NCBI GenBank assembly: GCA_021816695.1 | Contig: JAKAXE010000007.1 | Span: forward strand, 1 to 56,831 | Direction of reading: 5' to 3' | Length of the DNA: 56,831 nt | Source of the DNA: a bacterium | GTDB lineage: Bacteria; Chloroflexota; Dormibacteria; Aeolococcales; Bog-877 | Shown: positions 1 through 56,831 of the stretch, piece by piece | Layout of the letters: the number at the start of each line of letters is the position of its first letter | How positions within the stretch are numbered: the stretch's first letter is position 1 | The notes under the pieces: generated by a model | Told to the model about the DNA's origin: nothing | The model's input: the letters and a program-made list of their open reading frames with translations, nothing else | The model's database searches: none | Made by a program: the position numbers and the translations under genes

Positions 1-207
1 GCGCGATAGTCCATGTGGGCCGGCGACCCCTATGGGCTCCGGCAGCATGGCTTCCCCGAGATGAGGGTGGGCGACCTGCTGGATGACCCGCTGCGCGAGC
101 GGGCCCGGGCCGCGGCGGAGGCGGTGCTCAAGGCGGACCCGGAGCTGACCGATCCCATCCTGCGGCGGGGGATCCGGGACTACCGGGTGGTCTTCGAGTT
201 CGACTGA
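1..207 (+). CDS. recG: ATP-dependent DNA helicase RecG, C-terminal fragment
   Basis: The readable product is the last ~65 residues of a RecG-like branch-migration helicase, which unwinds stalled forks and Holliday junctions. The piece GDPYGLRQHGFPEMRVGDLL matches the RecG motif that follows LRLRGPG (family consensus G-x-x-x-G-x-RQ-x-G-x-P-x-x-x-x-x-DL), and the rest is the usual helical C-terminus ending in VVFEFD. An in-frame TAG lies at 7-9, just before this motif, and the expected LRGPG residues are not in this frame; shifting by one base near 20 partly restores a GP. The gene is therefore cut by the window edge, and may also carry a frameshift or sequencing error. The recG-rsmD-coaD order is common in bacteria and supports the call. 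Only the C-terminus can be judged. Confidence 0.7.
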
Positions 208-236
208 GGGGCGACTCCCCGGGTGCCCGGGATGCC

Positions 237-920
237 ATGCTATGCGAGTTGGCAACCTACCAGCGGACCCCTGCCTCCACGGAGTCCGGCCCGCCCCCGG
301 GTCGGGGGCCGACCCGTCCGGAGCGGCGCCGCCTGAAGCCGGTCCGGGGAGCGCGGCTCACCGGTGGGGAGGCGGCCGGGCGCTGGTTGCTGACCGTCGA
401 GGAACCCGACCTGCGGGCGACCGCGGGGGTGGCTCGTGGTGCGCTCTTCAACATCCTCGGCGACCGGGTTTACGGCATGCGGGTGGTGGATCTCTGCGCC
501 GGAGTGGGGACGTTGGGTATCGAGGCCCTCTCCCGCGGTGCCGCCCAGGCCACGTTCGTGGAGGTGCGGTCGGCGCGGGCCCAGCTGATCGCCCGCAACT
601 GTGAGAGCCTGGGCTTCTCCGATCGGGCTGAGGTGGTGACCGAGGACGCCGACGGCTGGGTGCGCCGTCGGGGCGACATCTTGGCGCGCGCGCAGCTGGT
701 GCTGGCGGACCCCCCATACGCAGCGCCGGGGCCAGAGCTGCTGGTGCGGCTCTTGGCCCAGGTGACTCGGCTGGCCGTAGAGCTCCCCGCCTGGGACCCC
801 ACGGTGGTCATGGAGCACCATCGGGATCTGGTGCTGGAAGATGCTCCCGGGGCGTTAAATTGCGTGCGGGTCGCCCGCTACGGCACCACCGTGCTCTCCT
901 TCTACCGGAGGTCCACATGA
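237..920 (+). CDS. rsmD: 16S rRNA (guanine(966)-N2)-methyltransferase RsmD
   Basis: RsmD methylates G966 of 16S rRNA in the assembling 30S subunit, using S-adenosylmethionine. The product carries the SAM-binding motif I (VVDLCAGVGTLGIEALSRGA) and the catalytic DPPY motif (LVLADPPY). The normally conserved TRPTxDRVREALFNIL segment appears in degenerate form as LRATAGVARGALFNIL. The first ~35 residues are Pro/Arg-rich and extend beyond the usual RsmD start, so the ATG used here may be too far upstream; no ATG or GTG sits exactly where homologues begin (before GARLTGGEAAGR). It overlaps coaD by 4 nt (ATGA), so the two are probably co-translated. Confidence 0.88.
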   Translation: MLCELATYQRTPASTESGPPPGRGPTRPERRRLKPVRGARLTGGEAAGRWLLTVEEPDLRATAGVARGALFNILGDRVYGMRVVDLCAGVGTLGIEALSRGAAQATFVEVRSARAQLIARNCESLGFSDRAEVVTEDADGWVRRRGDILARAQLVLADPPYAAPGPELLVRLLAQVTRLAVELPAWDPTVVMEHHRDLVLEDAPGALNCVRVARYGTTVLSFYRRST

Positions 921-1429
921 CCACTGCCGTTTATCCCGGGAGCTTTGATCCCATCCACGAGGGGCATCTGGACGTGATCAAGCGGGCCCGGATGATCTTC
1001 GACCGGGTGGTGGTGGGGGTGCTGGACAACACCGCCAAGAGCTGCCTTTTCACGGCCGCCGAGCGGGCCCAGATGGTGCGTGATAGCCTCGGCCCCGAGA
1101 GCGACGTGGCGGTTGCCCACTTCTCCGGGTTGGCCGTGGAGTTCGCCATAAGCCAGGGGGCGGCGGTGATCGTGCGCGGCCTCCGAGCGGTCTCGGACCT
1201 GGATAGCGAGTTTCAGATGGCGCTTATGAACCGCCGCCTGGAGCCCAGGGTGCACACCGTTTTCCTGACCACCAGCTTTGCCAACGTGTATCTCAGCTCG
1301 TCGCTGATAAAGGATGTCTGTGCCCACGGTGGGGGCGTTCAGGGGCTGGTTCCGGCGCCGGTCGAGGTTGCGCTCCGCCAGCGGCTGGACAGGCCCGGCC
1401 CCCGCCCGAGAGCGGAGGAGGAAGCATGA
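917..1429 (+). CDS. coaD: Phosphopantetheine adenylyltransferase
   Basis: CoaD catalyses the penultimate step of coenzyme A synthesis, transferring AMP from ATP to 4'-phosphopantetheine to give dephospho-CoA. The 170-residue length is typical. The nucleotidyltransferase motif PGSFDPIHEGH places the HxGH-type histidines at residues 14 and 17, and the C-terminal ISSSxIK-like signature is present as LSSSLIKDV. The ATG at 917 is preceded by CCGGAGG at 905-911 and overlaps the rsmD stop. A longer in-frame start at 860 lies inside rsmD and is unlikely. The gene overlaps the next by 4 nt. Confidence 0.96.
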   Translation: MTTAVYPGSFDPIHEGHLDVIKRARMIFDRVVVGVLDNTAKSCLFTAAERAQMVRDSLGPESDVAVAHFSGLAVEFAISQGAAVIVRGLRAVSDLDSEFQMALMNRRLEPRVHTVFLTTSFANVYLSSSLIKDVCAHGGGVQGLVPAPVEVALRQRLDRPGPRPRAEEEA

Positions 1430-1953
1430 GCGACGACCAAGACGAATTCGGAGTGGAGAGCGAGCGAGTCTCGATCTTCGACGTACTCGATCAGCTGGAG
1501 GCGCTGGTGAACCAGAGCCGGCGGGTGCCGCTCACCCCCAATGTGGTGATCAACGAGGACGAGATCCTGGACGCCATCGACCAGATCCGGGTGGGGCTGC
1601 CCGATGAGATCAAGGAGGCCCGCCTGGTGCTGGAGACGCGGGAGGCGCGTCTGCGCGAGGCGGAGGCGCAGGCGGAGCAGACGATCCTCGCTGCCCAGGA
1701 GCGGGCCGAGCGCCTCACCGACCAGCACGAGATCACGCGCCAGGCCACCGCCGAGGCGGAGAGGCTGCTGGCGGAGGCGCGGGAACGCCACCGCAAGATG
1801 CGTAAGGATGCCGACGACTACGCCCGGGAGCGGATGGAGTCGCTGGAGACTCAGCTTTCCAGTGCGCTCAGCGAGGTGCGCCGGGGCTTGGAGACGCTGG
1901 AGTCCGGTCGGGACGGCGAGGAGAGGCCCAAGGGGCGCGGCCGGAGGCGCTGA
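1426..1953 (+). CDS. SepIVA-like coiled-coil septation protein
   Basis: This 175-residue protein is mostly coiled coil. Residues ~18-70 (DVLDQLEALV..RVPLTPNVVI..ILDAIDQIRVGLPDEIKEA..VL) align well by eye with the N-terminus of mycobacterial SepIVA (MSMEG_2416/Rv2927c), which has LDELSAIVEEARGVPMT and a VLELIDDIKDAIPGELDDA segment. The end (MRKDADDYARERMESLETQL..LSEVRRGLETL) matches SepIVA's final helix. SepIVA is a DivIVA-family factor needed for septation. The order coaD, sepIVA, rpmF, rnc resembles the actinobacterial locus, except that the DUF177/YceD gene usually before rpmF is absent. A generic annotation might be ATP synthase subunit B-like or DivIVA; the SepIVA assignment rests on motif order and neighbourhood. 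Confidence 0.68.
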   Translation: MSDDQDEFGVESERVSIFDVLDQLEALVNQSRRVPLTPNVVINEDEILDAIDQIRVGLPDEIKEARLVLETREARLREAEAQAEQTILAAQERAERLTDQHEITRQATAEAERLLAEARERHRKMRKDADDYARERMESLETQLSSALSEVRRGLETLESGRDGEERPKGRGRRR

Positions 1954-1966
1954 GCCCGCCACCTGA

Positions 1967-1972
1967 TAGACT
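1967..1972 (+). promoter_or_regulatory. Candidate -10 box (TAGACT) for rpmF
   Basis: TAGACT lies 10 nt before the rpmF ATG, in the short gap after the sepIVA-like gene, with no clear Shine-Dalgarno between it and the start. It belongs to a recurring TANNNT pattern seen at several gene starts here. No convincing -35 box was seen. Confidence 0.4.
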
Positions 1973-1982
1973 GGCGCCCGAG

Positions 1983-2159
1983 ATGGCTCTTCCGAAGGAA
2001 CGCGTGCCCAAGGCCCGCCGGGATCGGCGGCGCTCCCACCTGGCGCTGGCGGCGCCGACCCTGGCTCCATGCCCACGCTGTCGGCACCCGCGCCGCCCCC
2101 ATACGGTGTGCCCCAACTGCGGGCAGTACCGTGGACGGGAGGTCATAGCGACTGACTAG
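1983..2159 (+). CDS. rpmF: 50S ribosomal protein L32
   Basis: This small ORF encodes 58 residues beginning MALPKERVPKARRDRRRSH, close to the bL32 consensus (M-A-V-P-K-x-x-x-S-x-x-R-R-x-x-R-R-x-H). It has two zinc-ribbon pairs, CPRC at ~30-33 and CPNC at ~43-46, as in the Zn-binding form of bL32, and ends near YRGREVIATD as the family does. bL32 is a late-assembling 50S protein near the peptidyl-transferase exit region. It sits between the sepIVA-like gene and fabD, as rpmF often does beside fatty-acid genes. It is easily missed because it is so short. Confidence 0.95.
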   Translation: MALPKERVPKARRDRRRSHLALAAPTLAPCPRCRHPRRPHTVCPNCGQYRGREVIATD

Positions 2160-2180
2160 GGCCTGGTGCCAGGGGGGGGA

Positions 2181-3104
2181 ATGAAGGGCGACGCCCTGGT
2201 GTTTCCCGGCCAAGGGGCACAGGCGCCCGGGATGGGGAGGGAGCTCCTCGGCAAGGGATGCTCCCTCGACCTGATCGATGTCGCTGAAGCCGAGGGGGTG
2301 CCGCTGCGCTGGCTGCTCCTCGACGCCGATGCGGAGGACCTGCGCCAGACCGAGGCGGCGCAGCCGGCGCTCTTCTATACCGGGGTGGCCATCTTCCGGC
2401 TGCTCTCGGAGGGGGGGCTGGAGCCCGGATTCGCCGCCGGCCACAGCCTAGGGGAGTACTGCGCCCTGGTGGCTGCGGGGGCGGTGGGCCCGGAGGCGGG
2501 GATGCGGCTGGTCATCCGCCGGGCTAGGGCTATGGCCAGCGCTCCTCCGGGCACCATGGCGGCCGTCCTGGGGCTGGCGCCCCAGGTCCTGGAGGGGATC
2601 TGCGCTGAGGTCACGGCCTCCGGCGCGCTCTGCGTCCTGGCCAACGACAACAGCCCCCAGCAGCAGGTGGTGTCCGGCTCGGCGGCGGGGGTCGACGAGG
2701 TTTCCCGGAGGGCTCGCGAGGCGGGTGCCCGCCGGGTGGTGCCGCTCCAGGTGGGCGGCGCATTCCACTCTCCCCTGATGGCCGGGCCGGCCGCCGAGTT
2801 CGCGCCCGCCATCGCCGAGACCGAGATCACCGATCCCGCATTTCCCGTCGGTGCGGGGGCCCTCGGCCGGGTGGTGAGCAGTGCCGCCGAGATCCGTCGC
2901 GGGCTCGAGGTCCAGCTGGAGAGCCCGGTCCTGTGGACGGCCACAGTCCGGGCCCTGGAGGCGGCCGGGGCGCAGCGCTACCTGGAGTGCGGCGCCGGGG
3001 CCACCCTGGGACCGCTGATCAAGCGGGTGTTGGAAGTGCCGCATGTGGTCCAGGTCGACTCACCCCAGCGAGCTGCCGAGGTCGCCCGGGGAACGCTGCC
3101 ATGA
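2181..3104 (+). CDS. fabD: Malonyl-CoA:ACP transacylase
   Basis: FabD moves the malonyl group from malonyl-CoA onto acyl carrier protein, supplying the extender for type II fatty-acid synthesis. The product begins MKGDALVFPGQGAQ, has the nucleophile elbow GHSLGE with Ser89, and the catalytic His196 in GGAFHSPLM. About 307 residues is normal. The ATG is preceded by an AGGGGGGGA tract (2171-2179); a GTG five codons upstream at 2166 is an alternative with a weaker ribosome-binding site. The next gene is acpP, its substrate protein, but no fabH, fabG or fabF lies between them. Confidence 0.93.
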   Translation: MKGDALVFPGQGAQAPGMGRELLGKGCSLDLIDVAEAEGVPLRWLLLDADAEDLRQTEAAQPALFYTGVAIFRLLSEGGLEPGFAAGHSLGEYCALVAAGAVGPEAGMRLVIRRARAMASAPPGTMAAVLGLAPQVLEGICAEVTASGALCVLANDNSPQQQVVSGSAAGVDEVSRRAREAGARRVVPLQVGGAFHSPLMAGPAAEFAPAIAETEITDPAFPVGAGALGRVVSSAAEIRRGLEVQLESPVLWTATVRALEAAGAQRYLECGAGATLGPLIKRVLEVPHVVQVDSPQRAAEVARGTLP

Positions 3105-3412
3105 CCCATACAATGGCCAGCAGCTTGGGGTCCCAGATCCGTCCAGCCATCTGTACTCGGCCAGCCGGCCGGTGAAGTCCTTCGTACGCCGGCTGGTGCG
3201 TCCCGGCCGAGGCGAGGAGACCTCCCTTGCCGCCCCGACCGATTCGTCCCCCCAAGACCAGCTGGCGGTCCTGCCCGGGGAGCGGCTCAGTGGGGGCCGA
3301 GCCCGATTTGGCACAATTCCCGAGCGCGACATCGTGGAGCCGGCGCCGCAGCTGCCGGAACCAACAGAGCTGGCCAACCAGACGGCTTCCAGCCGTCCAA
3401 CGAGGGGTAGAG
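3105..3412 (+). other. 308-bp fabD-acpP intergenic region
   Basis: No gene is supported here; the open frames are extensions of acpP or rnc frames without homology. Near its start is TACAAT at 3109-3114, one mismatch from the -10 consensus but with no recognisable -35, so an acpP promoter with a long leader is possible. This is where fabH, fabG or fabF would sit in many genomes. Confidence 0.4.
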
Positions 3413-3661
3413 ATGGCAGACACGACGTGGGAAGGCTTCCAGGCGATCGTGGTGGAGCAGCTGGGCGTGGAGGCCGAGCAGGTGACTCCCGAAGCGAACT
3501 TCGTGGAGGACCTGAACGCGGACTCGCTGGACCTGGTGGAGCTGATCATGGCCTTCGAGGAGGCGTACGGGATGGAGATCCCGGACGAGGACGCGGAGAA
3601 GATCCAGACCGTGGGACAGGCCTGGGATTACGTGAGGGAGCACCTGGACCTGGCCAGCTGA
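3413..3661 (+). CDS. acpP: Acyl carrier protein
   Basis: AcpP carries growing acyl chains as thioesters on a phosphopantetheine arm. The 82-residue acidic protein has the attachment motif [10 protein letters not shown] with Ser38, and the expected flanks ([13 protein letters not shown] before, [19 protein letters not shown] after). The ATG is chosen because it gives the standard ACP length; the frame is open further upstream but has no family similarity there. It follows fabD and precedes rnc, the widespread fabD/acpP/rnc/smc neighbourhood. Confidence 0.96.
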
Positions 3662-3735
3662 CTTCGGTCCGGCGCCGCCGGGGAAGGACCACCCCGGAGG
3701 AGCTGGCGGCCCTGGAGGCCGAGGCGGAGAATCGG

Positions 3736-5370
3736 TTGGACGAGCTGGAACGCCGCCTGGGGTTCCGGTTCAAGCAGCGGGAGCTTCTCCGCGAGGCCAT
3801 GACCCACACCTCCTGGATCAACGAGCGCGGGGTGGCGGGGCGCGACAACGAGCGGCTCGAGTACCTCGGAGACGCGGTCCTGGAGCTTGTCGCCGGCGAG
3901 TACCTCTTCAAGCGCTTCCCCGGATACGACGAGGGACAGCTGACCCAGATCCGCTCCTCCCTGGTGAGCACGGTGGCCCTGGCCCGCCTGGGCGAGGAGC
4001 TCAGGCTGGGGGAGACCCTGCGCCTCGGCAAGGGGGCGGCGAAGTCCGGCGCGCGGCGGCTGACATCTCTGCACGCCAACGCCTTCGAGGCCCTGGTGGG
4101 CGCCACCTTCCTCGACCAGGGGTACCGTCGAGCGGGCCGCATCTTCCTTTCCCGGATCGGGGACCTGAGCGCCTGGACCGACCCCAACTTCAAGGGCCGA
4201 CTCCAGGCCGTCGCCCAGGAGAAGCTTGGCGGGCCTCCCCAGTACCGCACCGCTCCAGTGGGGCAGGATGCGCGCAGCCGGCAGTACCTCTCCCAGGTTT
4301 CCGTTGAGGGGCACGGGACGCTCGGAGAAGGCCGGGGGGGCACCAAGCAGGCCGCCGAGCAGGCGGCCGCCCGCCTCGCGCTGGAGAAGCTCATGGCTCC
4401 CGCGCCGAAGCGGCGGCGCGGTCGGGGTGCGGTCTCCCCGGCTGCGGAGACGGTGTCAACGACGACGGAGCCGACATCTCCGCCCTCGGCCCCGTCCGCG
4501 GTCCCGGTCGCCGGCGACGAGGCCGCCCAGCCCCGGCGGAGACGGCGCCGGTCCCGCCCCCGGTCGGGGGTGGAACTGCTGACGCCGGAGGTGTCGCTTG
4601 TCGAACCCAGCGGGGTCGAGCCATCCCGCATCGAAGTTACCCTAGAGGCAGCTGCCCCGGTACCGTCTGCGTCGGCGGCCCCGGTCACTGGGGACGAGCC
4701 CGGCCAGCTCCGGCGGAAGCGGCGCCGGTCGCGATCACGGTCGGCGGCTGAGATCCCGACGCTGGAGCCGGGCACGGCTCAGCTCGGCGGACCGGAGCCG
4801 TCGGGAAGCGAGGACTCCAGTGATGGCCCGGAGCCGCCCGCGTCGGTGGCGGGGGACGGGGCCAGCCAGCAACGCCGGAAGCGCCGTCGTTCCCGCTCTC
4901 GTCTGGTGGTGGAAGCCCCGGGGCCGGGACCTGAGGTGGTCCCCTCAGCGCTGCCCGGGGCGGCGGAGGGCTCAGTGCCGGGGGCCGCTGTCGAAGAGGC
5001 TCCCGGCCGCCGCCGCCACCGCCGGAGTCGATCGGGGTCCGCGACGGCCTCCCCCGCATCCTCCGAGCCGGGGGCGGAGATGGCTGCCGGCCCTACGACG
5101 ACCGCCAATCGCGTCTCGGAGGCCGCGGGAGCGGCTCCCAGCCGGCGGCGGCCACGCCGGAGCACGGCGGCCCGGTCATCCGGACCAGCAGTCGGGGATG
5201 CGCCGGGAGCCGCTCCGGAGCCGGACCCGGTCGCTTCGGCATCGGGATCCGAGGAGGTGACTCGGGAGCTCGCAGCCGGGCCTGACGGCCAGGGAGCGCC
5301 CCGCCGCACCAGGCGCGGCCACCGGGGCGGGCGGCGTCGGACCAAGGTGGTGGTCTCCGGCCCAGAATGA
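3736..5370 (+). CDS. rnc: Ribonuclease III with long Arg/Ser-rich C-terminal tail
   Basis: RNase III cleaves double-stranded RNA in rRNA maturation and mRNA turnover. The catalytic signature NERLEYLGDAVLE is at ~37-49, and the second acidic motif reads HANAFEALVGATFLD, with Asn where E. coli has Asp (a substitution also found in other lineages). A double-stranded-RNA-binding domain spans ~148-221 (DPNFKGRLQAVAQEK to KQAAEQAAARLALEKL). Unusually, ~320 further residues follow: low-complexity Pro/Ala/Glu linkers with about six Arg/Ser clusters (RRRRRRSRPRS, RRKRRRSRSRS, RRKRRRSRSR, RRRHRRSRSGS, RRRPRRS, RRTRRGHRGGRRR). E. coli RNase III has only 226 residues. The start is uncertain: TTG at 3736 with GGCGGAGA upstream, or a CTG at 3712 behind CCGGAGGAG. 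It overlaps smc by 4 nt. Confidence 0.9.
   Translation: MDELERRLGFRFKQRELLREAMTHTSWINERGVAGRDNERLEYLGDAVLELVAGEYLFKRFPGYDEGQLTQIRSSLVSTVALARLGEELRLGETLRLGKGAAKSGARRLTSLHANAFEALVGATFLDQGYRRAGRIFLSRIGDLSAWTDPNFKGRLQAVAQEKLGGPPQYRTAPVGQDARSRQYLSQVSVEGHGTLGEGRGGTKQAAEQAAARLALEKLMAPAPKRRRGRGAVSPAAETVSTTTEPTSPPSAPSAVPVAGDEAAQPRRRRRRSRPRSGVELLTPEVSLVEPSGVEPSRIEVTLEAAAPVPSASAAPVTGDEPGQLRRKRRRSRSRSAAEIPTLEPGTAQLGGPEPSGSEDSSDGPEPPASVAGDGASQQRRKRRRSRSRLVVEAPGPGPEVVPSALPGAAEGSVPGAAVEEAPGRRRHRRSRSGSATASPASSEPGAEMAAGPTTTANRVSEAAGAAPSRRRPRRSTAARSSGPAVGDAPGAAPEPDPVASASGSEEVTRELAAGPDGQGAPRRTRRGHRGGRRRTKVVVSGPE
4408..5340 (+). repeat. Imperfect Arg/Ser-cluster coding repeats in the rnc tail
   Basis: Arg-rich clusters recur at about 4408, 4528, 4705, 4867, 5005, 5137 and 5300, spaced roughly 40-60 codons apart and separated by Pro/Ala/Glu-rich linkers. 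Three linkers share an A-G-D-E/G-x-x-Q lead-in just before the Arg run. The pattern suggests internal duplication of a ~50-residue unit followed by divergence, all in one reading frame. Confidence 0.7.
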
Positions 5371-8300
5371 GGGTCACGCGCCTCCAGCTTCAGGGATTCA
5401 AGAGCTTCGCCGCGGCGACGGAGCTCGACCTCGGAGGCGGGATCACCGCCATCGTGGGGCCCAACGGGAGCGGCAAGTCCAACCTGGTGGACGCGATTCG
5501 CCTGGTCTTGGGGGGGGCCAGCGCCCGCGAGCTCCGGGGCCAGCGGCTGGACCACGTGATCTTCGCCGGCGGTGAACGGCGGGCTCCCCAGGGGATGGCC
5601 GAGGTCTCGATTACTTTCGACAACGAGGATCGGCGACTCCCCGTAGAGGACCTGGAGGTCGCCCTCAGCCGGAGGGTCTTCCGGGACGGGGGCAGTGAGT
5701 TCCGACGCAACGGGGAACGGGTGCGGCTCCGGGATGTCTACCGGCTTTTGGAGGCCACGGGCCTTGCCCAGTCGGGGTACGCCATCATCGCCCAGAACGA
5801 CATCGAGGCGATCATCCGGGCGACCCCCGCCCAACGCCGGCACCTCATCGAGGAGGCGGCCGGGGTCCGCGGCACCCAGGCGCTGCTGGACGAGAGCGCG
5901 TCTCGTATGGCCTCTCTGGACCAGTGGCTGGAGGGGTCCGGGGGCAGGCTGGCAGAGCTGTGGCCCCGGATCGAGGAGCTGCGCCTCGAGGCCCAACTGG
6001 CAGACGAGGCGTCGGCGCTGCAGGATCAGATCCGCCGGCTACGTGGAGGGCTGGAGCGGGCTGCCTGGCTGGAGGCTGTCACCGAGACTCGGCGCACGGA
6101 ACGTCAGCTTCAAGCGGCCCGTCGCGGCCTGGAGCAGGCGCGAGCCCGGGAGTCCGAGTACGCGCTGATCTACGGGCGGCAGCGAGAGGAGTTGGAGGTT
6201 CGCGAACGGCTGCGCACGGAGCACGAGCGGGCCATGGGCGAGCTGGCGGTCAGCCGCCAGCGGCTGGAGGGCGAGGCGACCAGGTGGCAGGAGCGCGCCG
6301 TCCAGGCCGCGCGGGAACGCGCGGCATCACTGCGGCTGCAGCGCGAGGCGCTCGGAGACCTCGACCAGCTCGGGCCAGGGGCGACCGAGGAAGAGAGCGA
6401 TCCCGCGCCGGGGAACGCCGACCGGCTGGGTTCTCTGGAGGCGGAGGCTCGCGAGCTGGAGGGGCGGGAGGTGGTTCTGCGGGGGGCGCTGGCGCAGGCC
6501 GAGGCCGAGGCGGCCGAGTACCGGGCGGCCCAACAGGGTGCGGAGCGAGCCATACAGCGGCTGGAGGGTCGGGTTGAGCTGCTCAACTCGCAGGGAACCC
6601 GCGCCCGCGAGGGTCTTAATGCGCTGCGGACCGCGGCCAAGGAGCTGGAGCAGCTAGTGGGGAAGGATCAGGAGGCACTCCTGGTGGCAGCTAGGGCACA
6701 GGAGGCCGCGGCCGGCCGCCTGGACAAAGAGGTCCAGGCGGAGGCCGGGGCTCGCCGCAACCGGCGCTCCCTGGAGGTGGCGCTGGAGGAGGCGGAGCGG
6801 ACGGCCCGGCAGGCGTCCGGGGAGCTCGCCGAGGCCGAGGCGCGGGCCGGCCGGCCGGGGGCCGATCGCGAGATCGCCGCCGCGGTACAGGCCGGGGAAC
6901 TAGCTCTGGCTCCCATGGCCGATGTGCTCCGGCCGCTCGCTCCAGAAGATGCTGTCGCCGTGGACGCCGCGCTCGGCGAGCTGGCGAGGGCCCTTCTGGG
7001 TGATGCGGAGGAGGCCAGGCGTGGGCTGGCGCGGCGCGGCGAAGCGGCCGAGACCGTCGTGTGGTCGGCAGCGCCGCCCCACGACCACGGAGTCAGCCCA
7101 CCGGTGGGCTGCCGCCGGCTGGTGGAGGTGGTCACCGGCGACCCTCTGGCTGTCGATGTGGTGGGCAGCCATCTCTCCCTGGTCTGCCTTGCGTCAGATC
7201 GGGGAGCCGCGGCCGCCTGGCTGGGCCTGGAGCCCCTGGGCCGGGCGGTGCTCCCGGATGGAACAGTTCTCGGCGCCGGCTGGGAGCGCACCCCGGCGCG
7301 CGGTGGGGGCGCAATAGTGCGCGCCACCACCATCCGGTCACTGCGATCGGAGAGGGCGCGCCGCGAGGAGATGGTCCGCGAGGCCGGGGCCCGGCTCGAT
7401 TGGGGGGTTGCCCAGCATCGAAGGAGTGAGGAGGCGGTGGACGGCGCTCGCGCCGAGCTGGCTGCCGCCCGGGAGGAAGTCGAAGCCCTGAGGGCCAGGG
7501 TGGCCCGGGGGGAGGCGGAGCTGGCCGATCTGGGTCGGCGGATAGAAACCATGGACGCTGAGATCTCGGGTCAGGAGCCCCAGGTCTCCGGGGCGCTGTC
7601 CGAGCTCGCCTCGGCCCGGGAGGAAGATGTGGCGGCGGGACGGGAGCGGGCCGCTGCCGAGGAACGGGCCAGGGTGGCCCAGGAGGAGCTGTCGCTCCTC
7701 CTGGGCCACCTCACCGAGGTCCGGTCCCAGGTGGCCATCCTCCGCTCCCAGTGGGCCGAGATTGAGGCCCGCCGGGAGACAAGCCTGCGTCTCCTGCGCG
7801 AGCGCCGCGCTCACCGGGATCGGCTCTCTGCGCGGGTGCTGGCCGCGTCCCAAGGCGCCCGGGACGCGGAAGCCGCGGTCGCCCACGCCCTGCGCCGCCT
7901 ATGGGCGGTTCGCGAGGAGCTCGGCCACCTGATTCGCCGGACGGTGGCCGAGGCAGGCGCCGTCGCCCAGACCTCGGCGGCTGAGGCCGATCCCCTGGCG
8001 AGGCTGGCCGAGCTGGAGAGGCGACGTGCAGAACTCATCTCGGAAGTCAGGAGGTCCGAGGATTCGCTGTCCGGGTTGGAGGAGCAGCTGGCCGAGCGGC
8101 AGGCAGCGGCGGCCCGGCTGCGCCCGGAGTTGGAGCCGCTGCCCGATGAGCAGGCGACCCGGGTAGAGGACCCCGGTCGGACAGCCCAGGAGCTCCAGCG
8201 CCTCGAGCGGCGCCTGGCCCAGCTCGGGCCGGTGAACGCCCTAGCCCCATCCCAGCTGGCCGAACTGCTGGACCGGACCGAGGATCTCCGATGGGTCCAC

Positions 8301-8870
8301 GAAGACGTGGAGGCCGCGAGGCAGGAGCTCTCGCTGGTCGCGGCGGCAGTGGGTCGGCTCACCGCGGCCAGGTACCGGGAGACGCTGGGACGTGTGGCTG
8401 CCGAATTCGAGTCGGTTTGGAGGGAGCTCTTCGGTGGTGGGCGGGCCCGGCTGGTGTCGGTCCCGACTTCCGACTCGGAGCTCCCCGGGGTGGATCTGGA
8501 GGTGCAGCCCCGCGGCAAGCGCGTGATCCCGCTCGGCCTCCTCTCGGGCGGCGAGCGGGCACTCACGGCGCTGGCCCTGGTACTGGCTATCCAGCAGGTG
8601 TCACCCAGTCCGTTCTACGTCTTCGACGAGGTTGACGCTGCCCTGGACGATGTCAACGTGGGCAGCTTTGTGCGGCTGCTGCGCCAGCGGGCCCTCACCA
8701 CCCAGTTCGTGCTGGTGACCCATAGCCTGACCACCATGGCCGCCGCCGACCGCCTTTACGGGGTCACCCAGGATGGGAGGGGTGCCAGCCGGGTGCTCTC
8801 GGTCCGCCTGGGGGCGGACGGCTCACCGGTGGAGGACCGGGGCGCAGCGGAGGAGGCGGCGCTTGTCTGA
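5367..8870 (+). CDS. smc: Chromosome segregation protein SMC
   Basis: SMC forms the ATP-driven condensin-like ring that compacts and segregates the chromosome, with ScpA and ScpB as partners (not in this window). The 1167 residues show the full layout: Walker A GPNGSGKSN at 31-39; the N-terminal head motif SGYAIIAQNDIEAI; long coiled coils rich in Glu/Arg/Ala; a central hinge near ~500-640; and a C-terminal head with signature LLSGGERAL (~1057) and Walker B FYVFDEVDAALDD (~1082). The ATG overlaps the rnc stop by 4 nt. It is followed by ftsY, as in Bacillus (rnc-smc-ftsY). Confidence 0.97.
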   Translation: MRVTRLQLQGFKSFAAATELDLGGGITAIVGPNGSGKSNLVDAIRLVLGGASARELRGQRLDHVIFAGGERRAPQGMAEVSITFDNEDRRLPVEDLEVALSRRVFRDGGSEFRRNGERVRLRDVYRLLEATGLAQSGYAIIAQNDIEAIIRATPAQRRHLIEEAAGVRGTQALLDESASRMASLDQWLEGSGGRLAELWPRIEELRLEAQLADEASALQDQIRRLRGGLERAAWLEAVTETRRTERQLQAARRGLEQARARESEYALIYGRQREELEVRERLRTEHERAMGELAVSRQRLEGEATRWQERAVQAARERAASLRLQREALGDLDQLGPGATEEESDPAPGNADRLGSLEAEARELEGREVVLRGALAQAEAEAAEYRAAQQGAERAIQRLEGRVELLNSQGTRAREGLNALRTAAKELEQLVGKDQEALLVAARAQEAAAGRLDKEVQAEAGARRNRRSLEVALEEAERTARQASGELAEAEARAGRPGADREIAAAVQAGELALAPMADVLRPLAPEDAVAVDAALGELARALLGDAEEARRGLARRGEAAETVVWSAAPPHDHGVSPPVGCRRLVEVVTGDPLAVDVVGSHLSLVCLASDRGAAAAWLGLEPLGRAVLPDGTVLGAGWERTPARGGGAIVRATTIRSLRSERARREEMVREAGARLDWGVAQHRRSEEAVDGARAELAAAREEVEALRARVARGEAELADLGRRIETMDAEISGQEPQVSGALSELASAREEDVAAGRERAAAEERARVAQEELSLLLGHLTEVRSQVAILRSQWAEIEARRETSLRLLRERRAHRDRLSARVLAASQGARDAEAAVAHALRRLWAVREELGHLIRRTVAEAGAVAQTSAAEADPLARLAELERRRAELISEVRRSEDSLSGLEEQLAERQAAAARLRPELEPLPDEQATRVEDPGRTAQELQRLERRLAQLGPVNALAPSQLAELLDRTEDLRWVHEDVEAARQELSLVAAAVGRLTAARYRETLGRVAAEFESVWRELFGGGRARLVSVPTSDSELPGVDLEVQPRGKRVIPLGLLSGGERALTALALVLAIQQVSPSPFYVFDEVDAALDDVNVGSFVRLLRQRALTTQFVLVTHSLTTMAAADRLYGVTQDGRGASRVLSVRLGADGSPVEDRGAAEEAALV

Positions 8871-9807
8871 CCCCGGGGGAGGGCGACGTCCCAGGTGGTG
8901 GCGGCGACTTCCCCGCCGTCTCGACCGACTGGGCAGCGGGCTGGGCCACCAGCTCCGGGCCCGACTGGCGCACGGGTCGGTGGATGCAGCCACGCTGGAG
9001 GAGATCTTCGAGTTGCTCGTGGCCAGCGACTGCGGTGCGCCGATGGCCGAGGAGCTGGTCCAGGGGCTACGCGAACGGGCGGAGCGCCAGCGACTGCGCG
9101 AGCCGGCCGAGCTACTGGCCGGGTTGCGGTCGGAGATGGAGAGCAAGCTGGCGGGCCGGAATCGGGAACTTCGCCTGGGCGGAACGCCAGGGGTCTGGCT
9201 GGTCGCTGGGGTGAACGGCTCGGGTAAGACCACCACCGTCGCCAAGCTGGCGGCGCGGATCAAGGCCCAGGGACTCACCCCCCTGGTTGCCGCCGCGGAC
9301 ACCTTTCGAGCCGCCGCCCAGGATCAGCTCCGGAGGCTGGTCGAGCCGCTGGGAGTCGACGTGGTCGGGCATCGCCCGGGGGCCGACCCCGCCGCGGTGG
9401 TGTACGACGCCATGGAGGCCGCTCGAGCGCGCCGCCGGGACCTGGTCCTGGTGGACACGGCGGGCCGGCTTCACACCAAGGACAACCTGATGCAGGAGCT
9501 GGCCAAGGTGCGCCGGGTGATCGCCGCCAGCATCCCCGACCAGCCTGAGGAGTCGCTGCTGGTGCTGGATGCCTACGTGGGGGCCAATGCGCTCGCCCAG
9601 GCCCGAGCGTTCTCTGAAGTCATCGGCGCCACCGGCGTGGTTCTGACAAAGCTGGATGGGAGTGCCCGCGGGGGATACGTGTTCCAGGTGGAGCGGGAGC
9701 TCGACCTCCCGGTGAAGCTGGTGGGGACGGGTGAGGGGTCGGATGATCTGGACGACTTCGACCCAGCGGCCTACGTCTCTGCCCTCCTCGCCGACGAGGC
9801 CGTCTGA
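8863..9807 (+). CDS. ftsY: Signal recognition particle receptor FtsY
   Basis: FtsY is the membrane-associated SRP receptor GTPase that docks Ffh-ribosome complexes at the Sec translocon. The NG domain is complete: GVNGSGKTTT (G1, near 117), DTFRAAAQDQL, DTAGRLHTKDNLM, TKLDGSARGG, ending LDDFDPAAYVSALL. The TTG start at 8863 is preceded by GGAGGAGGCGG (8849-8859) and overlaps smc by 8 nt, giving 314 residues. The acidic A domain of E. coli FtsY is missing. Instead the first ~25 residues are Arg/Trp-rich (RRPRWWRRLPRRLDRL), plausibly an amphipathic membrane-binding helix. Confidence 0.95.
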   Translation: MSDPGGGRRPRWWRRLPRRLDRLGSGLGHQLRARLAHGSVDAATLEEIFELLVASDCGAPMAEELVQGLRERAERQRLREPAELLAGLRSEMESKLAGRNRELRLGGTPGVWLVAGVNGSGKTTTVAKLAARIKAQGLTPLVAAADTFRAAAQDQLRRLVEPLGVDVVGHRPGADPAAVVYDAMEAARARRRDLVLVDTAGRLHTKDNLMQELAKVRRVIAASIPDQPEESLLVLDAYVGANALAQARAFSEVIGATGVVLTKLDGSARGGYVFQVERELDLPVKLVGTGEGSDDLDDFDPAAYVSALLADEAV

Positions 9808-9926
9808 CCCGGGCGACACCAGGCGAGTCGCCTTCGGCTTGTCGAACCGGAAGCGCTCTCGACATCTGAGGTGGTGATCACCGCGCCGGCACCGGGAGGA
9901 TGGCCGGGCGCTCGCCGAAGACCCGG

Positions 9927-9932
9927 TATCCT
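9927..9932 (+). promoter_or_regulatory. Candidate -10 box (TATCCT) for ylxM
   Basis: TATCCT lies 9 nt before the ylxM ATG in the 134-bp ftsY-ylxM gap. It matches the TANNNT pattern of other near-leaderless starts in the window. No clear -35 was seen. An AAGG at 9935-9938 could serve as a weak ribosome-binding site instead. Confidence 0.35.
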
Positions 9933-9941
9933 GTCAAGGCG

Positions 9942-10262
9942 ATGACTTTGACAGCCGACCTCGCGCGCTCCCGATCGCACCACCTCCAGCTGCTCGACGC
10001 CTACGGGCCGGTCCTGACCGACCGCCAGCGAGAGGCGCTGCGGCTGCACCTGGAGGAGGACTGGTCGGTGACCGAACTGGCCGATTCGCTCGGGGTTTCG
10101 CGGGCTGCCGCCCACGACCTCATCCGCCGGGGGCTGCGCCGGGTGCAGAAGCTGGAGTCCAGCCTCGGGCTGTGTGGCCAGCTGGCGGCGGCGGAGGCCA
10201 GGGTGGCCGACCTCGAGCGGCGCCTCTCGGGCTCCCAGGCGGCGGAGGGCGGCGGTGTTTGA
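9942..10262 (+). CDS. ylxM: YlxM-like putative SRP-associated helix-turn-helix protein
   Basis: This ~106-residue protein has a sigma-70 region-4-like helix-turn-helix (LTDRQREALRLHLEEDWSVTELADSLGVSRAAAHDLIRRGLRRVQKLE), the hallmark of the YlxM/p13 family, which is linked to the SRP pathway in Firmicutes. Its position directly between ftsY and ffh is diagnostic. A short C-terminal helix (AAAEARVADLERRL) follows. A start 14 codons upstream is possible, but the ATG at 9942 gives the usual length. Its last 8 nt overlap ffh. Confidence 0.8.
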   Translation: MTLTADLARSRSHHLQLLDAYGPVLTDRQREALRLHLEEDWSVTELADSLGVSRAAAHDLIRRGLRRVQKLESSLGLCGQLAAAEARVADLERRLSGSQAAEGGGV

Positions 10263-11622
10263 CACCCTGACCGACAAGCTGGGGGTGGCCTTCAAGCACC
10301 TCACCGCCAAGGGCCGGCTTACCGCCGAGGACGTCGAGGCCGGGCTTCGGGAGGTCCGCCTCGCGCTTCTCGAGGCCGACGTGAACTACAAGGTGGCTCG
10401 GGAATTCGTGGAGCGGGTGCGAGACCGGGCGGTGGGGGCCGACGTCCTGCAGAGCCTGACCCCCGGTCAGCAGGTGATCAAGCTGGTCTTCGGGGAGCTT
10501 GTGGAACTCCTGGGGGGGGAGGACCAGGCGCTCTCCTACAGCCCTGAGCCGCCCACGGTCGTCCTTTTGGTGGGTCTCCAGGGGGCCGGCAAGACCACCA
10601 CCGCGGTGAAGCTGTCGCTGCTGGTACGGGCGGAGGGGCACCGGCCGGCGCTGGTGGCGGCCGATCTCCGCCGCTCGGCGGCCGTCGACCAACTGCAGAT
10701 CCTCGCCGCCGAGCACCAGGTCCCGGTCCTGGTGCCGGAGACCGGCCGGGGGCTGGCACACGGGGTAGCCGCCGCCGTCCAGGGGGCTCGGCGCCAGGGA
10801 CATGACGTGGTCCTGGTGGACACCTCGGGCCGCCTGCACCTTGACCAGCCCCTCATGGATGAGCTGGCCAAGATCCGGTCCGCAGTCCGCGTCCACCACT
10901 CACTGCTGGTGGTGGACGCGATGACCGGGCAGGAGGCGGTGCGTGTCGCCGGTTCGTTCAAGGAGCAGGTGGGGGTGGACGGGATCATCCTCACCAAGCT
11001 GGATGGTGATGCCCGGGGAGGTGCCGCCCTGTCCATGCGGGCCGCCATCGGGCTGAGGGTCTGGTACTGCGGCGTGGGGGAGCGACCCCGGGACCTGGAG
11101 CCGTTCCATCCGGAGCGGATGGCGCGCCGGATCCTGGGTATGGGCGACGTCCTGACCCTGATCGAGCGCAGCCAGGAGCAGATAAGTGAGGAGGAGGCGG
11201 TCTCCGCGCAGGAGCGTATGCGCGAGGGCCGCCTGACCCTGGACGACTTCGTGACCCAGCTCCGCCAGCTGCGCCGCCTGGGGCCGTTGGAGTCGATCCT
11301 GGGGCTGATGCCGGGCGGCCGGGAGCTGATGCGTGCTCAGGGGTCGGCGCTCCCCGGGGAGGCGGAGCTGCGCCGGCTGGAGGCGATAGTTCTCTCCATG
11401 ACCCCGGAGGAGCGGCGCAAGCCGGAGTTGGTGGACAGCTCGCGCCGCCGCCGGATCGCCCGGGGCAGCGGGACCACCCCGGCCGAGGTGTCCCGGCTCA
11501 TCAAGGGCTTCGAGCAGATGCGGTCGATGATGAAGGGGCTCTCGGGATCGGGCGGCCGCCGCCGGCTGGCCCAGGAGCTGTTGAAGACACCGCGTGGACG
11601 CACACCGCTGATCGGCGGTTGA
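10255..11622 (+). CDS. ffh: Signal recognition particle protein Ffh
   Basis: Ffh binds 4.5S/SRP RNA and hydrophobic signal sequences and targets ribosomes to FtsY. The product has an N-domain four-helix start ([16 protein letters not shown]), the GTPase motifs [14 protein letters not shown] (near residue 107), [28 protein letters not shown] and [10 protein letters not shown], and a Met-rich M domain containing MPGGRELM and a terminal [17 protein letters not shown]. The GTG at 10255 is preceded by GGAGGG and gives 455 residues, normal for the family. It overlaps ylxM by 8 nt. Confidence 0.96.
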
Positions 11623-11656
11623 GAACGGACCAGCGCACCAAGCGAGGAGGACCAGG

Positions 11657-12082
11657 ATGGCGGTAAAGATCAGGCTGAAGAGGATGGGGGCCAAGAAGCG
11701 CCCCTTCTACCGGGTGGTGGTGGCGGACGCCCGCTCCCCGCGCGATGGGCGCTTCATCGAGATGGTGGGGTACTACGACCCACTCCCCGATCCCGTGGTG
11801 GTGAAGTTGCAGGACGATCGGATCCGATACTGGATGGCCACCGGCGCCCGTCCTTCGGACGCCGTGCGGCAACTTCTCGAACGGCAGGGGATGCTGGAGG
11901 CCAAGCCCCACCGCGCCCGTGCCGAAACTGCGGCCGCCGCGTCCGAGGTCGCGCCAGCGCCTCCCCAGCCGGCCGTTGACGCCGCTGAGTCGGAGGAGGT
12001 GGCTAGCTCCAAGGCTGAGGCCGAGCCAGAGCCGGCCGCGGGCGGGCCCGAAGAGGCGACGGCTGCCGAGTCCGAGGTCTGA
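11657..12082 (+). CDS. rpsP: 30S ribosomal protein S16
   Basis: bS16 is an early 30S assembly protein. Residues 1-80 match the family ([20 protein letters not shown], then [21 protein letters not shown] and [12 protein letters not shown]). A GAGGAGGACC ribosome-binding site precedes the ATG. The protein is 141 residues, longer than the usual ~80-90; the last ~55 are an Ala/Glu/Pro-rich acidic tail with no recognised domain. It sits in the ffh-rpsP-khpA-rimM-trmD-rplS cluster found in many bacteria. Confidence 0.97.
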
Positions 12083-12086
12083 TCCG

Positions 12087-12326
12087 GTGCCCGACTACCG
12101 CGAGTTGGTCAGCCACATCGTCCGGCAGCTGGTCAGCCGCCCGGACGACGTTCGCGTGGAGATCGAAGGGCAGGGGCACCACTACATGGTGCGGATCTGG
12201 ACCGCCCCGGAGGATCTGGGCCGGGTGATCGGTCGCCAGGGGAGGAACGTGGAGGCCATCCGGATGGTGGTTCGGTCCGCCTCGCTCAGGGCGCGGGACC
12301 GGGTCCAGGTCGAGGTCGTCGATTGA
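12087..12326 (+). CDS. khpA: KH-domain RNA-binding protein KhpA
   Basis: This 79-residue single KH domain has the GxxG loop as IGRQGRNVEAIRMVVRSA, preceded by DLGRV. KhpA (YlqC) pairs with KhpB to bind RNA and influence cell division and elongation in Firmicutes. The GTG at 12087 begins 4 nt after the rpsP stop, with GAGG ~10 nt upstream; longer in-frame starts would lie inside rpsP. It overlaps rimM by 4 nt, so it is probably translationally coupled. Confidence 0.92.
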   Translation: MPDYRELVSHIVRQLVSRPDDVRVEIEGQGHHYMVRIWTAPEDLGRVIGRQGRNVEAIRMVVRSASLRARDRVQVEVVD

Positions 12327-12838
12327 CCAAACCTCCAGAGAGGGTGCGGGTGGCGCGGGTGCTGAAGGCCCATGGCCTGCGGGGCGAGGTGGCCCTAGAG
12401 CTCCTGGGTGGGGGGATCGACCGTCTCCCCGAGGGGACCGAGGTCTTCGTGGAAGGGGCGACCCGGGTGATCCAGGAACCTCGCGCAGCCGGTGACCACC
12501 TGCTCTGCCGGCTCGGTGGGGTGGAGGATCGGACCGAGGCCCTGCGCCTGGTGGGCGGTTACCTGGAGGTCCCGATCGACAGCGTGCGAGCCCTTCCGGA
12601 AGGGGAGTACTTCCACTTCCAGCTGGTGGGTCTCCGGGTGGTCGACGAGCGCGGGATCGAGCGCGGTGTCGTCGCCGACGTGCAGCCTTATCCCGCCAAC
12701 GACGTCCTGGTGGTGAGCGGGTCGGACGGTGAGAGGCTGGTCCCCGCGGTCCGGGCCGCGGTTCTGGAGGTGGACCTCGAGAGCGGTCGGCTCACAGTCG
12801 CCGCCGCCTTCCTGGAGCCGTGGGACGATGCGGGTTGA
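12323..12838 (+). CDS. rimM: Ribosome maturation factor RimM
   Basis: RimM assists assembly of the 30S head by binding uS19. The 171 residues have the N-terminal beta-barrel motif RVARVLKAHGLRGEVAL and the C-terminal PRC-barrel segment GEYFHFQLVGLRVVDERGIERGVVADVQPYPANDVLVV, ending in LVPAVRAAVLEVDLESGRLTV. The start is TTG within a TTGA overlap with khpA. The end overlaps trmD by 11 nt. Confidence 0.95.
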   Translation: MTKPPERVRVARVLKAHGLRGEVALELLGGGIDRLPEGTEVFVEGATRVIQEPRAAGDHLLCRLGGVEDRTEALRLVGGYLEVPIDSVRALPEGEYFHFQLVGLRVVDERGIERGVVADVQPYPANDVLVVSGSDGERLVPAVRAAVLEVDLESGRLTVAAAFLEPWDDAG

Positions 12839-13568
12839 CGTCCTCACCCTCTTCCCGGAGGTCTTCCCCGGCCCGCTGGGGGTAGGGGTGGTGGGGCGAG
12901 CGCTGGCCACTGGTGTCGTGCAGCTCGAGGCTCATGATCTCAGGAACTGGGGGCTCGGTTCGCGCCGCCAGGTGGACGACGCCCCCTTTGGGGGAGGCCC
13001 GGGGATGGTACTCCGCCCCGAGCCGCTGTTCGCGGCGGTGCGCAGTCTGCAGGCGGTCCGTTCCGCCCGCTCCATCCTCATGTCCGCCGGTGGGAGGCGT
13101 TTGGACGCCGGGCTGGTGCTGGAGCTGGCCAGGGAGGAGTCGCTGATGCTCGTATGTGGCCGGTATGAGGGGGTCGACCAGCGGGTGGTGGACGGTCTCG
13201 GCCTGGAGGAGGTCTCGGTCGGGGACTTTGTGCTGGCCGGCGGTGAGCTCGCGGCCATGGCCCTGGTGGAGGCGGTGGCCCGGCACCTGCCGGGGACGCT
13301 GGGGGACCCCGAGTCGAGCCGCGATGAAAGCTTCGCGGAAGGGCTACCCGAGTATCCGCAGTACACGCGGCCGGCAGTCTACGAGGGACTTTCGGTACCA
13401 TCAGTGCTTCGCAGCGGCGATCACGCGAAGATCGCTGCCTGGCGGCGCCGGGCCGCCCTCGAGCGGGCCTCCCGGATCCGCCCGGACCTGCTCCTCAAGG
13501 CGGAGACGACAGGGCAATCGAGACCCGCCGCCCGGACTGGCGGCGAGGCTGGTGGAGGTGCGCAGTGA
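12828..13568 (+). CDS. trmD: tRNA (guanine(37)-N1)-methyltransferase
   Basis: TrmD methylates G37 next to the anticodon to prevent +1 frameshifting. The 246-residue SPOUT protein starts [17 protein letters not shown], has [24 protein letters not shown], the trefoil-knot SAM-binding region [31 protein letters not shown], and the C-terminal [28 protein letters not shown]. All are strongly conserved. The ATG at 12828 is inside the end of rimM. A Gly/Ala-rich tail runs to the rplS overlap (GTGA). Confidence 0.97.
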
Positions 13569-14029
13569 ACATCATCGACCTGCTCGAGGAGGAGCAGCTG
13601 CGATCCGACGTCCCGGAGCTCAGGCCCGGGGACACGGTGAGGGTCCACGCCAAGGTGGTCGAGGGCACCCGCGAGCGGGTCCAGGTCTTCGAGGGCGTGG
13701 TCATCGGGCTGAAGGGCGGGGGCGTCCGGGAGTCGGTGATCGTGCGCCGCACCGCCCACGGGGTGGGGGTGGAGCGGACCTTCCTGATCCACTCGCCCCG
13801 GCTCGCCAAAATCGAGGTGGTGAGGCACGGCGTGGTGCATCGGGCCAAGCTCTACTACCTGCGGGGAAAGGTCGGCAAGCAGGCCCGGATCCGGGAGCGT
13901 CGGGAGGGCCCGGCGAGGGCCGCGGCGGTGGAGGTGGCGAGTGAGGAGGAGGTGGTGCAGGATCCGGTCGAGGCTCCGGCTGCCCCAGGTCGGCGCCGGG
14001 GGCTCCGGGGGCGGGCCGCAACCAAGTGA
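13565..14029 (+). CDS. rplS: 50S ribosomal protein L19
   Basis: bL19 lies at the 30S-50S interface. The product has the expected core: [29 protein letters not shown], then [24 protein letters not shown] and [10 protein letters not shown]. At 154 residues it is ~35-40 longer than usual, with a mixed acidic then Arg/Gly-rich tail ([13 protein letters not shown]). The start is GTG in a GTGA overlap with trmD. It ends the ffh-rplS cluster. Confidence 0.97.
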
Positions 14030-14072
14030 CGCTGACTTCGCCCGGCTGCTGATCACTCCCACCTGGAGGCAA

Positions 14073-14078
14073 TAGACT
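14073..14078 (+). promoter_or_regulatory. Candidate -10 box (TAGACT) for the TadZ/CpaE-like gene
   Basis: TAGACT ends only 6 nt before the ATG at 14085, so a transcript starting the usual distance downstream would begin at or next to the start codon. A CCTGGAGG stretch upstream of it would then lie outside the mRNA. A TGATCA near 14050-14055 is at roughly -35 spacing but is a poor match. Confidence 0.4.
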
Positions 14079-14084
14079 TGGAGC

Positions 14085-15227
14085 ATGCCTGACGCCCTCC
14101 CCCGCAAGGTGCTGGTGATCGCCCGTCAGGCATCAAGGTCAGAGGTGATCCGCCAGGCGCTGGCCGAGAACGGGCTGGAGCTGGTCGGCTTCGACTCGAC
14201 CGCCGCCGCCGGTGCGGCGCTTGAGACCAATCCCGCCGACGCGGCGGTGATCGAGGTCTTCGGGGAGGACCCGGCGCTGGTTCCCCTGGTCCGCCAGATC
14301 CGGGCCAGCATTCTTCACGCCGCGATCCCGATCATCCTGGTGGCCGCGGACTCCAACTCGCCCCTGGTGGCGGCGGCGCTGGACGCCGGGGCTAGCGAGA
14401 AGCTGCCCCGCACGGCCTCCGCCCAGGCGCTCTCCGACCTCGTCCGTTCCCGGCTGGACGCCTCAGTTGCGCCCGACAGGCCGGCCAAGGGCCGTGGGGA
14501 GCTCTGGGTGGTCTGCGGGCCCCGGGGCGGCACCGGCAGGACGATGCTGGCGGCCAACCTGGCGGTGCTGGCCGCAGACGCCTACCGGGTGGCACTGGTG
14601 GACAACGTGCCCCGGTTCGGCAGTGCCCTTTTGGCGTTCAACTTGCCGCCCCAGACCCCCACCTGGGTGGAGCTTTCGTCGGTCAGCCCCGATGAGGAAA
14701 TCTTCGACCGGCTTCCCCGTCACCCGAGCGGCGTTTCGGTTCTCCCCGCGCCCTCGCGCCCAGAGCTGGCGGACTCCGTCTCGCCGGCGGCCGTCGGGGC
14801 GCTCATCCTGAGGCTCACCCATCCTGCGGAGCTGGTGGTGGTGGACCAGGGTGGGCGGCTGGACAACGGCGGGATCGACATCCTGGAGCGGTCCGACCAC
14901 ATGGTGGTGGTGGGCACTCCGGACAACCCCGGGGTGTTCGCGGTCCTCGCCTGGCTGCGCATCTGCGACCAGCTGCGGATCCCCCGGGACCGCGTTTCGG
15001 TGCTTCTCAACTGCGTCCTCCCGTACCACCAGGTGGAGGCGGACCGCGCCTCCCGGGTGCTGGAGCAGCCGGTTCTGGCCGTGCCCCACGCCGGGCTCGA
15101 CGGGGTCCGGTCCCTGAGCGGGGGCGAGCCCCTGGCCTGGCGCCAGCCGGGCAACCGCTGGGTCAAGTCGCTGCGTGGGATTTTCTCCCAGATCTCCCCG
15201 CCACTCGCCACCAAGCTGAAGCGCTAG
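14085..15227 (+). CDS. TadZ/CpaE-like atypical receiver plus MinD/ParA-type ATPase
   Basis: The 380-residue protein has two parts. Residues ~6-125 resemble a receiver fold (KVLVIARQASRSEVIRQALAE to IPIILVAADSN and GASEKLPR), but the phospho-acceptor Asp is replaced in AAVIEVF. Residues ~140-375 resemble a MinD/ParA ATPase with a P-loop that reads GPRGGTGRTMLAANLAV; both lysines of the deviant Walker A (KGGxGKT) are arginine. This layout matches TadZ/CpaE, which position Tad/Flp pilus machinery at the pole and are known for atypical receivers and ATPase sites. No tad or cpa partner gene is nearby. Its stop overlaps the stop of the convergent gene on the other strand. Confidence 0.7.
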   Translation: MPDALPRKVLVIARQASRSEVIRQALAENGLELVGFDSTAAAGAALETNPADAAVIEVFGEDPALVPLVRQIRASILHAAIPIILVAADSNSPLVAAALDAGASEKLPRTASAQALSDLVRSRLDASVAPDRPAKGRGELWVVCGPRGGTGRTMLAANLAVLAADAYRVALVDNVPRFGSALLAFNLPPQTPTWVELSSVSPDEEIFDRLPRHPSGVSVLPAPSRPELADSVSPAAVGALILRLTHPAELVVVDQGGRLDNGGIDILERSDHMVVVGTPDNPGVFAVLAWLRICDQLRIPRDRVSVLLNCVLPYHQVEADRASRVLEQPVLAVPHAGLDGVRSLSGGEPLAWRQPGNRWVKSLRGIFSQISPPLATKLKR

Positions 15228-16756
15228 CTCGAGAGGTTCTCCCGGAGCCAGACAGCGGAGCCACCGGCTCCCCGCTCCACCACCCTGTAGGAGCTGTCGA
15301 GGAGGTCGCGGAGGGCCGAGGGGATTCCGCTGCCGTCCACCACGACCAGTTCCGGCAGGGCGCCCCGGACCCGGTCTATGAGAGCCCGCTCCCCCAGCCA
15401 GAAGGCGTCCATGTAGATGGCAGGAGTTGGGAGTACGGGGTGCAGCCGAGCCAGCAGGTAGGGCCAGGCGTTGGACGACCACACCACGGCGGAGGCGCCC
15501 TCCAGGTGGTGGCTCCGGATGAAGGCCACCGCCTGGGACTCTCCCAAGGTGTCCACGCCGAAGGCGGAGAGGTACTGGGTCTCGGTGACCGCCCCAACCG
15601 CCCGTCCCACGGAGAGCGGGATGTACTCGAGGGTGAGAAGCCCACTGAAGAGGCCGGAGGCGTTCATGGCGAAGAGGGCAGCCCAGGTGCCGACGCAGAG
15701 GGCGGCGGACGCCGGCAGCGCCAGCCTGGGGAGCCTGGGAGCCGAGACCCAGCTGGGCCGGCGTAGGCCAGAGAGGACCAAACACAGCGGTACCACGGCC
15801 GGCAGCAGGAAGTGGGGGTACGCGCGGTTGGGAAGGAGGTAGGCGAGGAGGTCGGCGACCAGCCAGACGGCGGCCAGTTGGGCCAGTGGGGTGTCGCGCC
15901 GTCGGCCGGCCGCCCCCACCAGCAGCAGCAGCCCGGCCAGCGCCCGCGGGAGGAGGGTCAGGGCAGTGAGGGGCAGGGACTGGGCGGTGTACTGGCGATA
16001 TGAGCTGACCAGGAAGTACCACACCTGGCCTGGCCCGGCCGTGATCAGGTAGGGGGCCAGTCCCGCCCCCACCCCGACCCCGCAGGCCAGCAGCAGGGCC
16101 GCGCCCCGCCGCACCCGGCCGGGGTCGGGGCGGACCGCGACCAGGAGGGCGGCAGCGGCCACTGCTGCCAGCGCCGTCTGCTGGATCAGGACCGCCGCGG
16201 CCAGCATCAGTCCGGCGCCTAGCATCCAGCGAGCCTGCCTTCGCTCCAGGCTCTCGAGTACCAGCACCATCCCCAGCGCCTCGGGGGCGATGAGGAAGTT
16301 CTCCGGCAGCGCCAGGTCCCCACCCAGGAAGGGGATCCCCAGCAGGACAGCTGCCGCCAGCAGCGGCCCCAGGCGCCGCCACCCGCTGGGCCGCCGCCGA
16401 AGCGCCCACCCGAGCGCCCCGAGGGCGAGGAGCCCCGCCAGGGTGGACAGCAGGTGGAGGCCGAACTCACTGGGACCGAAGGCCGAGAGGGCCAGGTCGT
16501 AGATCCAGAAGAGGAGGGGCGGCTTGTTGTTCCAGATGGTCTGGTAGAGGGCCAGTCCGTGGGTGGAGAACCAGGCCGTGGTGGCGTATCCCGCCTCGTC
16601 GCTGTACCAGTGCGGCTCGAAGAGGGAGGGGACCCGGAGCCCCACATAAATGACGAAGGGGAGAACGGCGAGCAGCGCCGCCCTGAGCGAGAAGGCCCGG
16701 GCCCTCTCGCTCAGGGGGTGGGACGTGAGTGGCTCGGGGAGCGACAGCTCCTTCAC
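15224..16756 (-). CDS. GT-C family membrane glycosyltransferase (PMT/ArnT-like, GT39-type)
   Basis: This 510-residue polytopic membrane protein has ten or more hydrophobic segments. After the first transmembrane helix it carries WYSDEAGYATTAW, the acidic Asp-Glu motif of GT-C glycosyltransferases, followed by TIWNNKPPLLFWIYDLAL, the KPP motif of the PMT_2/ArnT group. Such enzymes transfer a sugar from a polyprenyl-phosphate donor outside the membrane to lipid or protein; the acceptor cannot be told. The soluble C-terminus contains LVVVDGSGIP. The start is GTG. No partner glycosylation genes are adjacent, though another such cluster lies near 47428. Confidence 0.78.
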   Translation of the reverse strand: MKELSLPEPLTSHPLSERARAFSLRAALLAVLPFVIYVGLRVPSLFEPHWYSDEAGYATTAWFSTHGLALYQTIWNNKPPLLFWIYDLALSAFGPSEFGLHLLSTLAGLLALGALGWALRRRPSGWRRLGPLLAAAVLLGIPFLGGDLALPENFLIAPEALGMVLVLESLERRQARWMLGAGLMLAAAVLIQQTALAAVAAAALLVAVRPDPGRVRRGAALLLACGVGVGAGLAPYLITAGPGQVWYFLVSSYRQYTAQSLPLTALTLLPRALAGLLLLVGAAGRRRDTPLAQLAAVWLVADLLAYLLPNRAYPHFLLPAVVPLCLVLSGLRRPSWVSAPRLPRLALPASAALCVGTWAALFAMNASGLFSGLLTLEYIPLSVGRAVGAVTETQYLSAFGVDTLGESQAVAFIRSHHLEGASAVVWSSNAWPYLLARLHPVLPTPAIYMDAFWLGERALIDRVRGALPELVVVDGSGIPSALRDLLDSSYRVVERGAGGSAVWLRENLSS

Positions 16757-16839
16757 CCGGGTGCGGCCCGTTGGCAGCGGCTCATCTCAGCTCAACTCTC
16801 CTGGCGGCGGCTGAGTTTCGGCTTAGAACCGGCCCGAAT

Positions 16840-17724
16840 TCAGGTGTCGGAGCCGGTGGTCTCCTTGCCCTCGGGCCAGTACTGCTCCTCCAGGATCTCG
16901 GTGTCCCGAAGCCCGCGTCGGCGCATGAGCGCACGACCGCCGGCGATCATCCCCGGGTGGCCACACAGGTAGACCATCCCCTGGCCCGGCGCCACGCCGA
17001 AGTCATCGGCGTGCTTGCGCAGGACGTCCTCGGCCCGGCCGACCTCGCCCTCCCACCCGGGTTCATCCCAGGGCCGACTCACGGTGGGCACGTAGCGGAA
17101 GCCCGGGAGATCACGGCTCATCCGCTCCATCTCCTCCAGGTAACCGAATTCGTCGGCATGACTGGCTCCCTGAAGCAGAAGGATCCTCGGCACGGCCCCA
17201 CCTTCGCTCTGGGACCGGCGGACCAGCTGGCGGAGGAAGCTGACAAATGGCGCGATCCCGGTCACCGTGGCGGAGAACAGGTGGACCAGGTCTGCCGCCG
17301 GTGGCTGGCGCAGGAAGAGCCCCTTGGGGCGCCGGCGGAGCCACACCGTCTGCCCCTCCTCCAGCCGATGGAGGTGAGGGGTGAGGGCGCCCCCCGGGAT
17401 CAGCTCGATGAAGAGCTCCAGCTCAGGATCCTCGGGCGCCGAGACTATCGAGTAAGGGCGCTCCAGCACCCGGTCCTCCAGCTCGACACCCAGGGTGGCG
17501 TACTGGCCCGCCCGGAAGGGGAAGGGGTCAGACGGGCGGATACGGATGGACCAGAGGTCCTTGGTGAAGTCGCGGCGGGCCACGATGAGCCCCTGCTGGT
17601 ACCGGTCGTCGACAAGGACGGGCAAGCGCCAAGCCTCCTCAATGGGGATATCAACCCAGTTTAGTGGCGGGTTGCCCTGCGGCTGCTTGAACTGGGGGGA
17701 GGCGTGGAAGGCTGTTGTTATCAT
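16840..17724 (-). CDS. Ferredoxin/flavodoxin-NADP+ reductase-like flavoprotein
   Basis: The 294-residue protein has the FNR fold: an FAD-binding motif RPYSIVSAP (R-x-Y-S/T), a glycine-rich stretch PGGALTPHL, a NAD(P)-binding motif ATVTGIAPFVSFLRQL, and the C-terminal YLCGHPGMIAGG. It probably shuttles electrons between NADPH and a ferredoxin or flavodoxin. The protein is longer than short bacterial Fpr because of an N-terminal extension of ~45 residues. It is divergent from topA, with only 35 bp between start codons, so their promoters must overlap. Confidence 0.85.
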   Translation of the reverse strand: MITTAFHASPQFKQPQGNPPLNWVDIPIEEAWRLPVLVDDRYQQGLIVARRDFTKDLWSIRIRPSDPFPFRAGQYATLGVELEDRVLERPYSIVSAPEDPELELFIELIPGGALTPHLHRLEEGQTVWLRRRPKGLFLRQPPAADLVHLFSATVTGIAPFVSFLRQLVRRSQSEGGAVPRILLLQGASHADEFGYLEEMERMSRDLPGFRYVPTVSRPWDEPGWEGEVGRAEDVLRKHADDFGVAPGQGMVYLCGHPGMIAGGRALMRRRGLRDTEILEEQYWPEGKETTGSDT

Positions 17725-17759
17725 CGCCTGGCCCCAAGGCCTTGGAGTTCAAACCGTTC

Positions 17760-19952
17760 ATGCCCAGCAACCTCATCATCGTCGAATCGCCCAGCAAGGC
17801 CCGGACCTTGAGCAAGTTCCTCGGCAGGGACTACGAGGTCAAGGCCTCCATGGGCCACGTCGTCGACCTCCCCCGTTCCAGGTTGGGAATCGACGTGGAA
17901 GATGGATTCACCCCCGACTACACGGTGATCAAGGGGAAGGAGAAGCAGCTCCAGGAGCTGAAGTCGGCCGCCCGCAAGGCCGGCCGCGTCCTGCTGGCAG
18001 CTGATCCGGACCGGGAGGGGGAGGCGATCGCCTGGCACATCGCCAACCAGCTTCGTCTGAAGCAGCCGGAGCGGATCGTCTTCCGCGAGGTCACCCGTCC
18101 GGCGGTGGAGGCTGCCCTCAAGGTCCCCCGGGAGATCGACCGCAACCTAGTGGACGCCTACCAGGCGCGCCGTTCCATCGACCGCCTTCTGGGGTACAAG
18201 CTGAGCCCGCTTCTCTGGCGCAAGGTCCGCAAGGGACTCTCCGCGGGCCGGGTGCAGTCGGTGGCGGTTCGCCTCGTTTGCGATCGCGAGCTGGAGATCG
18301 AGGCCTTCAAGCCGGTGGAGAGCTGGACCCTGGATGCCCGGCTGGAGACCAGTTCCGGCGAGGGGTTCTCCGCGCGCTATCACCCCCCGGCGAAGGGGAG
18401 GAGGGGACGCGCCGCCGACGATGAGGGCGGGTCGGCGCTGCCAAACGAGCTGGCGGCCCGCCAGGTGATGGCGCAGGTGGAGGGACAGCCCTTCAGAGTG
18501 GCCTCAGTCGAGGTGCGCCATCAGCGCCGCAACCCGCCCCAGCCGCACACCACCAGCACCCTACAGCAGGAGGCCTCGGCGCAGCTGCGGTTCAGCCCCA
18601 GCAAGACCATGCGGGTGGCCCAGCAGCTGTACGAGGGCGTGGAGCTGGGCTCCGCCGGTCCGGTGGGGCTCATCACCTACATGCGCACCGACTCGGTTCG
18701 CATCAGCGACCTGGCCAGAGATGAGGGTCACACCTACGTGGCGAGCACCTTCGGTCCCCGCTACCTGGGGTCCAAGGGCGCCGCTCGGCGCCGCGAGGCT
18801 GGCCCGGTGGCCAGCCAGGACGCTCACGAGGCGATCAGGCCCACCAGCGTGGAGCGCACCCCAGAAGTGGTGGCCGAACACCTGAGCTCTGACCAGCTCC
18901 GGCTCTACCGACTCATCTGGCGCCGCTTCGTGGCCAGCCAGATGAGCCCGGCCGAGTTCGAGAACACCAGGTGTGAATTGGAGGCTGCGGGCCACCAGTT
19001 CCGCGCCACCGGTAGCCGCCTGACTTTCGACGGATTCACCAAGGTGGCGGCCGCCGAGGAGCGGGAGGACCAGCTCCTGCCGCTCCTCGCCGAGGGCGAT
19101 CTCGCTCGCCTCCTGGAGCTGCTCCCCGAGCAGCACTTCAGCCAGCCACCGCCCCGCTTCACCGAGGCCACCTTGGTCCGGGAGCTGGAGGAGCGAGGGA
19201 TCGGCCGGCCCAGCACCTACGCCCCCACGGTGGAGCTGATCCAGACCCGGGGCTACGTCCGCCAGGTGGAGCGGCGGCTGCATCCCACCCCCCTCGGGGT
19301 GGCGGTCAACGAGGCACTGACCACTCAGTTCCCGGACGTCGTCGACCTGGGCTTCACAGCCGAGCTGGAGCGGCGGCTGGATGCCATAGAGGCAGGTGAC
19401 GAGGGCTGGATCCCGGTGGTGCGGTCCTGGTACGAGCCCTTCGCCAAGGTCCTGGAGAGGGCCCAGGAGGACATGCCCCGCGTCAAGGTGAAGGCACCGC
19501 CCGCCGGCGGCAACTGTCCCCGCTGTGGAGCCGAGCTGGTGGTCCGCACGGGGCGCTTCGGCGAGTTCGTGGGCTGCAGCCGGTACCCCGAATGCGACTA
19601 CATCCAGGGCCGGGAGGAGCGGGCCGCCGCCGAGGAGGTCGGGGAGGCCTGCCCGGAGTGCGGCCGTCCGCTGGTCAAGCGCAGCGGCCGCCGCGGCCCG
19701 TTTGTGGGCTGCTCCGGGTACCCCAAGTGCCGCTACATCCGTCCAGAGCCGGGGGCCAGCCGGCCGGCCCGACCCGCGCCGGAGCCCACCGGAGAGAGCT
19801 GCCCGGAGTGCGGCCAGCCCCTGGTGCGCCGAATGGGCCGGTTCGGCCCCTTCGTCTCCTGTTCCGGATACCCCAAGTGCCGCTACCGGCCACCTCGGGA
19901 GGCGGCCCCCGCCACCCCGGTGGCCGTGGCCAGCGGAGGGGACGGCCGCTGA
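17760..19952 (+). CDS. topA: DNA topoisomerase I
   Basis: TopA relaxes negative supercoils by cutting one strand. The Toprim domain starts at once (NLIIVESPSKARTLSKFLG) with DPDREGEAIAWH, and the active-site Tyr (~307) is in ITYMRTDSVRIS. The C-terminus carries three tetracysteine zinc ribbons of the form CPxCG..LVxRxGRxGxFVxCSxYPxC, beginning near residue 584. The 730-residue length is normal. The ATG fits the conserved MPxNLxIVESP start. hslV and hslU follow, a topA-hsl linkage typical of Firmicutes (without trmFO or xerC between). Confidence 0.97.
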   Translation: MPSNLIIVESPSKARTLSKFLGRDYEVKASMGHVVDLPRSRLGIDVEDGFTPDYTVIKGKEKQLQELKSAARKAGRVLLAADPDREGEAIAWHIANQLRLKQPERIVFREVTRPAVEAALKVPREIDRNLVDAYQARRSIDRLLGYKLSPLLWRKVRKGLSAGRVQSVAVRLVCDRELEIEAFKPVESWTLDARLETSSGEGFSARYHPPAKGRRGRAADDEGGSALPNELAARQVMAQVEGQPFRVASVEVRHQRRNPPQPHTTSTLQQEASAQLRFSPSKTMRVAQQLYEGVELGSAGPVGLITYMRTDSVRISDLARDEGHTYVASTFGPRYLGSKGAARRREAGPVASQDAHEAIRPTSVERTPEVVAEHLSSDQLRLYRLIWRRFVASQMSPAEFENTRCELEAAGHQFRATGSRLTFDGFTKVAAAEEREDQLLPLLAEGDLARLLELLPEQHFSQPPPRFTEATLVRELEERGIGRPSTYAPTVELIQTRGYVRQVERRLHPTPLGVAVNEALTTQFPDVVDLGFTAELERRLDAIEAGDEGWIPVVRSWYEPFAKVLERAQEDMPRVKVKAPPAGGNCPRCGAELVVRTGRFGEFVGCSRYPECDYIQGREERAAAEEVGEACPECGRPLVKRSGRRGPFVGCSGYPKCRYIRPEPGASRPARPAPEPTGESCPECGQPLVRRMGRFGPFVSCSGYPKCRYRPPREAAPATPVAVASGGDGR

Positions 19953-19984
19953 TCTTCCCAGGGGAGGCCCGCCGCCGGCGGCGG

Positions 19985-19990
19985 TAGACT
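19985..19990 (+). promoter_or_regulatory. Candidate -10 box (TAGACT) for hslVU
   Basis: TAGACT lies 9 nt before the hslV GTG in the short gap after topA. The intervening bases lack a Shine-Dalgarno sequence, so a near-leaderless transcript is plausible. It is the same hexamer as before rpmF and the TadZ-like gene. Confidence 0.4.
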
Positions 19991-19999
19991 TCAGACTTC

Positions 20000-20575
20000 G
20001 TGGCTTCTCATGAGGCATCCACCCCCCGGGCCACCACCATCGTGGCCGTCCAGCGGGGGCCGGAGATCGCCGTGGCCGGCGACGGGCAGGTGACCTTGGG
20101 CGACGTGGTGATGAAACACCACGCCAGCAAGGTGCGGCGGCTGTTCCACGACCAGGTGGTGGTGGGGTTCGCCGGCTCGGTCTCGGACGCCTTCACCCTC
20201 TTCGACAAGTTCGAGCGCCAGCTGGAGCAGCACCAGGGCAATCTGGTGCGCTCGGCCGTGGAGCTGGGCAAGGAGTGGCGCACCGACCGCTACCTGCGCC
20301 ACTTGGACGCCATGCTGGTGGTGGCCGGGGAGGGGCAGCTGCTGCTTCTCAGCGGGGACGGCGATGTGATCGAGCCGGACGATGGACTGGGGGCCATCGG
20401 CAGCGGTGGACCGTACGCCCTGGCAGCCGCCCGGGCCCTGACCCAGCACACCGAGCTCTCCGCCCGCGAGGTGGCGGTGGAGGCCCTCAAGATCGCCGCC
20501 TCCATGTGCGTCTACACCAACACTGAGATAACCGTGGAGACCCTTGCGGGACCCGGGGAGGCCGCCGATGGCTGA
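20000..20575 (+). CDS. hslV: ATP-dependent protease subunit HslV
   Basis: HslV is the proteasome-like peptidase of HslUV (ClpQY). The catalytic threonine is in [11 protein letters not shown], exposed after removal of ~11 leading residues, and [22 protein letters not shown] and [18 protein letters not shown] are family signatures; [14 protein letters not shown] is also conserved. The start is GTG at 20000; the short leader [11 protein letters not shown] is longer than in many homologues but allows the processing site. It overlaps hslU by 8 nt. Confidence 0.96.
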
Positions 20576-21986
20576 GGGTGAGCTGACCGCGGCCGAGGTG
20601 GTCAGCGCGCTCGACCGCTACATCGTGGGCCAGCAGGACGCCAAGAGAGCCATGGCAGTGGCGCTTCGCAACCGCATCCGGCGGATGCGGGTGGCCCCTG
20701 AGGCCCGGGGCGACATCATGCCCAGCAACATCCTGCTGATCGGGCCAACCGGGGTGGGCAAGACGGAGATCGCCCGCCGGCTGGCGCTCCTGACCAACTC
20801 CCCCTTCATCAAGGTGGAGGCCACCAAGTTCACCGAGGTGGGGTATGTGGGACGGGATGTGGAGTCGATCGTCCGCGACCTGCTGGAGCAGACCATCACC
20901 CAGCTCCAGAGCCAGCGAGTAGCCGAGGTCGAGGACGAGGCCAAGCAGCGGGCCGAGGCCCGGATCGTCGACCGGCTGGTGGAGCAGGAGCGCGCCTCCC
21001 GGGAGGGGCCCGCCCCCGAGGCCCCCGCCTCCACGGACGGCGCGGGAGGAGCCGGCGAGGCGCCCCTTGATGAACCGGACCGGCGTCTGGCCCTCCGGCG
21101 GGAGCGGGCGCGGCGGCGCCAGCTGGCGCGCAAGCTGGCCAACCGTAAGCTGGAGGACCGCCTCATCGAGATCGAGGTGGAGGAGTCGTACAACGCCCCG
21201 GTCGAGGTCTTCTCGGGAACCGGTTACGAGGAGATCGGCTGGTCCTTGGCCGACTTCTTCAGCCAGATGGCGCCCCCCCGGCGGCGGATGCGCCGGATGA
21301 GTGTCGCCGACGCCCGGCACACCCTGACCCAGGAGGAGACGGAGCGGCTGGTGGACATGGACCGGGTCTACGACGATGCCATCCGGTCCGTGGAGGAGAA
21401 TGGGATCGTCTTCATCGACGAGGTCGACAAGATCGCCGGGGCATACACCGAGAGCCACGGCCCGGACGTGAGCGGGGCCGGGGTCCAGCGCGACCTCCTG
21501 CCCATCATCGAGGGCTCCACGGTCAGCACCCGCTACGGGTCGGTTAGCACCGAGCACATCCTGTTCGTGGCCGCAGGCGCCTTCACCTCCGCCCGGCCCT
21601 CCGACCTGATCCCGGAGTTCCAGGGGCGGTTCCCCATCAGGGTGGAGCTGACCTCGCTTGGGGAGACTGACCTGCGGCGGATACTGGTCGAGCCCAGCAA
21701 CTCCCTCACCGCTCAGTATCGGGCGTTGCTCGCCACCGAGGAGGTGGAGCTGGAGTTCACCGAGGAGGGCACCGCCGAGCTGGCCCGGCAGGCTTTCCTG
21801 GTCAACGAGCGGGACGAGAACATCGGCGCCCGGCGGCTCTTCACCGTCATGGAGCGGGTGCTCCAGGACGTCTCCTTCGCCGCCGAGCAGTACCGCAGCC
21901 AGCGGGTGATGGTGGACGCTGAGTTCGTCCGCGAGCGGCTCGGGGACCTGGTCCGTGACCAGGACCTGCGCCGCTACGTGCTCTAG
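20568..21986 (+). CDS. hslU: ATP-dependent protease ATPase subunit HslU
   Basis: HslU is the AAA+ unfoldase that feeds substrates to HslV. It starts with the family's [23 protein letters not shown], then Walker [10 protein letters not shown] (near 61), the pore loop region [20 protein letters not shown], Walker [12 protein letters not shown], and ends with the HslV-docking tail ..[10 protein letters not shown]. At 472 residues it is normal. The ATG at 20568 has GGGGAGG upstream. The I domain (about 110-250) is charged and poorly conserved, as in the family. Confidence 0.97.
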
Positions 21987-22194
21987 GGCCGACCAGGCCA
22001 CCCGCCGCGGCACCGAGGACGCGAGTCCTCTGGCCGGGACCGCCCGCCTGGCCCGCTCGGTGATCGGGTCCGGGTTTTGGGCTACCATTGGTGCCGGAGA
22101 TCAAATTCACATGCCCGCCGGACGGCCCCCGGGTTCCCCTGGGCCGGGTGCCGGTGGATGGTGGGCAGAGGTTCAACGCAACTGGAGGCGCACC

Positions 22195-23001
22195 ATGCCC
22201 GTGGCCACGCTCACCGAGCTTCTGCAAAACGGGGTCCACTTCGGTCACCAGACCAGTCGCTGGAACCCCAAGATGCGGCCCTACATATTCGCCAGCCGCG
22301 GGGGGATCCACATCCTCGACGTGGCCCAGACCGTGGAGCTCCTGGATGCGGCCTGCGCCTTCGCCCGGGACACCGTGGCCCAGGGGGGACAGATCCTCTT
22401 CGTGGGGACCAAGAAGCAGGCCCGGGACACCATCGAGGCGGAGTGCCAGCGCTCTCACCAGCCTTACGTGATCAACCGCTGGATGGGGGGCATGCTGACC
22501 AACTTCGAGGTGGTGAAGCTGCAGCTGCGCCGACTCACCGAGCTCTCCGAGCGCCAGGAGCGGGACGGATTCGCGGGCATGATCAAGAAGGAGCAACGGC
22601 GCCGCGAAGATGAGCTGGAGCGCCTTCGGCGCAACTTCTCCGGCATCACCGGGATGAAGCGGCTCCCGGCGGCCCTCTTCGTGGTCGACCCTCACAAGGA
22701 GCGGCTCGCGGTCACCGAGGCCAACAAGCTCAGGATCCCGATCATCGCCATCACCGACAGCAACTGCGACCCTGACGAGATCAGCTACGTGATCCCCGGC
22801 AACGACGACGCCATCCGCAGCGTCCGCCTGATCGTGACCCGGCTCACCAACGCGATCGTGGACGGGCTGGATCAGCGCCGACAGATCGAGGTCGCCCAGA
22901 CCCAGGCCGCGGCGGAGCGGGCGGCCCAACTCCGGGCCGCCGAGGAGCAGGCGGCCCTCGAGGCCAGCGCGGAGCCGGAGCCTGAGGAGGTCGGGGAGTG
23001 A
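22195..23001 (+). CDS. rpsB: 30S ribosomal protein S2
   Basis: uS2 bridges the 30S head and body and helps recruit S1. The start MPVATLTELLQNGVHFGHQTSRWNPKM is canonical, with GGAGGCG ~6 nt before the ATG. FVGTKKQARDTIEAE, YVINRWMGGMLTNF and the VVDPHKERLAVTEANKL signature follow. The final ~45 residues form an Ala/Glu-rich acidic helix beyond the core. A ~208-bp leader separates it from hslU; GGCTACCATTGG near 22080 contains a possible -10. It overlaps tsf by 4 nt. Confidence 0.97.
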   Translation: MPVATLTELLQNGVHFGHQTSRWNPKMRPYIFASRGGIHILDVAQTVELLDAACAFARDTVAQGGQILFVGTKKQARDTIEAECQRSHQPYVINRWMGGMLTNFEVVKLQLRRLTELSERQERDGFAGMIKKEQRRREDELERLRRNFSGITGMKRLPAALFVVDPHKERLAVTEANKLRIPIIAITDSNCDPDEISYVIPGNDDAIRSVRLIVTRLTNAIVDGLDQRRQIEVAQTQAAAERAAQLRAAEEQAALEASAEPEPEEVGE

Positions 23002-23633
23002 GCCAGGAGATCTCGGCGGAGATGGTGCGCCAGCTGCGCCAGCAGACCGGGGCGGGGATCATGGACGTGAAACGGGCTCTGGTGGACTCGGCGGGGGACT
23101 TCGACCGTGCCCGAGACCTGCTGCGCACCAAGGGGCTCGCCTCGGCGGAGAAGAAGGCCGAGCGGGAGACCCGCGAGGGGCTGGTGGACGCCTACATCCA
23201 CCCCGGAGGGCGGCTGGGGGTCCTCGTGGAGGTCAACTGCGAGAGTGACTTCGTGGCCCGAACCGATGAGTTCAAAGCGCTGGTTCACGACCTGGCCCTG
23301 CAGGTGGCCAGCCTCGGTCCACACTGGGTCCGCCGAGAGGACGTCCCCGCGGAGGTTTTGGAGCACGAGAGGGAGATCTACCGGCAGCAGGCCGCCGGCG
23401 AGGGGCGGGATCCGTCTCGGGTGGACCAGATCGTCGAAGGGAAGCTGCGCAAGTGGTTGGAGACCGTCTGCCTGTACGAGCAACCCTGGATCCGGGACGA
23501 CGCCGGCAAGAAAGCCCGCCGTGTGGAGGAGGTGATCAAGGAGACCATCGCCTCGACGGGGGAGAACATCTCGGTGGCGCGCTTCGCCCGCTTCCCCCTG
23601 GGGGAGAGAGCCGAGGAAGGGTCAGGTGGTTGA
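22998..23633 (+). CDS. tsf: Elongation factor Ts
   Basis: EF-Ts recycles EF-Tu-GDP. The N-terminal UBA-like domain is [28 protein letters not shown], followed by EF-Ts signature 2-like [31 protein letters not shown]. At 211 residues it is the short form seen in several phyla, lacking the long insertion of E. coli Tsf (283 residues). The start is GTG in a GTGA overlap with rpsB, and rpsB-tsf coupling is nearly universal. Confidence 0.96.
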
Positions 23634-24405
23634 GGCCATGCCTCTGACTGGGGTGGTCGGCCAGGACCGGCAGCCCCCCGCGGTCCGCTACCGGCGGGTG
23701 GTGATCAAGCTCAGCGGGGAGGCGCTGGTCGGGGATGGCGGATACGGCATCGACCCGCTGGTGCTGGACACGGTGGCCCTCGAGCTGCAGGCCGCGCACC
23801 AGCTGGGGACCGAGATCGCGGTGATGATGGGCGGCGGCAACATCTTCCGGGGACTGGCCGGGGCCAGGCGGGGGATGAACCGGGTCACCGCCGACCTCAT
23901 GGGGATGCTGGGCACCGTGATCAACGGACTCGCCCTCCGGGACGCCCTTGAGGCTCACGGCATGGCCACCCGCGTTCAGACCGCCATCGAGATGCACCAG
24001 GTGGCCGAGCCATACATCAGGGGACGGGCCATCCGCCACTTGGAGAAGGGGAGGGTGGTCGTCTTCTGCGCCGGCTCGGGCAACCCCTTCTTCACCACCG
24101 ACACCCCGGCCGCCCTGCGGGCCGCCGAAATCGGTGCCGACGTGCTCATCAAGGCCACCCGGGTCGACGGGGTATACAGCGCCGATCCCACCAAGGACGC
24201 CAACGCCGAGCGCTTCGAGACCATCTCCTACCTGGATGTCCTCAATCGCGGGCTGCAGGTGATGGACAACACGGCGATCACCCTCTGCATGGACAACCGC
24301 CTCCCTCTGCTGGTTCTCGACCTCTTCACCCCGGGCAATCTGGCCCGGGCGGTGAGTGGAGAGCGGGTCGGGACGCTGGTCACCGACCGGGAGCACCTGG
24401 GTTGA
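23626..24405 (+). CDS. pyrH: UMP kinase
   Basis: PyrH phosphorylates UMP to UDP for pyrimidine nucleotide supply and is allosterically controlled by GTP/UTP in many bacteria. The amino-acid-kinase fold shows [65 protein letters not shown] and a C-terminal VVD-like [11 protein letters not shown]. The GTG at 23626 follows GAGGAAGGG and overlaps tsf by 8 nt; the ATG at 23638 is an alternative. The ~20 residues before YRRVVIKL are longer than usual. Confidence 0.96.
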
Positions 24406-24959
24406 GCGCCGACCTTCTGCGCTCCGCGGAGGAGCGGATGGCCAAGAGCCTCGACGCGCTACAGCGCGAGCTGGCCTCGATCCGCACGGGACGCGCCTCT
24501 CCGGCTCTTATCGAGCACGTCAAGGTCGATGCCTACGAGAGCCAGGTGCCCATCAACCAGGTGGCCAGCCTCTCGGCCCCGGAGCCGCACATGATCCTGG
24601 TCCAGCCGTGGGACCGGCACCTCATCGCCGCCATCGAGCGGGCGCTGCAGCGCAGTGAGCTGGGGCTTAACCCCAGCAACGACGGCCAGGTGATCAGGGT
24701 GCCGGTACCTCCGCTCAACGAGGAGCGGCGCCGGGAGTTCGTGCGCCTCGTGAAGCAGCGCTCCGAGGAGGCCAAGGTGGCCATTCGCAACATCCGCCGG
24801 GACGATCTGGAGCGGCTGCGCAAGCTGGAACACGACGGGGAGATCTCCGAGGACCAGGCCCAGCGCGCCCACGGGGACCTGCAGCGGATCACGGACCGCC
24901 ACGTGGAGCAGGTGGAGGAGATCGCCCGGCGGAAGGAAGTCGAGCTTCTCGAGGTGTGA
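24402..24959 (+). CDS. frr: Ribosome recycling factor
   Basis: RRF, with EF-G, splits post-termination ribosomes. The 185 residues match the tRNA-mimic fold: [71 protein letters not shown] and [28 protein letters not shown]. The start is TTG within a TTGA overlap with pyrH. It continues the rpsB-tsf-pyrH-frr translation block. Confidence 0.97.
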
Positions 24960-24974
24960 ACGAGGATTCGGCCG

Positions 24975-25685
24975 GTGGCTGAGCGCGCGGCCCTGCCCGC
25001 CCACATCGGGATCATCATGGACGGCAACGGGCGCTGGGCTCGGCAGCGCGGCCAGCGGCGCACCGAGGGACATCGAGCGGGGATCAGGGCCATCCGCCGC
25101 GTCATGGAGGCAGCGGATCGGGCCGGGGTCCATCACCTGACCCTGTACGCCTTCTCCACCGAGAACTGGTCCCGCCCACGGTACGAGGTGGCCACCCTGA
25201 TGCGCCTCTTCGAGCAGACGCTGCAGGAGGAGGTGGACGAGCTCCACCAGAACGGCGTGCGGATACGGGTCATCGGCCGCCGGGAGCGGCTCTCGGCGCG
25301 GCTCTGCCGACTGGTGGAGGAGGCCGAGACGCGCACCCGGGAGAACAGCCGGGGCGCCCTCAACGTGGCCATCAACTACGGCGGCCGGGCGGAGATCGTA
25401 GACGCCGTCCGCTCCCTCGCCCGGGAAGGACAGGACCTTCGAAAGCTGGACGAGGAGACGCTCGCCGCCCACCTCTACACCGCGGGGCTGCCCGATCCCG
25501 ATCTCATCATCCGCACCGCCGGCGAACTCCGGACCAGCAACTTCCTGATCTGGCAGGCGGCCTATGCCGAGCTGTACGTCACCCAGACCCTCTGGCCCGA
25601 CTTCGGAGCCGCCGACCTGGAGGCGGCCCTCGCCGACTACGCCGTTCGGGTCCGCCGCTTCGGCGGAGTCCCGGAGCTGGGTTGA
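24975..25685 (+). CDS. uppS: Isoprenyl transferase (undecaprenyl diphosphate synthase)
   Basis: UppS adds isopentenyl units in cis to farnesyl diphosphate to make the C55 carrier for cell-wall glycans. The catalytic Asp16 is in HIGIIMDGNGRWA, with ALYAFSTENW-type YAFSTENWSRP, NVAINYGGRAEIVDA and PDPDLIIRTAGELRTSNFLIWQAAY. The length of 236 is normal. Its product would serve the wall and the polyprenyl-phosphate-sugar-dependent glycosyltransferases elsewhere in this window. The start is GTG; the end overlaps cdsA by 4 nt. Confidence 0.96.
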   Translation: MAERAALPAHIGIIMDGNGRWARQRGQRRTEGHRAGIRAIRRVMEAADRAGVHHLTLYAFSTENWSRPRYEVATLMRLFEQTLQEEVDELHQNGVRIRVIGRRERLSARLCRLVEEAETRTRENSRGALNVAINYGGRAEIVDAVRSLAREGQDLRKLDEETLAAHLYTAGLPDPDLIIRTAGELRTSNFLIWQAAYAELYVTQTLWPDFGAADLEAALADYAVRVRRFGGVPELG

Positions 25686-26491
25686 GGCTCTGGGTCCGGA
25701 CCGCCAGCGGGATCGCGCTGCTGGCGGTGCTGGGCGTCGCTCTGGAGATGGGCTCGGGCTACCTGGCGGCGTTGGTGCTGCTGGTCGCCGCCCTGGGGCT
25801 GCTCGAGTACCGGCGGCTCTGGCGGGGAGCGGGGCTCCTGCCCAACCTGCTGCTCCTGGCCCCGCTGTCAGTGTTCTGGGTGCTCCGCTACGCCTACCCG
25901 GCGGTGCCTGCGGCCCGTCTGGGCCTCACTGCCGGGGTGCTGGCGGGGCTGGCCCTGGCGCTGCTCTCCCGCCCCGAGAGCCGGCCGGTGGCGCGCTGGG
26001 CGGTGGCGCTGGGGGGTGCCGTTTGGATCGGCTACCTGGCCGGGTTCCTGCCGCTCCTGTACCGCAGCGCCCACTCCCGGGGGACGGAGATGGTCCTCCT
26101 GGCGGTGGGGGTGTCGGTGCTGGGCGACACGGGGGCCTACCTGGTGGGCTCACGCCTGGGCCGCCATCCCTTCTTTCCCCGCATAAGCCCGTCCAAGACC
26201 TGGGAGGGCGCCGCTGCCGGCTTCCTTCTTCCCGCCCTGGCGGTTTCAGCGCTCCTGCCACTGGCGCTTCCCGGGGTGTCTTGGGTGGTGGCGGGGCTGG
26301 TCGCCGCCACCTGCTCCCTGGCGGCGATCGCCGGAGACCTGGTGGAGTCCCAGCTCAAGCGGGAGTTGGGAGTCAAGGACTCCGGAAGGCTGATTCCCGG
26401 GCATGGCGGCATACTGGACCGGGTGGACAGTCTGCTCTTCGTGGCTCCGGTGATGTACACGCTGCTGGTGGCGGCCGGTGCCCTCCGCTAG
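25682..26491 (+). CDS. cdsA: Phosphatidate cytidylyltransferase
   Basis: CdsA makes CDP-diacylglycerol, the precursor of phosphatidylglycerol and related lipids. The protein is polytopic (about seven or eight hydrophobic segments) and has the CDS signature near the C-terminus (SQLKRELGVKDSGRLIPGHGGILDRVDSL), with SVLGDTGAYLVGSRLGRHPFFPRISPSKTWEG before it. The start is TTG in a TTGA overlap with uppS. It overlaps dxr by 14 nt. Confidence 0.94.
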   Translation: MRLWVRTASGIALLAVLGVALEMGSGYLAALVLLVAALGLLEYRRLWRGAGLLPNLLLLAPLSVFWVLRYAYPAVPAARLGLTAGVLAGLALALLSRPESRPVARWAVALGGAVWIGYLAGFLPLLYRSAHSRGTEMVLLAVGVSVLGDTGAYLVGSRLGRHPFFPRISPSKTWEGAAAGFLLPALAVSALLPLALPGVSWVVAGLVAATCSLAAIAGDLVESQLKRELGVKDSGRLIPGHGGILDRVDSLLFVAPVMYTLLVAAGALR

Positions 26492-27653
26492 GCAGACCCG
26501 CGTCGTGGTGCTGGGGGCCACCGGGTCGATCGGGAGCCAGGCGCTGGAGATCATCTCCCGCTACCGTGGGCAGTTCGAGCTGCTGGGAGCGGTGGCGGGG
26601 CATGGGACGCAAGCTCTCCAGGAAGCGCTGCGCCCGTTCCCTGGGGTGGCGGCCGTGGTGGTCGACCCTGACGGGCCGGTGCCGGCGGGAGTTCAGGTCG
26701 GCGGAGACGCCGCCTGCCAGCTGGCCGCCGACCCCAGGGCTGACGTGGTCCTGGTGGCCGGCGGCGGGGCGGCCGCCCTGCTCCCCACCCTGGCGGCCCT
26801 CGACCGCCCCTGTCGGCTGGCCATCGCCACCAAGGAGGTCCTGGTGATGGCCGGTGAGCTGGTCACCGCCGCCGCCCGTCGGTCAGGAGCGGAGATCGTG
26901 CCTGTGGACAGCGAGCACTCGGCCATCTGGCAGTGCCTGCGCGGGGAGTCGGCCCAGGATGTGGCGCGCCTATGGCTCACGGCCAGCGGCGGCCCCTTTC
27001 GCACCGCTCCCCTGACGACGCTCGCAGACGCAACCCCGGAGATGGCTCTGGCCCACCCCAATTGGAAGATGGGGCCAAAGGTGACCGTGGACAGCGCCAC
27101 CATGATGAACAAGGGGCTGGAGGTGATCGAGGCCCACTTCCTCTTCGCGATCCCCTACAGCAGGATCTCGGTGGTGATCCACCCCCAGAGCGCCGTGCAC
27201 TCCGCCGTGGAGTTCTGTGACGGGACCATGGTGGCCCAGTTGGGGGTGGCCGACATGCGCGCCCCTATCGCCTTGGCCCTCTCCGGGGGTCGGCGGCTGC
27301 CGGGAGTGGTCTCCCCCCTGGACCTGGCGGCGGTGGGCAGGCTCGAGTTCGAGGAGCCGGACCCGGGCCGCTTCCCCGCCCTGGGCCTGGCCCGCGAGGC
27401 GGCGGTCCGGGGCGGAGGGGCTCCGGCGGTGCTGAACGCCGCCAACGAGGTGGCGGTGGCCGCCTTCCTTAGGGGTGAGCTGCGGTTCGGGGAGGTGGTG
27501 GAGGTGGTGTCGGAGGTGACCGGCTCCTACTCCGGCGCGCCCCCGACAACCCTGGAGGAGGTCCTGGCGGCGGACGCCTTCGGACGCACCATGGCGGGCG
27601 AGATGGTGGGCCAGCTTGACCGCCGCGCTGCCACCGGGGGCGGGCGGCTGTGA
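26478..27653 (+). CDS. dxr: 1-deoxy-D-xylulose 5-phosphate reductoisomerase
   Basis: Dxr (IspC) commits carbon to the MEP isoprenoid pathway, converting DXP to MEP with NADPH. The NADPH-binding start is VVVLGATGSIGSQALEII; catalytic-region motifs are ATKEVLVMAGEL, PVDSEHSAIWQCL, LTASGGPF and HPNWKMGPKVTVDSATMMNKGLEVIEAHFLF. The 391-residue length fits. It begins with GTG inside the end of cdsA and overlaps rseP by 4 nt. With ispG two genes on, the operon carries two MEP-pathway steps. Confidence 0.96.
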   Translation: MPSARQTRVVVLGATGSIGSQALEIISRYRGQFELLGAVAGHGTQALQEALRPFPGVAAVVVDPDGPVPAGVQVGGDAACQLAADPRADVVLVAGGGAAALLPTLAALDRPCRLAIATKEVLVMAGELVTAAARRSGAEIVPVDSEHSAIWQCLRGESAQDVARLWLTASGGPFRTAPLTTLADATPEMALAHPNWKMGPKVTVDSATMMNKGLEVIEAHFLFAIPYSRISVVIHPQSAVHSAVEFCDGTMVAQLGVADMRAPIALALSGGRRLPGVVSPLDLAAVGRLEFEEPDPGRFPALGLAREAAVRGGGAPAVLNAANEVAVAAFLRGELRFGEVVEVVSEVTGSYSGAPPTTLEEVLAADAFGRTMAGEMVGQLDRRAATGGGRL

Positions 27654-28903
27654 CCGGGTTCGCCCTCACCTGGCAGAGCGTGGGCGGCATCGTGCTGATG
27701 CTCCTGGTGGTCATCTCCCTGCACGAGGCCGGCCACTTCGCCGTCGCCAAATGGTCGGGAATCCAGGTGGACGAGTTCTCGATCGGCTTCGGGCCGCGCC
27801 TGGCAAGCCGCACGCGCGGGGAGACCCGCTATTCGTTGCGCCTTCTGCCCTTCGGGGGCTATGTGCGCATGGCGGGGATGACCGGGCTGGAGGACCCCGC
27901 CGCCAGTGGCGGCCCGAGGGCGTTCCTCAAGGCGTCTCGCTCCCGGCGGGCGGCCGTGCTGGCGGCCGGCGGGATCACCAATCTCCTGCTGGCCGGTCTT
28001 CTCTTCACCGCGGTCGCCGCCGCCGGGGGGCCGTCTCCGGAGGTTCAGCAGGGTGGAGGGCTGGCAGCGGCGGGCGCGCCGGCGTCGGGGTATCAGATCA
28101 CCGGGGTGGATGGCACCACCACCACCTCGCTGCTGCGCATCCGCGACCTCATCCAGGCGGCCGGGGGAAGGCTGGTCCGGGTCGAGATGAGACCGTGGGG
28201 GGGAGGGGCGCCGCGCACCTTCAGGGTCACTCCCGAGCTGCACTGGGTGGGGCTCCAGGCCCATTCTCCGATCCCCCTGGAGGCCGAGATCGTGGCCATA
28301 GACGGAGGCGCGATCCCCCACACGCCACCCGACCAGCTGGCATCAAGCGTTCCCGGCTCAGGGGCGCTGGCGGTCACCTACCTTTCGGGCACAGAGCGCA
28401 AGACCGTCCAGGTCCCTCGTCCTCAGCTGCAGGTCGAGTGGCAGGTCGGATACCTGGCTTCCGCCGGCAACCCCCTGCTACCGGGACTGGGAGGCGCCCC
28501 CATGCCCTGGTACCAGGCGCTGGCGGTGGGTTTCTGGGCCGTGCCGCAGGAGATCGGGGCCACCTTCGTCAACCTCTGGACTCTGGTCACCCCCCATCAC
28601 AACCCCAACCTGCAGCTCACGGGCCCGGTGGGCATCGCCCAGGAGACCTCGATCGCCGCCCAGATCTCGCTCTCCGTCTACGCCACCCTGCTCGGCCTCA
28701 TCAGCCTCAATCTCGGGCTCTTCAACCTGCTGCCCATCCCCTTCCTGGACGGAGGCCGTCTCTTCTTCATCCTGCTGGAGACCGCCCGCCGGCGGCAGGT
28801 GAGCCCCCGGCTCGAGGCGGCGGTGCACACAGTTGGGTTAGCCTTGTTGGTGATGCTGTTCATCTACGTCACCTTCGGCGACATCTCCCGGCTGACCAGG
28901 TGA
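27650..28903 (+). CDS. rseP: RseP-family intramembrane zinc metalloprotease
   Basis: This is a site-2 protease, cutting transmembrane substrates such as anti-sigma factors or signal-peptide remnants. The first helix carries HEAGH at residues 25-29, and the third metal ligand motif is NLLPIPFLDGGRLFF near 360-375. Two regions between (about 130-190 and 195-255) look like divergent PDZ domains, the second with PLEAEIVAIDGGAI. It has 417 residues and about four transmembrane segments. It lies between dxr and ispG as in many bacteria, and its partner anti-sigma factor is not seen here. Confidence 0.93.
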   Translation: MTGFALTWQSVGGIVLMLLVVISLHEAGHFAVAKWSGIQVDEFSIGFGPRLASRTRGETRYSLRLLPFGGYVRMAGMTGLEDPAASGGPRAFLKASRSRRAAVLAAGGITNLLLAGLLFTAVAAAGGPSPEVQQGGGLAAAGAPASGYQITGVDGTTTTSLLRIRDLIQAAGGRLVRVEMRPWGGGAPRTFRVTPELHWVGLQAHSPIPLEAEIVAIDGGAIPHTPPDQLASSVPGSGALAVTYLSGTERKTVQVPRPQLQVEWQVGYLASAGNPLLPGLGGAPMPWYQALAVGFWAVPQEIGATFVNLWTLVTPHHNPNLQLTGPVGIAQETSIAAQISLSVYATLLGLISLNLGLFNLLPIPFLDGGRLFFILLETARRRQVSPRLEAAVHTVGLALLVMLFIYVTFGDISRLTR

Positions 28904-30036
28904 TCGAGCGCCGCAAGACCAGGCCGATCAAGGTCGGGTCGGTGGTGATTGGGGGAGCGGCCCCGATCAGCGTCCAGACCATGACCAAGACGGCCACCGA
29001 GGATGTCCCCGGGACCCTGGACCAGATCGCCCGCGCGGCGGATGCCGGAGCTGATCTGATCCGGGTCACCTGCGACACCGAGGAGGCCGGGGTGGCGCTG
29101 CGGGAGATCGTCAAGGGCAGCCGGTTGCCCATCGTTGCCGACATCCACTACGACGCCCCACTGGCGCTCATGGCGCTGGACGCTGGCATCCAGTGCCTCC
29201 GGCTCAACCCCGGCAACATCCGCCAGCCGGAGAAGGTCGCGGAGATCGCCCGCCGCTGCCAGGAACTGGGGGTGCCCATCCGCATCGGCGTGAATGCCGG
29301 CAGCCTTCCGGACCGCAAGCAGCTGGCCCGGGGTCGGGGCGAGGGGGGGCCCGAGGACGTGGCGCGCCGCATGGTGGACGCCGCCCTGGGCCACATCGCG
29401 ATCCTGGAGGAGCTGGGCTTCCAAGACATCAAGGTGAGCCTGAAGGCCAGTGATGTGCTCACCAACCTGGCCGCCAACCGGCTCTTCGCCAGCCTCCCCA
29501 ACCGCTATCCGCTGCACCTGGGGCTGACCGAGGCCGGCCCGACCTCGACAGGTGCCATCAAGAGCGCCATGGGGATCGGCATCCTGCTCGCCGAGGGGAT
29601 CGGCGACACCATCCGGGTGTCCCTGGTGGACCAGCCCGAGGAGGAGGTTCGGGTGGGACGTCAGATCCTGGCCAACCTCCAGGAGCGGCCAACCGGCCCC
29701 AACCTGGTGGCCTGTCCCACCTGCGGGCGGCTGGAGATCGACATGATGCCCATGGTCTCTAGGGTGGAGGCAGCGCTGCAGAGGGTCCGCCGCCCGATCA
29801 CCGTCTCGGTGATGGGCTGTGTGGTGAACGGCCCCGGCGAGGGGATGCACGCCGACATCGGGATCGCCGGCGGTAGGCAGAAGGGGATCCTCTATCGCAA
29901 GGGCAAGGTGGTCGCCACCCTACCCGAGTCCGAGCTGGTCGACACGCTCATCAGAGAGCTCGATCGGATCGCGGACGAGGACCAGGAGCTGATCGCCGCT
30001 GGACGTGAGCTGCCTGAGGGCATCCCTGGACCCTGA
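28900..30036 (+). CDS. ispG: 4-hydroxy-3-methylbut-2-enyl diphosphate synthase (IspG)
   Basis: IspG reduces MEcPP to HMBPP in the MEP pathway using a [4Fe-4S] cluster. The start GTG (GTGA overlap with rseP) gives IERRKTRPIKVGSVVIGG, then PISVQTMTKTATEDVPGTLDQI, the TIM-barrel region RLNPGNIRQPEKV, SLKASDV, and the cluster ligands in CPTCGR and GCVVNGPGE. The length of 378 matches the short bacterial form. The cluster needs an electron donor; a ferredoxin/flavodoxin reductase gene lies at 16840-17724, though any link is inference. Confidence 0.96.
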   Translation: MIERRKTRPIKVGSVVIGGAAPISVQTMTKTATEDVPGTLDQIARAADAGADLIRVTCDTEEAGVALREIVKGSRLPIVADIHYDAPLALMALDAGIQCLRLNPGNIRQPEKVAEIARRCQELGVPIRIGVNAGSLPDRKQLARGRGEGGPEDVARRMVDAALGHIAILEELGFQDIKVSLKASDVLTNLAANRLFASLPNRYPLHLGLTEAGPTSTGAIKSAMGIGILLAEGIGDTIRVSLVDQPEEEVRVGRQILANLQERPTGPNLVACPTCGRLEIDMMPMVSRVEAALQRVRRPITVSVMGCVVNGPGEGMHADIGIAGGRQKGILYRKGKVVATLPESELVDTLIRELDRIADEDQELIAAGRELPEGIPGP

Positions 30037-30070
30037 GCTTCGGGGCTCTGGGTGTCTGGCCGAGCGCGGG

Positions 30071-30829
30071 TCAGGCGGTGACCGGGGTGGGGACCCGCCG
30101 GGCGCAGGCGGCGACGAACGACTCGAACAGCCTGGCGGCGTAGGGTTGGGTGGCGAACAGCTCCTCAGGGTGGAACTGCACGGCGACCACCCATCCGTCT
30201 CCTGGCATCTCGACCCCCTCGACGAGGCCGTCCTCGGCCCGGGCGGAGATAGTGAGCCCAGGGGCCAGCCGGTCGACGCCCTGATGGTGCAGGCTGTTGA
30301 CCCGGACCTGTGCCTCGCCCAGGGCGGCGGACAGCCGGCTCCCGGGCACGATGGTGAGGCGGTGGGTCAGGGAGAACCTTGGTCCCTGGCGAGGGTGCTG
30401 GACTCCCTCCGGCCGCTGACTGGGGAGATCCTGCACCAGAGTCCCGCCGAGGGCCACGTTGAGCACCTGAAGCCCCCGGCAGATGCCCAGGACGGGTAGC
30501 TTCCGCTCCAGCGCCCAGCGAACCAGGCGGAACTCCAGCTCATCGATCCGATCGTCCCACTCGCTGGTGGGGTCGGCCCGGGCGCCGTAGGCACTGGGGT
30601 TCACGTCCACTCCTCCGGGGAGGAGGAGCCCATCGGCGAACTCCAGGCCGTCCAGCTCGTGGGTGTCGAGCGGTACCAGGATCGGGGTGGCTCCGGCTGC
30701 TTGGATGGCTGACAGGTATGCCTGGTTCGCCGTCTGTAGAGGCACCTCCATCCCCGCCTCCGGGTCGGGCCGGCTGCCGGGTCGAAGCGGCATCAGCACC
30801 AGGGGCCGGTGCTCTCCTGAGGCCGTCAC
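30071..30829 (-). CDS. Class I glutamine amidotransferase-like hydrolase (peptidase C26, PuuD-like)
   Basis: The 252-residue protein has the triad of the gamma-glutamyl hydrolase/PuuD group: the Cys in GICRGLQVLNVALGGTL (near 116) and the His-Glu in AVQFHPEE. It also has LLLPGGVDVNPSAYG and VNSLHHQGVDRLAPGL, characteristic of gamma-glutamyl-GABA hydrolase-type enzymes. The likely role is hydrolysis of a gamma-glutamyl amide such as an intermediate of polyamine breakdown, but no puuABC genes are nearby. The GTG start overlaps the aminotransferase stop by 4 nt, so the pair is co-transcribed. Confidence 0.85.
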   Translation of the reverse strand: MTASGEHRPLVLMPLRPGSRPDPEAGMEVPLQTANQAYLSAIQAAGATPILVPLDTHELDGLEFADGLLLPGGVDVNPSAYGARADPTSEWDDRIDELEFRLVRWALERKLPVLGICRGLQVLNVALGGTLVQDLPSQRPEGVQHPRQGPRFSLTHRLTIVPGSRLSAALGEAQVRVNSLHHQGVDRLAPGLTISARAEDGLVEGVEMPGDGWVVAVQFHPEELFATQPYAARLFESFVAACARRVPTPVTA

Positions 30830-32013
30830 GACACGGCAGCCGGTGAGGCGCTCACCACGAACTCCCGGATGCGATCCACCGCCTTCTCAAGTGCCGGACG
30901 CCCCACGGTGTAGGCCAGGCGGATGTACCCCCGCCCCGCCTCTCCGAAGGCCTCCCCAGCGAGAACCGCCACCCCGGCCTCCTCCAGCAGGCGGGATGCC
31001 AGCTCCCGACTCGGGATCCCGGTCCCCACCACGTTGGGGAAGGCGTAGAAGGAGGCGGAGGGCAGGTGACAGCGGATTCCCGGGACGCTGTTCAGCCCGG
31101 AGACCAAAAGGTCCCGTCGGGCCCGGAACTCGGCAACCATCTGGCCCACGGCGACCTCGGACTCCGGTGCCTTGAGCGCCTCCACTGCCGCCAGCTGCGT
31201 GAAGGCCGCGGCGCAGGAGCTGGTGTTGATCATCAGGGTCTCCATCCGCTGGGCCAGCTCTCGGGGCATCACTCCGTAGCCCAGCCGCCACCCGCACATG
31301 GCGTAGGTCTTGGAGAGCCCGTCCAGGACCACGGTCCGTTCCGCCATCCCCTCCCGGGTCCAGAGCGGCCTGGGCAGCTCCGAGAAGCAGATGCGCGAGT
31401 AGATCTCATCGCTGAGGACAAGGAAGTCGTGGCGCTGGGCCAGCTCGGCCAGCCGGTCCAGCTGCTCCGAGCTGAGGACGCCCCCGGTGGGGTTCTGGGG
31501 GGAGTTGATGATGACCAGCCGGGTGCGCGGGGTGATCAGGGACTCGAACTCGTCCATGTCCATCCCGAACCCGTTTTCCTCACGGAGAGCGATTGGCCGG
31601 GCCCGGGCGCCGACGAAGTCGGTCAGCGAGCGATAGACCGGGTACCCGGGGTCGGGAAGGATCACCTCGTCACCCTCCTCGACGCAGCTCAGGAGCAGGA
31701 AGTGGAGGATGTTCTTGGAGCCGGGCACCACCACGACCTGGTCGGCTTGCACGGGGACCCCGCCTCGGGCCGCCATGCTCTCGGCGATGGCCGCCCGAAC
31801 CTCGGGCAGCCCTGCTGCCGGTGTGTAGTGGGTCGCCCCGGAGCGCATCGCCGAGTACGCGGACTCGATGATGTTGTCCGGGGTGGAGAAGTCCGGCTCC
31901 CCGATCTCCAGATGGATCATGGACCGGCCGCTGGCCTCTATCTGCTTGGCCTTGGCCAGGACCTCGAAGGCGCTCTCGGTGCCCAGGCGGCTCATCCGCT
32001 CCGCGAATCGCAT
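30826..32013 (-). CDS. PLP-dependent aminotransferase, class I/II
   Basis: This is a fold-type I aminotransferase of the aspartate-aminotransferase superfamily (subgroup I-gamma-like). Seen motifs are IHLEIGEPDFSTPDNI, THYTPAAGLPEVRAAIAE, NSPQNPTGGV, the YxxxSDEIYSRI-type LSDEIYSRICF, and the PLP lysine in LDGLSKTYAMCGWRLGYGV. Substrate cannot be told from sequence. The ATG at 32013 is chosen because it follows GGGAGGTCC on the minus strand; a start 7 codons upstream exists. It is paired with a gamma-glutamyl hydrolase-like gene, suggesting amino-acid or amine catabolism. Confidence 0.9.
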   Translation of the reverse strand: MRFAERMSRLGTESAFEVLAKAKQIEASGRSMIHLEIGEPDFSTPDNIIESAYSAMRSGATHYTPAAGLPEVRAAIAESMAARGGVPVQADQVVVVPGSKNILHFLLLSCVEEGDEVILPDPGYPVYRSLTDFVGARARPIALREENGFGMDMDEFESLITPRTRLVIINSPQNPTGGVLSSEQLDRLAELAQRHDFLVLSDEIYSRICFSELPRPLWTREGMAERTVVLDGLSKTYAMCGWRLGYGVMPRELAQRMETLMINTSSCAAAFTQLAAVEALKAPESEVAVGQMVAEFRARRDLLVSGLNSVPGIRCHLPSASFYAFPNVVGTGIPSRELASRLLEEAGVAVLAGEAFGEAGRGYIRLAYTVGRPALEKAVDRIREFVVSASPAAVS

Positions 32014-32043
32014 GTGGACCTCCCGCGCCGGCACCGGCCCGCG

Positions 32044-32529
32044 CTATGAGACGACGGTGATCTGCCCCAGCATCCCCAGGCTCTCGTGGGGGATGCAGAA
32101 GTACTTGTAGGTCCCCGGCACCGTGAGCTTCAGGGAGTAGGAGCCCCCGGGGTTGAGGGGTTGGTTCCAGGAGCTGGCGCCACTAGGCAGGGCGGCGTCA
32201 GCGGGGTTGGCCGCGAGGGAGGAGGAGTCGGTGGTGGTATGGAAGATGTTGCCCACGTTCTTCCAGGTGATGGTGCCCCCGGCCTTGAGGCAGACGCTGG
32301 CCGGCACGAACTTCAGTGAGTTGGTGGCGTCGACGGTCACCGCGCTCTGAGCGTTGGCGGCGGTGCAGCCCCCGGAGGACGCCGTGGAGGTCGTAGAGCC
32401 CGGGGTGCCGCTGGCCCCGGCTGGCTGTCCGGGAATCGGCCCGGTGCCGCAGGCGGCCACCAGGAGCGCCGCGCCCAGGGCAGCCAGGCCCAGCAGCAGG
32501 GGGGGGCGCCGAGAGGTCGGATGCGTCAT
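32044..32529 (-). CDS. Cupredoxin (plastocyanin-like) lipoprotein
   Basis: The 161 residues begin with a lipoprotein signal (LGLAALGAALLVAAC, lipobox Cys near 27), then a Gly/Ser/Thr-rich linker, then a plastocyanin-like domain. Type 1 copper ligands are visible: His in GNIFHTTTD, and Cys, His and Met in YFCIPHESLGMLG. It is therefore probably a membrane-anchored blue-copper electron carrier outside the cell. GGAGGAG precedes the ATG, and TAGCAT further upstream is a possible -10. Confidence 0.9.
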   Translation of the reverse strand: MTHPTSRRPPLLLGLAALGAALLVAACGTGPIPGQPAGASGTPGSTTSTASSGGCTAANAQSAVTVDATNSLKFVPASVCLKAGGTITWKNVGNIFHTTTDSSSLAANPADAALPSGASSWNQPLNPGGSYSLKLTVPGTYKYFCIPHESLGMLGQITVVS

Positions 32530-32559
32530 GACTCCTCCTTGGATGTGTCGCCCCTGATG

Positions 32560-33093
32560 CTACCGCCCCGGGTGCGGCCCGGTCGACTCCGGGTCCACCT
32601 CTGGGAGCACCAGCGAGTGCAGCTGGCGGAGGCGGGAGAAGAACCCGGCGGTGTGGGGTGAACGGCGGAGGCTCAGGCCAGCGAAGTCGTAGTGGTGCAC
32701 CCACTCGTGGAGCAGGGTATTGGTGAAGGCGCTGGCGCTGACCACCTGGCCCCGCATCGCGGTGCGGTGATAGACCCGGATGGCGCAGCGCTGCGGTGGC
32801 CCGGAACGGGGGATCCGGCAGCGGTAGTAACCGTAGGTGGCGCGGGCCAGGCGGCCCTTCTCGTCCCGTGAGTGCACCTGGGGCCGGTCCGCGACGGTGA
32901 GGGTACAGGGCTGGAGGCCGAAGGCTGAGTTCAGCACCTCGAGCAGGGCGCTGCCCAGCAGCTCTCGCTCGCGGCTGCCGGAACTGGCGAGAAGGGCGGC
33001 CAGAAGTGGGGGGGCGGTGGCCGGGGCGGGCACCGCTGGGAGGGGCGCCGCCAGGCTGGCGGCATACCAAGGGTCGTTTGCTGGCCTCCTCAC
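32560..33093 (-). CDS. SprT-like putative zinc metalloprotein
   Basis: This 177-residue protein has a zinc-binding helix LLHEWVHHYDF (HExxH) with a downstream SPHTAGFFSRL, resembling the HExxH..H arrangement of SprT-like domains, plus upstream strands (RATYGYYRCRI, CAIRVYHRTA) typical of that fold. No signal peptide is evident; the N-terminus is Pro/Ala-rich. Function is unknown. The GTG start lies 7 nt after a TACACT hexamer on the minus strand, suggesting its own near-leaderless promoter rather than read-through from the NodB-like gene 24 bp upstream. Confidence 0.6.
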   Translation of the reverse strand: MRRPANDPWYAASLAAPLPAVPAPATAPPLLAALLASSGSRERELLGSALLEVLNSAFGLQPCTLTVADRPQVHSRDEKGRLARATYGYYRCRIPRSGPPQRCAIRVYHRTAMRGQVVSASAFTNTLLHEWVHHYDFAGLSLRRSPHTAGFFSRLRQLHSLVLPEVDPESTGPHPGR

Positions 33094-33100
33094 CCGGGCG

Positions 33101-33106
33101 AGTGTA
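33101..33106 (-). promoter_or_regulatory. Candidate -10 box (TACACT) for the SprT-like gene
   Basis: On the minus strand TACACT ends 7 nt before the GTG at 33093. It fits the TANNNT near-leaderless pattern seen at other starts. It lies in the 24-bp gap downstream of the deacetylase-like gene. Confidence 0.35.
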
Positions 33107-33117
33107 CCGAGGGCCGG

Positions 33118-34443
33118 TCAGCCATACGCGAGGAGCGCGGCAAACGCTGCCAGGCCCTCGCCCGGATAGGCCCGCACCCTGGGCCACTCCCAGAGCGAAG
33201 CTGAACTCTCCACCCAGGCGAAGCGTCCCACCCAGTTGTCCTCCAGCCCTCCGACATATCCGAGGGACCCCAGCTGGGAGAAGAGCTGAGCCTGGGCAGG
33301 CCCGGCCTGCTCCGGCGAGGCATAGGGCCAGAGCCCGCTGTAGGCGATGAACTGCACGGACTGCCCGGTGATCGACTCCAGCACCTGGGCGCTGTATCCG
33401 GTCAGCTCCTGGATCGTGGCCAGGGACTGGCCCCAGAGGACAGTGCCGTCGTTGTAGGTGTGATCCTGGACCGCAAAGCCCATTTGGGAGAGCGAGCTAA
33501 GCTCGCTCGCGGGCATGTACTCCTCCTCGCCGTTCTTGATGCCGATCAGGCCGCTGCAGGGAAAGAAGGTGGCGGTGAGGCCGTCTGCCTCCAGCACCGG
33601 GAGGGCGTACTGATACTCGTTGGCGAAGCCATCGTCGAAGGTGATCGCCACCGGATGATCCGGCAGCGGCAGGCCGTAGAGGAGGAAGTCGGCCAGCCGG
33701 TAGAGCGAGATCGCCTGGTAGCCGTTGGACACCAGATACTGCATCTCGGCGGAGAACTGATCTGGCGGCACCGTGAGCCCGTAGTCAAGGTCGTAGCTGT
33801 ACTGGCTGGAGTACATGGCGCGGTCCGGGAAGGGGCCCACCAGGTGGTACATGAGGATGGGCACCGAGGCGGTCCTGGGAACGATCACTGCCGGTGTGAT
33901 CACCGGTGCTTCCATAGCCGCAGGCCCCTCTCCGACAACCAGATAGGTGCTGGATGCCGGAGAGGAGGATGGCCCTTCCAGGAACAACTTGGTGTGCTGG
34001 TACAGGCCAGCCACGCCTGGGGGAGACAGGCTTGGAGGGTCGGCGAAGGCGACAGCGACCGGGACCTCGGTGGCATTGGCCACCTGAACTCTGGGATTCT
34101 CCGGGCTGGCCCACTCGGCCCCAGCCTCCGGCCGACCGACCGCGAAGGCGACCACACGGGCTGCCTCGGAGAACTTGGCGGCCAGCATCGCGGAGCGAGC
34201 CGCCTCGGATGGCCAGCTCGCTTGCTCCAGCGGGTCTAGAAGCGGCCATTGTAGGTTGAAGTTCCCCTCGACCATGTCCTGCAGGAAGGCCTCGGCCACG
34301 GAGATGGCGGAGGTGGCAGGGGAGGGTGACGACTCCGGGGCACGGGCATGGCGTGGCGCGCCACCGTGGATGCCGCAACCCCCCAGGGCTAGGGACGCGA
34401 CCAAGGCGAGCACCGGGAAGACTCGTCCACTGCCCATGCTCAT
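33118..34443 (-). CDS. NodB-like polysaccharide deacetylase lipoprotein (possibly altered active site)
   Basis: A 441-residue exported protein with lipobox LALGGC (Cys near 23). Residues ~45-185 form an N-terminal region of unknown fold. Residues ~190-430 form a NodB domain: VPILMYHLVG, PDQFSAEMQYLVSNGYQAISL, and the catalytic/metal motif AITFDDGF. The metal-binding HxxxH motif appears as DHTYND, so the second histidine is aspartate, and the usual RxPYG motif is reduced to SGLWPYA. Such proteins deacetylate cell-wall or exopolysaccharide N-acetyl groups; this one may be inactive or altered. A GGGGGGGAG tract precedes the ATG. Confidence 0.8.
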   Translation of the reverse strand: MSMGSGRVFPVLALVASLALGGCGIHGGAPRHARAPESSPSPATSAISVAEAFLQDMVEGNFNLQWPLLDPLEQASWPSEAARSAMLAAKFSEAARVVAFAVGRPEAGAEWASPENPRVQVANATEVPVAVAFADPPSLSPPGVAGLYQHTKLFLEGPSSSPASSTYLVVGEGPAAMEAPVITPAVIVPRTASVPILMYHLVGPFPDRAMYSSQYSYDLDYGLTVPPDQFSAEMQYLVSNGYQAISLYRLADFLLYGLPLPDHPVAITFDDGFANEYQYALPVLEADGLTATFFPCSGLIGIKNGEEEYMPASELSSLSQMGFAVQDHTYNDGTVLWGQSLATIQELTGYSAQVLESITGQSVQFIAYSGLWPYASPEQAGPAQAQLFSQLGSLGYVGGLEDNWVGRFAWVESSASLWEWPRVRAYPGEGLAAFAALLAYG

Positions 34444-34976
34444 AGCTCCCCCCCTGGTCCGCGAACTATTGTGGCAGAGTGGGGCGGACTTTCCTGGCTC
34501 TTCCAGCCGGCTCCGTCGGTCTCGCGGTTTCCTTCCGGCCGGGAGTCCACGCGGTGGTGCCCACCCCGGCCTGGGCGGTGATGGAAGCCTTCATCTGCCA
34601 AGTGCTCTCCTGGGTCGGGCCACTGACGTCTTGATGGCACGACCAGTTCCCCTTCCCAGAGTACATTTCTGCAGCTTCACCTTCCGCGATCATCAACCTC
34701 TATGAAAGGTCGCGGCGGGAAGGGCAGTGGCTGAGGCGCAAGATCCGGGCCAGCAAGTGGTGGAGTGCGGTGCTCCGGCTTCACATGCACACTCCCGACA
34801 AAGGCATGCCGTCGCTGAATTACCGTTCGCGGCGCGGATGCGATGTCTTCCACGCCGGTCCTGGATTTAGGGGCCGCGGAATCCCTCTGGCCAGCTCAAG
34901 GGGAAACCTCGTTGCTGCGAAGCGGCCCGGCTGCGGAGGGGCGGCCGTCCGGACCGCCCCTCCCGTTCACCGCGCC
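34444..34976. other. 533-bp gene-poor region
   Basis: No coding region is supported; the short open frames on both strands show no family features, and base composition is more A/T-rich than the neighbours. On the minus strand near its left edge, the ACAATA tract and GGGGGGGAG could be the promoter and ribosome-binding site of the deacetylase-like gene. A strong hairpin lies near the right edge. Confidence 0.4.
34935..34963 (-). terminator. GC-rich hairpin downstream of the secreted beta-solenoid gene
   Basis: A perfect 10-bp stem (GGAGGGGCGG / CCGCCCCTCC) with a 9-nt loop begins 14 nt beyond the stop of the minus-strand gene ending at 34977. Its place suggests a transcription terminator, but no run of T follows on that strand, so a pure intrinsic terminator is uncertain. 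Confidence 0.4.
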
Positions 34977-35798
34977 CTAGTCCGAATCTCGGTCCGTGCT
35001 ACGGGGTACCACCGTCGAGATGTCCGATGGGCTGCATTCGCCCAGAGCCCGACCGTGAACGGTGTTAGGGACCCCGACAGGCGTTCCTGTCGACAGGTCG
35101 TTGGGGTGGACGGCCGGACTATTGTCAAAGCAAACCAAGTTCCCACCCACGGAGTTGGCCATCACCTCGTTGCCATCAGGATCACCCATCTGGTTGCGGA
35201 TGTCGATGAGGTTTCCACCGACCATGTTTCGGAGAGCGCCCATCCAGCAGGTCCGGATCCCTATGATGCGCAGGTCGCCCCCGATCACCGCGCCCTCGCT
35301 GTCGAAGAATAGGCCCTTCCCACACTCGCTCAAGCCGGCTCCCCCGTGGACCATACTGACGTCACCTTTGACGGTCACCGAGTGGATCACAACCGCGAAT
35401 GCACCTACCGCGATGATGCTTCCCCCCACCCGATCGATCTCGACTGTCGTCCCGGGTCCGGAGCACGGTGCCGACGGCCCACATCCGTAGTAGAGGACTC
35501 CCTCGCGGCGCACGAAGACGTTGCCTGTAACGATGAGGGGTCCAGCCAGAGTAGTCGCGTCGAGCAGCGCGCCTGGTTGGATCACCAGATTGCCGTCCAC
35601 CGTCACTGAGCCGGAACTGATGGAGCAGGGACCAGTCACCACCAGTCCATCGTAAGACCCCGGGCTGATATCCCCGCCTGTACAAATCGAGGCGTGATCG
35701 CCGCCGTGATCGTGGCCATCGGCCATGGCCACGCCGGAGCTGGCCAAGATTGCGACGGTGCCCGCGAGCGCCGCCGCCGCCACCTGCCATCGCCGCAT
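34977..35798 (-). CDS. Secreted beta-solenoid-like protein of unknown function
   Basis: A 273-residue exported protein with a Sec signal peptide (MRRWQVAAAALAGTVAILASSGVAMA), then a His/Asp-rich stretch GHDHGGDHA. The rest is built of short Val/Ile/Gly strands of the type GSVTVDGNLVIQPGA, GPLIVTGNVFV, GSIIAVGAFAVVIHSVTVKGDV and GGDLRIIG, suggesting a right-handed beta-solenoid. About eight cysteines may form disulfides. No sorting motif or catalytic motif was seen. The ATG at 35798 has GGGAGGAAAG just upstream on the minus strand; a start ten codons further out is less likely. Possibly a surface or matrix protein. Confidence 0.7.
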   Translation of the reverse strand: MRRWQVAAAALAGTVAILASSGVAMADGHDHGGDHASICTGGDISPGSYDGLVVTGPCSISSGSVTVDGNLVIQPGALLDATTLAGPLIVTGNVFVRREGVLYYGCGPSAPCSGPGTTVEIDRVGGSIIAVGAFAVVIHSVTVKGDVSMVHGGAGLSECGKGLFFDSEGAVIGGDLRIIGIRTCWMGALRNMVGGNLIDIRNQMGDPDGNEVMANSVGGNLVCFDNSPAVHPNDLSTGTPVGVPNTVHGRALGECSPSDISTVVPRSTDRDSD

Positions 35799-35931
35799 CT
35801 CTTTCCTCCCTACATTTCGCCTGCCCACCTGCAGGCCCGATTGCCCATGCGTTCCGCGGCTGCCCGGGGCAGCTTCACTATTGGTTCACTTTGCCTTCAT
35901 CTCCCGATCGAAGCAGAATGCTCCCTTGCCG

Positions 35932-36399
35932 CTACCGCCCTGCGGCCTTGTCACTCCTGCCGGGCTCGTGGTACCGGGCCACGGTGAACGCCATCACCGT
36001 CGGCACGTCGACGGCGAACAGGAACAAGGTGGCCACCAGGATCAGCAACATCGAGCCGCGGGCTCCGTCGCGGATGAAGACGTAGGCCAGCAGCCCGGCG
36101 ATCACCAGGTAGGCCAAGAGGGCCCACCGAGCCACCTGCAGGAATGTGCCATGGGCGAAGTCCGGGATTCGCATCATGAGACCAAGGGCCGCAGCGGTTA
36201 GGACCCCTCCTCCCACCAGCAGCGCCGCCGGGACCAGCAGGGGAACGTTGCCCGGCAGGTGGGCACCGATGTAGACACCTCCCACCAGCATCAGCGCCAG
36301 CGATCCCACGGTCAGCTCCGCCACCGGGGGAACGTGGCGGTTCAGCACGTCCTGGGGATCTCCCGGTCCCTGGACCTTCAAGTCGCCCGCCTCCATCAC
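35932..36399 (-). CDS. Four-helix integral membrane protein, unknown function
   Basis: The 155-residue product has four hydrophobic segments (around 28-47, 50-74, 88-107 and 115-138) with few charged residues between, and a short cytoplasmic tail. No domain is recognised. It overlaps the upstream membrane-protein gene by 4 nt (GTGA), so the two are probably made together and may interact. Confidence 0.6.
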   Translation of the reverse strand: MMEAGDLKVQGPGDPQDVLNRHVPPVAELTVGSLALMLVGGVYIGAHLPGNVPLLVPAALLVGGGVLTAAALGLMMRIPDFAHGTFLQVARWALLAYLVIAGLLAYVFIRDGARGSMLLILVATLFLFAVDVPTVMAFTVARYHEPGRSDKAAGR

Positions 36400-37016
36400 G
36401 TTGCCAGCCGGGTCATGATGACCAGGGTCGCTACCTGCATGGCGCCGGTGATGCCAGCCGTGAAGATGAACCGGCGCATGAGCCTGGCTATCACCTCACC
36501 GTTGGGCCTCGGCTTGCGCATCTCGAAGAGGACCGCGATGTTGGCCGGCTCCAGGATCCCCAGGGCGATCACGGCCATCACCGCCACCACCACCATCGAG
36601 GCCACGACCCAGCCATGGTTGGGGCTGCTGGCCAGTACGTTCCCCAGGTGCAGCGCGAGCTGCCATCCGGCGGCCAGGGTGCAGACCACAGCCGTGGGCA
36701 TGATCAGCACCATCTTGGGCATGAACCGGGCGGTGAACTCGCCCCGAGCGGGGATCGAGAGCCGGCCCAGCGTGGGGCCGAGAACAAAGCCCAGAAACAG
36801 GTCGAGAACGGTCCACACTGCTCCCGCGACGACGTGGAAGAAGTCCAGGGCCCAAAGGGCATTGGCGGCTATCGCCCACACCAAACCGACCAGCACCGCG
36901 CCCACCAAGGGCAAGCCGCGCACCGGCACGATCTTCACCCGCACGGCACTGTCCGGAGATGCGTGCCGTGCTCCCGCGCTGACCTCCGCGAGGGGGGTGG
37001 CGCCAACGTCTGCCAT
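36396..37016 (-). CDS. Membrane protein, DUF2269/CopD-like
   Basis: The 206-residue product has about five hydrophobic segments. The first one in the core, ALWALDFFHVVAGAVWTVLDLFLGFVLGPTL, carries a central His and Trp, resembling membrane proteins of the CopD/DUF2269 type, in which such His may bind heme or copper; this resemblance is weak. A Met-rich stretch (ARFMPKMVLIMPT) lies between helices. GGGGAGGAG precedes the ATG. It forms a two-gene operon with the downstream membrane protein. Confidence 0.6.
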   Translation of the reverse strand: MADVGATPLAEVSAGARHASPDSAVRVKIVPVRGLPLVGAVLVGLVWAIAANALWALDFFHVVAGAVWTVLDLFLGFVLGPTLGRLSIPARGEFTARFMPKMVLIMPTAVVCTLAAGWQLALHLGNVLASSPNHGWVVASMVVVAVMAVIALGILEPANIAVLFEMRKPRPNGEVIARLMRRFIFTAGITGAMQVATLVIMTRLAT

Positions 37017-37173
37017 CGTCTCCTCCCCTGTGATCCAAGCGGCTGCTCAACCGATCAGGCAGCGGAGGATGGCCTCCGGCCGTCAGATCAGAGTGCTGGC
37101 AGGTTACAGGCGGCCTGCATCACGGGCGCATCACCAGCGCGGTGGTTCCCGGTCTGGCTCCTCAGGGCCCTCT

Positions 37174-39951
37174 CTAGGGCGAGCGGAGGGCCTCTATCCG
37201 TTCGAGGATGGTGGCCGACGGACTGAGGCCAGCGCTCCGGGCGACCTGCGCTGCGTTCCGCAGAACCTCGAGGGCGGCCAGCTGCCGCTCGCTCGCGCGG
37301 AGCAGTTCGGCAAGGCGCAGGTGGCGGCGCTCATCCCAGGGATCGTGATCGATGGCCTCCCGCATCCACTCCTCCGCCCGCTCCCTCTCTCCGCGCTGGA
37401 CAGCCCACTCCGAGAGCCGATCCAGGAGCTGCAACCTCTGCGCTCCCAGCCGGGCGCGGGCGGCAATGGCCCACTCGTCGTACACGTCGCCGGGGAGGAA
37501 CTCCCCCCGATACTCTTGAAGGAGTTCGTCTCCTAGACGTGCGGCAGACGGATCCGCTGAGCGCAGTCGGCCGACGACGTCTCGACAGGCCGCCGAGAAC
37601 CGGCGGGAGTCGACTCCCACACTGGGGGCGAAGTCCAGGGTCTCGCCCCTTCGCACTGTGAGGCCGGGAACGGCGCGGTGGAGCCTGGAGAGCACGTTGC
37701 GCAGGCGCCAGCGGCCCACGCGAGGATCGACCCCGGGCCAGACGCTCTCCATCACCGCATCCACGGGGAGGGCGCCCGGGCTCGAAGCCATCAGCTTGAC
37801 CAGCGTCGCGGGCTGGCCCACCAGCTCAACTTCCCTGCCCCCGGCGCGGACGGAGAACCCGCCAAGGGTCCTCACGCTCCGCTCCAAGGAGCACTCGGTC
37901 GCCCTCGGCAGCAGCGGCTCTACTCCCGCGAGGGCAGCGTCCAAGGACTTAGCCCGCCCTTCTTTCAGGAGCCGGTGCGCCTCCGCCTCACCGACATCCG
38001 ACCAGCATTCAGCCATGGCGGCCGCCAGCTGGCTGGCCCACGGCTCGGGCACCGGGGTGCCCAACCGCTCCACCGCCGCTCCCGCGGCTTCCGCTAGGGT
38101 TAGGGCGGAACGGGGATCGCGGGCTCTGAGGGCCGCCGCCAGACCCAGGGCCGCATAGGCGGCGCTCCTCTCATCGCCCAGGTCGAGCAATTCCAGAGCG
38201 GCGCCGGCTAAGTGCTCCGCCGCCTGGTCGAGGTTCCCCTCCAGGGTGGTCACGAGCCCCAGATGGAGGACGGCGATGGCGTGCGCGTGACTGTCACGGA
38301 CGATCGTGCCGGCCCCCAGGGCCAGGTCGAGATGCGAGTGGGCGGCGGCCAGATCACCTCGTGATGCCAGGACCAGGCCCAGCGTGGAGTGGACCATCGC
38401 CGATTGCCCGAGCTCCCCTGCTCGAGCGTGGGCCTCCGCCGCGCGAAGGAGGGTGTCGGTGGCCTCGTCCGCCTCGTTGGCGAAGGCCTGTACCAGGCCC
38501 AGGTGGTGGAGCAACCGGGCCTCCCCTTCCGACCCTGCACGCTGCGCAACCTCCATCGCCTCCTGGAGCGCCGCGCGGGACGACTCGTGGTCGCCCTGAC
38601 GCCAGGCGAGCATTGCGGATCCGTCCAGCAGCCGCCAGCGCAAGCCGGGACCCACTTCGACCATCTTCAGCACCTGTTCGAGCCAGGTCCGGCCCTCGTC
38701 GAGCATCCCGCGCAACTCCCAGTAGCGCCATAGCTCAGCGGCAAGGCCCCCAGCCGTGGAGCTGTCACCCACTTCGATCGCCTCACCCAGGCAGGCCCTC
38801 ACGTTGTCCTCCTCGCGCTCCAGTCGCGCCAGCCAGGCGCGCTGGGCCGGGCCGGTCAGCAGGGATGCCTCGGCACCTTGGACGAGTTCAAGCCCCCATC
38901 GTGCGCGCTTCCGGCGGGCCTGGGAGCACCGCTCCCGGCACCCAGGGATGGATTCCAGCCGTGCGGTGACGGCGGTCTCCACGCGGTAGCGTGCCCCGCT
39001 GCGTCCGGAAGTCGCCGTGATCAGGGATCTGGCCGCAAGATCCTGGAGCACTCCCCTCAAATCCTCGGCGGCGCCACTGCTGTCGGCACCCACCACCAGG
39101 ACGATCTGTTCCAGGTCGAGGCCGACCGGAAACTGTGCCAGACAGGTGAGGACCTCCGCCTCTCTGGGATCCAGGCTTCGCGTGGCGAGCCGGAGCGCTC
39201 GGTCCACCGCGACCCCTTGTGGGTCCTCACCGGAGAGCGCGGCCCGGCCAGAACGGAGAATGGCGCACGCCTCTCCCACCCCCAGCGTCGCTACGGTCGC
39301 ACTGAAGAGCTTCAGTGCCAGCGGCATGCCTCCGAGGTTTCGACATGCCTGGCTCAGAAGGGGTGCGTCCATGTCCGAAACTGAGACCGACAGCTGCCGG
39401 AGGAGCCGCAGGAGCAGATTGCCACTCTCCGACTTCTCGAGCGCGGACAGGGTTGAAGCACCTGTGTCGGGCACGCTCAGGGGCCCCAGTGTCCAGGTCA
39501 CCTCGCCCGAGACGGTCAGAGGACTGTGCGCGGTGACCACGATCCTCGCCGATACCAGGCCAGCTGTGGCCCTGGCGGCAAGGTCGGCGCAAAGGGCGAG
39601 GCAGCGGTCGGCGCCGTCCAGGACGAGGAGTCCCGGATGCCCGTCCAGGAGAGCCTCCAACGTCTCACCCGCCACTCCGCCCCGGATCCCTCGTGCCTGA
39701 CGGATACGGGCGAGCGCGGCGCGCGGGGGCAGGCCGGACAGGTCAACCCAGGTCACCCCGGGATCGGGCTGAACGACCCACCTCATGAGCGCGGTCTTCC
39801 CCACCCCGGGAGGGCCGATGACGGAGACCAATGGAGCCGCCTGAAGAAGCGAGGTGGCAATCGCGCGCTCAGCCTCTCGCCCGACCAGTCCGACCGGAGC
39901 AGGGCCGGACCGGTTAGCTCTCAGGTCGTGCCCGCTGTCGCGAGCGGTCAT
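37174..39951 (-). CDS. Large ATPase-TPR regulator with C-terminal SARP-type DNA-binding and BTAD domains
   Basis: The 925-residue protein has, in order: an AAA/NB-ARC-like ATPase at ~20-330 (LVGREAERAI, Walker A GPPGVGKTALMRW near 46-58, Walker B-like GLLVLDGADR, GGMPLALKLF); a TPR region at ~370-640; a winged helix at ~670-760 (RTLGGFSVRAGGREVELVG..VMESVWPGVDPRVGRWRLRNVLSRLHRAVPG); and a bacterial transcriptional activator domain to the end (RFSAACRDVV..YRGEFLPGDVYDEWA..RLQLLDRLSEWAVQRGERERA). SARP regulators usually have the DNA-binding domain first; here it follows the ATPase and TPRs. It is likely a ligand- or ATP-gated activator, with target unknown. GGAGAGAAGGGAG precedes the ATG. Confidence 0.85.
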   Translation of the reverse strand: MTARDSGHDLRANRSGPAPVGLVGREAERAIATSLLQAAPLVSVIGPPGVGKTALMRWVVQPDPGVTWVDLSGLPPRAALARIRQARGIRGGVAGETLEALLDGHPGLLVLDGADRCLALCADLAARATAGLVSARIVVTAHSPLTVSGEVTWTLGPLSVPDTGASTLSALEKSESGNLLLRLLRQLSVSVSDMDAPLLSQACRNLGGMPLALKLFSATVATLGVGEACAILRSGRAALSGEDPQGVAVDRALRLATRSLDPREAEVLTCLAQFPVGLDLEQIVLVVGADSSGAAEDLRGVLQDLAARSLITATSGRSGARYRVETAVTARLESIPGCRERCSQARRKRARWGLELVQGAEASLLTGPAQRAWLARLEREEDNVRACLGEAIEVGDSSTAGGLAAELWRYWELRGMLDEGRTWLEQVLKMVEVGPGLRWRLLDGSAMLAWRQGDHESSRAALQEAMEVAQRAGSEGEARLLHHLGLVQAFANEADEATDTLLRAAEAHARAGELGQSAMVHSTLGLVLASRGDLAAAHSHLDLALGAGTIVRDSHAHAIAVLHLGLVTTLEGNLDQAAEHLAGAALELLDLGDERSAAYAALGLAAALRARDPRSALTLAEAAGAAVERLGTPVPEPWASQLAAAMAECWSDVGEAEAHRLLKEGRAKSLDAALAGVEPLLPRATECSLERSVRTLGGFSVRAGGREVELVGQPATLVKLMASSPGALPVDAVMESVWPGVDPRVGRWRLRNVLSRLHRAVPGLTVRRGETLDFAPSVGVDSRRFSAACRDVVGRLRSADPSAARLGDELLQEYRGEFLPGDVYDEWAIAARARLGAQRLQLLDRLSEWAVQRGERERAEEWMREAIDHDPWDERRHLRLAELLRASERQLAALEVLRNAAQVARSAGLSPSATILERIEALRSP

Positions 39952-40315
39952 CTCCCTTCTCTCCTGCCGGGAATGCGCCCGATCGATTCACCCAGCGCCA
40001 ATATATGGCGGAGGAACCCGGATTGGGATCCACCGTCTGAGTCGCCTTGGGCAACTGGTGCTTCATAGATGGCTGCAGGGTCCACTCGAGTCCACCACCC
40101 GCTGTCGCAGATGCCGAGGAACCGCCTCACCATTGCTTGCTGCTGGGCGCTCCGGTCTTGGTGGCCTGGACCACCCGCCGCCCGCTCCAGAGTTGGCCGG
40201 TGGGCTCCGATGAGGATTCCGTCTTTCGTGGCATGATGGCCGGGAGTCCAGCCGCGAGCACCATTACGAGGGCTCATCCTGAGCCTGGAGTGGGCTCCAT
40301 TCTGGGAGGCCATGG
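39952..40315. other. Divergent intergenic region between the SARP regulator and the tandem paralogues
   Basis: No gene is supported in these 364 bp. It must hold promoters for both flanking units. An A/T-rich CCAATATATGG at 39998-40008 stands out in the high-GC background and could be a -10 element or a binding site for the neighbouring regulator. A minus-strand open frame covering most of the region lacks a recognisable domain and overlaps the regulator start. Confidence 0.4.
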
Positions 40316-40900
40316 GTGTTGTGCTTCGACGAGGAGAATCTGCCGATCCCCGTGCCGCCACCTACGAGAGGCATCCGTCCGCCCTGGGCGGGACCACCTT
40401 CGAATGTCCTTCCGGCTCCGTTCGGCGCGCTCCTGCTCCAGGCGCGATCGGAGATGGCGGTCCTAGCTGTCTACGGTGCCCACGCCTGCGCGGAAGGCTT
40501 CGGCGTCGAGGTGCTCGCCAAGTGGCAACAGTCAACCCAGCCAGAGCCGGTCAGGCAGGGCCCCCACTTCGCTTCGCGGGGCGGTCCGAACGCACTCCGG
40601 TTCGTGATCCGCTTCGCGGATGGACGTGAAGCCATTGCTGACAATCGTCCGGGCCATCCGGCGGATCCGGGCCGCCAGCTTCCCCGCATCAGCTTCCGGA
40701 GCGGTCAGGGCTCGGACTCCGAATGGGAACATCGCATGTGGGTGTGGCCGTTGCCGCCACCGGGGCCGCTGACCATTCTTTGTGAGTGGCCAGCCATGGC
40801 CATACCCGAAACCACGGCCGTGTTGGACGCTAGCGTCATTTTGGACGCCGCCGCCGGGGCCGCCACCCTCTGGACCAGCGGTGGCGACTCTCCCCCATGA
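40316..40900 (+). CDS. Uncharacterised protein with WPLPPPG motif, tandem paralogue A
   Basis: This 194-residue protein is of unknown function. Its centre and C-terminus share a pattern with the next gene: WAGPPxNV, LRFVIRFADGREA, an acidic/Ser-Gly loop, MWVWPLPPPGPLTILCEWPAMAIPE, and LDASVILDAAAGAATLW. From memory, similar proteins with this (W)xWPLPPPGxL signature occur widely in Actinobacteria as hypothetical proteins. No signal peptide or membrane segment is seen. The GTG start has GGGAGG ~7 nt upstream. It overlaps paralogue B by 4 nt, so the two are co-expressed. Confidence 0.75.
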   Translation: MLCFDEENLPIPVPPPTRGIRPPWAGPPSNVLPAPFGALLLQARSEMAVLAVYGAHACAEGFGVEVLAKWQQSTQPEPVRQGPHFASRGGPNALRFVIRFADGREAIADNRPGHPADPGRQLPRISFRSGQGSDSEWEHRMWVWPLPPPGPLTILCEWPAMAIPETTAVLDASVILDAAAGAATLWTSGGDSPP

Positions 40901-41553
40901 TGGGCACCGAGGGAGGGCCACCGTCGGAGCCGGAGTGGGCGGGACCTCCGGAAAATGTGATACCAGGTGCAATTCCGTTGGAGTTGCTGTTGGCGGCTTC
41001 TGCGAGAGCGGCTGTGGCGCTGCGTGGCCGAGCCGCGTATCCCAATGGCTTCGAGTTCGACCTCGTCGCCCGCTGCAGGGCTGCGATCGCCGGCGAGTTG
41101 CCGAGCCCAAGCCCGTTCCTTCTCGCCGGAGAGCACGAGTTCGTTCACGGAAGGCTCTCACCGCGTTTCCTCAGATTCGGTTTGGAGTTTCCCGACGGCC
41201 GGAAGGTCACCAACCTTCCACGTTCCGCACCCGGGACCGGCGCGGATCCTGGCGCTGGGCCGATTCTCTCGGGTCGAGATGGCTCGGCAAGTAACTTCGC
41301 CTGGCAGCAGACGTACTGGGTCTGGCCGCTGCCTCCTCCCGGCACGCTGAAGTTCGCGTGTGCCTGGCCGGCCTTCGACATCCCCGAGTCCATCGTGTCG
41401 GTCGACAGCAGCCTTGTAATCGCCGCCGCCAGTCGCTGCGCGGTGATTTGGCCCTCCGAGGAACTGCCTCCTGGGCTGGCACGCGGGGGGGCCTCGTGGT
41501 CCGGCACCCGAGCTTACGCCCCCGAACAAGCGGCCCAGGAGGGGCAAGATTAG
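40897..41553 (+). CDS. Uncharacterised protein with WPLPPPG motif, tandem paralogue B
   Basis: This 218-residue product is homologous to the preceding one: WAGPPENVIPGAIPLELLL, GFEFDLVARC, LRFGLEFPDGRKVTN, YWVWPLPPPGTLKFACAWPAFDIPE and VDSSLVIAAASRCAVIWPSEELPPGL line up with paralogue A, with some loops longer. It is better conserved toward the family pattern I recall (AYPNGFEF is intact here but lost in A). Function is unknown. The ATG overlaps the first gene's stop (ATGA). A gene-poor stretch and an insertion sequence follow. Confidence 0.8.
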   Translation: MMGTEGGPPSEPEWAGPPENVIPGAIPLELLLAASARAAVALRGRAAYPNGFEFDLVARCRAAIAGELPSPSPFLLAGEHEFVHGRLSPRFLRFGLEFPDGRKVTNLPRSAPGTGADPGAGPILSGRDGSASNFAWQQTYWVWPLPPPGTLKFACAWPAFDIPESIVSVDSSLVIAAASRCAVIWPSEELPPGLARGGASWSGTRAYAPEQAAQEGQD

Positions 41554-42084
41554 CGTCAGTCCAAGGAACGCCGAGGATCCCTCGAGCCGTCGCAGGTCGA
41601 TCTCAGCGGAGCCACCTTTGCCGTGGCGGGGGACCCACATTGGGCGGGCGTACAGGGGGCCTCGCGAGGGGAGTCACTTCGATGGCTACGCCATCCTCAC
41701 TCGCACTTTATGAGCCCGATGGCTCTCGGAATCGCCGCTGACCACGCCATGCACCTGGGGGGCTGGAGGCCGATGATGGGGGTGTAGGGATCCGGTACGG
41801 GCGGTCACCTTCCTTCCTCGCCCTGTCGCCCGGGGACCAGCGGCCCACGCGCTGGGAAGAGCTGCAGCACTGGCGGCCTGACGTGGGGGACCATGCGGGA
41901 ACCGAGCACGGGCCGGCCGGAGGCGCCCAGGATGCCGCAGAGGGAGTCCGCACGGTGGCGCCGTCTCCTCTCACGGAAGCGACGATGTTGACGGTGACAC
42001 TTCTACCCTTCAAGGGCGATGTGCCTACCTACGGCTTCCAGGTTCCGATTCCTGGTCCCACACCATGGTGGGTGGCACTAGCCA
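41554..42084. other. Gene-poor region before the IS element
   Basis: No confident gene. One plus-strand frame from 41883 runs into the IS target site and, if the IS is removed, would end nine codons later; it has no recognisable domain. The last ~30 bases hold inverted repeats (CACCATGGTG and the hairpin GGTGGC-ACTA-GCCACC at 42071-42086), so the IS landed at the foot of a hairpin. Confidence 0.4.
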
Positions 42085-42092
42085 CCGTGACC
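42085..42092. repeat. Target-site duplication of the IS, left copy
   Basis: CCGTGACC directly flanks the left inverted repeat and is repeated exactly at 43478-43485. An 8-bp duplication is typical of IS256-family insertion. Confidence 0.88.
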
Positions 42093-42118
42093 AGTCAAGT
42101 CCCCTCGTGTGGTGGAAA
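42093..42118 (+). repeat. Left terminal inverted repeat of the IS
   Basis: It begins AGTCAAGTCCCCT and continues with GTGTGGTGGAAA; 20 of 26 positions match the reverse complement of the right end. Confidence 0.82.
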
Positions 42119-42145
42119 TCTGGGAGAGGGACTGGGGGTTGGCCA

Positions 42146-43369
42146 TCAGGCCACCAGCCCGGCGGTGAGGGGATTGGTGAGGAGGTCCTGGCCGTCGGCT
42201 GAGAGCTGAGCCAGGGAAGCCTGGGAAAAGTGGCGCTTGCCGTCCTGCCACTCGTCGTGCTGCTCTTGGAGAACGGCCGTGGCCAGTCGCAGCAGCGATG
42301 CGGGGTTGGGGAAGATCCCCACCACCTTGGCCCGGCGATCCACCTCGGCGTTCACCCGCTCAATGGCGTTGGTGGAACTGATGGAGCTGTGGTGCTCCCT
42401 GGGAAAGCTCAGGTAGGCCAGGATGTCCTCCTCGGCCTCGCGCAGCATCTTGGCCGCCTTGGGTACCGTGGGCTCGAGCCGCTCCAGCACCTGGACCATG
42501 GCGGCTCGAGCGGCCTCCCTGGTGGGCTGAGCGTAGATGGTCCTCACCAGGGCCAGCACCGCCGGCGCCTCGTGCCGGGGCAAGGCGGTTACCAGGTCCC
42601 GCAGGAAGTGGACCCGGCACCGCTGCCAGCTGGCCCCGGGGAAGCACTGGGCCAGCGCCTGCTTCAGCCCCACGTGGGCGTCGGAGACCACTAACTGCAC
42701 CCCTTTGAGCCCCCGGGCCAGTAGGGAGCGGCAGAACTCCAGCCAGAACTGCTGGCTCTCGCTGGAGCCAACATCCACCCCCAGGACGCACTTCTCGCCA
42801 CTCTCCCGCACCCCCACCGCGATCACCACCGCCTGGCTGACAATCCTCGCCCCCAGCCGCACCTTCTCGTAGGTGGCGTCGAACCAGATGTACGGGTACC
42901 GGGCATCGTCCAGCGGCCGCTCCCGGAACTCCGCCAGCTCCCGGTCCAGCTCCTGGCAGATCCGGCTCACCTCGCTCTTGGACACCTGGCAGCCCCCCAT
43001 GGCCGCCACCAGGTCGTCCACCTTGCGGGTGGACACCCCGTGCACGTAGGCCTCCTGGATCACCGCCCATAGCGCCCTCTCGATCCGCCGCCGCGGCTCC
43101 AACAGGCTGGGCAGGAAGCTCCCCTGGCGCAGCTTGGGGATCTCCAGCTGCAGCCTTCCCACCCGGGTGTCCAGCGTCCTGGGCCGGTGGCCGTTGCGGT
43201 AGGTGAGCCGCTCCTCGGTCCTTTCATGGCGGCCGGCCCCGATCACCGCAGTCACCTCCGCCTCCACCAGAGCCTGGACCGTCCGCTCCAGGATCACCCT
43301 CAGGGCATCCTGATCCCGATCTCCCAGCTCCACGAGCAGGTCGTCCAGTGGCATGCTTGCACGGGTCAT
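42146..43369 (-). CDS. IS256-family transposase
   Basis: The 407-residue transposase has the Mutator/IS256 layout: an N-terminal region with RNGHRPRTLDTRVGRLQLEIPKLRQGSF, an HGVSTRKVDDLVAAMG motif, and the DDE catalytic residues in WFDATYEKVR (D), VVSDAHVGLKQAL (D) and SSTNAIERVNAEVDRRAKVVGIFPN (E). WQRCRVHFLRDLV carries the family's C/H signature. The ATG at 43369 follows GGAGGACACG on the minus strand; a start 12 codons upstream is possible. The reading frame is intact, so it may be active. Confidence 0.96.
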   Translation of the reverse strand: MTRASMPLDDLLVELGDRDQDALRVILERTVQALVEAEVTAVIGAGRHERTEERLTYRNGHRPRTLDTRVGRLQLEIPKLRQGSFLPSLLEPRRRIERALWAVIQEAYVHGVSTRKVDDLVAAMGGCQVSKSEVSRICQELDRELAEFRERPLDDARYPYIWFDATYEKVRLGARIVSQAVVIAVGVRESGEKCVLGVDVGSSESQQFWLEFCRSLLARGLKGVQLVVSDAHVGLKQALAQCFPGASWQRCRVHFLRDLVTALPRHEAPAVLALVRTIYAQPTREAARAAMVQVLERLEPTVPKAAKMLREAEEDILAYLSFPREHHSSISSTNAIERVNAEVDRRAKVVGIFPNPASLLRLATAVLQEQHDEWQDGKRHFSQASLAQLSADGQDLLTNPLTAGLVA

Positions 43370-43451
43370 CGTGTCCTCCTGGTCTGTGCAAAGGGTCGTT
43401 GGCACGGTGGCCCACCTCAGCCCCTCCTCAGGCTCCAGGTGGGTCCCGCTT

Positions 43452-43477
43452 TTTACACCACCATAGGGGACGTGACC
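43452..43477 (-). repeat. Right terminal inverted repeat of the IS
   Basis: Read inward on the minus strand it starts GGTCACGTCCCCT and continues GGTGGTGTAAA, matching the left end at 20 of 26 positions. Confidence 0.82.
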
Positions 43478-43485
43478 CCGTGACC
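43478..43485. repeat. Target-site duplication of the IS, right copy
   Basis: CCGTGACC, identical to 42085-42092. A second partial GTGACC copy overlaps the IS end at 43472-43477, so the exact boundary could shift by a few bases. Confidence 0.85.
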
Positions 43486-44067
43486 GATAGAGAGGAATTA
43501 GAGCCGGCGTAGGCCGGCAGGCGAGCGATGGCCCGGCCAGTGGCGTTTTGGAAGGGCCCTGGTCCGCATTGAGACCATCTTTCCGCTGCGGCTCTCATCT
43601 CCACGGGTTCAGCCTTGCCGGTGGGTCTCGGCGCGAGTGTCGGTGGTCGCCAAGACCGGAGCTCGGCGCGAGCCGTCTGCCGTTGGCGACATTGTCGAAG
43701 GCCGGAGCCTCCGCTCGTCGCCGCTGGCATCGGCCGCAGCTTCACCTCCAGCGTCGAAGCCACCGTGTAGCGAGAGGCTCGCGGAGCACCGGGCAGTACC
43801 GCGCCGGCGGTCTAACCGGCAGTTCGACCAGCCCGGTGGCTGCCATGGCACCTGTACCCGCGGCCCGTATCGCGCTCGAGGGAAGGATTGGGGTCCGACG
43901 GCTGCCCGGCGCCCGGCGCGAAGGGCCGGCCGCTCCGCCTGGCCTGGTATCCGACACCGTTAAATCTCGAGGGAGCTCCACGGGTTGCCGTCACGGTTGC
44001 CTTCAGGGTCCCTGAGTGGAGTCGAATCGAAGCGGCGCCGGGGCTGCCGTCGAGATCCAACCCGGGC
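43486..44067. other. Gene-poor region between the IS and tRNA-Leu
   Basis: No gene is supported. Open frames here on both strands are Arg/Pro/Ser-rich without family features. Just right of the IS is a perfect hairpin GCCGGC-GTAG-GCCGGC (about 43503-43518). Minus-strand sequence next to the tRNA would be its 3' trailer; no encoded CCA was seen. Confidence 0.4.
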
Positions 44068-44150
44068 TGCCGGGGATGGGACTCGAACCCATACGGACTT
44101 GCGTCCGGCGGTTTTTAAGACCGCTGCGGCTGCCATTACGCCACCCCGGC
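44068..44150 (-). tRNA. tRNA-Leu (anticodon UAA)
   Basis: Read on the minus strand, the 83-nt sequence folds as a class II tRNA: acceptor GCCGGGG/CCCCGGC with discriminator A; a D arm containing GG in its loop; anticodon stem GCGGT/ACCGC with loop CTTAAAA, so anticodon TAA; a long variable arm (GGAC-GCAA-GTCC) diagnostic of Leu/Ser/Tyr; and a T arm ATGGG-TTCGAGT-CCCAT. Discriminator A and the UAA anticodon identify leucine. CCA is not encoded, so it must be added post-transcriptionally. It reads UUA/UUG codons, which should be rare in this GC-rich genome. Confidence 0.95.
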
Positions 44151-44228
44151 GGAGTGCTGCTGAGTGGGCAGGGTAGCGGAACCCGCGCGCGGCCGCGGCT
44201 CCCTGGCCTCACCGATTCCTCACTCAGC

Positions 44229-44234
44229 TACGCT
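44229..44234 (+). promoter_or_regulatory. Candidate -10 box (TACGCT) for the dsrEFH-like operon
   Basis: TACGCT ends 7 nt before the GTG at 44242 in the 91-bp region divergent from tRNA-Leu, consistent with a leaderless transcript. No Shine-Dalgarno is seen before the GTG. Confidence 0.4.
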
Positions 44235-44241
44235 GACCAGC

Positions 44242-44559
44242 GTGGTTGGCAGCAGCTCCACCCGGCGCAGGCTAGTCCTGATCCTCGGCTCGGGGCCGGG
44301 CTCACCATCAGCCCGATTGGTCTCGGGGCTGGCCGCCGCCGCCGTGGCAGCCGGCCATGAGGCGAAGGTCTTCCTGCTTGGGGATGGGGTTCTGGCCGCC
44401 GAGCAGGTCGCTCTCTCTGGCGCCTCAGTCGCCCACTGCGACGCCGACTGGCGCTGGAGGCGCGGGGGGGAGATGCCGGACCCTCGGGTGTTCAGGGGCA
44501 GCCTGAGGGACCTCGCGCTCTGGTGCCGAGAGGCCGACCGTGTTGTGCAATGCCGATGA
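44242..44559 (+). CDS. DsrE/TusD-like sulfur-relay protein
   Basis: A ~105-residue protein with the DsrE fold pattern: LVLILGSGPGSPSARLVSGLAAAAVAAGHEAKVFLLGDGV, then GASVAHCDADWRWRRG and GSLRDLALWCREADRVVQ. In TusD/DsrE the conserved cysteine lies in a V-x-V-C-x-x-A-x-x-R-R-G motif, matched here by VAHCDADWRWRRG, so the sulfur-accepting Cys is likely kept. TusBCD relays persulfide sulfur toward tRNA 2-thiolation or, in DsrEFH, sulfur metabolism. The GTG start is preceded by a -10-like hexamer. The end overlaps the next gene by 4 nt (ATGA). Confidence 0.7.
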   Translation: MVGSSSTRRRLVLILGSGPGSPSARLVSGLAAAAVAAGHEAKVFLLGDGVLAAEQVALSGASVAHCDADWRWRRGGEMPDPRVFRGSLRDLALWCREADRVVQCR

Positions 44560-44906
44560 GAACCCGGGAGGTGGCAGTGGTGGCCCGGGGCGAGGGAGCT
44601 GACCTGAGGCAGGCGCTGGCGCTCGCCCTCGCGCTCCCTCTGGGAGGTTGCGACGTCTTCCTCGTGCTCGACGGTGAGGCTCGAGAGATGGCGACCCAGG
44701 CCGAGACGACAGGCGGGACGCGGTCGGATGAGATGGCGGAGCAGATGGAGGCCCTGCTCGACGACGAGAGCGTCGAGATCGTGGCCAGGTTGGATGCCGG
44801 GGAGGCCCCCCCGATCGCGCGCCGCCTGAGGCCGCAGGTGCGGACGATGAGCGTGGACGAGATCGAGGCCAGATGCCGGCGGGCCGACCACTGGCTGGTG
44901 GTCTGA
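44556..44906 (+). CDS. DsrF/TusC-like sulfur-relay protein
   Basis: A 116-residue protein with the same fold: EVAVVARGEGADLRQALALALALPLGGCDVFLVLDGEA, and an ending VRTMSVDEIEARCRRADHWLVV that parallels TusC's final strand-helix-strand. Two cysteines are present (GGCDVF and EARCRR). In the TusBCD hexamer TusC has a structural role. A start two codons upstream is possible, but the ATG at 44556 forms an ATGA overlap with the preceding gene. Assignment rests on size, pattern and order; sequence similarity is modest. Confidence 0.6.
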   Translation: MRTREVAVVARGEGADLRQALALALALPLGGCDVFLVLDGEAREMATQAETTGGTRSDEMAEQMEALLDDESVEIVARLDAGEAPPIARRLRPQVRTMSVDEIEARCRRADHWLVV

Positions 44907-44907
44907 G

Positions 44908-45204
44908 GTGGGGACCGAGCTCCACCTGATCACCCGCCTCGGAGACCTCCGAGGCTGGCGCTCGGTGGCATACTCCCTCCGAGTCGGTCGCCGGCCCGTC
45001 GTGGTCCTGGCGGGGGCGGCGGTGATGGAGTCCGAAGAGAGCATCGGGGGCATGGCGGGTAGCCCGGTGAGCGAGGGGGCGATGCCCGTCCTGGCGGTGC
45101 GTGCCGATGCCGAGGAGCACCAGGCCACTGAGAGGTGGGCGCTCGTGGACTACGAGGCGCTGCTGGACCTTGTCTTGACGGCCGAGGTGGTGGTCGCCTG
45201 GTGA
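44908..45204 (+). CDS. DsrH/TusB-like sulfur-relay protein
   Basis: A 98-residue protein, the size of TusB/DsrH. It begins with a short strand (ELHLITRLGD), has RRPVVVLAGAAVM, PVLAVRADAEE and ends VDYEALLDLVLTAEVVVAW, closely resembling the TusB ending IDYTDFVRLTVKH..MAW. It has no cysteine, so it cannot itself carry persulfide; this is compatible with TusB's structural role. The GTG starts 1 nt after the previous stop; its end overlaps the adenylyltransferase by 4 nt. Confidence 0.6.
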   Translation: MGTELHLITRLGDLRGWRSVAYSLRVGRRPVVVLAGAAVMESEESIGGMAGSPVSEGAMPVLAVRADAEEHQATERWALVDYEALLDLVLTAEVVVAW

Positions 45205-45965
45205 GGTCGGAAGGCGCGGCCGACGGCCTGTCGGATGTGGAGGTGGAGCGCTACAGCCGGCAGCTGCTGCTGCCCCAGATGGGCGAGGCGGCACAGCTCC
45301 GGCTCAGCCGAGCGACGGTGGCGGTGGTCGGGTGTGGGGCGCTCGGCTCAGCGGCTGCCCCCTACCTGGTCGGGGCGGGGGTGGGCCGAGTTCTTCTCAT
45401 TGACCCCGACGTAGTTGCCCTCGACAACCTCCACCGCCAAGTGCAGTTCAGTACCGCGGACGTCGGTGACTCCAAGGCGGACCGCCTAGCTGAGCGTCTC
45501 CGCTCGCTCAACGGGCTGGTGATGGTAGAGCCGCTTACCGCCCGGGCGGATCCGATCGCTCTTGGCCCCGAGGTGGGGAGTGATGGGCTGATCCTGGAAT
45601 GCACGGACGACCCGGTGACCAAGTTCGCGCTCAACGACTGGGCGGTGGGAGCCGGACGCCAGCTGGTGATCGCCGGGGCCACGGGCCTGCAGGGTCAGGT
45701 GCTGCAGGTGGGAGCGCTCGGGCCCTGCTACCGATGCCTGTTTCCCGAGACCCCGGCCGCCGCCGCCGACTGCCGGACGGCCGGGATCCTTGGGCCGGTG
45801 GCCGGGGTGGTGGGGGCGATGCAGGCCCTCCTGGCGCTCACCTGGATCACGGGCATCGGCCCTGCCCGGAGGGCAGGCCGGCTCTGGGATCTCGACGCCG
45901 GCGCGATGCGCTGGCGAGAGATCCACTTCACGCGTGACCCGAACTGCCCCAATCACCAGAGGTGA
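45201..45965 (+). CDS. ThiF/MoeB/HesA-family adenylyltransferase (E1-like)
   Basis: The 254 residues show an E1-like fold: YSRQLLLPQMGEAAQ, the ATP-binding VAVVGCGALGSAAAPYLVGAGVG, LIDPDVVALDNLHRQ, the catalytic ECTDDP, and CRTAGILGPVAGVVG, where MoeB/ThiF carry their conserved Cys. Such enzymes adenylate the C-terminal Gly of a ThiS/MoaD-like carrier before sulfur transfer. The zinc site is CYRC plus CPNH, so the fourth cysteine is replaced by His. No ThiS/MoaD carrier gene is adjacent. The GTGA overlap ties it to the DsrEFH-like genes, suggesting that relay as its sulfur source (inference). Confidence 0.88.
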   Translation: MRSEGAADGLSDVEVERYSRQLLLPQMGEAAQLRLSRATVAVVGCGALGSAAAPYLVGAGVGRVLLIDPDVVALDNLHRQVQFSTADVGDSKADRLAERLRSLNGLVMVEPLTARADPIALGPEVGSDGLILECTDDPVTKFALNDWAVGAGRQLVIAGATGLQGQVLQVGALGPCYRCLFPETPAAAADCRTAGILGPVAGVVGAMQALLALTWITGIGPARRAGRLWDLDAGAMRWREIHFTRDPNCPNHQR

Positions 45966-46040
45966 GGGCCTGCCGCTCACCATAATTGGCGCCATGTCCG
46001 AGCGCCGGTCTCCTGGCGCGCACTGGGAGGTGTCCCACTG

Positions 46041-46844
46041 ATGGCCGAAGACGTGGTGGGGATATTCGGCGGGTCGGGTCTCTACGAGCTGTTGGAGGGG
46101 GCCGAGGAGGTTCGCGTGGAGACCCCCTACGGGGCGCCCAGCGACGCTGCCTTCGTCGGCAAGATCGGCAGCCGCAAGGTGGTGTTCATGCCCCGTCACG
46201 GCCGCCACCACACAATTCCGCCGCACCGGATCAACTTTCGCGCCAACCTCCACACGATGGGCCAACTGGGTGCGACCCGGGTGCTTGGCCCGGCCGCGGT
46301 CGGCTCCCTGCAGGCCGAGCTGGCCCCAGGGGATGTGGTCATCCCCGACCAGTACGTGGACCGGACGTGGGGGCGGTCGGATACCTTCTGGGAGGGGCCG
46401 CAGGTGGCTCACCTGGCGGCGGCCGACCCGTACTGCCCGGAGCTGGGTGACCTGGCCGGGGCCAAAGCCACCGCGGCCGGGAGGACGGTCCACCGGAACC
46501 GGACCATGGTGGTGATCCAGGGCCCGCGCTTCGGAACCCGGGCCGAGTCGGCCTGGTATTCGCAGATGGGGTGGGGGATCGTGGGCATGACGGGGTACCC
46601 GGAGGTGGCCCTGGCTCGGGAGCTGGGCATGTGCTATGCCTCCATCGCCCTGGTCACCGACTACGATGCCGGGCTGGAGGGCAGGCCGGACATCGCCCCG
46701 GTGAGCCACCAGGAGGTCCTGCGGGTGTTCGCGGCAAACGTGGATCGAGTTCGCTCCCTGCTGCTGGACGTGGTCTCCGGGCTGCCGGCGGAGAGAGGGT
46801 GCGCCTGCGCCAGCTCACGCCTCTCCCAGGACGCGGCCGAGTGA
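46041..46844 (+). CDS. S-methyl-5'-thioadenosine phosphorylase family protein
   Basis: MTAP splits methylthioadenosine, a by-product of polyamine and other SAM-dependent reactions, into adenine and methylthioribose-1-phosphate. The 267 residues show GIFGGSGLYELL, the phosphate-binding MPRHGRHHTIPPHRINFRAN, TMVVIQGPRFGTRAES, and GMTGYPEVALARELGMCYASIALVTDYDAG. A methylthioinosine or purine nucleoside phosphorylase is an alternative. CATAAT at 45980-45985 may be its -10, and GGGAGGTG sits just before the ATG. It overlaps the next gene by 4 nt. Confidence 0.88.
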   Translation: MAEDVVGIFGGSGLYELLEGAEEVRVETPYGAPSDAAFVGKIGSRKVVFMPRHGRHHTIPPHRINFRANLHTMGQLGATRVLGPAAVGSLQAELAPGDVVIPDQYVDRTWGRSDTFWEGPQVAHLAAADPYCPELGDLAGAKATAAGRTVHRNRTMVVIQGPRFGTRAESAWYSQMGWGIVGMTGYPEVALARELGMCYASIALVTDYDAGLEGRPDIAPVSHQEVLRVFAANVDRVRSLLLDVVSGLPAERGCACASSRLSQDAAE

Positions 46845-47431
46845 GTCAGAGCCAGCCCGCGGTCGATCCGGGGCGGAGGTTCTCGCTGATCACCTCCTAC
46901 GAGCTCTGGCGCCGGATGTGGTGGGTTCTCGCCTACGGCGTCGTGGTGCTCCTGGTGGGGGAGGGAATCAGCATCTACGGCCGCCATGGGCTCGACCCCA
47001 GCTTCCTGGTCGTGCTGGCCCTGTTCCTCATCATCCTTGGCTGGCTCTACCTCCGGCAGCGCTGGCACTACGTTTCCCTCGCCTCTGAGGGTCTCCTAAT
47101 ACGCCACTGGTTCCGTCTCACCACCGTGCCCTACGAGACCCTCCGCCAGTCCCGGTCCCAGCCCCTGGGGACGTTCTTCGACACCCCCAACCGGCGATCG
47201 CTGCTGAGCGGCAGCCTGAAGCGCTACGCCGCCAGTCCGGTCTGCGTAGTCCGGGTGGAAATGGACCACGACCAGCTGCTGGCCGTTGGGCGGGAGCTGG
47301 GCCGGCGTACGGTGCTGGACCAGGACCTCATCCTGCTGGTGCGGCGTGCCGATGAGCTGGACCGGGAGCTGCGCCCGCGAATCCGCCGCCGCCCCCCCGC
47401 GGCGGCGTCTCGGCCCAGCCGGCGGAGGTGA
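46841..47431 (+). CDS. Two-helix membrane protein with PH-like domain
   Basis: The 196-residue product has two adjacent hydrophobic segments (about 26-44 and 52-70) followed by a ~110-residue cytoplasmic domain beginning WHYVSLASEGLLIRHWFRLTTVPYETLRQSRSQP, which resembles bacterial PH domains (YdbT/bPH2 type: xLxxxGLxIRxGFxxxxIPxxxI). It ends with an Arg-rich tail. Function is unknown. The GTG overlaps the MTAP stop, and its end overlaps the mannosyltransferase by 4 nt, so it may assist that enzyme. Confidence 0.65.
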   Translation: MSQSQPAVDPGRRFSLITSYELWRRMWWVLAYGVVVLLVGEGISIYGRHGLDPSFLVVLALFLIILGWLYLRQRWHYVSLASEGLLIRHWFRLTTVPYETLRQSRSQPLGTFFDTPNRRSLLSGSLKRYAASPVCVVRVEMDHDQLLAVGRELGRRTVLDQDLILLVRRADELDRELRPRIRRRPPAAASRPSRRR

Positions 47432-49326
47432 CACTCGCCAACTGGCCCGGAGTACGGCGGGAGTGGCCGTACGCGCTGGCCGCCGCGGTGCTCTTCGCCC
47501 TCGCCGCGCAGCTGCTGCGGTGGCCGGTGAACCCGCTGGTGGCGGTGGTGATGGCGGCGGCGGTCTGGGCTCTCTCCCTGCTCCTCCGCCGCCACCAGGA
47601 CCTCACCGGGGTGGACGGGAAGGATCTCGCCATCGCCGGGGTTCTGGTGGCCGCCGCCCTGGCGGTGCGGCTGGCCAGCCCCATCTACCTGGACTTCCTC
47701 CAGGGCCATGTGGGTGTCACCGGCACAGTGTCCGCCCCGACCGGAGTCCACCGGACACCCACCCACGACGTCCTGGGGATCGGGGCGTGGGGGCTCGGCT
47801 ATCCGTTCAACACCTCGGGGTGTACCCTGGCGCCGGTCGGGCCCCATAACACTGAGCGCCAGACCTGCGGCTTCGTCTTCGACGAGGTCTACTTCCCGGT
47901 GGACGCGCTCAAGAACCTCAAGGGCATCGACTACTTCGACCCCGAGCCGCCCCTCACCAAGCTGATCATCGCGGGGGGCATCAGCTGGCTGGGGTTCAAC
48001 CCCTGGGGCTGGCGGATCATGTCGGCCATCCTGGGCAGCCTGGTGATCGGCGTCCTGTATTTCCTGGCCCGCCGACTCTGGCACCGGAGCCGGATCTTCC
48101 CCACCCTGGCGGCCCTGTTCTTCAGCCTGGATGGGCTGGAGCTGGTGGAGTCACGCACCGGGGTCATCGACGTGATCGCGGTCTTCTTCGTCCTCTTGGC
48201 CTTCTGGATGTTCCTCCTGCACTGGCACGCCAAGACCGCCCCCCAGTGGCGCTGGACCCTCTACCTGACCGCCCTGGCCGCGGGGCTCGGGCTCGCCTGC
48301 AAGGCCGACATGGTGCCCGGGATAGCGGTCATGGTGGTCCTGCTTCTCGGGCGCTGGCTCCGGCCGCGGCTCAGGGTGCGGTGGGGGGCGGGCGGGGCCG
48401 CTCGGTGGATCCTGCCCCCCGCCCCCGACGATCCCGAGGAGGCCTCCCGGCGCACCATGGTGCGGCAGCTGCGCTGGTCCTGGCACTACCTGGGCGCCTT
48501 GGTCGTGATCCTCTTCCTCTTCTACGCCTCCTTCTTCCGGTACTGGACGATCTCGCACACGCTCTACGTGAACTTCGCCAACCCCGGCGGCCCGACCGCC
48601 ACCTGCACCGGGCTGGTGGAGAAGGCCTCGGTCTGCCGCCTCCCGGTGGCCATGCCCCTGTCGGAGTTCCACATCGGGCAGGTCGACTTCTGGCTGCCCA
48701 CCGGGCTCAACCTGGGACAGACCATCGCGGACGTGGAGTGGAACAGCCTGGGGAGCCTCAGCTACCAGGCCACGCTGAAGGCCACGCATCCCTTCGCCTC
48801 CCCCTTCTACAGCTGGCCGCTGGACGCCCATCCAGTGCTCTTCTACGCGACCTACACCGGCAACGGGGTGAGCAGCGTGGGGGGGCAGACGGTCTCCAAC
48901 TACACCTGGATCACCGACATGGGCAACCCAGCCGTCTTCTGGCTCGGCCTCCTGGCCCTCGCCTGGTGCCTCTACCTCCTGGTCCGCCGGCGGGACCGGG
49001 TGGCCGGCTTCATCCTCCTGGCCTACCTCTTCGACTGGCTCCTGCTCTGGTCCTGGCCGTCCCGGATCCTCTTCTTCTATGAGTACATCGAGGCGCTGCC
49101 GTTCGTCTGCCTGGCGCTGGCCTACCTGTGCACCCGCCTCCTCCGCACCCGGGTGGTGCTGCAGCTCGACCGGGCGCGGCTCGGCGGCCTCTCGCTGGCC
49201 CCGGTGGGCGGGGCGGTGGTCCTGGCCGTGGTCCTCTGCTTCGCCTACTTCTACCCGCTCTGGACCGGCCAGCCCATCTCCTCGTCGGACTTCTTCCAGC
49301 ACATCTGGGTCTCCGGTTGGTACTGA
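47428..49326 (+). CDS. Protein O-mannosyltransferase (PMT, GT39)
   Basis: This 632-residue polytopic enzyme likely transfers mannose from polyprenyl-phosphate-mannose to secreted proteins. The first external loop has the PMT catalytic Asp-Glu in CGFVFDEVYFPVDALKN and the following YFDPEPPLTKLIIAGG (D-x-x-P-P-L-x-K). Other features: about ten or more hydrophobic helices, ESRTGVIDVIAVFF, and a large lumenal loop at ~390-500. The size and DE/PPLxK motifs match actinobacterial PMT. The start is GTG in a GTGA overlap with the PH-like gene. The polyprenyl donor comes from the UppS product. Confidence 0.88.
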   Translation: MTLANWPGVRREWPYALAAAVLFALAAQLLRWPVNPLVAVVMAAAVWALSLLLRRHQDLTGVDGKDLAIAGVLVAAALAVRLASPIYLDFLQGHVGVTGTVSAPTGVHRTPTHDVLGIGAWGLGYPFNTSGCTLAPVGPHNTERQTCGFVFDEVYFPVDALKNLKGIDYFDPEPPLTKLIIAGGISWLGFNPWGWRIMSAILGSLVIGVLYFLARRLWHRSRIFPTLAALFFSLDGLELVESRTGVIDVIAVFFVLLAFWMFLLHWHAKTAPQWRWTLYLTALAAGLGLACKADMVPGIAVMVVLLLGRWLRPRLRVRWGAGGAARWILPPAPDDPEEASRRTMVRQLRWSWHYLGALVVILFLFYASFFRYWTISHTLYVNFANPGGPTATCTGLVEKASVCRLPVAMPLSEFHIGQVDFWLPTGLNLGQTIADVEWNSLGSLSYQATLKATHPFASPFYSWPLDAHPVLFYATYTGNGVSSVGGQTVSNYTWITDMGNPAVFWLGLLALAWCLYLLVRRRDRVAGFILLAYLFDWLLLWSWPSRILFFYEYIEALPFVCLALAYLCTRLLRTRVVLQLDRARLGGLSLAPVGGAVVLAVVLCFAYFYPLWTGQPISSSDFFQHIWVSGWY

Positions 49327-51527
49327 CCGGCTGGCCGGCCCTCACCGCCTACTGGGTACTGGTGGCGGCTGCGGGGTGGGGACTGACCTCCCTCATCCCC
49401 CTCAAGTGGCTGCCCCTGGAGCGGCTGGCCGCGGCAGCCCTAACGGGCCTGGTGGGCTCGACGCTCCTGGGGTTCCTCCTGGCTCTTGCGCTGGGGCCTG
49501 GACCAGCCGCGGCCCTGCTGCCCCCGGCCCTGATCACCGCATTGACCTTGGCCAGATTCCGGCCGAGAAGGCTCCGGCCCTGGCCCGTGCAGCTTCCGCC
49601 GCGCCTCGGGACGGCCGGTTTCCGGTGGTCACTGGCGATCGTGGTGGTCACCGGGTTGGGCAGCTGGTTCCTCTTCGCCCACGCTCTCCAGGTGGGGCCG
49701 CACGGGACCCTGGTGGCGGCCTCCAACCTCTGGGGCGACTGGTCCGTCCACACCAGCTACGTCCAGAGCTTCCATCTGGGTCGCAACCTGCCTCCCCGGG
49801 ACAGCGTGGAGGCCGGGACGGCCTTCCGCTACCCCTTCCTGGTGGACTTCCAACCGGCGCTGCTGGAGGCGCTGGGGCAGAACCTCGCCGGGGCGCTGGA
49901 CATGCCGTCATTCGTGGTCGGCTGGGCTGCCATGGTCCTCGTCTTCCAACTCGCGACCAGGGTCACCCGCCGGCCCGCGGCGGGAGCTCTCACCCTTGCT
50001 CTGGTCCTCTTCGGTGGCGGTCTGGGGTTCGTGGGAGCCTACGGGGACGGCTGCCAGCAGCTGGCGGTCAGCCAGCCGGGCTTCGACTCCGCCGCCTGCA
50101 CTCACCTCGGCGCCGCGACCCCCTCGGCGGTGGTGGCCTTCGTAGGTCATCTTCCCACCGAGCTGACCCACCTTCCCCGCTTCTACGACGGCCAGCAGCA
50201 GGTGGACCCGCCTCTGCCCGACCTGCAGTGGTACGAGCCCCTCCTGGTCTACTGGCTTCCCCAGCGCGACTTCGCCTTCGGGATGGGGCTTGTGGCGCTG
50301 GGGCTGAGCTGCCTCTGGGAGGCGGTCAGGAGGCGGCGGACGGTTCTGGCCATCGCCGCCGGGATCCTCACCGCCGCAGTTCCTCTTTTCAACCCCTTCG
50401 GCTACCTGTTCCTTGGCCTCTCCGCCCTCTGGTGGAGCTGGCGACGAGGGTGGTGGCGGGGGATGGCCGCCGCCATCCTCCCGGCAGCTCTTCTCGGGCT
50501 TCCCCAGCTCTACTTCGAGGTCACCGGCCCGCACGGCTCAGCGAGCGGACCGCTGGGGCCGAACCTATTCCCCGCGCTCGACCTGGGCTGGCTCTCCCAC
50601 GCCGCCTCAGCCTGCACCGCGACGCAACTCCGGGCCGGGGACGCCTGCTCAGCCCTCTACCTCGCCGGTGCATCGCCCGCCGACATGGGCAGGTACCTCC
50701 TGCAGACCCTCTCGCAGCCCTCCTTCTACGGCGCCTTCCTCGGCTTCTGGCTGTCCAACACGGGGATCTTCATGGTCCTGGCGGTGGGCTTGGTGGTGCT
50801 GGCCGCCACGCGGGGAAGGACCTCGGTCAGGTCCCGTCGCCTCCAACTGCTGCGCTTCTGGGCACCGGGCTGGGTCGCGTTTCTGCTGGCCAACCTCGTC
50901 ATCACCCAGCCCTGGAACTGGGACAACACCAAGCTGCTCAGCTACTGGTACGTGGTCGGGGCCATCCCCCTCGCCTGGCTCCTCACCCAGGTGCCTCGAG
51001 GGGCCTGGCTCCGGGGTCTGGCGACGGTGGCCACCCTTACGCTGGTCGCGAGTGGGATCCTGGCCGAGCTGGCCGGCCTGGAGGGGCGGAGCAACGTCCT
51101 GCAGACGGCTCCCAGCGGTGCCACCGCCTCCTTGGCCGGTCCGGCTGAGCTCACCGTCGCCAGTGAGGTTGAGCGGAGGACCAGCCCGCGGGCCATCTTC
51201 CTGACCGAGGGTCAGCCCAACGACCCGGTCACCTCGCTCGCCGGGCGCACCGCGGTGCTGGGCTACTACGGCTGGCTCTGGAGCTACGGTCAGCCGCTCG
51301 CCGCCCGCTACCGGGCGGTGCGGCTGATGTACGCCGGATGCCGGGCATCCGGCCCCTGTCAGGTGGGCTACCTCCTGGCTCGGTACCGGGTCGGCTACGT
51401 CGAGTTCGAGCCCGGCGACTACAACCAGATCTCGGCCAATCTCTCCTGGTACCGCGAGCAGCATCTGCCGGTGGTGGCCTCGGCCCCGGGCTACCTGATC
51501 TTCGACGTCCGCAGCCTCTGGCGCTGA
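49317..51527 (+). CDS. Polytopic GT-C-like membrane protein
   Basis: The 736-residue protein has ten or more hydrophobic segments in the first ~600 residues and a soluble C-terminal part. An acidic loop motif after an early helix, SNLWGDWSVHTSYVQSFHLG, followed by FRYPFLVDFQPALLEAL, fits GT-C glycosyltransferase topology. The C-terminus has SPRAIFLTEGQPNDPVTSLAGRTAVLGYYGWLWSYG, typical of bacterial membrane mannosyltransferase-like proteins. The donor is unknown, perhaps polyprenyl-phosphate sugar. The TTG at 49317 lies inside the end of the PMT gene with a weak ribosome-binding site, so the exact start is uncertain. Confidence 0.68.
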   Translation: MVLTGWPALTAYWVLVAAAGWGLTSLIPLKWLPLERLAAAALTGLVGSTLLGFLLALALGPGPAAALLPPALITALTLARFRPRRLRPWPVQLPPRLGTAGFRWSLAIVVVTGLGSWFLFAHALQVGPHGTLVAASNLWGDWSVHTSYVQSFHLGRNLPPRDSVEAGTAFRYPFLVDFQPALLEALGQNLAGALDMPSFVVGWAAMVLVFQLATRVTRRPAAGALTLALVLFGGGLGFVGAYGDGCQQLAVSQPGFDSAACTHLGAATPSAVVAFVGHLPTELTHLPRFYDGQQQVDPPLPDLQWYEPLLVYWLPQRDFAFGMGLVALGLSCLWEAVRRRRTVLAIAAGILTAAVPLFNPFGYLFLGLSALWWSWRRGWWRGMAAAILPAALLGLPQLYFEVTGPHGSASGPLGPNLFPALDLGWLSHAASACTATQLRAGDACSALYLAGASPADMGRYLLQTLSQPSFYGAFLGFWLSNTGIFMVLAVGLVVLAATRGRTSVRSRRLQLLRFWAPGWVAFLLANLVITQPWNWDNTKLLSYWYVVGAIPLAWLLTQVPRGAWLRGLATVATLTLVASGILAELAGLEGRSNVLQTAPSGATASLAGPAELTVASEVERRTSPRAIFLTEGQPNDPVTSLAGRTAVLGYYGWLWSYGQPLAARYRAVRLMYAGCRASGPCQVGYLLARYRVGYVEFEPGDYNQISANLSWYREQHLPVVASAPGYLIFDVRSLWR

Positions 51528-51578
51528 GACCCGGTCGTCCAGCCATACTCCGGGGGTGATTCTCCCGGTTCGCCACCT

Positions 51579-52418
51579 GTGCTAGACGGCCACTGCCACC
51601 TGGTACCCCCCTGGCTGCGGGCGGCCGGTTCGGTGGCCTGGAGCGACTCCTGGTTCGCCACCTGCCACGGCGCCGCGCATCCTCGGTTCGCCTCGGGTCA
51701 GGACGTGGTGGCCGAGCTGGACCGGGAGGGCGGGGGTCGGGCGGTCGTATTCGGCTGGCCCTTCTCCGACCCGGGACTGCTCGCCGAGGTGAACGACTGG
51801 GTCGCTGAGGAGGTGGCGCGCCACCCCACCCGACTGACCGGCCTGGCGGTGGTCAACCCCGCCTCGGAGCGGGCCGCCTCCGAGCTGGAACGATGCCGAG
51901 GGATCGGCCTGGTGGGGCTGGGGGAGCTCAACGCCGACGGCCAGGGGTTTGACCTCGAATGGGTGGGGGGGCTGCGCCGAGCGCTCATGGCCTGCTCCGA
52001 CCTGGGTTGGCCGGCCATCCTCCACTGCAGCGAGCCCGTCGGCCACGACTACGCCGGCAAGGGCACGGCCACGCCGGACCGCCTCTGGCGGCTCCTCGGC
52101 CCCCTCCTGGAGGAGGCTCAAGGGTTGAGGCTCTGCCTGGCCCACCTGGGCGGCGGCCTTCCGCTCTATGCCCACATGCCCGAGGTGGCGAGGCTCTGCC
52201 GCGGCCTCTGGTTCGACACGGCCGCCCTGCCCTACCTGTACTCGGAGAGGGTGCTGGCTGACGTCGCCCGGCTCATCGGCCGGGAGCGGATCTGCTTTGG
52301 CACCGACTTCCCGCTGCTGCGACCGAGCCGCTACCGTACCCACCTGGAGGCGATCCCCGGGCCCGACGGCCGGGATCCCTGGCTGGAGGAGGCGACACTT
52401 CGGTGGGTGGCGGGATGA
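51579..52418 (+). CDS. Amidohydrolase-family metal-dependent hydrolase
   Basis: The 279-residue TIM-barrel hydrolase (amidohydrolase_2 type) has the HxH metal motif MLDGHCHLVP, a His in ILHCSEPVGHDY, AHLGGGLP, and the catalytic Asp in FGTDFPLLRPS. Substrate is unknown; relatives include decarboxylases and hydrolases of cyclic or aromatic acids. The GTG start is 51 bp after the GT-C-like gene. Its last codons overlap the glycosyltransferase start by 4 nt. Confidence 0.85.
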   Translation: MLDGHCHLVPPWLRAAGSVAWSDSWFATCHGAAHPRFASGQDVVAELDREGGGRAVVFGWPFSDPGLLAEVNDWVAEEVARHPTRLTGLAVVNPASERAASELERCRGIGLVGLGELNADGQGFDLEWVGGLRRALMACSDLGWPAILHCSEPVGHDYAGKGTATPDRLWRLLGPLLEEAQGLRLCLAHLGGGLPLYAHMPEVARLCRGLWFDTAALPYLYSERVLADVARLIGRERICFGTDFPLLRPSRYRTHLEAIPGPDGRDPWLEEATLRWVAG

Positions 52419-53710
52419 GCCAGACGCGGGAGCTGGCGTTCGCCGTGGTCTCGATGGAGGGGCCAGACGAGTACAGCCAGGCCGGCGGCCTGGGGGTGCG
52501 AGTCGCCCACCTCAGCTCGGCCCTGGCCGCCGCTGGCTACCCCACCTGGCTGTACTTCGTGGGAGACCCGGGGCGCCCTGCCACCGAGGTGCGGGATGGG
52601 GTGACCCTGAGGAGGGTGGCCCAGGAGGTCTCTCGCCAGCACCCCCGGGGGGTGTACGACGGGGAGGGGCTCAAGGCTGCCCACCTGGCCGCCACCTTCC
52701 CCTCCGAGCTGGTGCTCAACTTCGCCCTGCCCCAGCTTCGCGAGGAGAGGACCCCGGTGGTCCTCTTCGAGGAGTGGCACACCGCCCCCCTGGTCCGGCG
52801 CGTATCGGACTTCCTCTGGCAGGAGGGGGCGAGGGACCGCTCGCTACTGGTCTGGAATGCCAACAATCAGTTCGGATTCGAGGCCATCGACTGGGCGGCC
52901 CTCGCCTACACCTCCTCGGTGACGACGGTGAGCCGCTACATGCGGGTCCTGCTCCAGGCACGGGGCGTCGACCCTCTGGTGATCCCCAACGGGATCCCGC
53001 TTTCGGCCCTGCGCCGGCCTCCTGCGGCCGCGGTCCAACGGCTGCGGCGGGGGGCGGGAGAGCGCCAGTTCGTCCTCAAGATCGGGCGCTTCCACCCCGA
53101 CAAGCGCTGGGCCCAGGCGATCTCCGCTCTTGGCGAGCTGCGCCGCCGCGGGGTTCCCGTGCGCATGCTGGCACGCGGGGGAGGCGAGTCCTACGGCCGC
53201 GAGCTCATGCGGTCCGCCGAGGGGCTTGGCCTCCGGGTCGCCACCTGGCGGGCGCCCATCCACTCCGCCTCCGACCTGGCTGCGGCCATGGAGGCCAGCT
53301 CAGAGGCGGACATCCTGGAGCTGGCCACCTTCCTGCCCGAGTCTCTTCTCCCGGTGCTCTACGTGGCGGCCCAGGCGGTCCTGGCCAACTCCGGGTTCGA
53401 GCCCTTCGGGCTGGTGGGACTGGAGACCATGGCCGCCGGGGGGGTGGCGGTGGTGGGGGCGACCGGTGAGGACTACGCCCGCCACCGCCACAACTGCCTG
53501 GTGGCGCAGACGGACGAGGCCTTCGAGCTGGCCGGGATCGTTGAGTCACTGGTGGCCGAGCCGGCTCTGGAGCGGTCCATCCGGAGGGCGGGTCGGGCCA
53601 CCGCCAGGACCTACACCTGGCCGGAGGTGGTGGCTGGGGATCTGGTTCCCCGGCTGCCGCTGCTCGCGGCTCGACAGATGGTGCGCTGGCCGTCCCTGCC
53701 TAAGGGGTGA
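52415..53710 (+). CDS. GT4-type glycosyltransferase (glycogen-synthase-like)
   Basis: A cytoplasmic GT-B enzyme of ~431 residues. The N-terminus has YSQAGGLGVRVAHLSSALAAAGYPTWLYFVGD, similar to the KxGGLGxVxxxLxxxL motif of glycogen/starch synthase-like GTs. The C-terminal donor-binding domain has VLKIGRFHPDKRW and the E-x7-E signature in NSGFEPFGLVGLETMAAGGVAVVG. It would use a nucleotide sugar; the acceptor is unknown. The ATG at 52415 is preferred over a start four codons earlier because it makes an ATGA overlap. It overlaps the MFS gene by 4 nt. Confidence 0.88.
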   Translation: MSQTRELAFAVVSMEGPDEYSQAGGLGVRVAHLSSALAAAGYPTWLYFVGDPGRPATEVRDGVTLRRVAQEVSRQHPRGVYDGEGLKAAHLAATFPSELVLNFALPQLREERTPVVLFEEWHTAPLVRRVSDFLWQEGARDRSLLVWNANNQFGFEAIDWAALAYTSSVTTVSRYMRVLLQARGVDPLVIPNGIPLSALRRPPAAAVQRLRRGAGERQFVLKIGRFHPDKRWAQAISALGELRRRGVPVRMLARGGGESYGRELMRSAEGLGLRVATWRAPIHSASDLAAAMEASSEADILELATFLPESLLPVLYVAAQAVLANSGFEPFGLVGLETMAAGGVAVVGATGEDYARHRHNCLVAQTDEAFELAGIVESLVAEPALERSIRRAGRATARTYTWPEVVAGDLVPRLPLLAARQMVRWPSLPKG

Positions 53711-54915
53711 GCGCCAGCAGCCCTCCCCAGCCCCGCCGCCTCAGGTCTCTGGCGCTATTGGCCCTCACCTTCGCGGTGGGGTTCAACCTGAGGGCCGCCG
53801 TCCTCGGCGTCCCCCCCGTCCTCAGCGCGGTCCGCGTCCAGCTCCACCTCAGCTACTCCCAGCTGGGCCTCCTGGGGGGGATTCCGATCCTGGCCTTCGG
53901 CCTCACAGCCATACCGGCCGCCCGCCTGGTCCGCCGGCATGGAGGCTGGAAGGTGGTGGTGGCGGGGCTGGGGCTGGCGGCGGCCGGCGAACTGCTGCGG
54001 GTCGTGGCCTTCCAGCCCGCCGCTCTGTTCGTGGGCACGGCGATCATGGGGGTGGGGATCGCCGCCACCCAGCCCGGCCTGCCGGTCCTGGTCCAGGCGT
54101 GGTTTCGGGGCCGGGTGCAGAGCTCCTCAGTGACCCTTACGCTGGGGATCACCGTGGGGGAGCTGGTGGCGGCCAGCCTGACCGGATCGGCCCTGCTGCC
54201 GGCGGTGGGCAGCTGGCAGGGGACCATGGTTTTCTGGGGCCTTCTCGGCCTCCTCTGCGCCGGGGCCTGGGCCGGCTTGGCGCCTCGTGCCAACGCCGGG
54301 CGGACCAACGACCGGACCTCGCGCTGGCTGCCCCTGGTCCGACCGTCACGGGTCTGGGCCGTCTACGTCTGCTTCGCCGGCCAATCCCTGGTCTTCTTCT
54401 CCGCCAACACCTGGATCCCGCTCACCGCGCCGGGCGGCTCCCACTCCGCCGGGGCCACCGTGGCGCTGGCGGCGCTCAATGGGGTGATGGTGCCGGTCGA
54501 CCTGGTGCTGGTCTTCTGGCCCCGCCAGTTCGCCACCCGCTGGGAGTTCTACCTGGCCAGCGGGATGGTGGTCCTCATGGGATGCCTCGCCTGGATCTGG
54601 TGGAGCTCCTCTCTCCCCTGGCTTGGCCCTGGCCTGATCGGAGCCGGGGTGGCGACCAACTTCGCCGGCCTTCTCGCCTACCCACCGCTGGTGGCCCCCG
54701 CGCAGCAGGTGGCCCAGCTCACCTCGGTGATGCTTACGGTGGGGTACGGTTGCGCCTTCCTGGGACCGTTGCTGGGCGGGGTGGCGGTGGACCTGGGAGG
54801 CGGCCGCCTCTCCCCGTTCATCCCCATAACCGTGGCCGCGGCGGTCATGATGGTGGTCTCCCCGGCGGTGCCCCGGCGCCTTCCCCGTCGGCTGGCCATG
54901 GGGGAGGCGGGCTGA
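53707..54915 (+). CDS. MFS transporter, CynX/NimT-like
   Basis: The 402-residue protein has about 12 hydrophobic helices. The start LALLALTFAVGFNLRAAVLGVPPVLSAVRVQL resembles the CynX/NimT subfamily (x-NLRxxxxxxxPL), and LVRRHGGWKVVV is the MFS loop 2-3 motif. Substrate is not predictable. The GTG start overlaps the glycosyltransferase stop. Co-transcription suggests export or uptake related to the glycan genes, but that is inference. Confidence 0.85.
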   Translation: MSASSPPQPRRLRSLALLALTFAVGFNLRAAVLGVPPVLSAVRVQLHLSYSQLGLLGGIPILAFGLTAIPAARLVRRHGGWKVVVAGLGLAAAGELLRVVAFQPAALFVGTAIMGVGIAATQPGLPVLVQAWFRGRVQSSSVTLTLGITVGELVAASLTGSALLPAVGSWQGTMVFWGLLGLLCAGAWAGLAPRANAGRTNDRTSRWLPLVRPSRVWAVYVCFAGQSLVFFSANTWIPLTAPGGSHSAGATVALAALNGVMVPVDLVLVFWPRQFATRWEFYLASGMVVLMGCLAWIWWSSSLPWLGPGLIGAGVATNFAGLLAYPPLVAPAQQVAQLTSVMLTVGYGCAFLGPLLGGVAVDLGGGRLSPFIPITVAAAVMMVVSPAVPRRLPRRLAMGEAG

Positions 54916-54937
54916 CGGTGGGCAGAGGAGGCGGAGC

Positions 54938-55567
54938 ATGGGAGTGAGCCTGAGCGGCGCCGACTGGGACTATCAGGGCGAGGTGTGGGTGCGGCGGCGC
55001 CGGGTCGGCCCGCTGGACAACGACGCCTACTTCGTGGCCTGCCCCGAGACGGGCGAGGCGGTCCTGATCGATGCCGCCAACGAGGCCCCCAAGCTGATCG
55101 CCGCAGCGCAGGGGCTGGAGCTGCAAGCCATCCTAGAGACCCACGGGCACTGGGACCACTGGCAGGCGCTGGCCCAGGTGGCGGGGGAGTTCCCGGCAGC
55201 GGTGGTCGCTGCCCATCCCGACGACCTGGGGATGTTCCCCCCGCCTCCCCCGGGCCACCACCTGCACGATGGAGAGGTGGTCGAGTTCGGCCGCCGTCGT
55301 CTCTCGGTGATCCACACTCCGGGGCACACCCCGGGCAGCGTCTGCTTCCTGGCCCCCGGCATCCTCTTCTCTGGGGATACCCTCTTCCCCGGTGGGCCGG
55401 GCTCCACCCGGCCCCCGGAGGGCGACTTCGACACCATCCTGGAAAGCATCGAGGTGAAGCTCTGGCCACTTCCGGACGCGACCCTGGTGCTCCCTGGTCA
55501 CGGGGACCCCACCACCATCGGCGCGGAGCGGCCCCAGCTGGACATCTGGCGCAGGCGGGGTTGGTAG
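54938..55567 (+). CDS. Metallo-beta-lactamase-fold hydrolase (glyoxalase II-like)
   Basis: The 209 residues have the MBL zinc motif THGHWDHWQAL (HxHxDH), the next His in IHTPGHTPGSVCF, the bridging Asp in FSGDTLFPG and the final His in VLPGHGDPTTIG. Substrate could be a glutathione- or thiol-type thioester or another ester. GGCGGAG precedes the ATG. It ends 4 bp before the convergent rnhB stop. Confidence 0.9.
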   Translation: MGVSLSGADWDYQGEVWVRRRRVGPLDNDAYFVACPETGEAVLIDAANEAPKLIAAAQGLELQAILETHGHWDHWQALAQVAGEFPAAVVAAHPDDLGMFPPPPPGHHLHDGEVVEFGRRRLSVIHTPGHTPGSVCFLAPGILFSGDTLFPGGPGSTRPPEGDFDTILESIEVKLWPLPDATLVLPGHGDPTTIGAERPQLDIWRRRGW

Positions 55568-55571
55568 CCAG

Positions 55572-56147
55572 CTAGAGGGGGAGGCGAGGTTCCAGGTGGA
55601 CGAAGGTCGTCCGGTGCAGCTCGACCGGGCCAATCTCCCGGAGGGCTTCGAGGTGATCGCGGCTCCCGTATCCCTTGTTGCGCCTCCAGCCGAACCGGGG
55701 ATGGACACGGTCGAGTTCGACCATCAGGCGATCGCGATGCACCTTGGCGACGATCGAGGCGGCCGAGATCGCCCCCACCAGCCGGTCCCCCCCAGGGATG
55801 CAGCGGTGGGGCCGGCGCGGGTCCAGGCGGAGGTTGCCGTCCACCAGATACAGCGGGGCGGGCACCCGGCGCATGAGCTCCTCAAAGGCCCAGCGGTTGG
55901 CCCATCCCACCCCCCGGAGATCGATGTCCTGGGGGGACACCTCCACCACCTCGACCGCCGTGGCGACCTCCCGGATGGCCGCCTCCGCCCGCTCGCGCTG
56001 CAAGGCGGTCAGGAGCTTGCTGTCGCGGAGCAGGGGGTGTGTGAACGCCGCGGGCAGGATCACCGCGGCCGCGACCAGCGGACCGGCCAGTGCGCCCCGG
56101 CCCACCTCGTCCATCCCACAGGCACCCTCGGGCACGTCCAGGGACAT
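55572..56147 (-). CDS. rnhB: Ribonuclease HII
   Basis: RNase HII removes ribonucleotides from DNA and RNA-DNA hybrids. The 191-residue protein has the catalytic start CGMDEVGRGALAGPLVAAAVIL (DEVGRG), DSKLLTALQRERA, YLVDGNLRL (Asp), and the SAASIVAKVHRDRLM motif, with the C-terminal HPRFGWRRNKGYGSRDHLEAL. The ATG is separated by 14 bp from a divergent gene, and a TAGAGT hexamer lies 7 nt before it. Confidence 0.95.
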   Translation of the reverse strand: MSLDVPEGACGMDEVGRGALAGPLVAAAVILPAAFTHPLLRDSKLLTALQRERAEAAIREVATAVEVVEVSPQDIDLRGVGWANRWAFEELMRRVPAPLYLVDGNLRLDPRRPHRCIPGGDRLVGAISAASIVAKVHRDRLMVELDRVHPRFGWRRNKGYGSRDHLEALREIGPVELHRTTFVHLEPRLPL

Positions 56148-56154
56148 TCCCGCA

Positions 56155-56160
56155 ACTCTA
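56155..56160 (-). promoter_or_regulatory. Candidate -10 box (TAGAGT) for rnhB
   Basis: On the minus strand TAGAGT ends 7 nt before the rnhB ATG, matching the TANNNT near-leaderless pattern. It occupies the 14-bp gap to the divergent gene. Confidence 0.35.
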
Positions 56161-56161
56161 C

Positions 56162-56831
56162 GTGAGCCAGCCCCTCACACTTGGCCGCCTCCTGGAGCTG
56201 ATCCTGCGCGGTCCGGAGCGGCTCAGGTCCAGGGAGTTCCATGCCCAGGTCACGACCTGTAGGGGCACGGCTCAGACCTGGCCGATCTCAGCGGACCCGG
56301 GGCCCCTCCACGCCAGTGAGCCCGAGTTTTTCGCCGCCGGGCCGTCGGGCTGGCGCTATGAGCCGGTGCTTCCTGGCAGCGGCGGACCGGCCAGGTTGGA
56401 GAACGGGGCCGGGGGCTGGTGGGAGCTGGACCGCCCGTGGGTCCAGGAGCACCTCGATCCGGGCCCGCTCCTCTCCTCGCTTTACGACCTCCGCGCGGCG
56501 GACACCAAGAGCGGACCTGTGCTGAGCGGCCGCGTGAGGCCAGTCCGTGACATGGATGACCTCGCCGCTCTGGTGTACGGCTTCGGCGGGGACAGCTGGG
56601 CGGGCGTGGTGGATCCACGTACCGGGGTGCTGCGGGAGGCCCGGTGGCTGCGGTCGGGCCGGGTGGGGTTCCGCTCCCGGATGAGGTTGGAGCTGGTGGG
56701 CCGGCCCCTGCCACCGCTTCGTTCGCGGCCGGAGTGGCAGGCGGCGCTGGAGCGGATGGCGAACGCCGCCGGGGAGCTGGAGCGGGCCCGGTTCCGGGCC
56801 ACCGTGCGGGTGAGCTACTCCGTTGCGGGTG
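56162..56831 (+). CDS. Unidentified protein, truncated by the window end
   Basis: An open frame of 223 codons runs from a GTG to the window edge with no stop. The predicted product starts MSQPLTLGRLLELILRGPERL, then has EFHAQVTTCRGTAQTWPI, FFAAGPSGWRYEPV, ARLENGAGGWWELDRPW, and later GGDSWAGVVDPRTGVLREARWL. The alternation of strands with Trp/Arg looks like a beta-rich domain similar in style to outer-membrane lipoprotein-sorting (LolA/LppX-like) proteins, but no family can be named, and no signal peptide is seen. Third-position GC is high, as in neighbouring real genes, and the minus-strand frames look like shadows. Confidence 0.6.
   Translation, partial: MSQPLTLGRLLELILRGPERLRSREFHAQVTTCRGTAQTWPISADPGPLHASEPEFFAAGPSGWRYEPVLPGSGGPARLENGAGGWWELDRPWVQEHLDPGPLLSSLYDLRAADTKSGPVLSGRVRPVRDMDDLAALVYGFGGDSWAGVVDPRTGVLREARWLRSGRVGFRSRMRLELVGRPLPPLRSRPEWQAALERMANAAGELERARFRATVRVSYSVAG

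Follow-up and report, generated by a model that had tools for sequence, protein, structure and literature searches.

Two overlapping genes, here called A and B, are best explained as an old pair of tandem paralogues that small tRNA-associated elements carry between genomes as a single unit of cargo, and whose products act as non-enzymatic cytosolic binding proteins, a reading that we hold with somewhat better than even confidence. The pair was analysed in its window, i.e., the whole stretch of 56,831 nucleotides in which it lies. Since the same pair is found inside small mobile DNA of related bacteria, it is probably travelling cargo. With the pair as the first cargo behind an integrase, and a matching site that does not hold the element, we arrive at a defined unit, which turns a hypothetical protein into a candidate accessory trait. 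The family to which both proteins belong is scattered over Actinomycetota and Dormibacterota, carries a strikingly invariant motif, and has no model in the four family libraries searched.

The genes and their motifs are located as follows.

40316..40900, plus strand: gene A, 194 aa, WPLPPPG-family protein, GTG start
40897..41553, plus strand: gene B, 218 aa, ATG start, paralogue of A that lacks the FF-type tail at the N-terminus
40739..40765, plus strand: WVWPLPPPG in gene A, residues 142-150, from sequence and conservation
41317..41343, plus strand: WVWPLPPPG in gene B, residues 141-149, from sequence and conservation

The initial annotation described two overlapping, related genes with a set of shared motifs, and this description holds in full: genes and motifs are present where they had been placed, the junction is a 4-base overlap (ATGA), A and B are identical at 70 of 178 positions (39%; BLASTP, E 7e-29), and the W-x-WPLPPPG core is kept in both. 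We infer the GTG start of gene A from an N-terminal tail that is common to its relatives, which reads VLCFDEENLP in the window and VSFFDEEHLP in the A copies of loci L020 and L021 (tail variants VLCFDEE and VSFFDEE, respectively). Whether the frames are coding had also been raised, and several observations agree that they are. G+C by codon position is coding-like (0.71/0.59/0.74 for A, counted from 40376, and 0.67/0.60/0.72 for B), homologues in two other genomes keep both frames in the same order, and, where L020 and L021 mismatch, about half of the differences are in the third position of a codon. In addition, a simple Nei-Gojobori estimate among the three complete pairs gives dN/dS values of 0.27-0.39 for gene A and 0.17-0.28 for gene B; this range of 0.17-0.39 shows that purifying selection acts on both genes. 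No further copy of A or B was found in the window's own genome (G000).

A and B belong to an uncharacterised, mostly actinobacterial family, in line with the similar hypothetical proteins of Actinobacteria mentioned in the initial annotation. The family was found at 74 loci of the genome collection, in Actinomycetota, Dormibacterota, MAGs labelled Chloroflexi and unlabelled MAGs. The W-x-WPLPPPG hypothetical proteins, mainly from Actinomycetota, are the same family as A and B: the profile matches both proteins over the domain, with the invariant G, W and P residues kept in each. No named model matched. Specifically, A and B hit 0 families in Pfam and NCBIfam up to E 1 and 0 in PADLOC up to E 0.1, while the 74 family rows gave one chance-level match in Pfam (E 0.034) and had no match in PHROGs (threshold E 0.001) or NCBIfam (threshold E 0.01); the literature searched yielded no mention of the WPLPPPG motif. 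The alignment behind these comparisons (A2) holds 72 of 80 trimmed matches plus A and B, i.e., 74 rows, with L055, L062 (twice), L043, L087, L065, L079 and L082 left out as short, broken or redundant; a second alignment (A4), built for the gene A model, holds 66 of the 74 rows. In B numbering, the invariant columns among the 74 aligned sequences are G51, W141, P144, P146, G149 and W157, and D100, G101, W143, L145 and P147 are near-invariant. A short M-x-FF N-terminal tail occurs in 52 of 73 members, compared with 3.8% of shuffled segments, in a count on stop-to-stop frames from which three truncated rows were removed and in which the window's A (VLCF) and three B proteins were scored as misses. 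The FF-type tail is absent from B in all three complete pairs.

Most family members are single genes in varied surroundings. Carrier genomes have one to three copies (15 genomes, profile search), and tandem copies are clear at 4 of the 74 loci (L020, L021, L038 and L046) and doubtful at 2 (L062 and L064); the triple copies of L046 cluster together in the tree, and the two copies of L038 are placed in different subclades. Three genomes and one deletion remnant account for the co-inherited A-B pair as it is known here. In the tree, A and B form separate clades (support 100/100 and 100/99), and in both clades the window's copy lies outside the L020 and L021 copies (support of the inner fork 99/76 in the A clade, 99/97 in the B clade). 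Because there are two separate clades with the same branching in each, the A/B duplication predates the split of the pairs, and the shared inner order indicates that A and B were inherited and moved together, which speaks indirectly for a functional pair. Genes around the family were predicted with our own caller, which uses G+C by codon position, and the scan covered 135 of the 146 direct neighbours, the other eleven being too long, redundant or part of L043. No conserved neighbourhood emerged, as no Pfam family was matched by more than 4 of the 135; the neighbours that do recur (a two-component system, 6PGD, PRPP synthase and an NAD-binding membrane protein) mostly reflect Microbacterium synteny.

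Such a distribution could also be expected of immunity- or antitoxin-like proteins, i.e., scattered small beta-sandwich proteins of the cytosol that neutralise a competitor's toxin, with orphan copies on islands and plasmids. The presence of the family is indeed patchy: members were detected in 10 of 400 genomes from the phylum of the window and in 10 of 61 close relatives (own genome included in both counts), and in 11 of 396 actinobacterial genomes (centre included), a count that may be low since at most 8 candidates were scored per genome. These absences are bounded by completeness where the genomes are MAGs, as are all carriers of the A-B comparison. The occasional tandem copies and the four plasmid records that carry the family fit the same picture, and in Rhizocola hellebori (L023) an RHS/pretoxin-HINT protein (L023:7574-12520) is encoded about 1 kb away from a family member. 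However, this is the one locus with a toxin-like neighbour, on the opposite strand, in a toxin search that covered part of the loci; moreover, 0 of 74 members match a Pfam immunity family, PADLOC holds no model for A or B, and the dN/dS values given above amount to moderate diversification. We therefore regard an immunity function as unlikely. A phage origin can be dismissed, given that no relatives were found in viral contigs (45 pattern matches, none confirmed), phages or PHROGs.

The reading of A-B as travelling cargo draws on two relatives in which the pair occurs in the same order: G376 (L021), of the window's genus, and G405 (L020), of another genus of the family. In both genomes, a tyrosine recombinase lies directly upstream of the pair (PF00589 in both, E 5e-22 for L020), a tRNA-Thr(CGT) lies upstream of this integrase, and the last 47 bases of the tRNA recur as identical direct repeats (L096 7564-7610 and 15006-15052; L094 14305-14259 and 3575-3529). 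The att copies are 7,442 bp apart in G376 and about 10.7 kb apart in G405, and a third copy, slightly diverged, follows further on. The G376 element thus delimited is ~7.4 kb long, and A-B is its first cargo behind the integrase. DNA identity between the two islands is 84-92% over 5.4 kb; further cargo includes a retropepsin-like aspartyl protease domain (PF13650, L021:9933-10433), and a gene that resembles a transposase by eye is found in the G376 island and absent from the G405 island. Among the few cargo genes scanned there were no replication or conjugation genes, and a PADLOC scan of the island cargo returned nothing.

The window's own genome has, on these alignments, a tRNA-Thr site without the element. 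The left flank of this tRNA-Thr (G000, C71) is 92% identical to that of G376, and the tRNA runs straight into the G376 right-junction sequence (85.7% over 196 bp), followed by ~1.5 kb found only in G000 and then by 4.8 kb at 88.5%. At the corresponding tRNA-Thr site of G135 (left flank 92%), a related integrase (59%) stands with other genes. The G376/G405 element resembles Islander-type tRNA-integrated islands as outlined in PMC4383910: it has an integrase by the tRNA and a shifted repeat of the tRNA 3' end at its other boundary, and in related genomes the same site lacks the element or holds other genes. It differs from them in its small size (the 7,442 bp between att copies), in the lack of replication and conjugation genes among the few cargo genes scanned, and in having the unnamed A-B pair as first cargo; our literature search on Dormibacterota islands returned only general island work.

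Sequence identities point in the same direction. The backbone of G376 is 89-94% identical in DNA to that of the window, whereas the G376 pair is only 68% identical to the window pair and about 86% identical to the G405 pair, a closer G376-G405 relation with which the A and B clades agree. Since the backbone is at 89-94% but the pair at 68%, the window and G376 pairs are not simply vertical copies of each other. We propose that the A-B pair would travel as one unit inside tRNA-associated elements. The initial annotation had asked whether the family occurs next to mobile elements elsewhere, and in part it does: the integrases of L020 and L021 are direct neighbours, yet they are the only two among the 135 neighbours scanned, and further integrases were found at distances of 2.5 kb (L041) and 3.6 kb (L185). 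Because integrase neighbours are few and most members are single genes, mobility is shown for the A-B pair and not for the family.

Two further observations concern these tRNA-Thr sites. The site in G135 (L183, G135:C3:137000-151000) is occupied by a different element, in which genes beside the integrase resemble, by eye, those of a small DNA-binding protein, a large primase/helicase-like protein and a ParB-like protein. A second segment between tRNA-Thr att copies (L096:15006-19127 and L198, in G000:C71) is 88.5% identical between G376 and G000, and in G376 it encodes a Kelch-like protein.

In the window, the pair occupies a different site, beside a tRNA-Leu gene.

34314..44067: variable, mosaic segment whose content differs among same-genus genomes
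36396..37016, minus strand: 206-aa protein, membrane-like by eye, no Pfam match, adjoining the regulator here and in G386
37174..39951, minus strand: 925-aa AAA/TPR/BTAD (SARP-like) regulator, divergent from the pair
39952..44067: part of the segment with the pair and the insertion sequence (IS), matched only by G135 (L043) among the same-family stretches compared
42093..43477: IS256/Mutator-type insertion sequence with an 8-bp target duplication on both sides
44068..44150, minus strand: conserved tRNA-Leu(TAA) that bounds the variable segment on the right

The backbone, which is near-identical in genomes of the same genus, ends at ~34.29-34.31 kb (G143, G151 and G376) and resumes at ~43.98-44.07 kb, at tRNA-Leu(TAA); in G119, about 0.2 kb separate this tRNA from the end of the backbone. 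The content between backbone and tRNA-Leu differs in G143, G376, G119 and G348 and is shared by G135, in which the segment from the regulator to the tRNA matches and a deletion has removed the whole of A and B up to its middle. More diverged versions of the pieces at 35.1-35.5 and 35.97-36.94 kb occur in G151, G336 and G386; a 283-aa protein (34980-35828) has relatives in these three genomes and in G376, and the membrane-type protein (36396-37016) has relatives in the same three at 80-83%. Since pieces of it recur in relatives, the window segment is not a single clean insert. A search of the segment for integrase homologues gave nothing better than E 1, and a search for repeats of the tRNA-Leu end gave only short chance matches within the window, which spans the whole contig, so that a distant end could be missed. 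In this respect the window differs from Islander-type islands. No integrase or att repeat was found in the window, and integration there may have occurred, as the variability of the segment suggests. In G143, about 8.2 kb of other genes lie beside tRNA-Leu(TAA) (stretch in L145).

The IS that had been noticed beside the pair was confirmed and assigned to the IS256/Mutator type. Its transposase lies at 42146-43405 on the minus strand, and the 8-bp target duplication, CCGTGACC, is found at 42085-42092 and 43478-43485. At the sister locus L043, the 8-mer occurs once and the IS is missing, so the IS is an insertion that this locus does not share. More telling than the IS is the tRNA-Thr integrase element of other genomes, which could not be seen from the window's sequence.

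The state of the locus in G135 raises the question of whether A and B are decaying cargo, without host function and being lost. The deletion there, with a B remnant whose dN/dS is 0.65 over 96 codons, the IS inserted just downstream of the pair and the low prevalence of the family would all be compatible with decay. Against this, the frames are open, dN/dS among the three complete pairs is in the range given above, and all invariant residues are kept in A and B. Altogether, we consider decay very unlikely.

As to what this cargo might do, structure prediction for each protein, a check proposed in the initial annotation, gave a beta-sandwich for both. The AlphaFold2 models have mean pLDDT values of 83.7 for B (core blocks 91-98) and 87.6 for A, whose first thirty residues are of fair to good confidence (block means 79, 89 and 93). 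Both models are beta proteins and place the WPLPPPG stretch between two adjacent strands, and each protein is predicted to form one beta-sandwich with an Ig-like arrangement, as read from confidence values and secondary structure rather than from coordinates. A second structural comparison placed 3FBQ, the BAS1627 anti-sigma ectodomain, at the top for both models (114 residues, rmsd 2.8 and 3.0, Z 9.2 and 9.6), followed by other sandwich domains at Z <=7.4. The identity to 3FBQ is 10-11%, and this structure, as outlined in PMC6066255, is an extracellular domain, whereas neither a signal peptide nor a membrane segment was seen by eye in A or B. Sandwich folds of such a kind are common and Z values of 9.2 and 9.6 are modest, so that these matches probably reflect a common fold and not family membership. 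Foldseek found nothing at E <= 0.001 for either model, with Helicobacter CrdA ranked first (E 1.2e-3 and 3.2e-3), and no viral structure in BFVD matched at E <= 0.001. A profile search of PDB sequences gave FlK thioesterase (E 0.3) and MecA (E 1.1) at best, both taken as chance.

Since the strictly invariant residues are only Gly, Trp and Pro, we infer a binding rather than a catalytic role, perhaps within a two-subunit complex. The conserved pattern is thus likely to be a structural or binding element and not an active site. The W-x-WPLPPPG turn, together with the other invariant Trp and Gly residues, may form a conserved core or surface, and A and B would be cytosolic, non-enzymatic binding proteins, a role suggested by the predicted fold and the lack of conserved catalytic residues. 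The N-terminal tail of A, predicted to be ordered, and the lack of such a tail in B would suit a two-subunit complex with distinct roles for its members. An enzyme was rejected given that the family has no invariant residue of catalytic type. Metal binding was likewise rejected: the copper protein CrdA was the top Foldseek hit for both models and the P19/FetP copper proteins reached Z <6 in the second comparison, yet the family has no invariant His, Met or Cys.

The best functional lead is Clp_N, the only named domain found fused to the family. It stands in front of the WPLPPPG domain at L090:5503-6558 (E 9e-13), L080:5443-6552 (E 1e-5) and L093:5317-6480 (E 1e-4), in Dormibacterota-related and Acidimicrobiales members. 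These fusions would fit an adaptor or sensor of Clp proteolysis, in which the domain binds a target and, via the fused Clp_N, links it to ClpC or senses a ClpC-directed compound. A precedent is mycobacterial ClpC2, outlined in PMC10030653 as a sensor and sponge for a ClpC1-directed antibiotic. However, the resemblance to ClpC2-type proteins is confined to a few distant members, as Clp_N was found in just 3 of the 12 long-frame members scanned, all three on long tree branches; A and B do not carry it, and the MecA match mentioned above is at chance level. As an account of A and B, a Clp adaptor thus seems highly improbable. A second family copy in an Actinopolymorpha genome (L169:1129-2064) has an N-terminal extension without a Pfam match.

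A more specific form of the binding-protein reading can be put forward, one that we judge decidedly unlikely to be right as it stands. In this form, A and B would be a two-subunit machine spread as a unit by mobile elements, in which the FF-type tail of A would fit a matching empty groove of the tail-less B and the W-x-WPLPPPG surface would capture a specific peptide or protein. If this were true, the pair would represent a new class of mobile binding complex, serving, e.g., competition, defence or the control of proteolysis, and the Clp_N-fused relatives would be a single-chain route to proteolysis.

The initial annotation had proposed that the pair may form a heterodimer controlled by the neighbouring regulator, so that the AAA/TPR/BTAD protein would sense a signal and switch on A-B as one local system. 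The regulator itself was identified correctly as a 925-residue ATPase-TPR-SARP protein divergent from the pair, with BTAD (E 3e-10) and TPR_12 above and AAA_16 below the cut-offs; PADLOC gave it weak matches only (best E 7e-4, ten proteins of the segment and islands scanned). The regulator and A are arranged head-to-head with 364 bases between the genes, and G000 has both regulator and pair at this locus, as does G135, where the pair is truncated. The proposed control is not supported at the other loci, however. A BLASTP comparison of the regulator with the genes around the 74 family loci returned L043, which is the same locus in the sister genome, and a weak match in L032 (28% over 417 aa) that is separated from the family gene by about 2.8 kb; no other independent family locus examined has an adjacent homologue. 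Conversely, G386 has a 49% regulator homologue beside an 82% homologue of the membrane protein; the 14 kb examined there hold neither A nor B, and the genome as a whole (a MAG about 85% complete) gave no match to the family. G336, also a MAG about 85% complete, has a regulator homologue (48%) and no family match, and G135 keeps its regulator intact (94%) although A is lost entirely and B in its first half. In addition, a promoter and terminator scan of 39900-42150 found nothing, including no sigma-70-like promoter by consensus, which is a weak test. We conclude that regulatory control of the pair has a very slim probability, and we take the regulator to be an older neighbour at this spot.

The regulator and the membrane-type gene keep the same order in another genus of the family (window 36396-39951 and L205:3817-7440) and are possibly paired in G336, where a contig break falls between them; these two genes are a candidate two-gene system.
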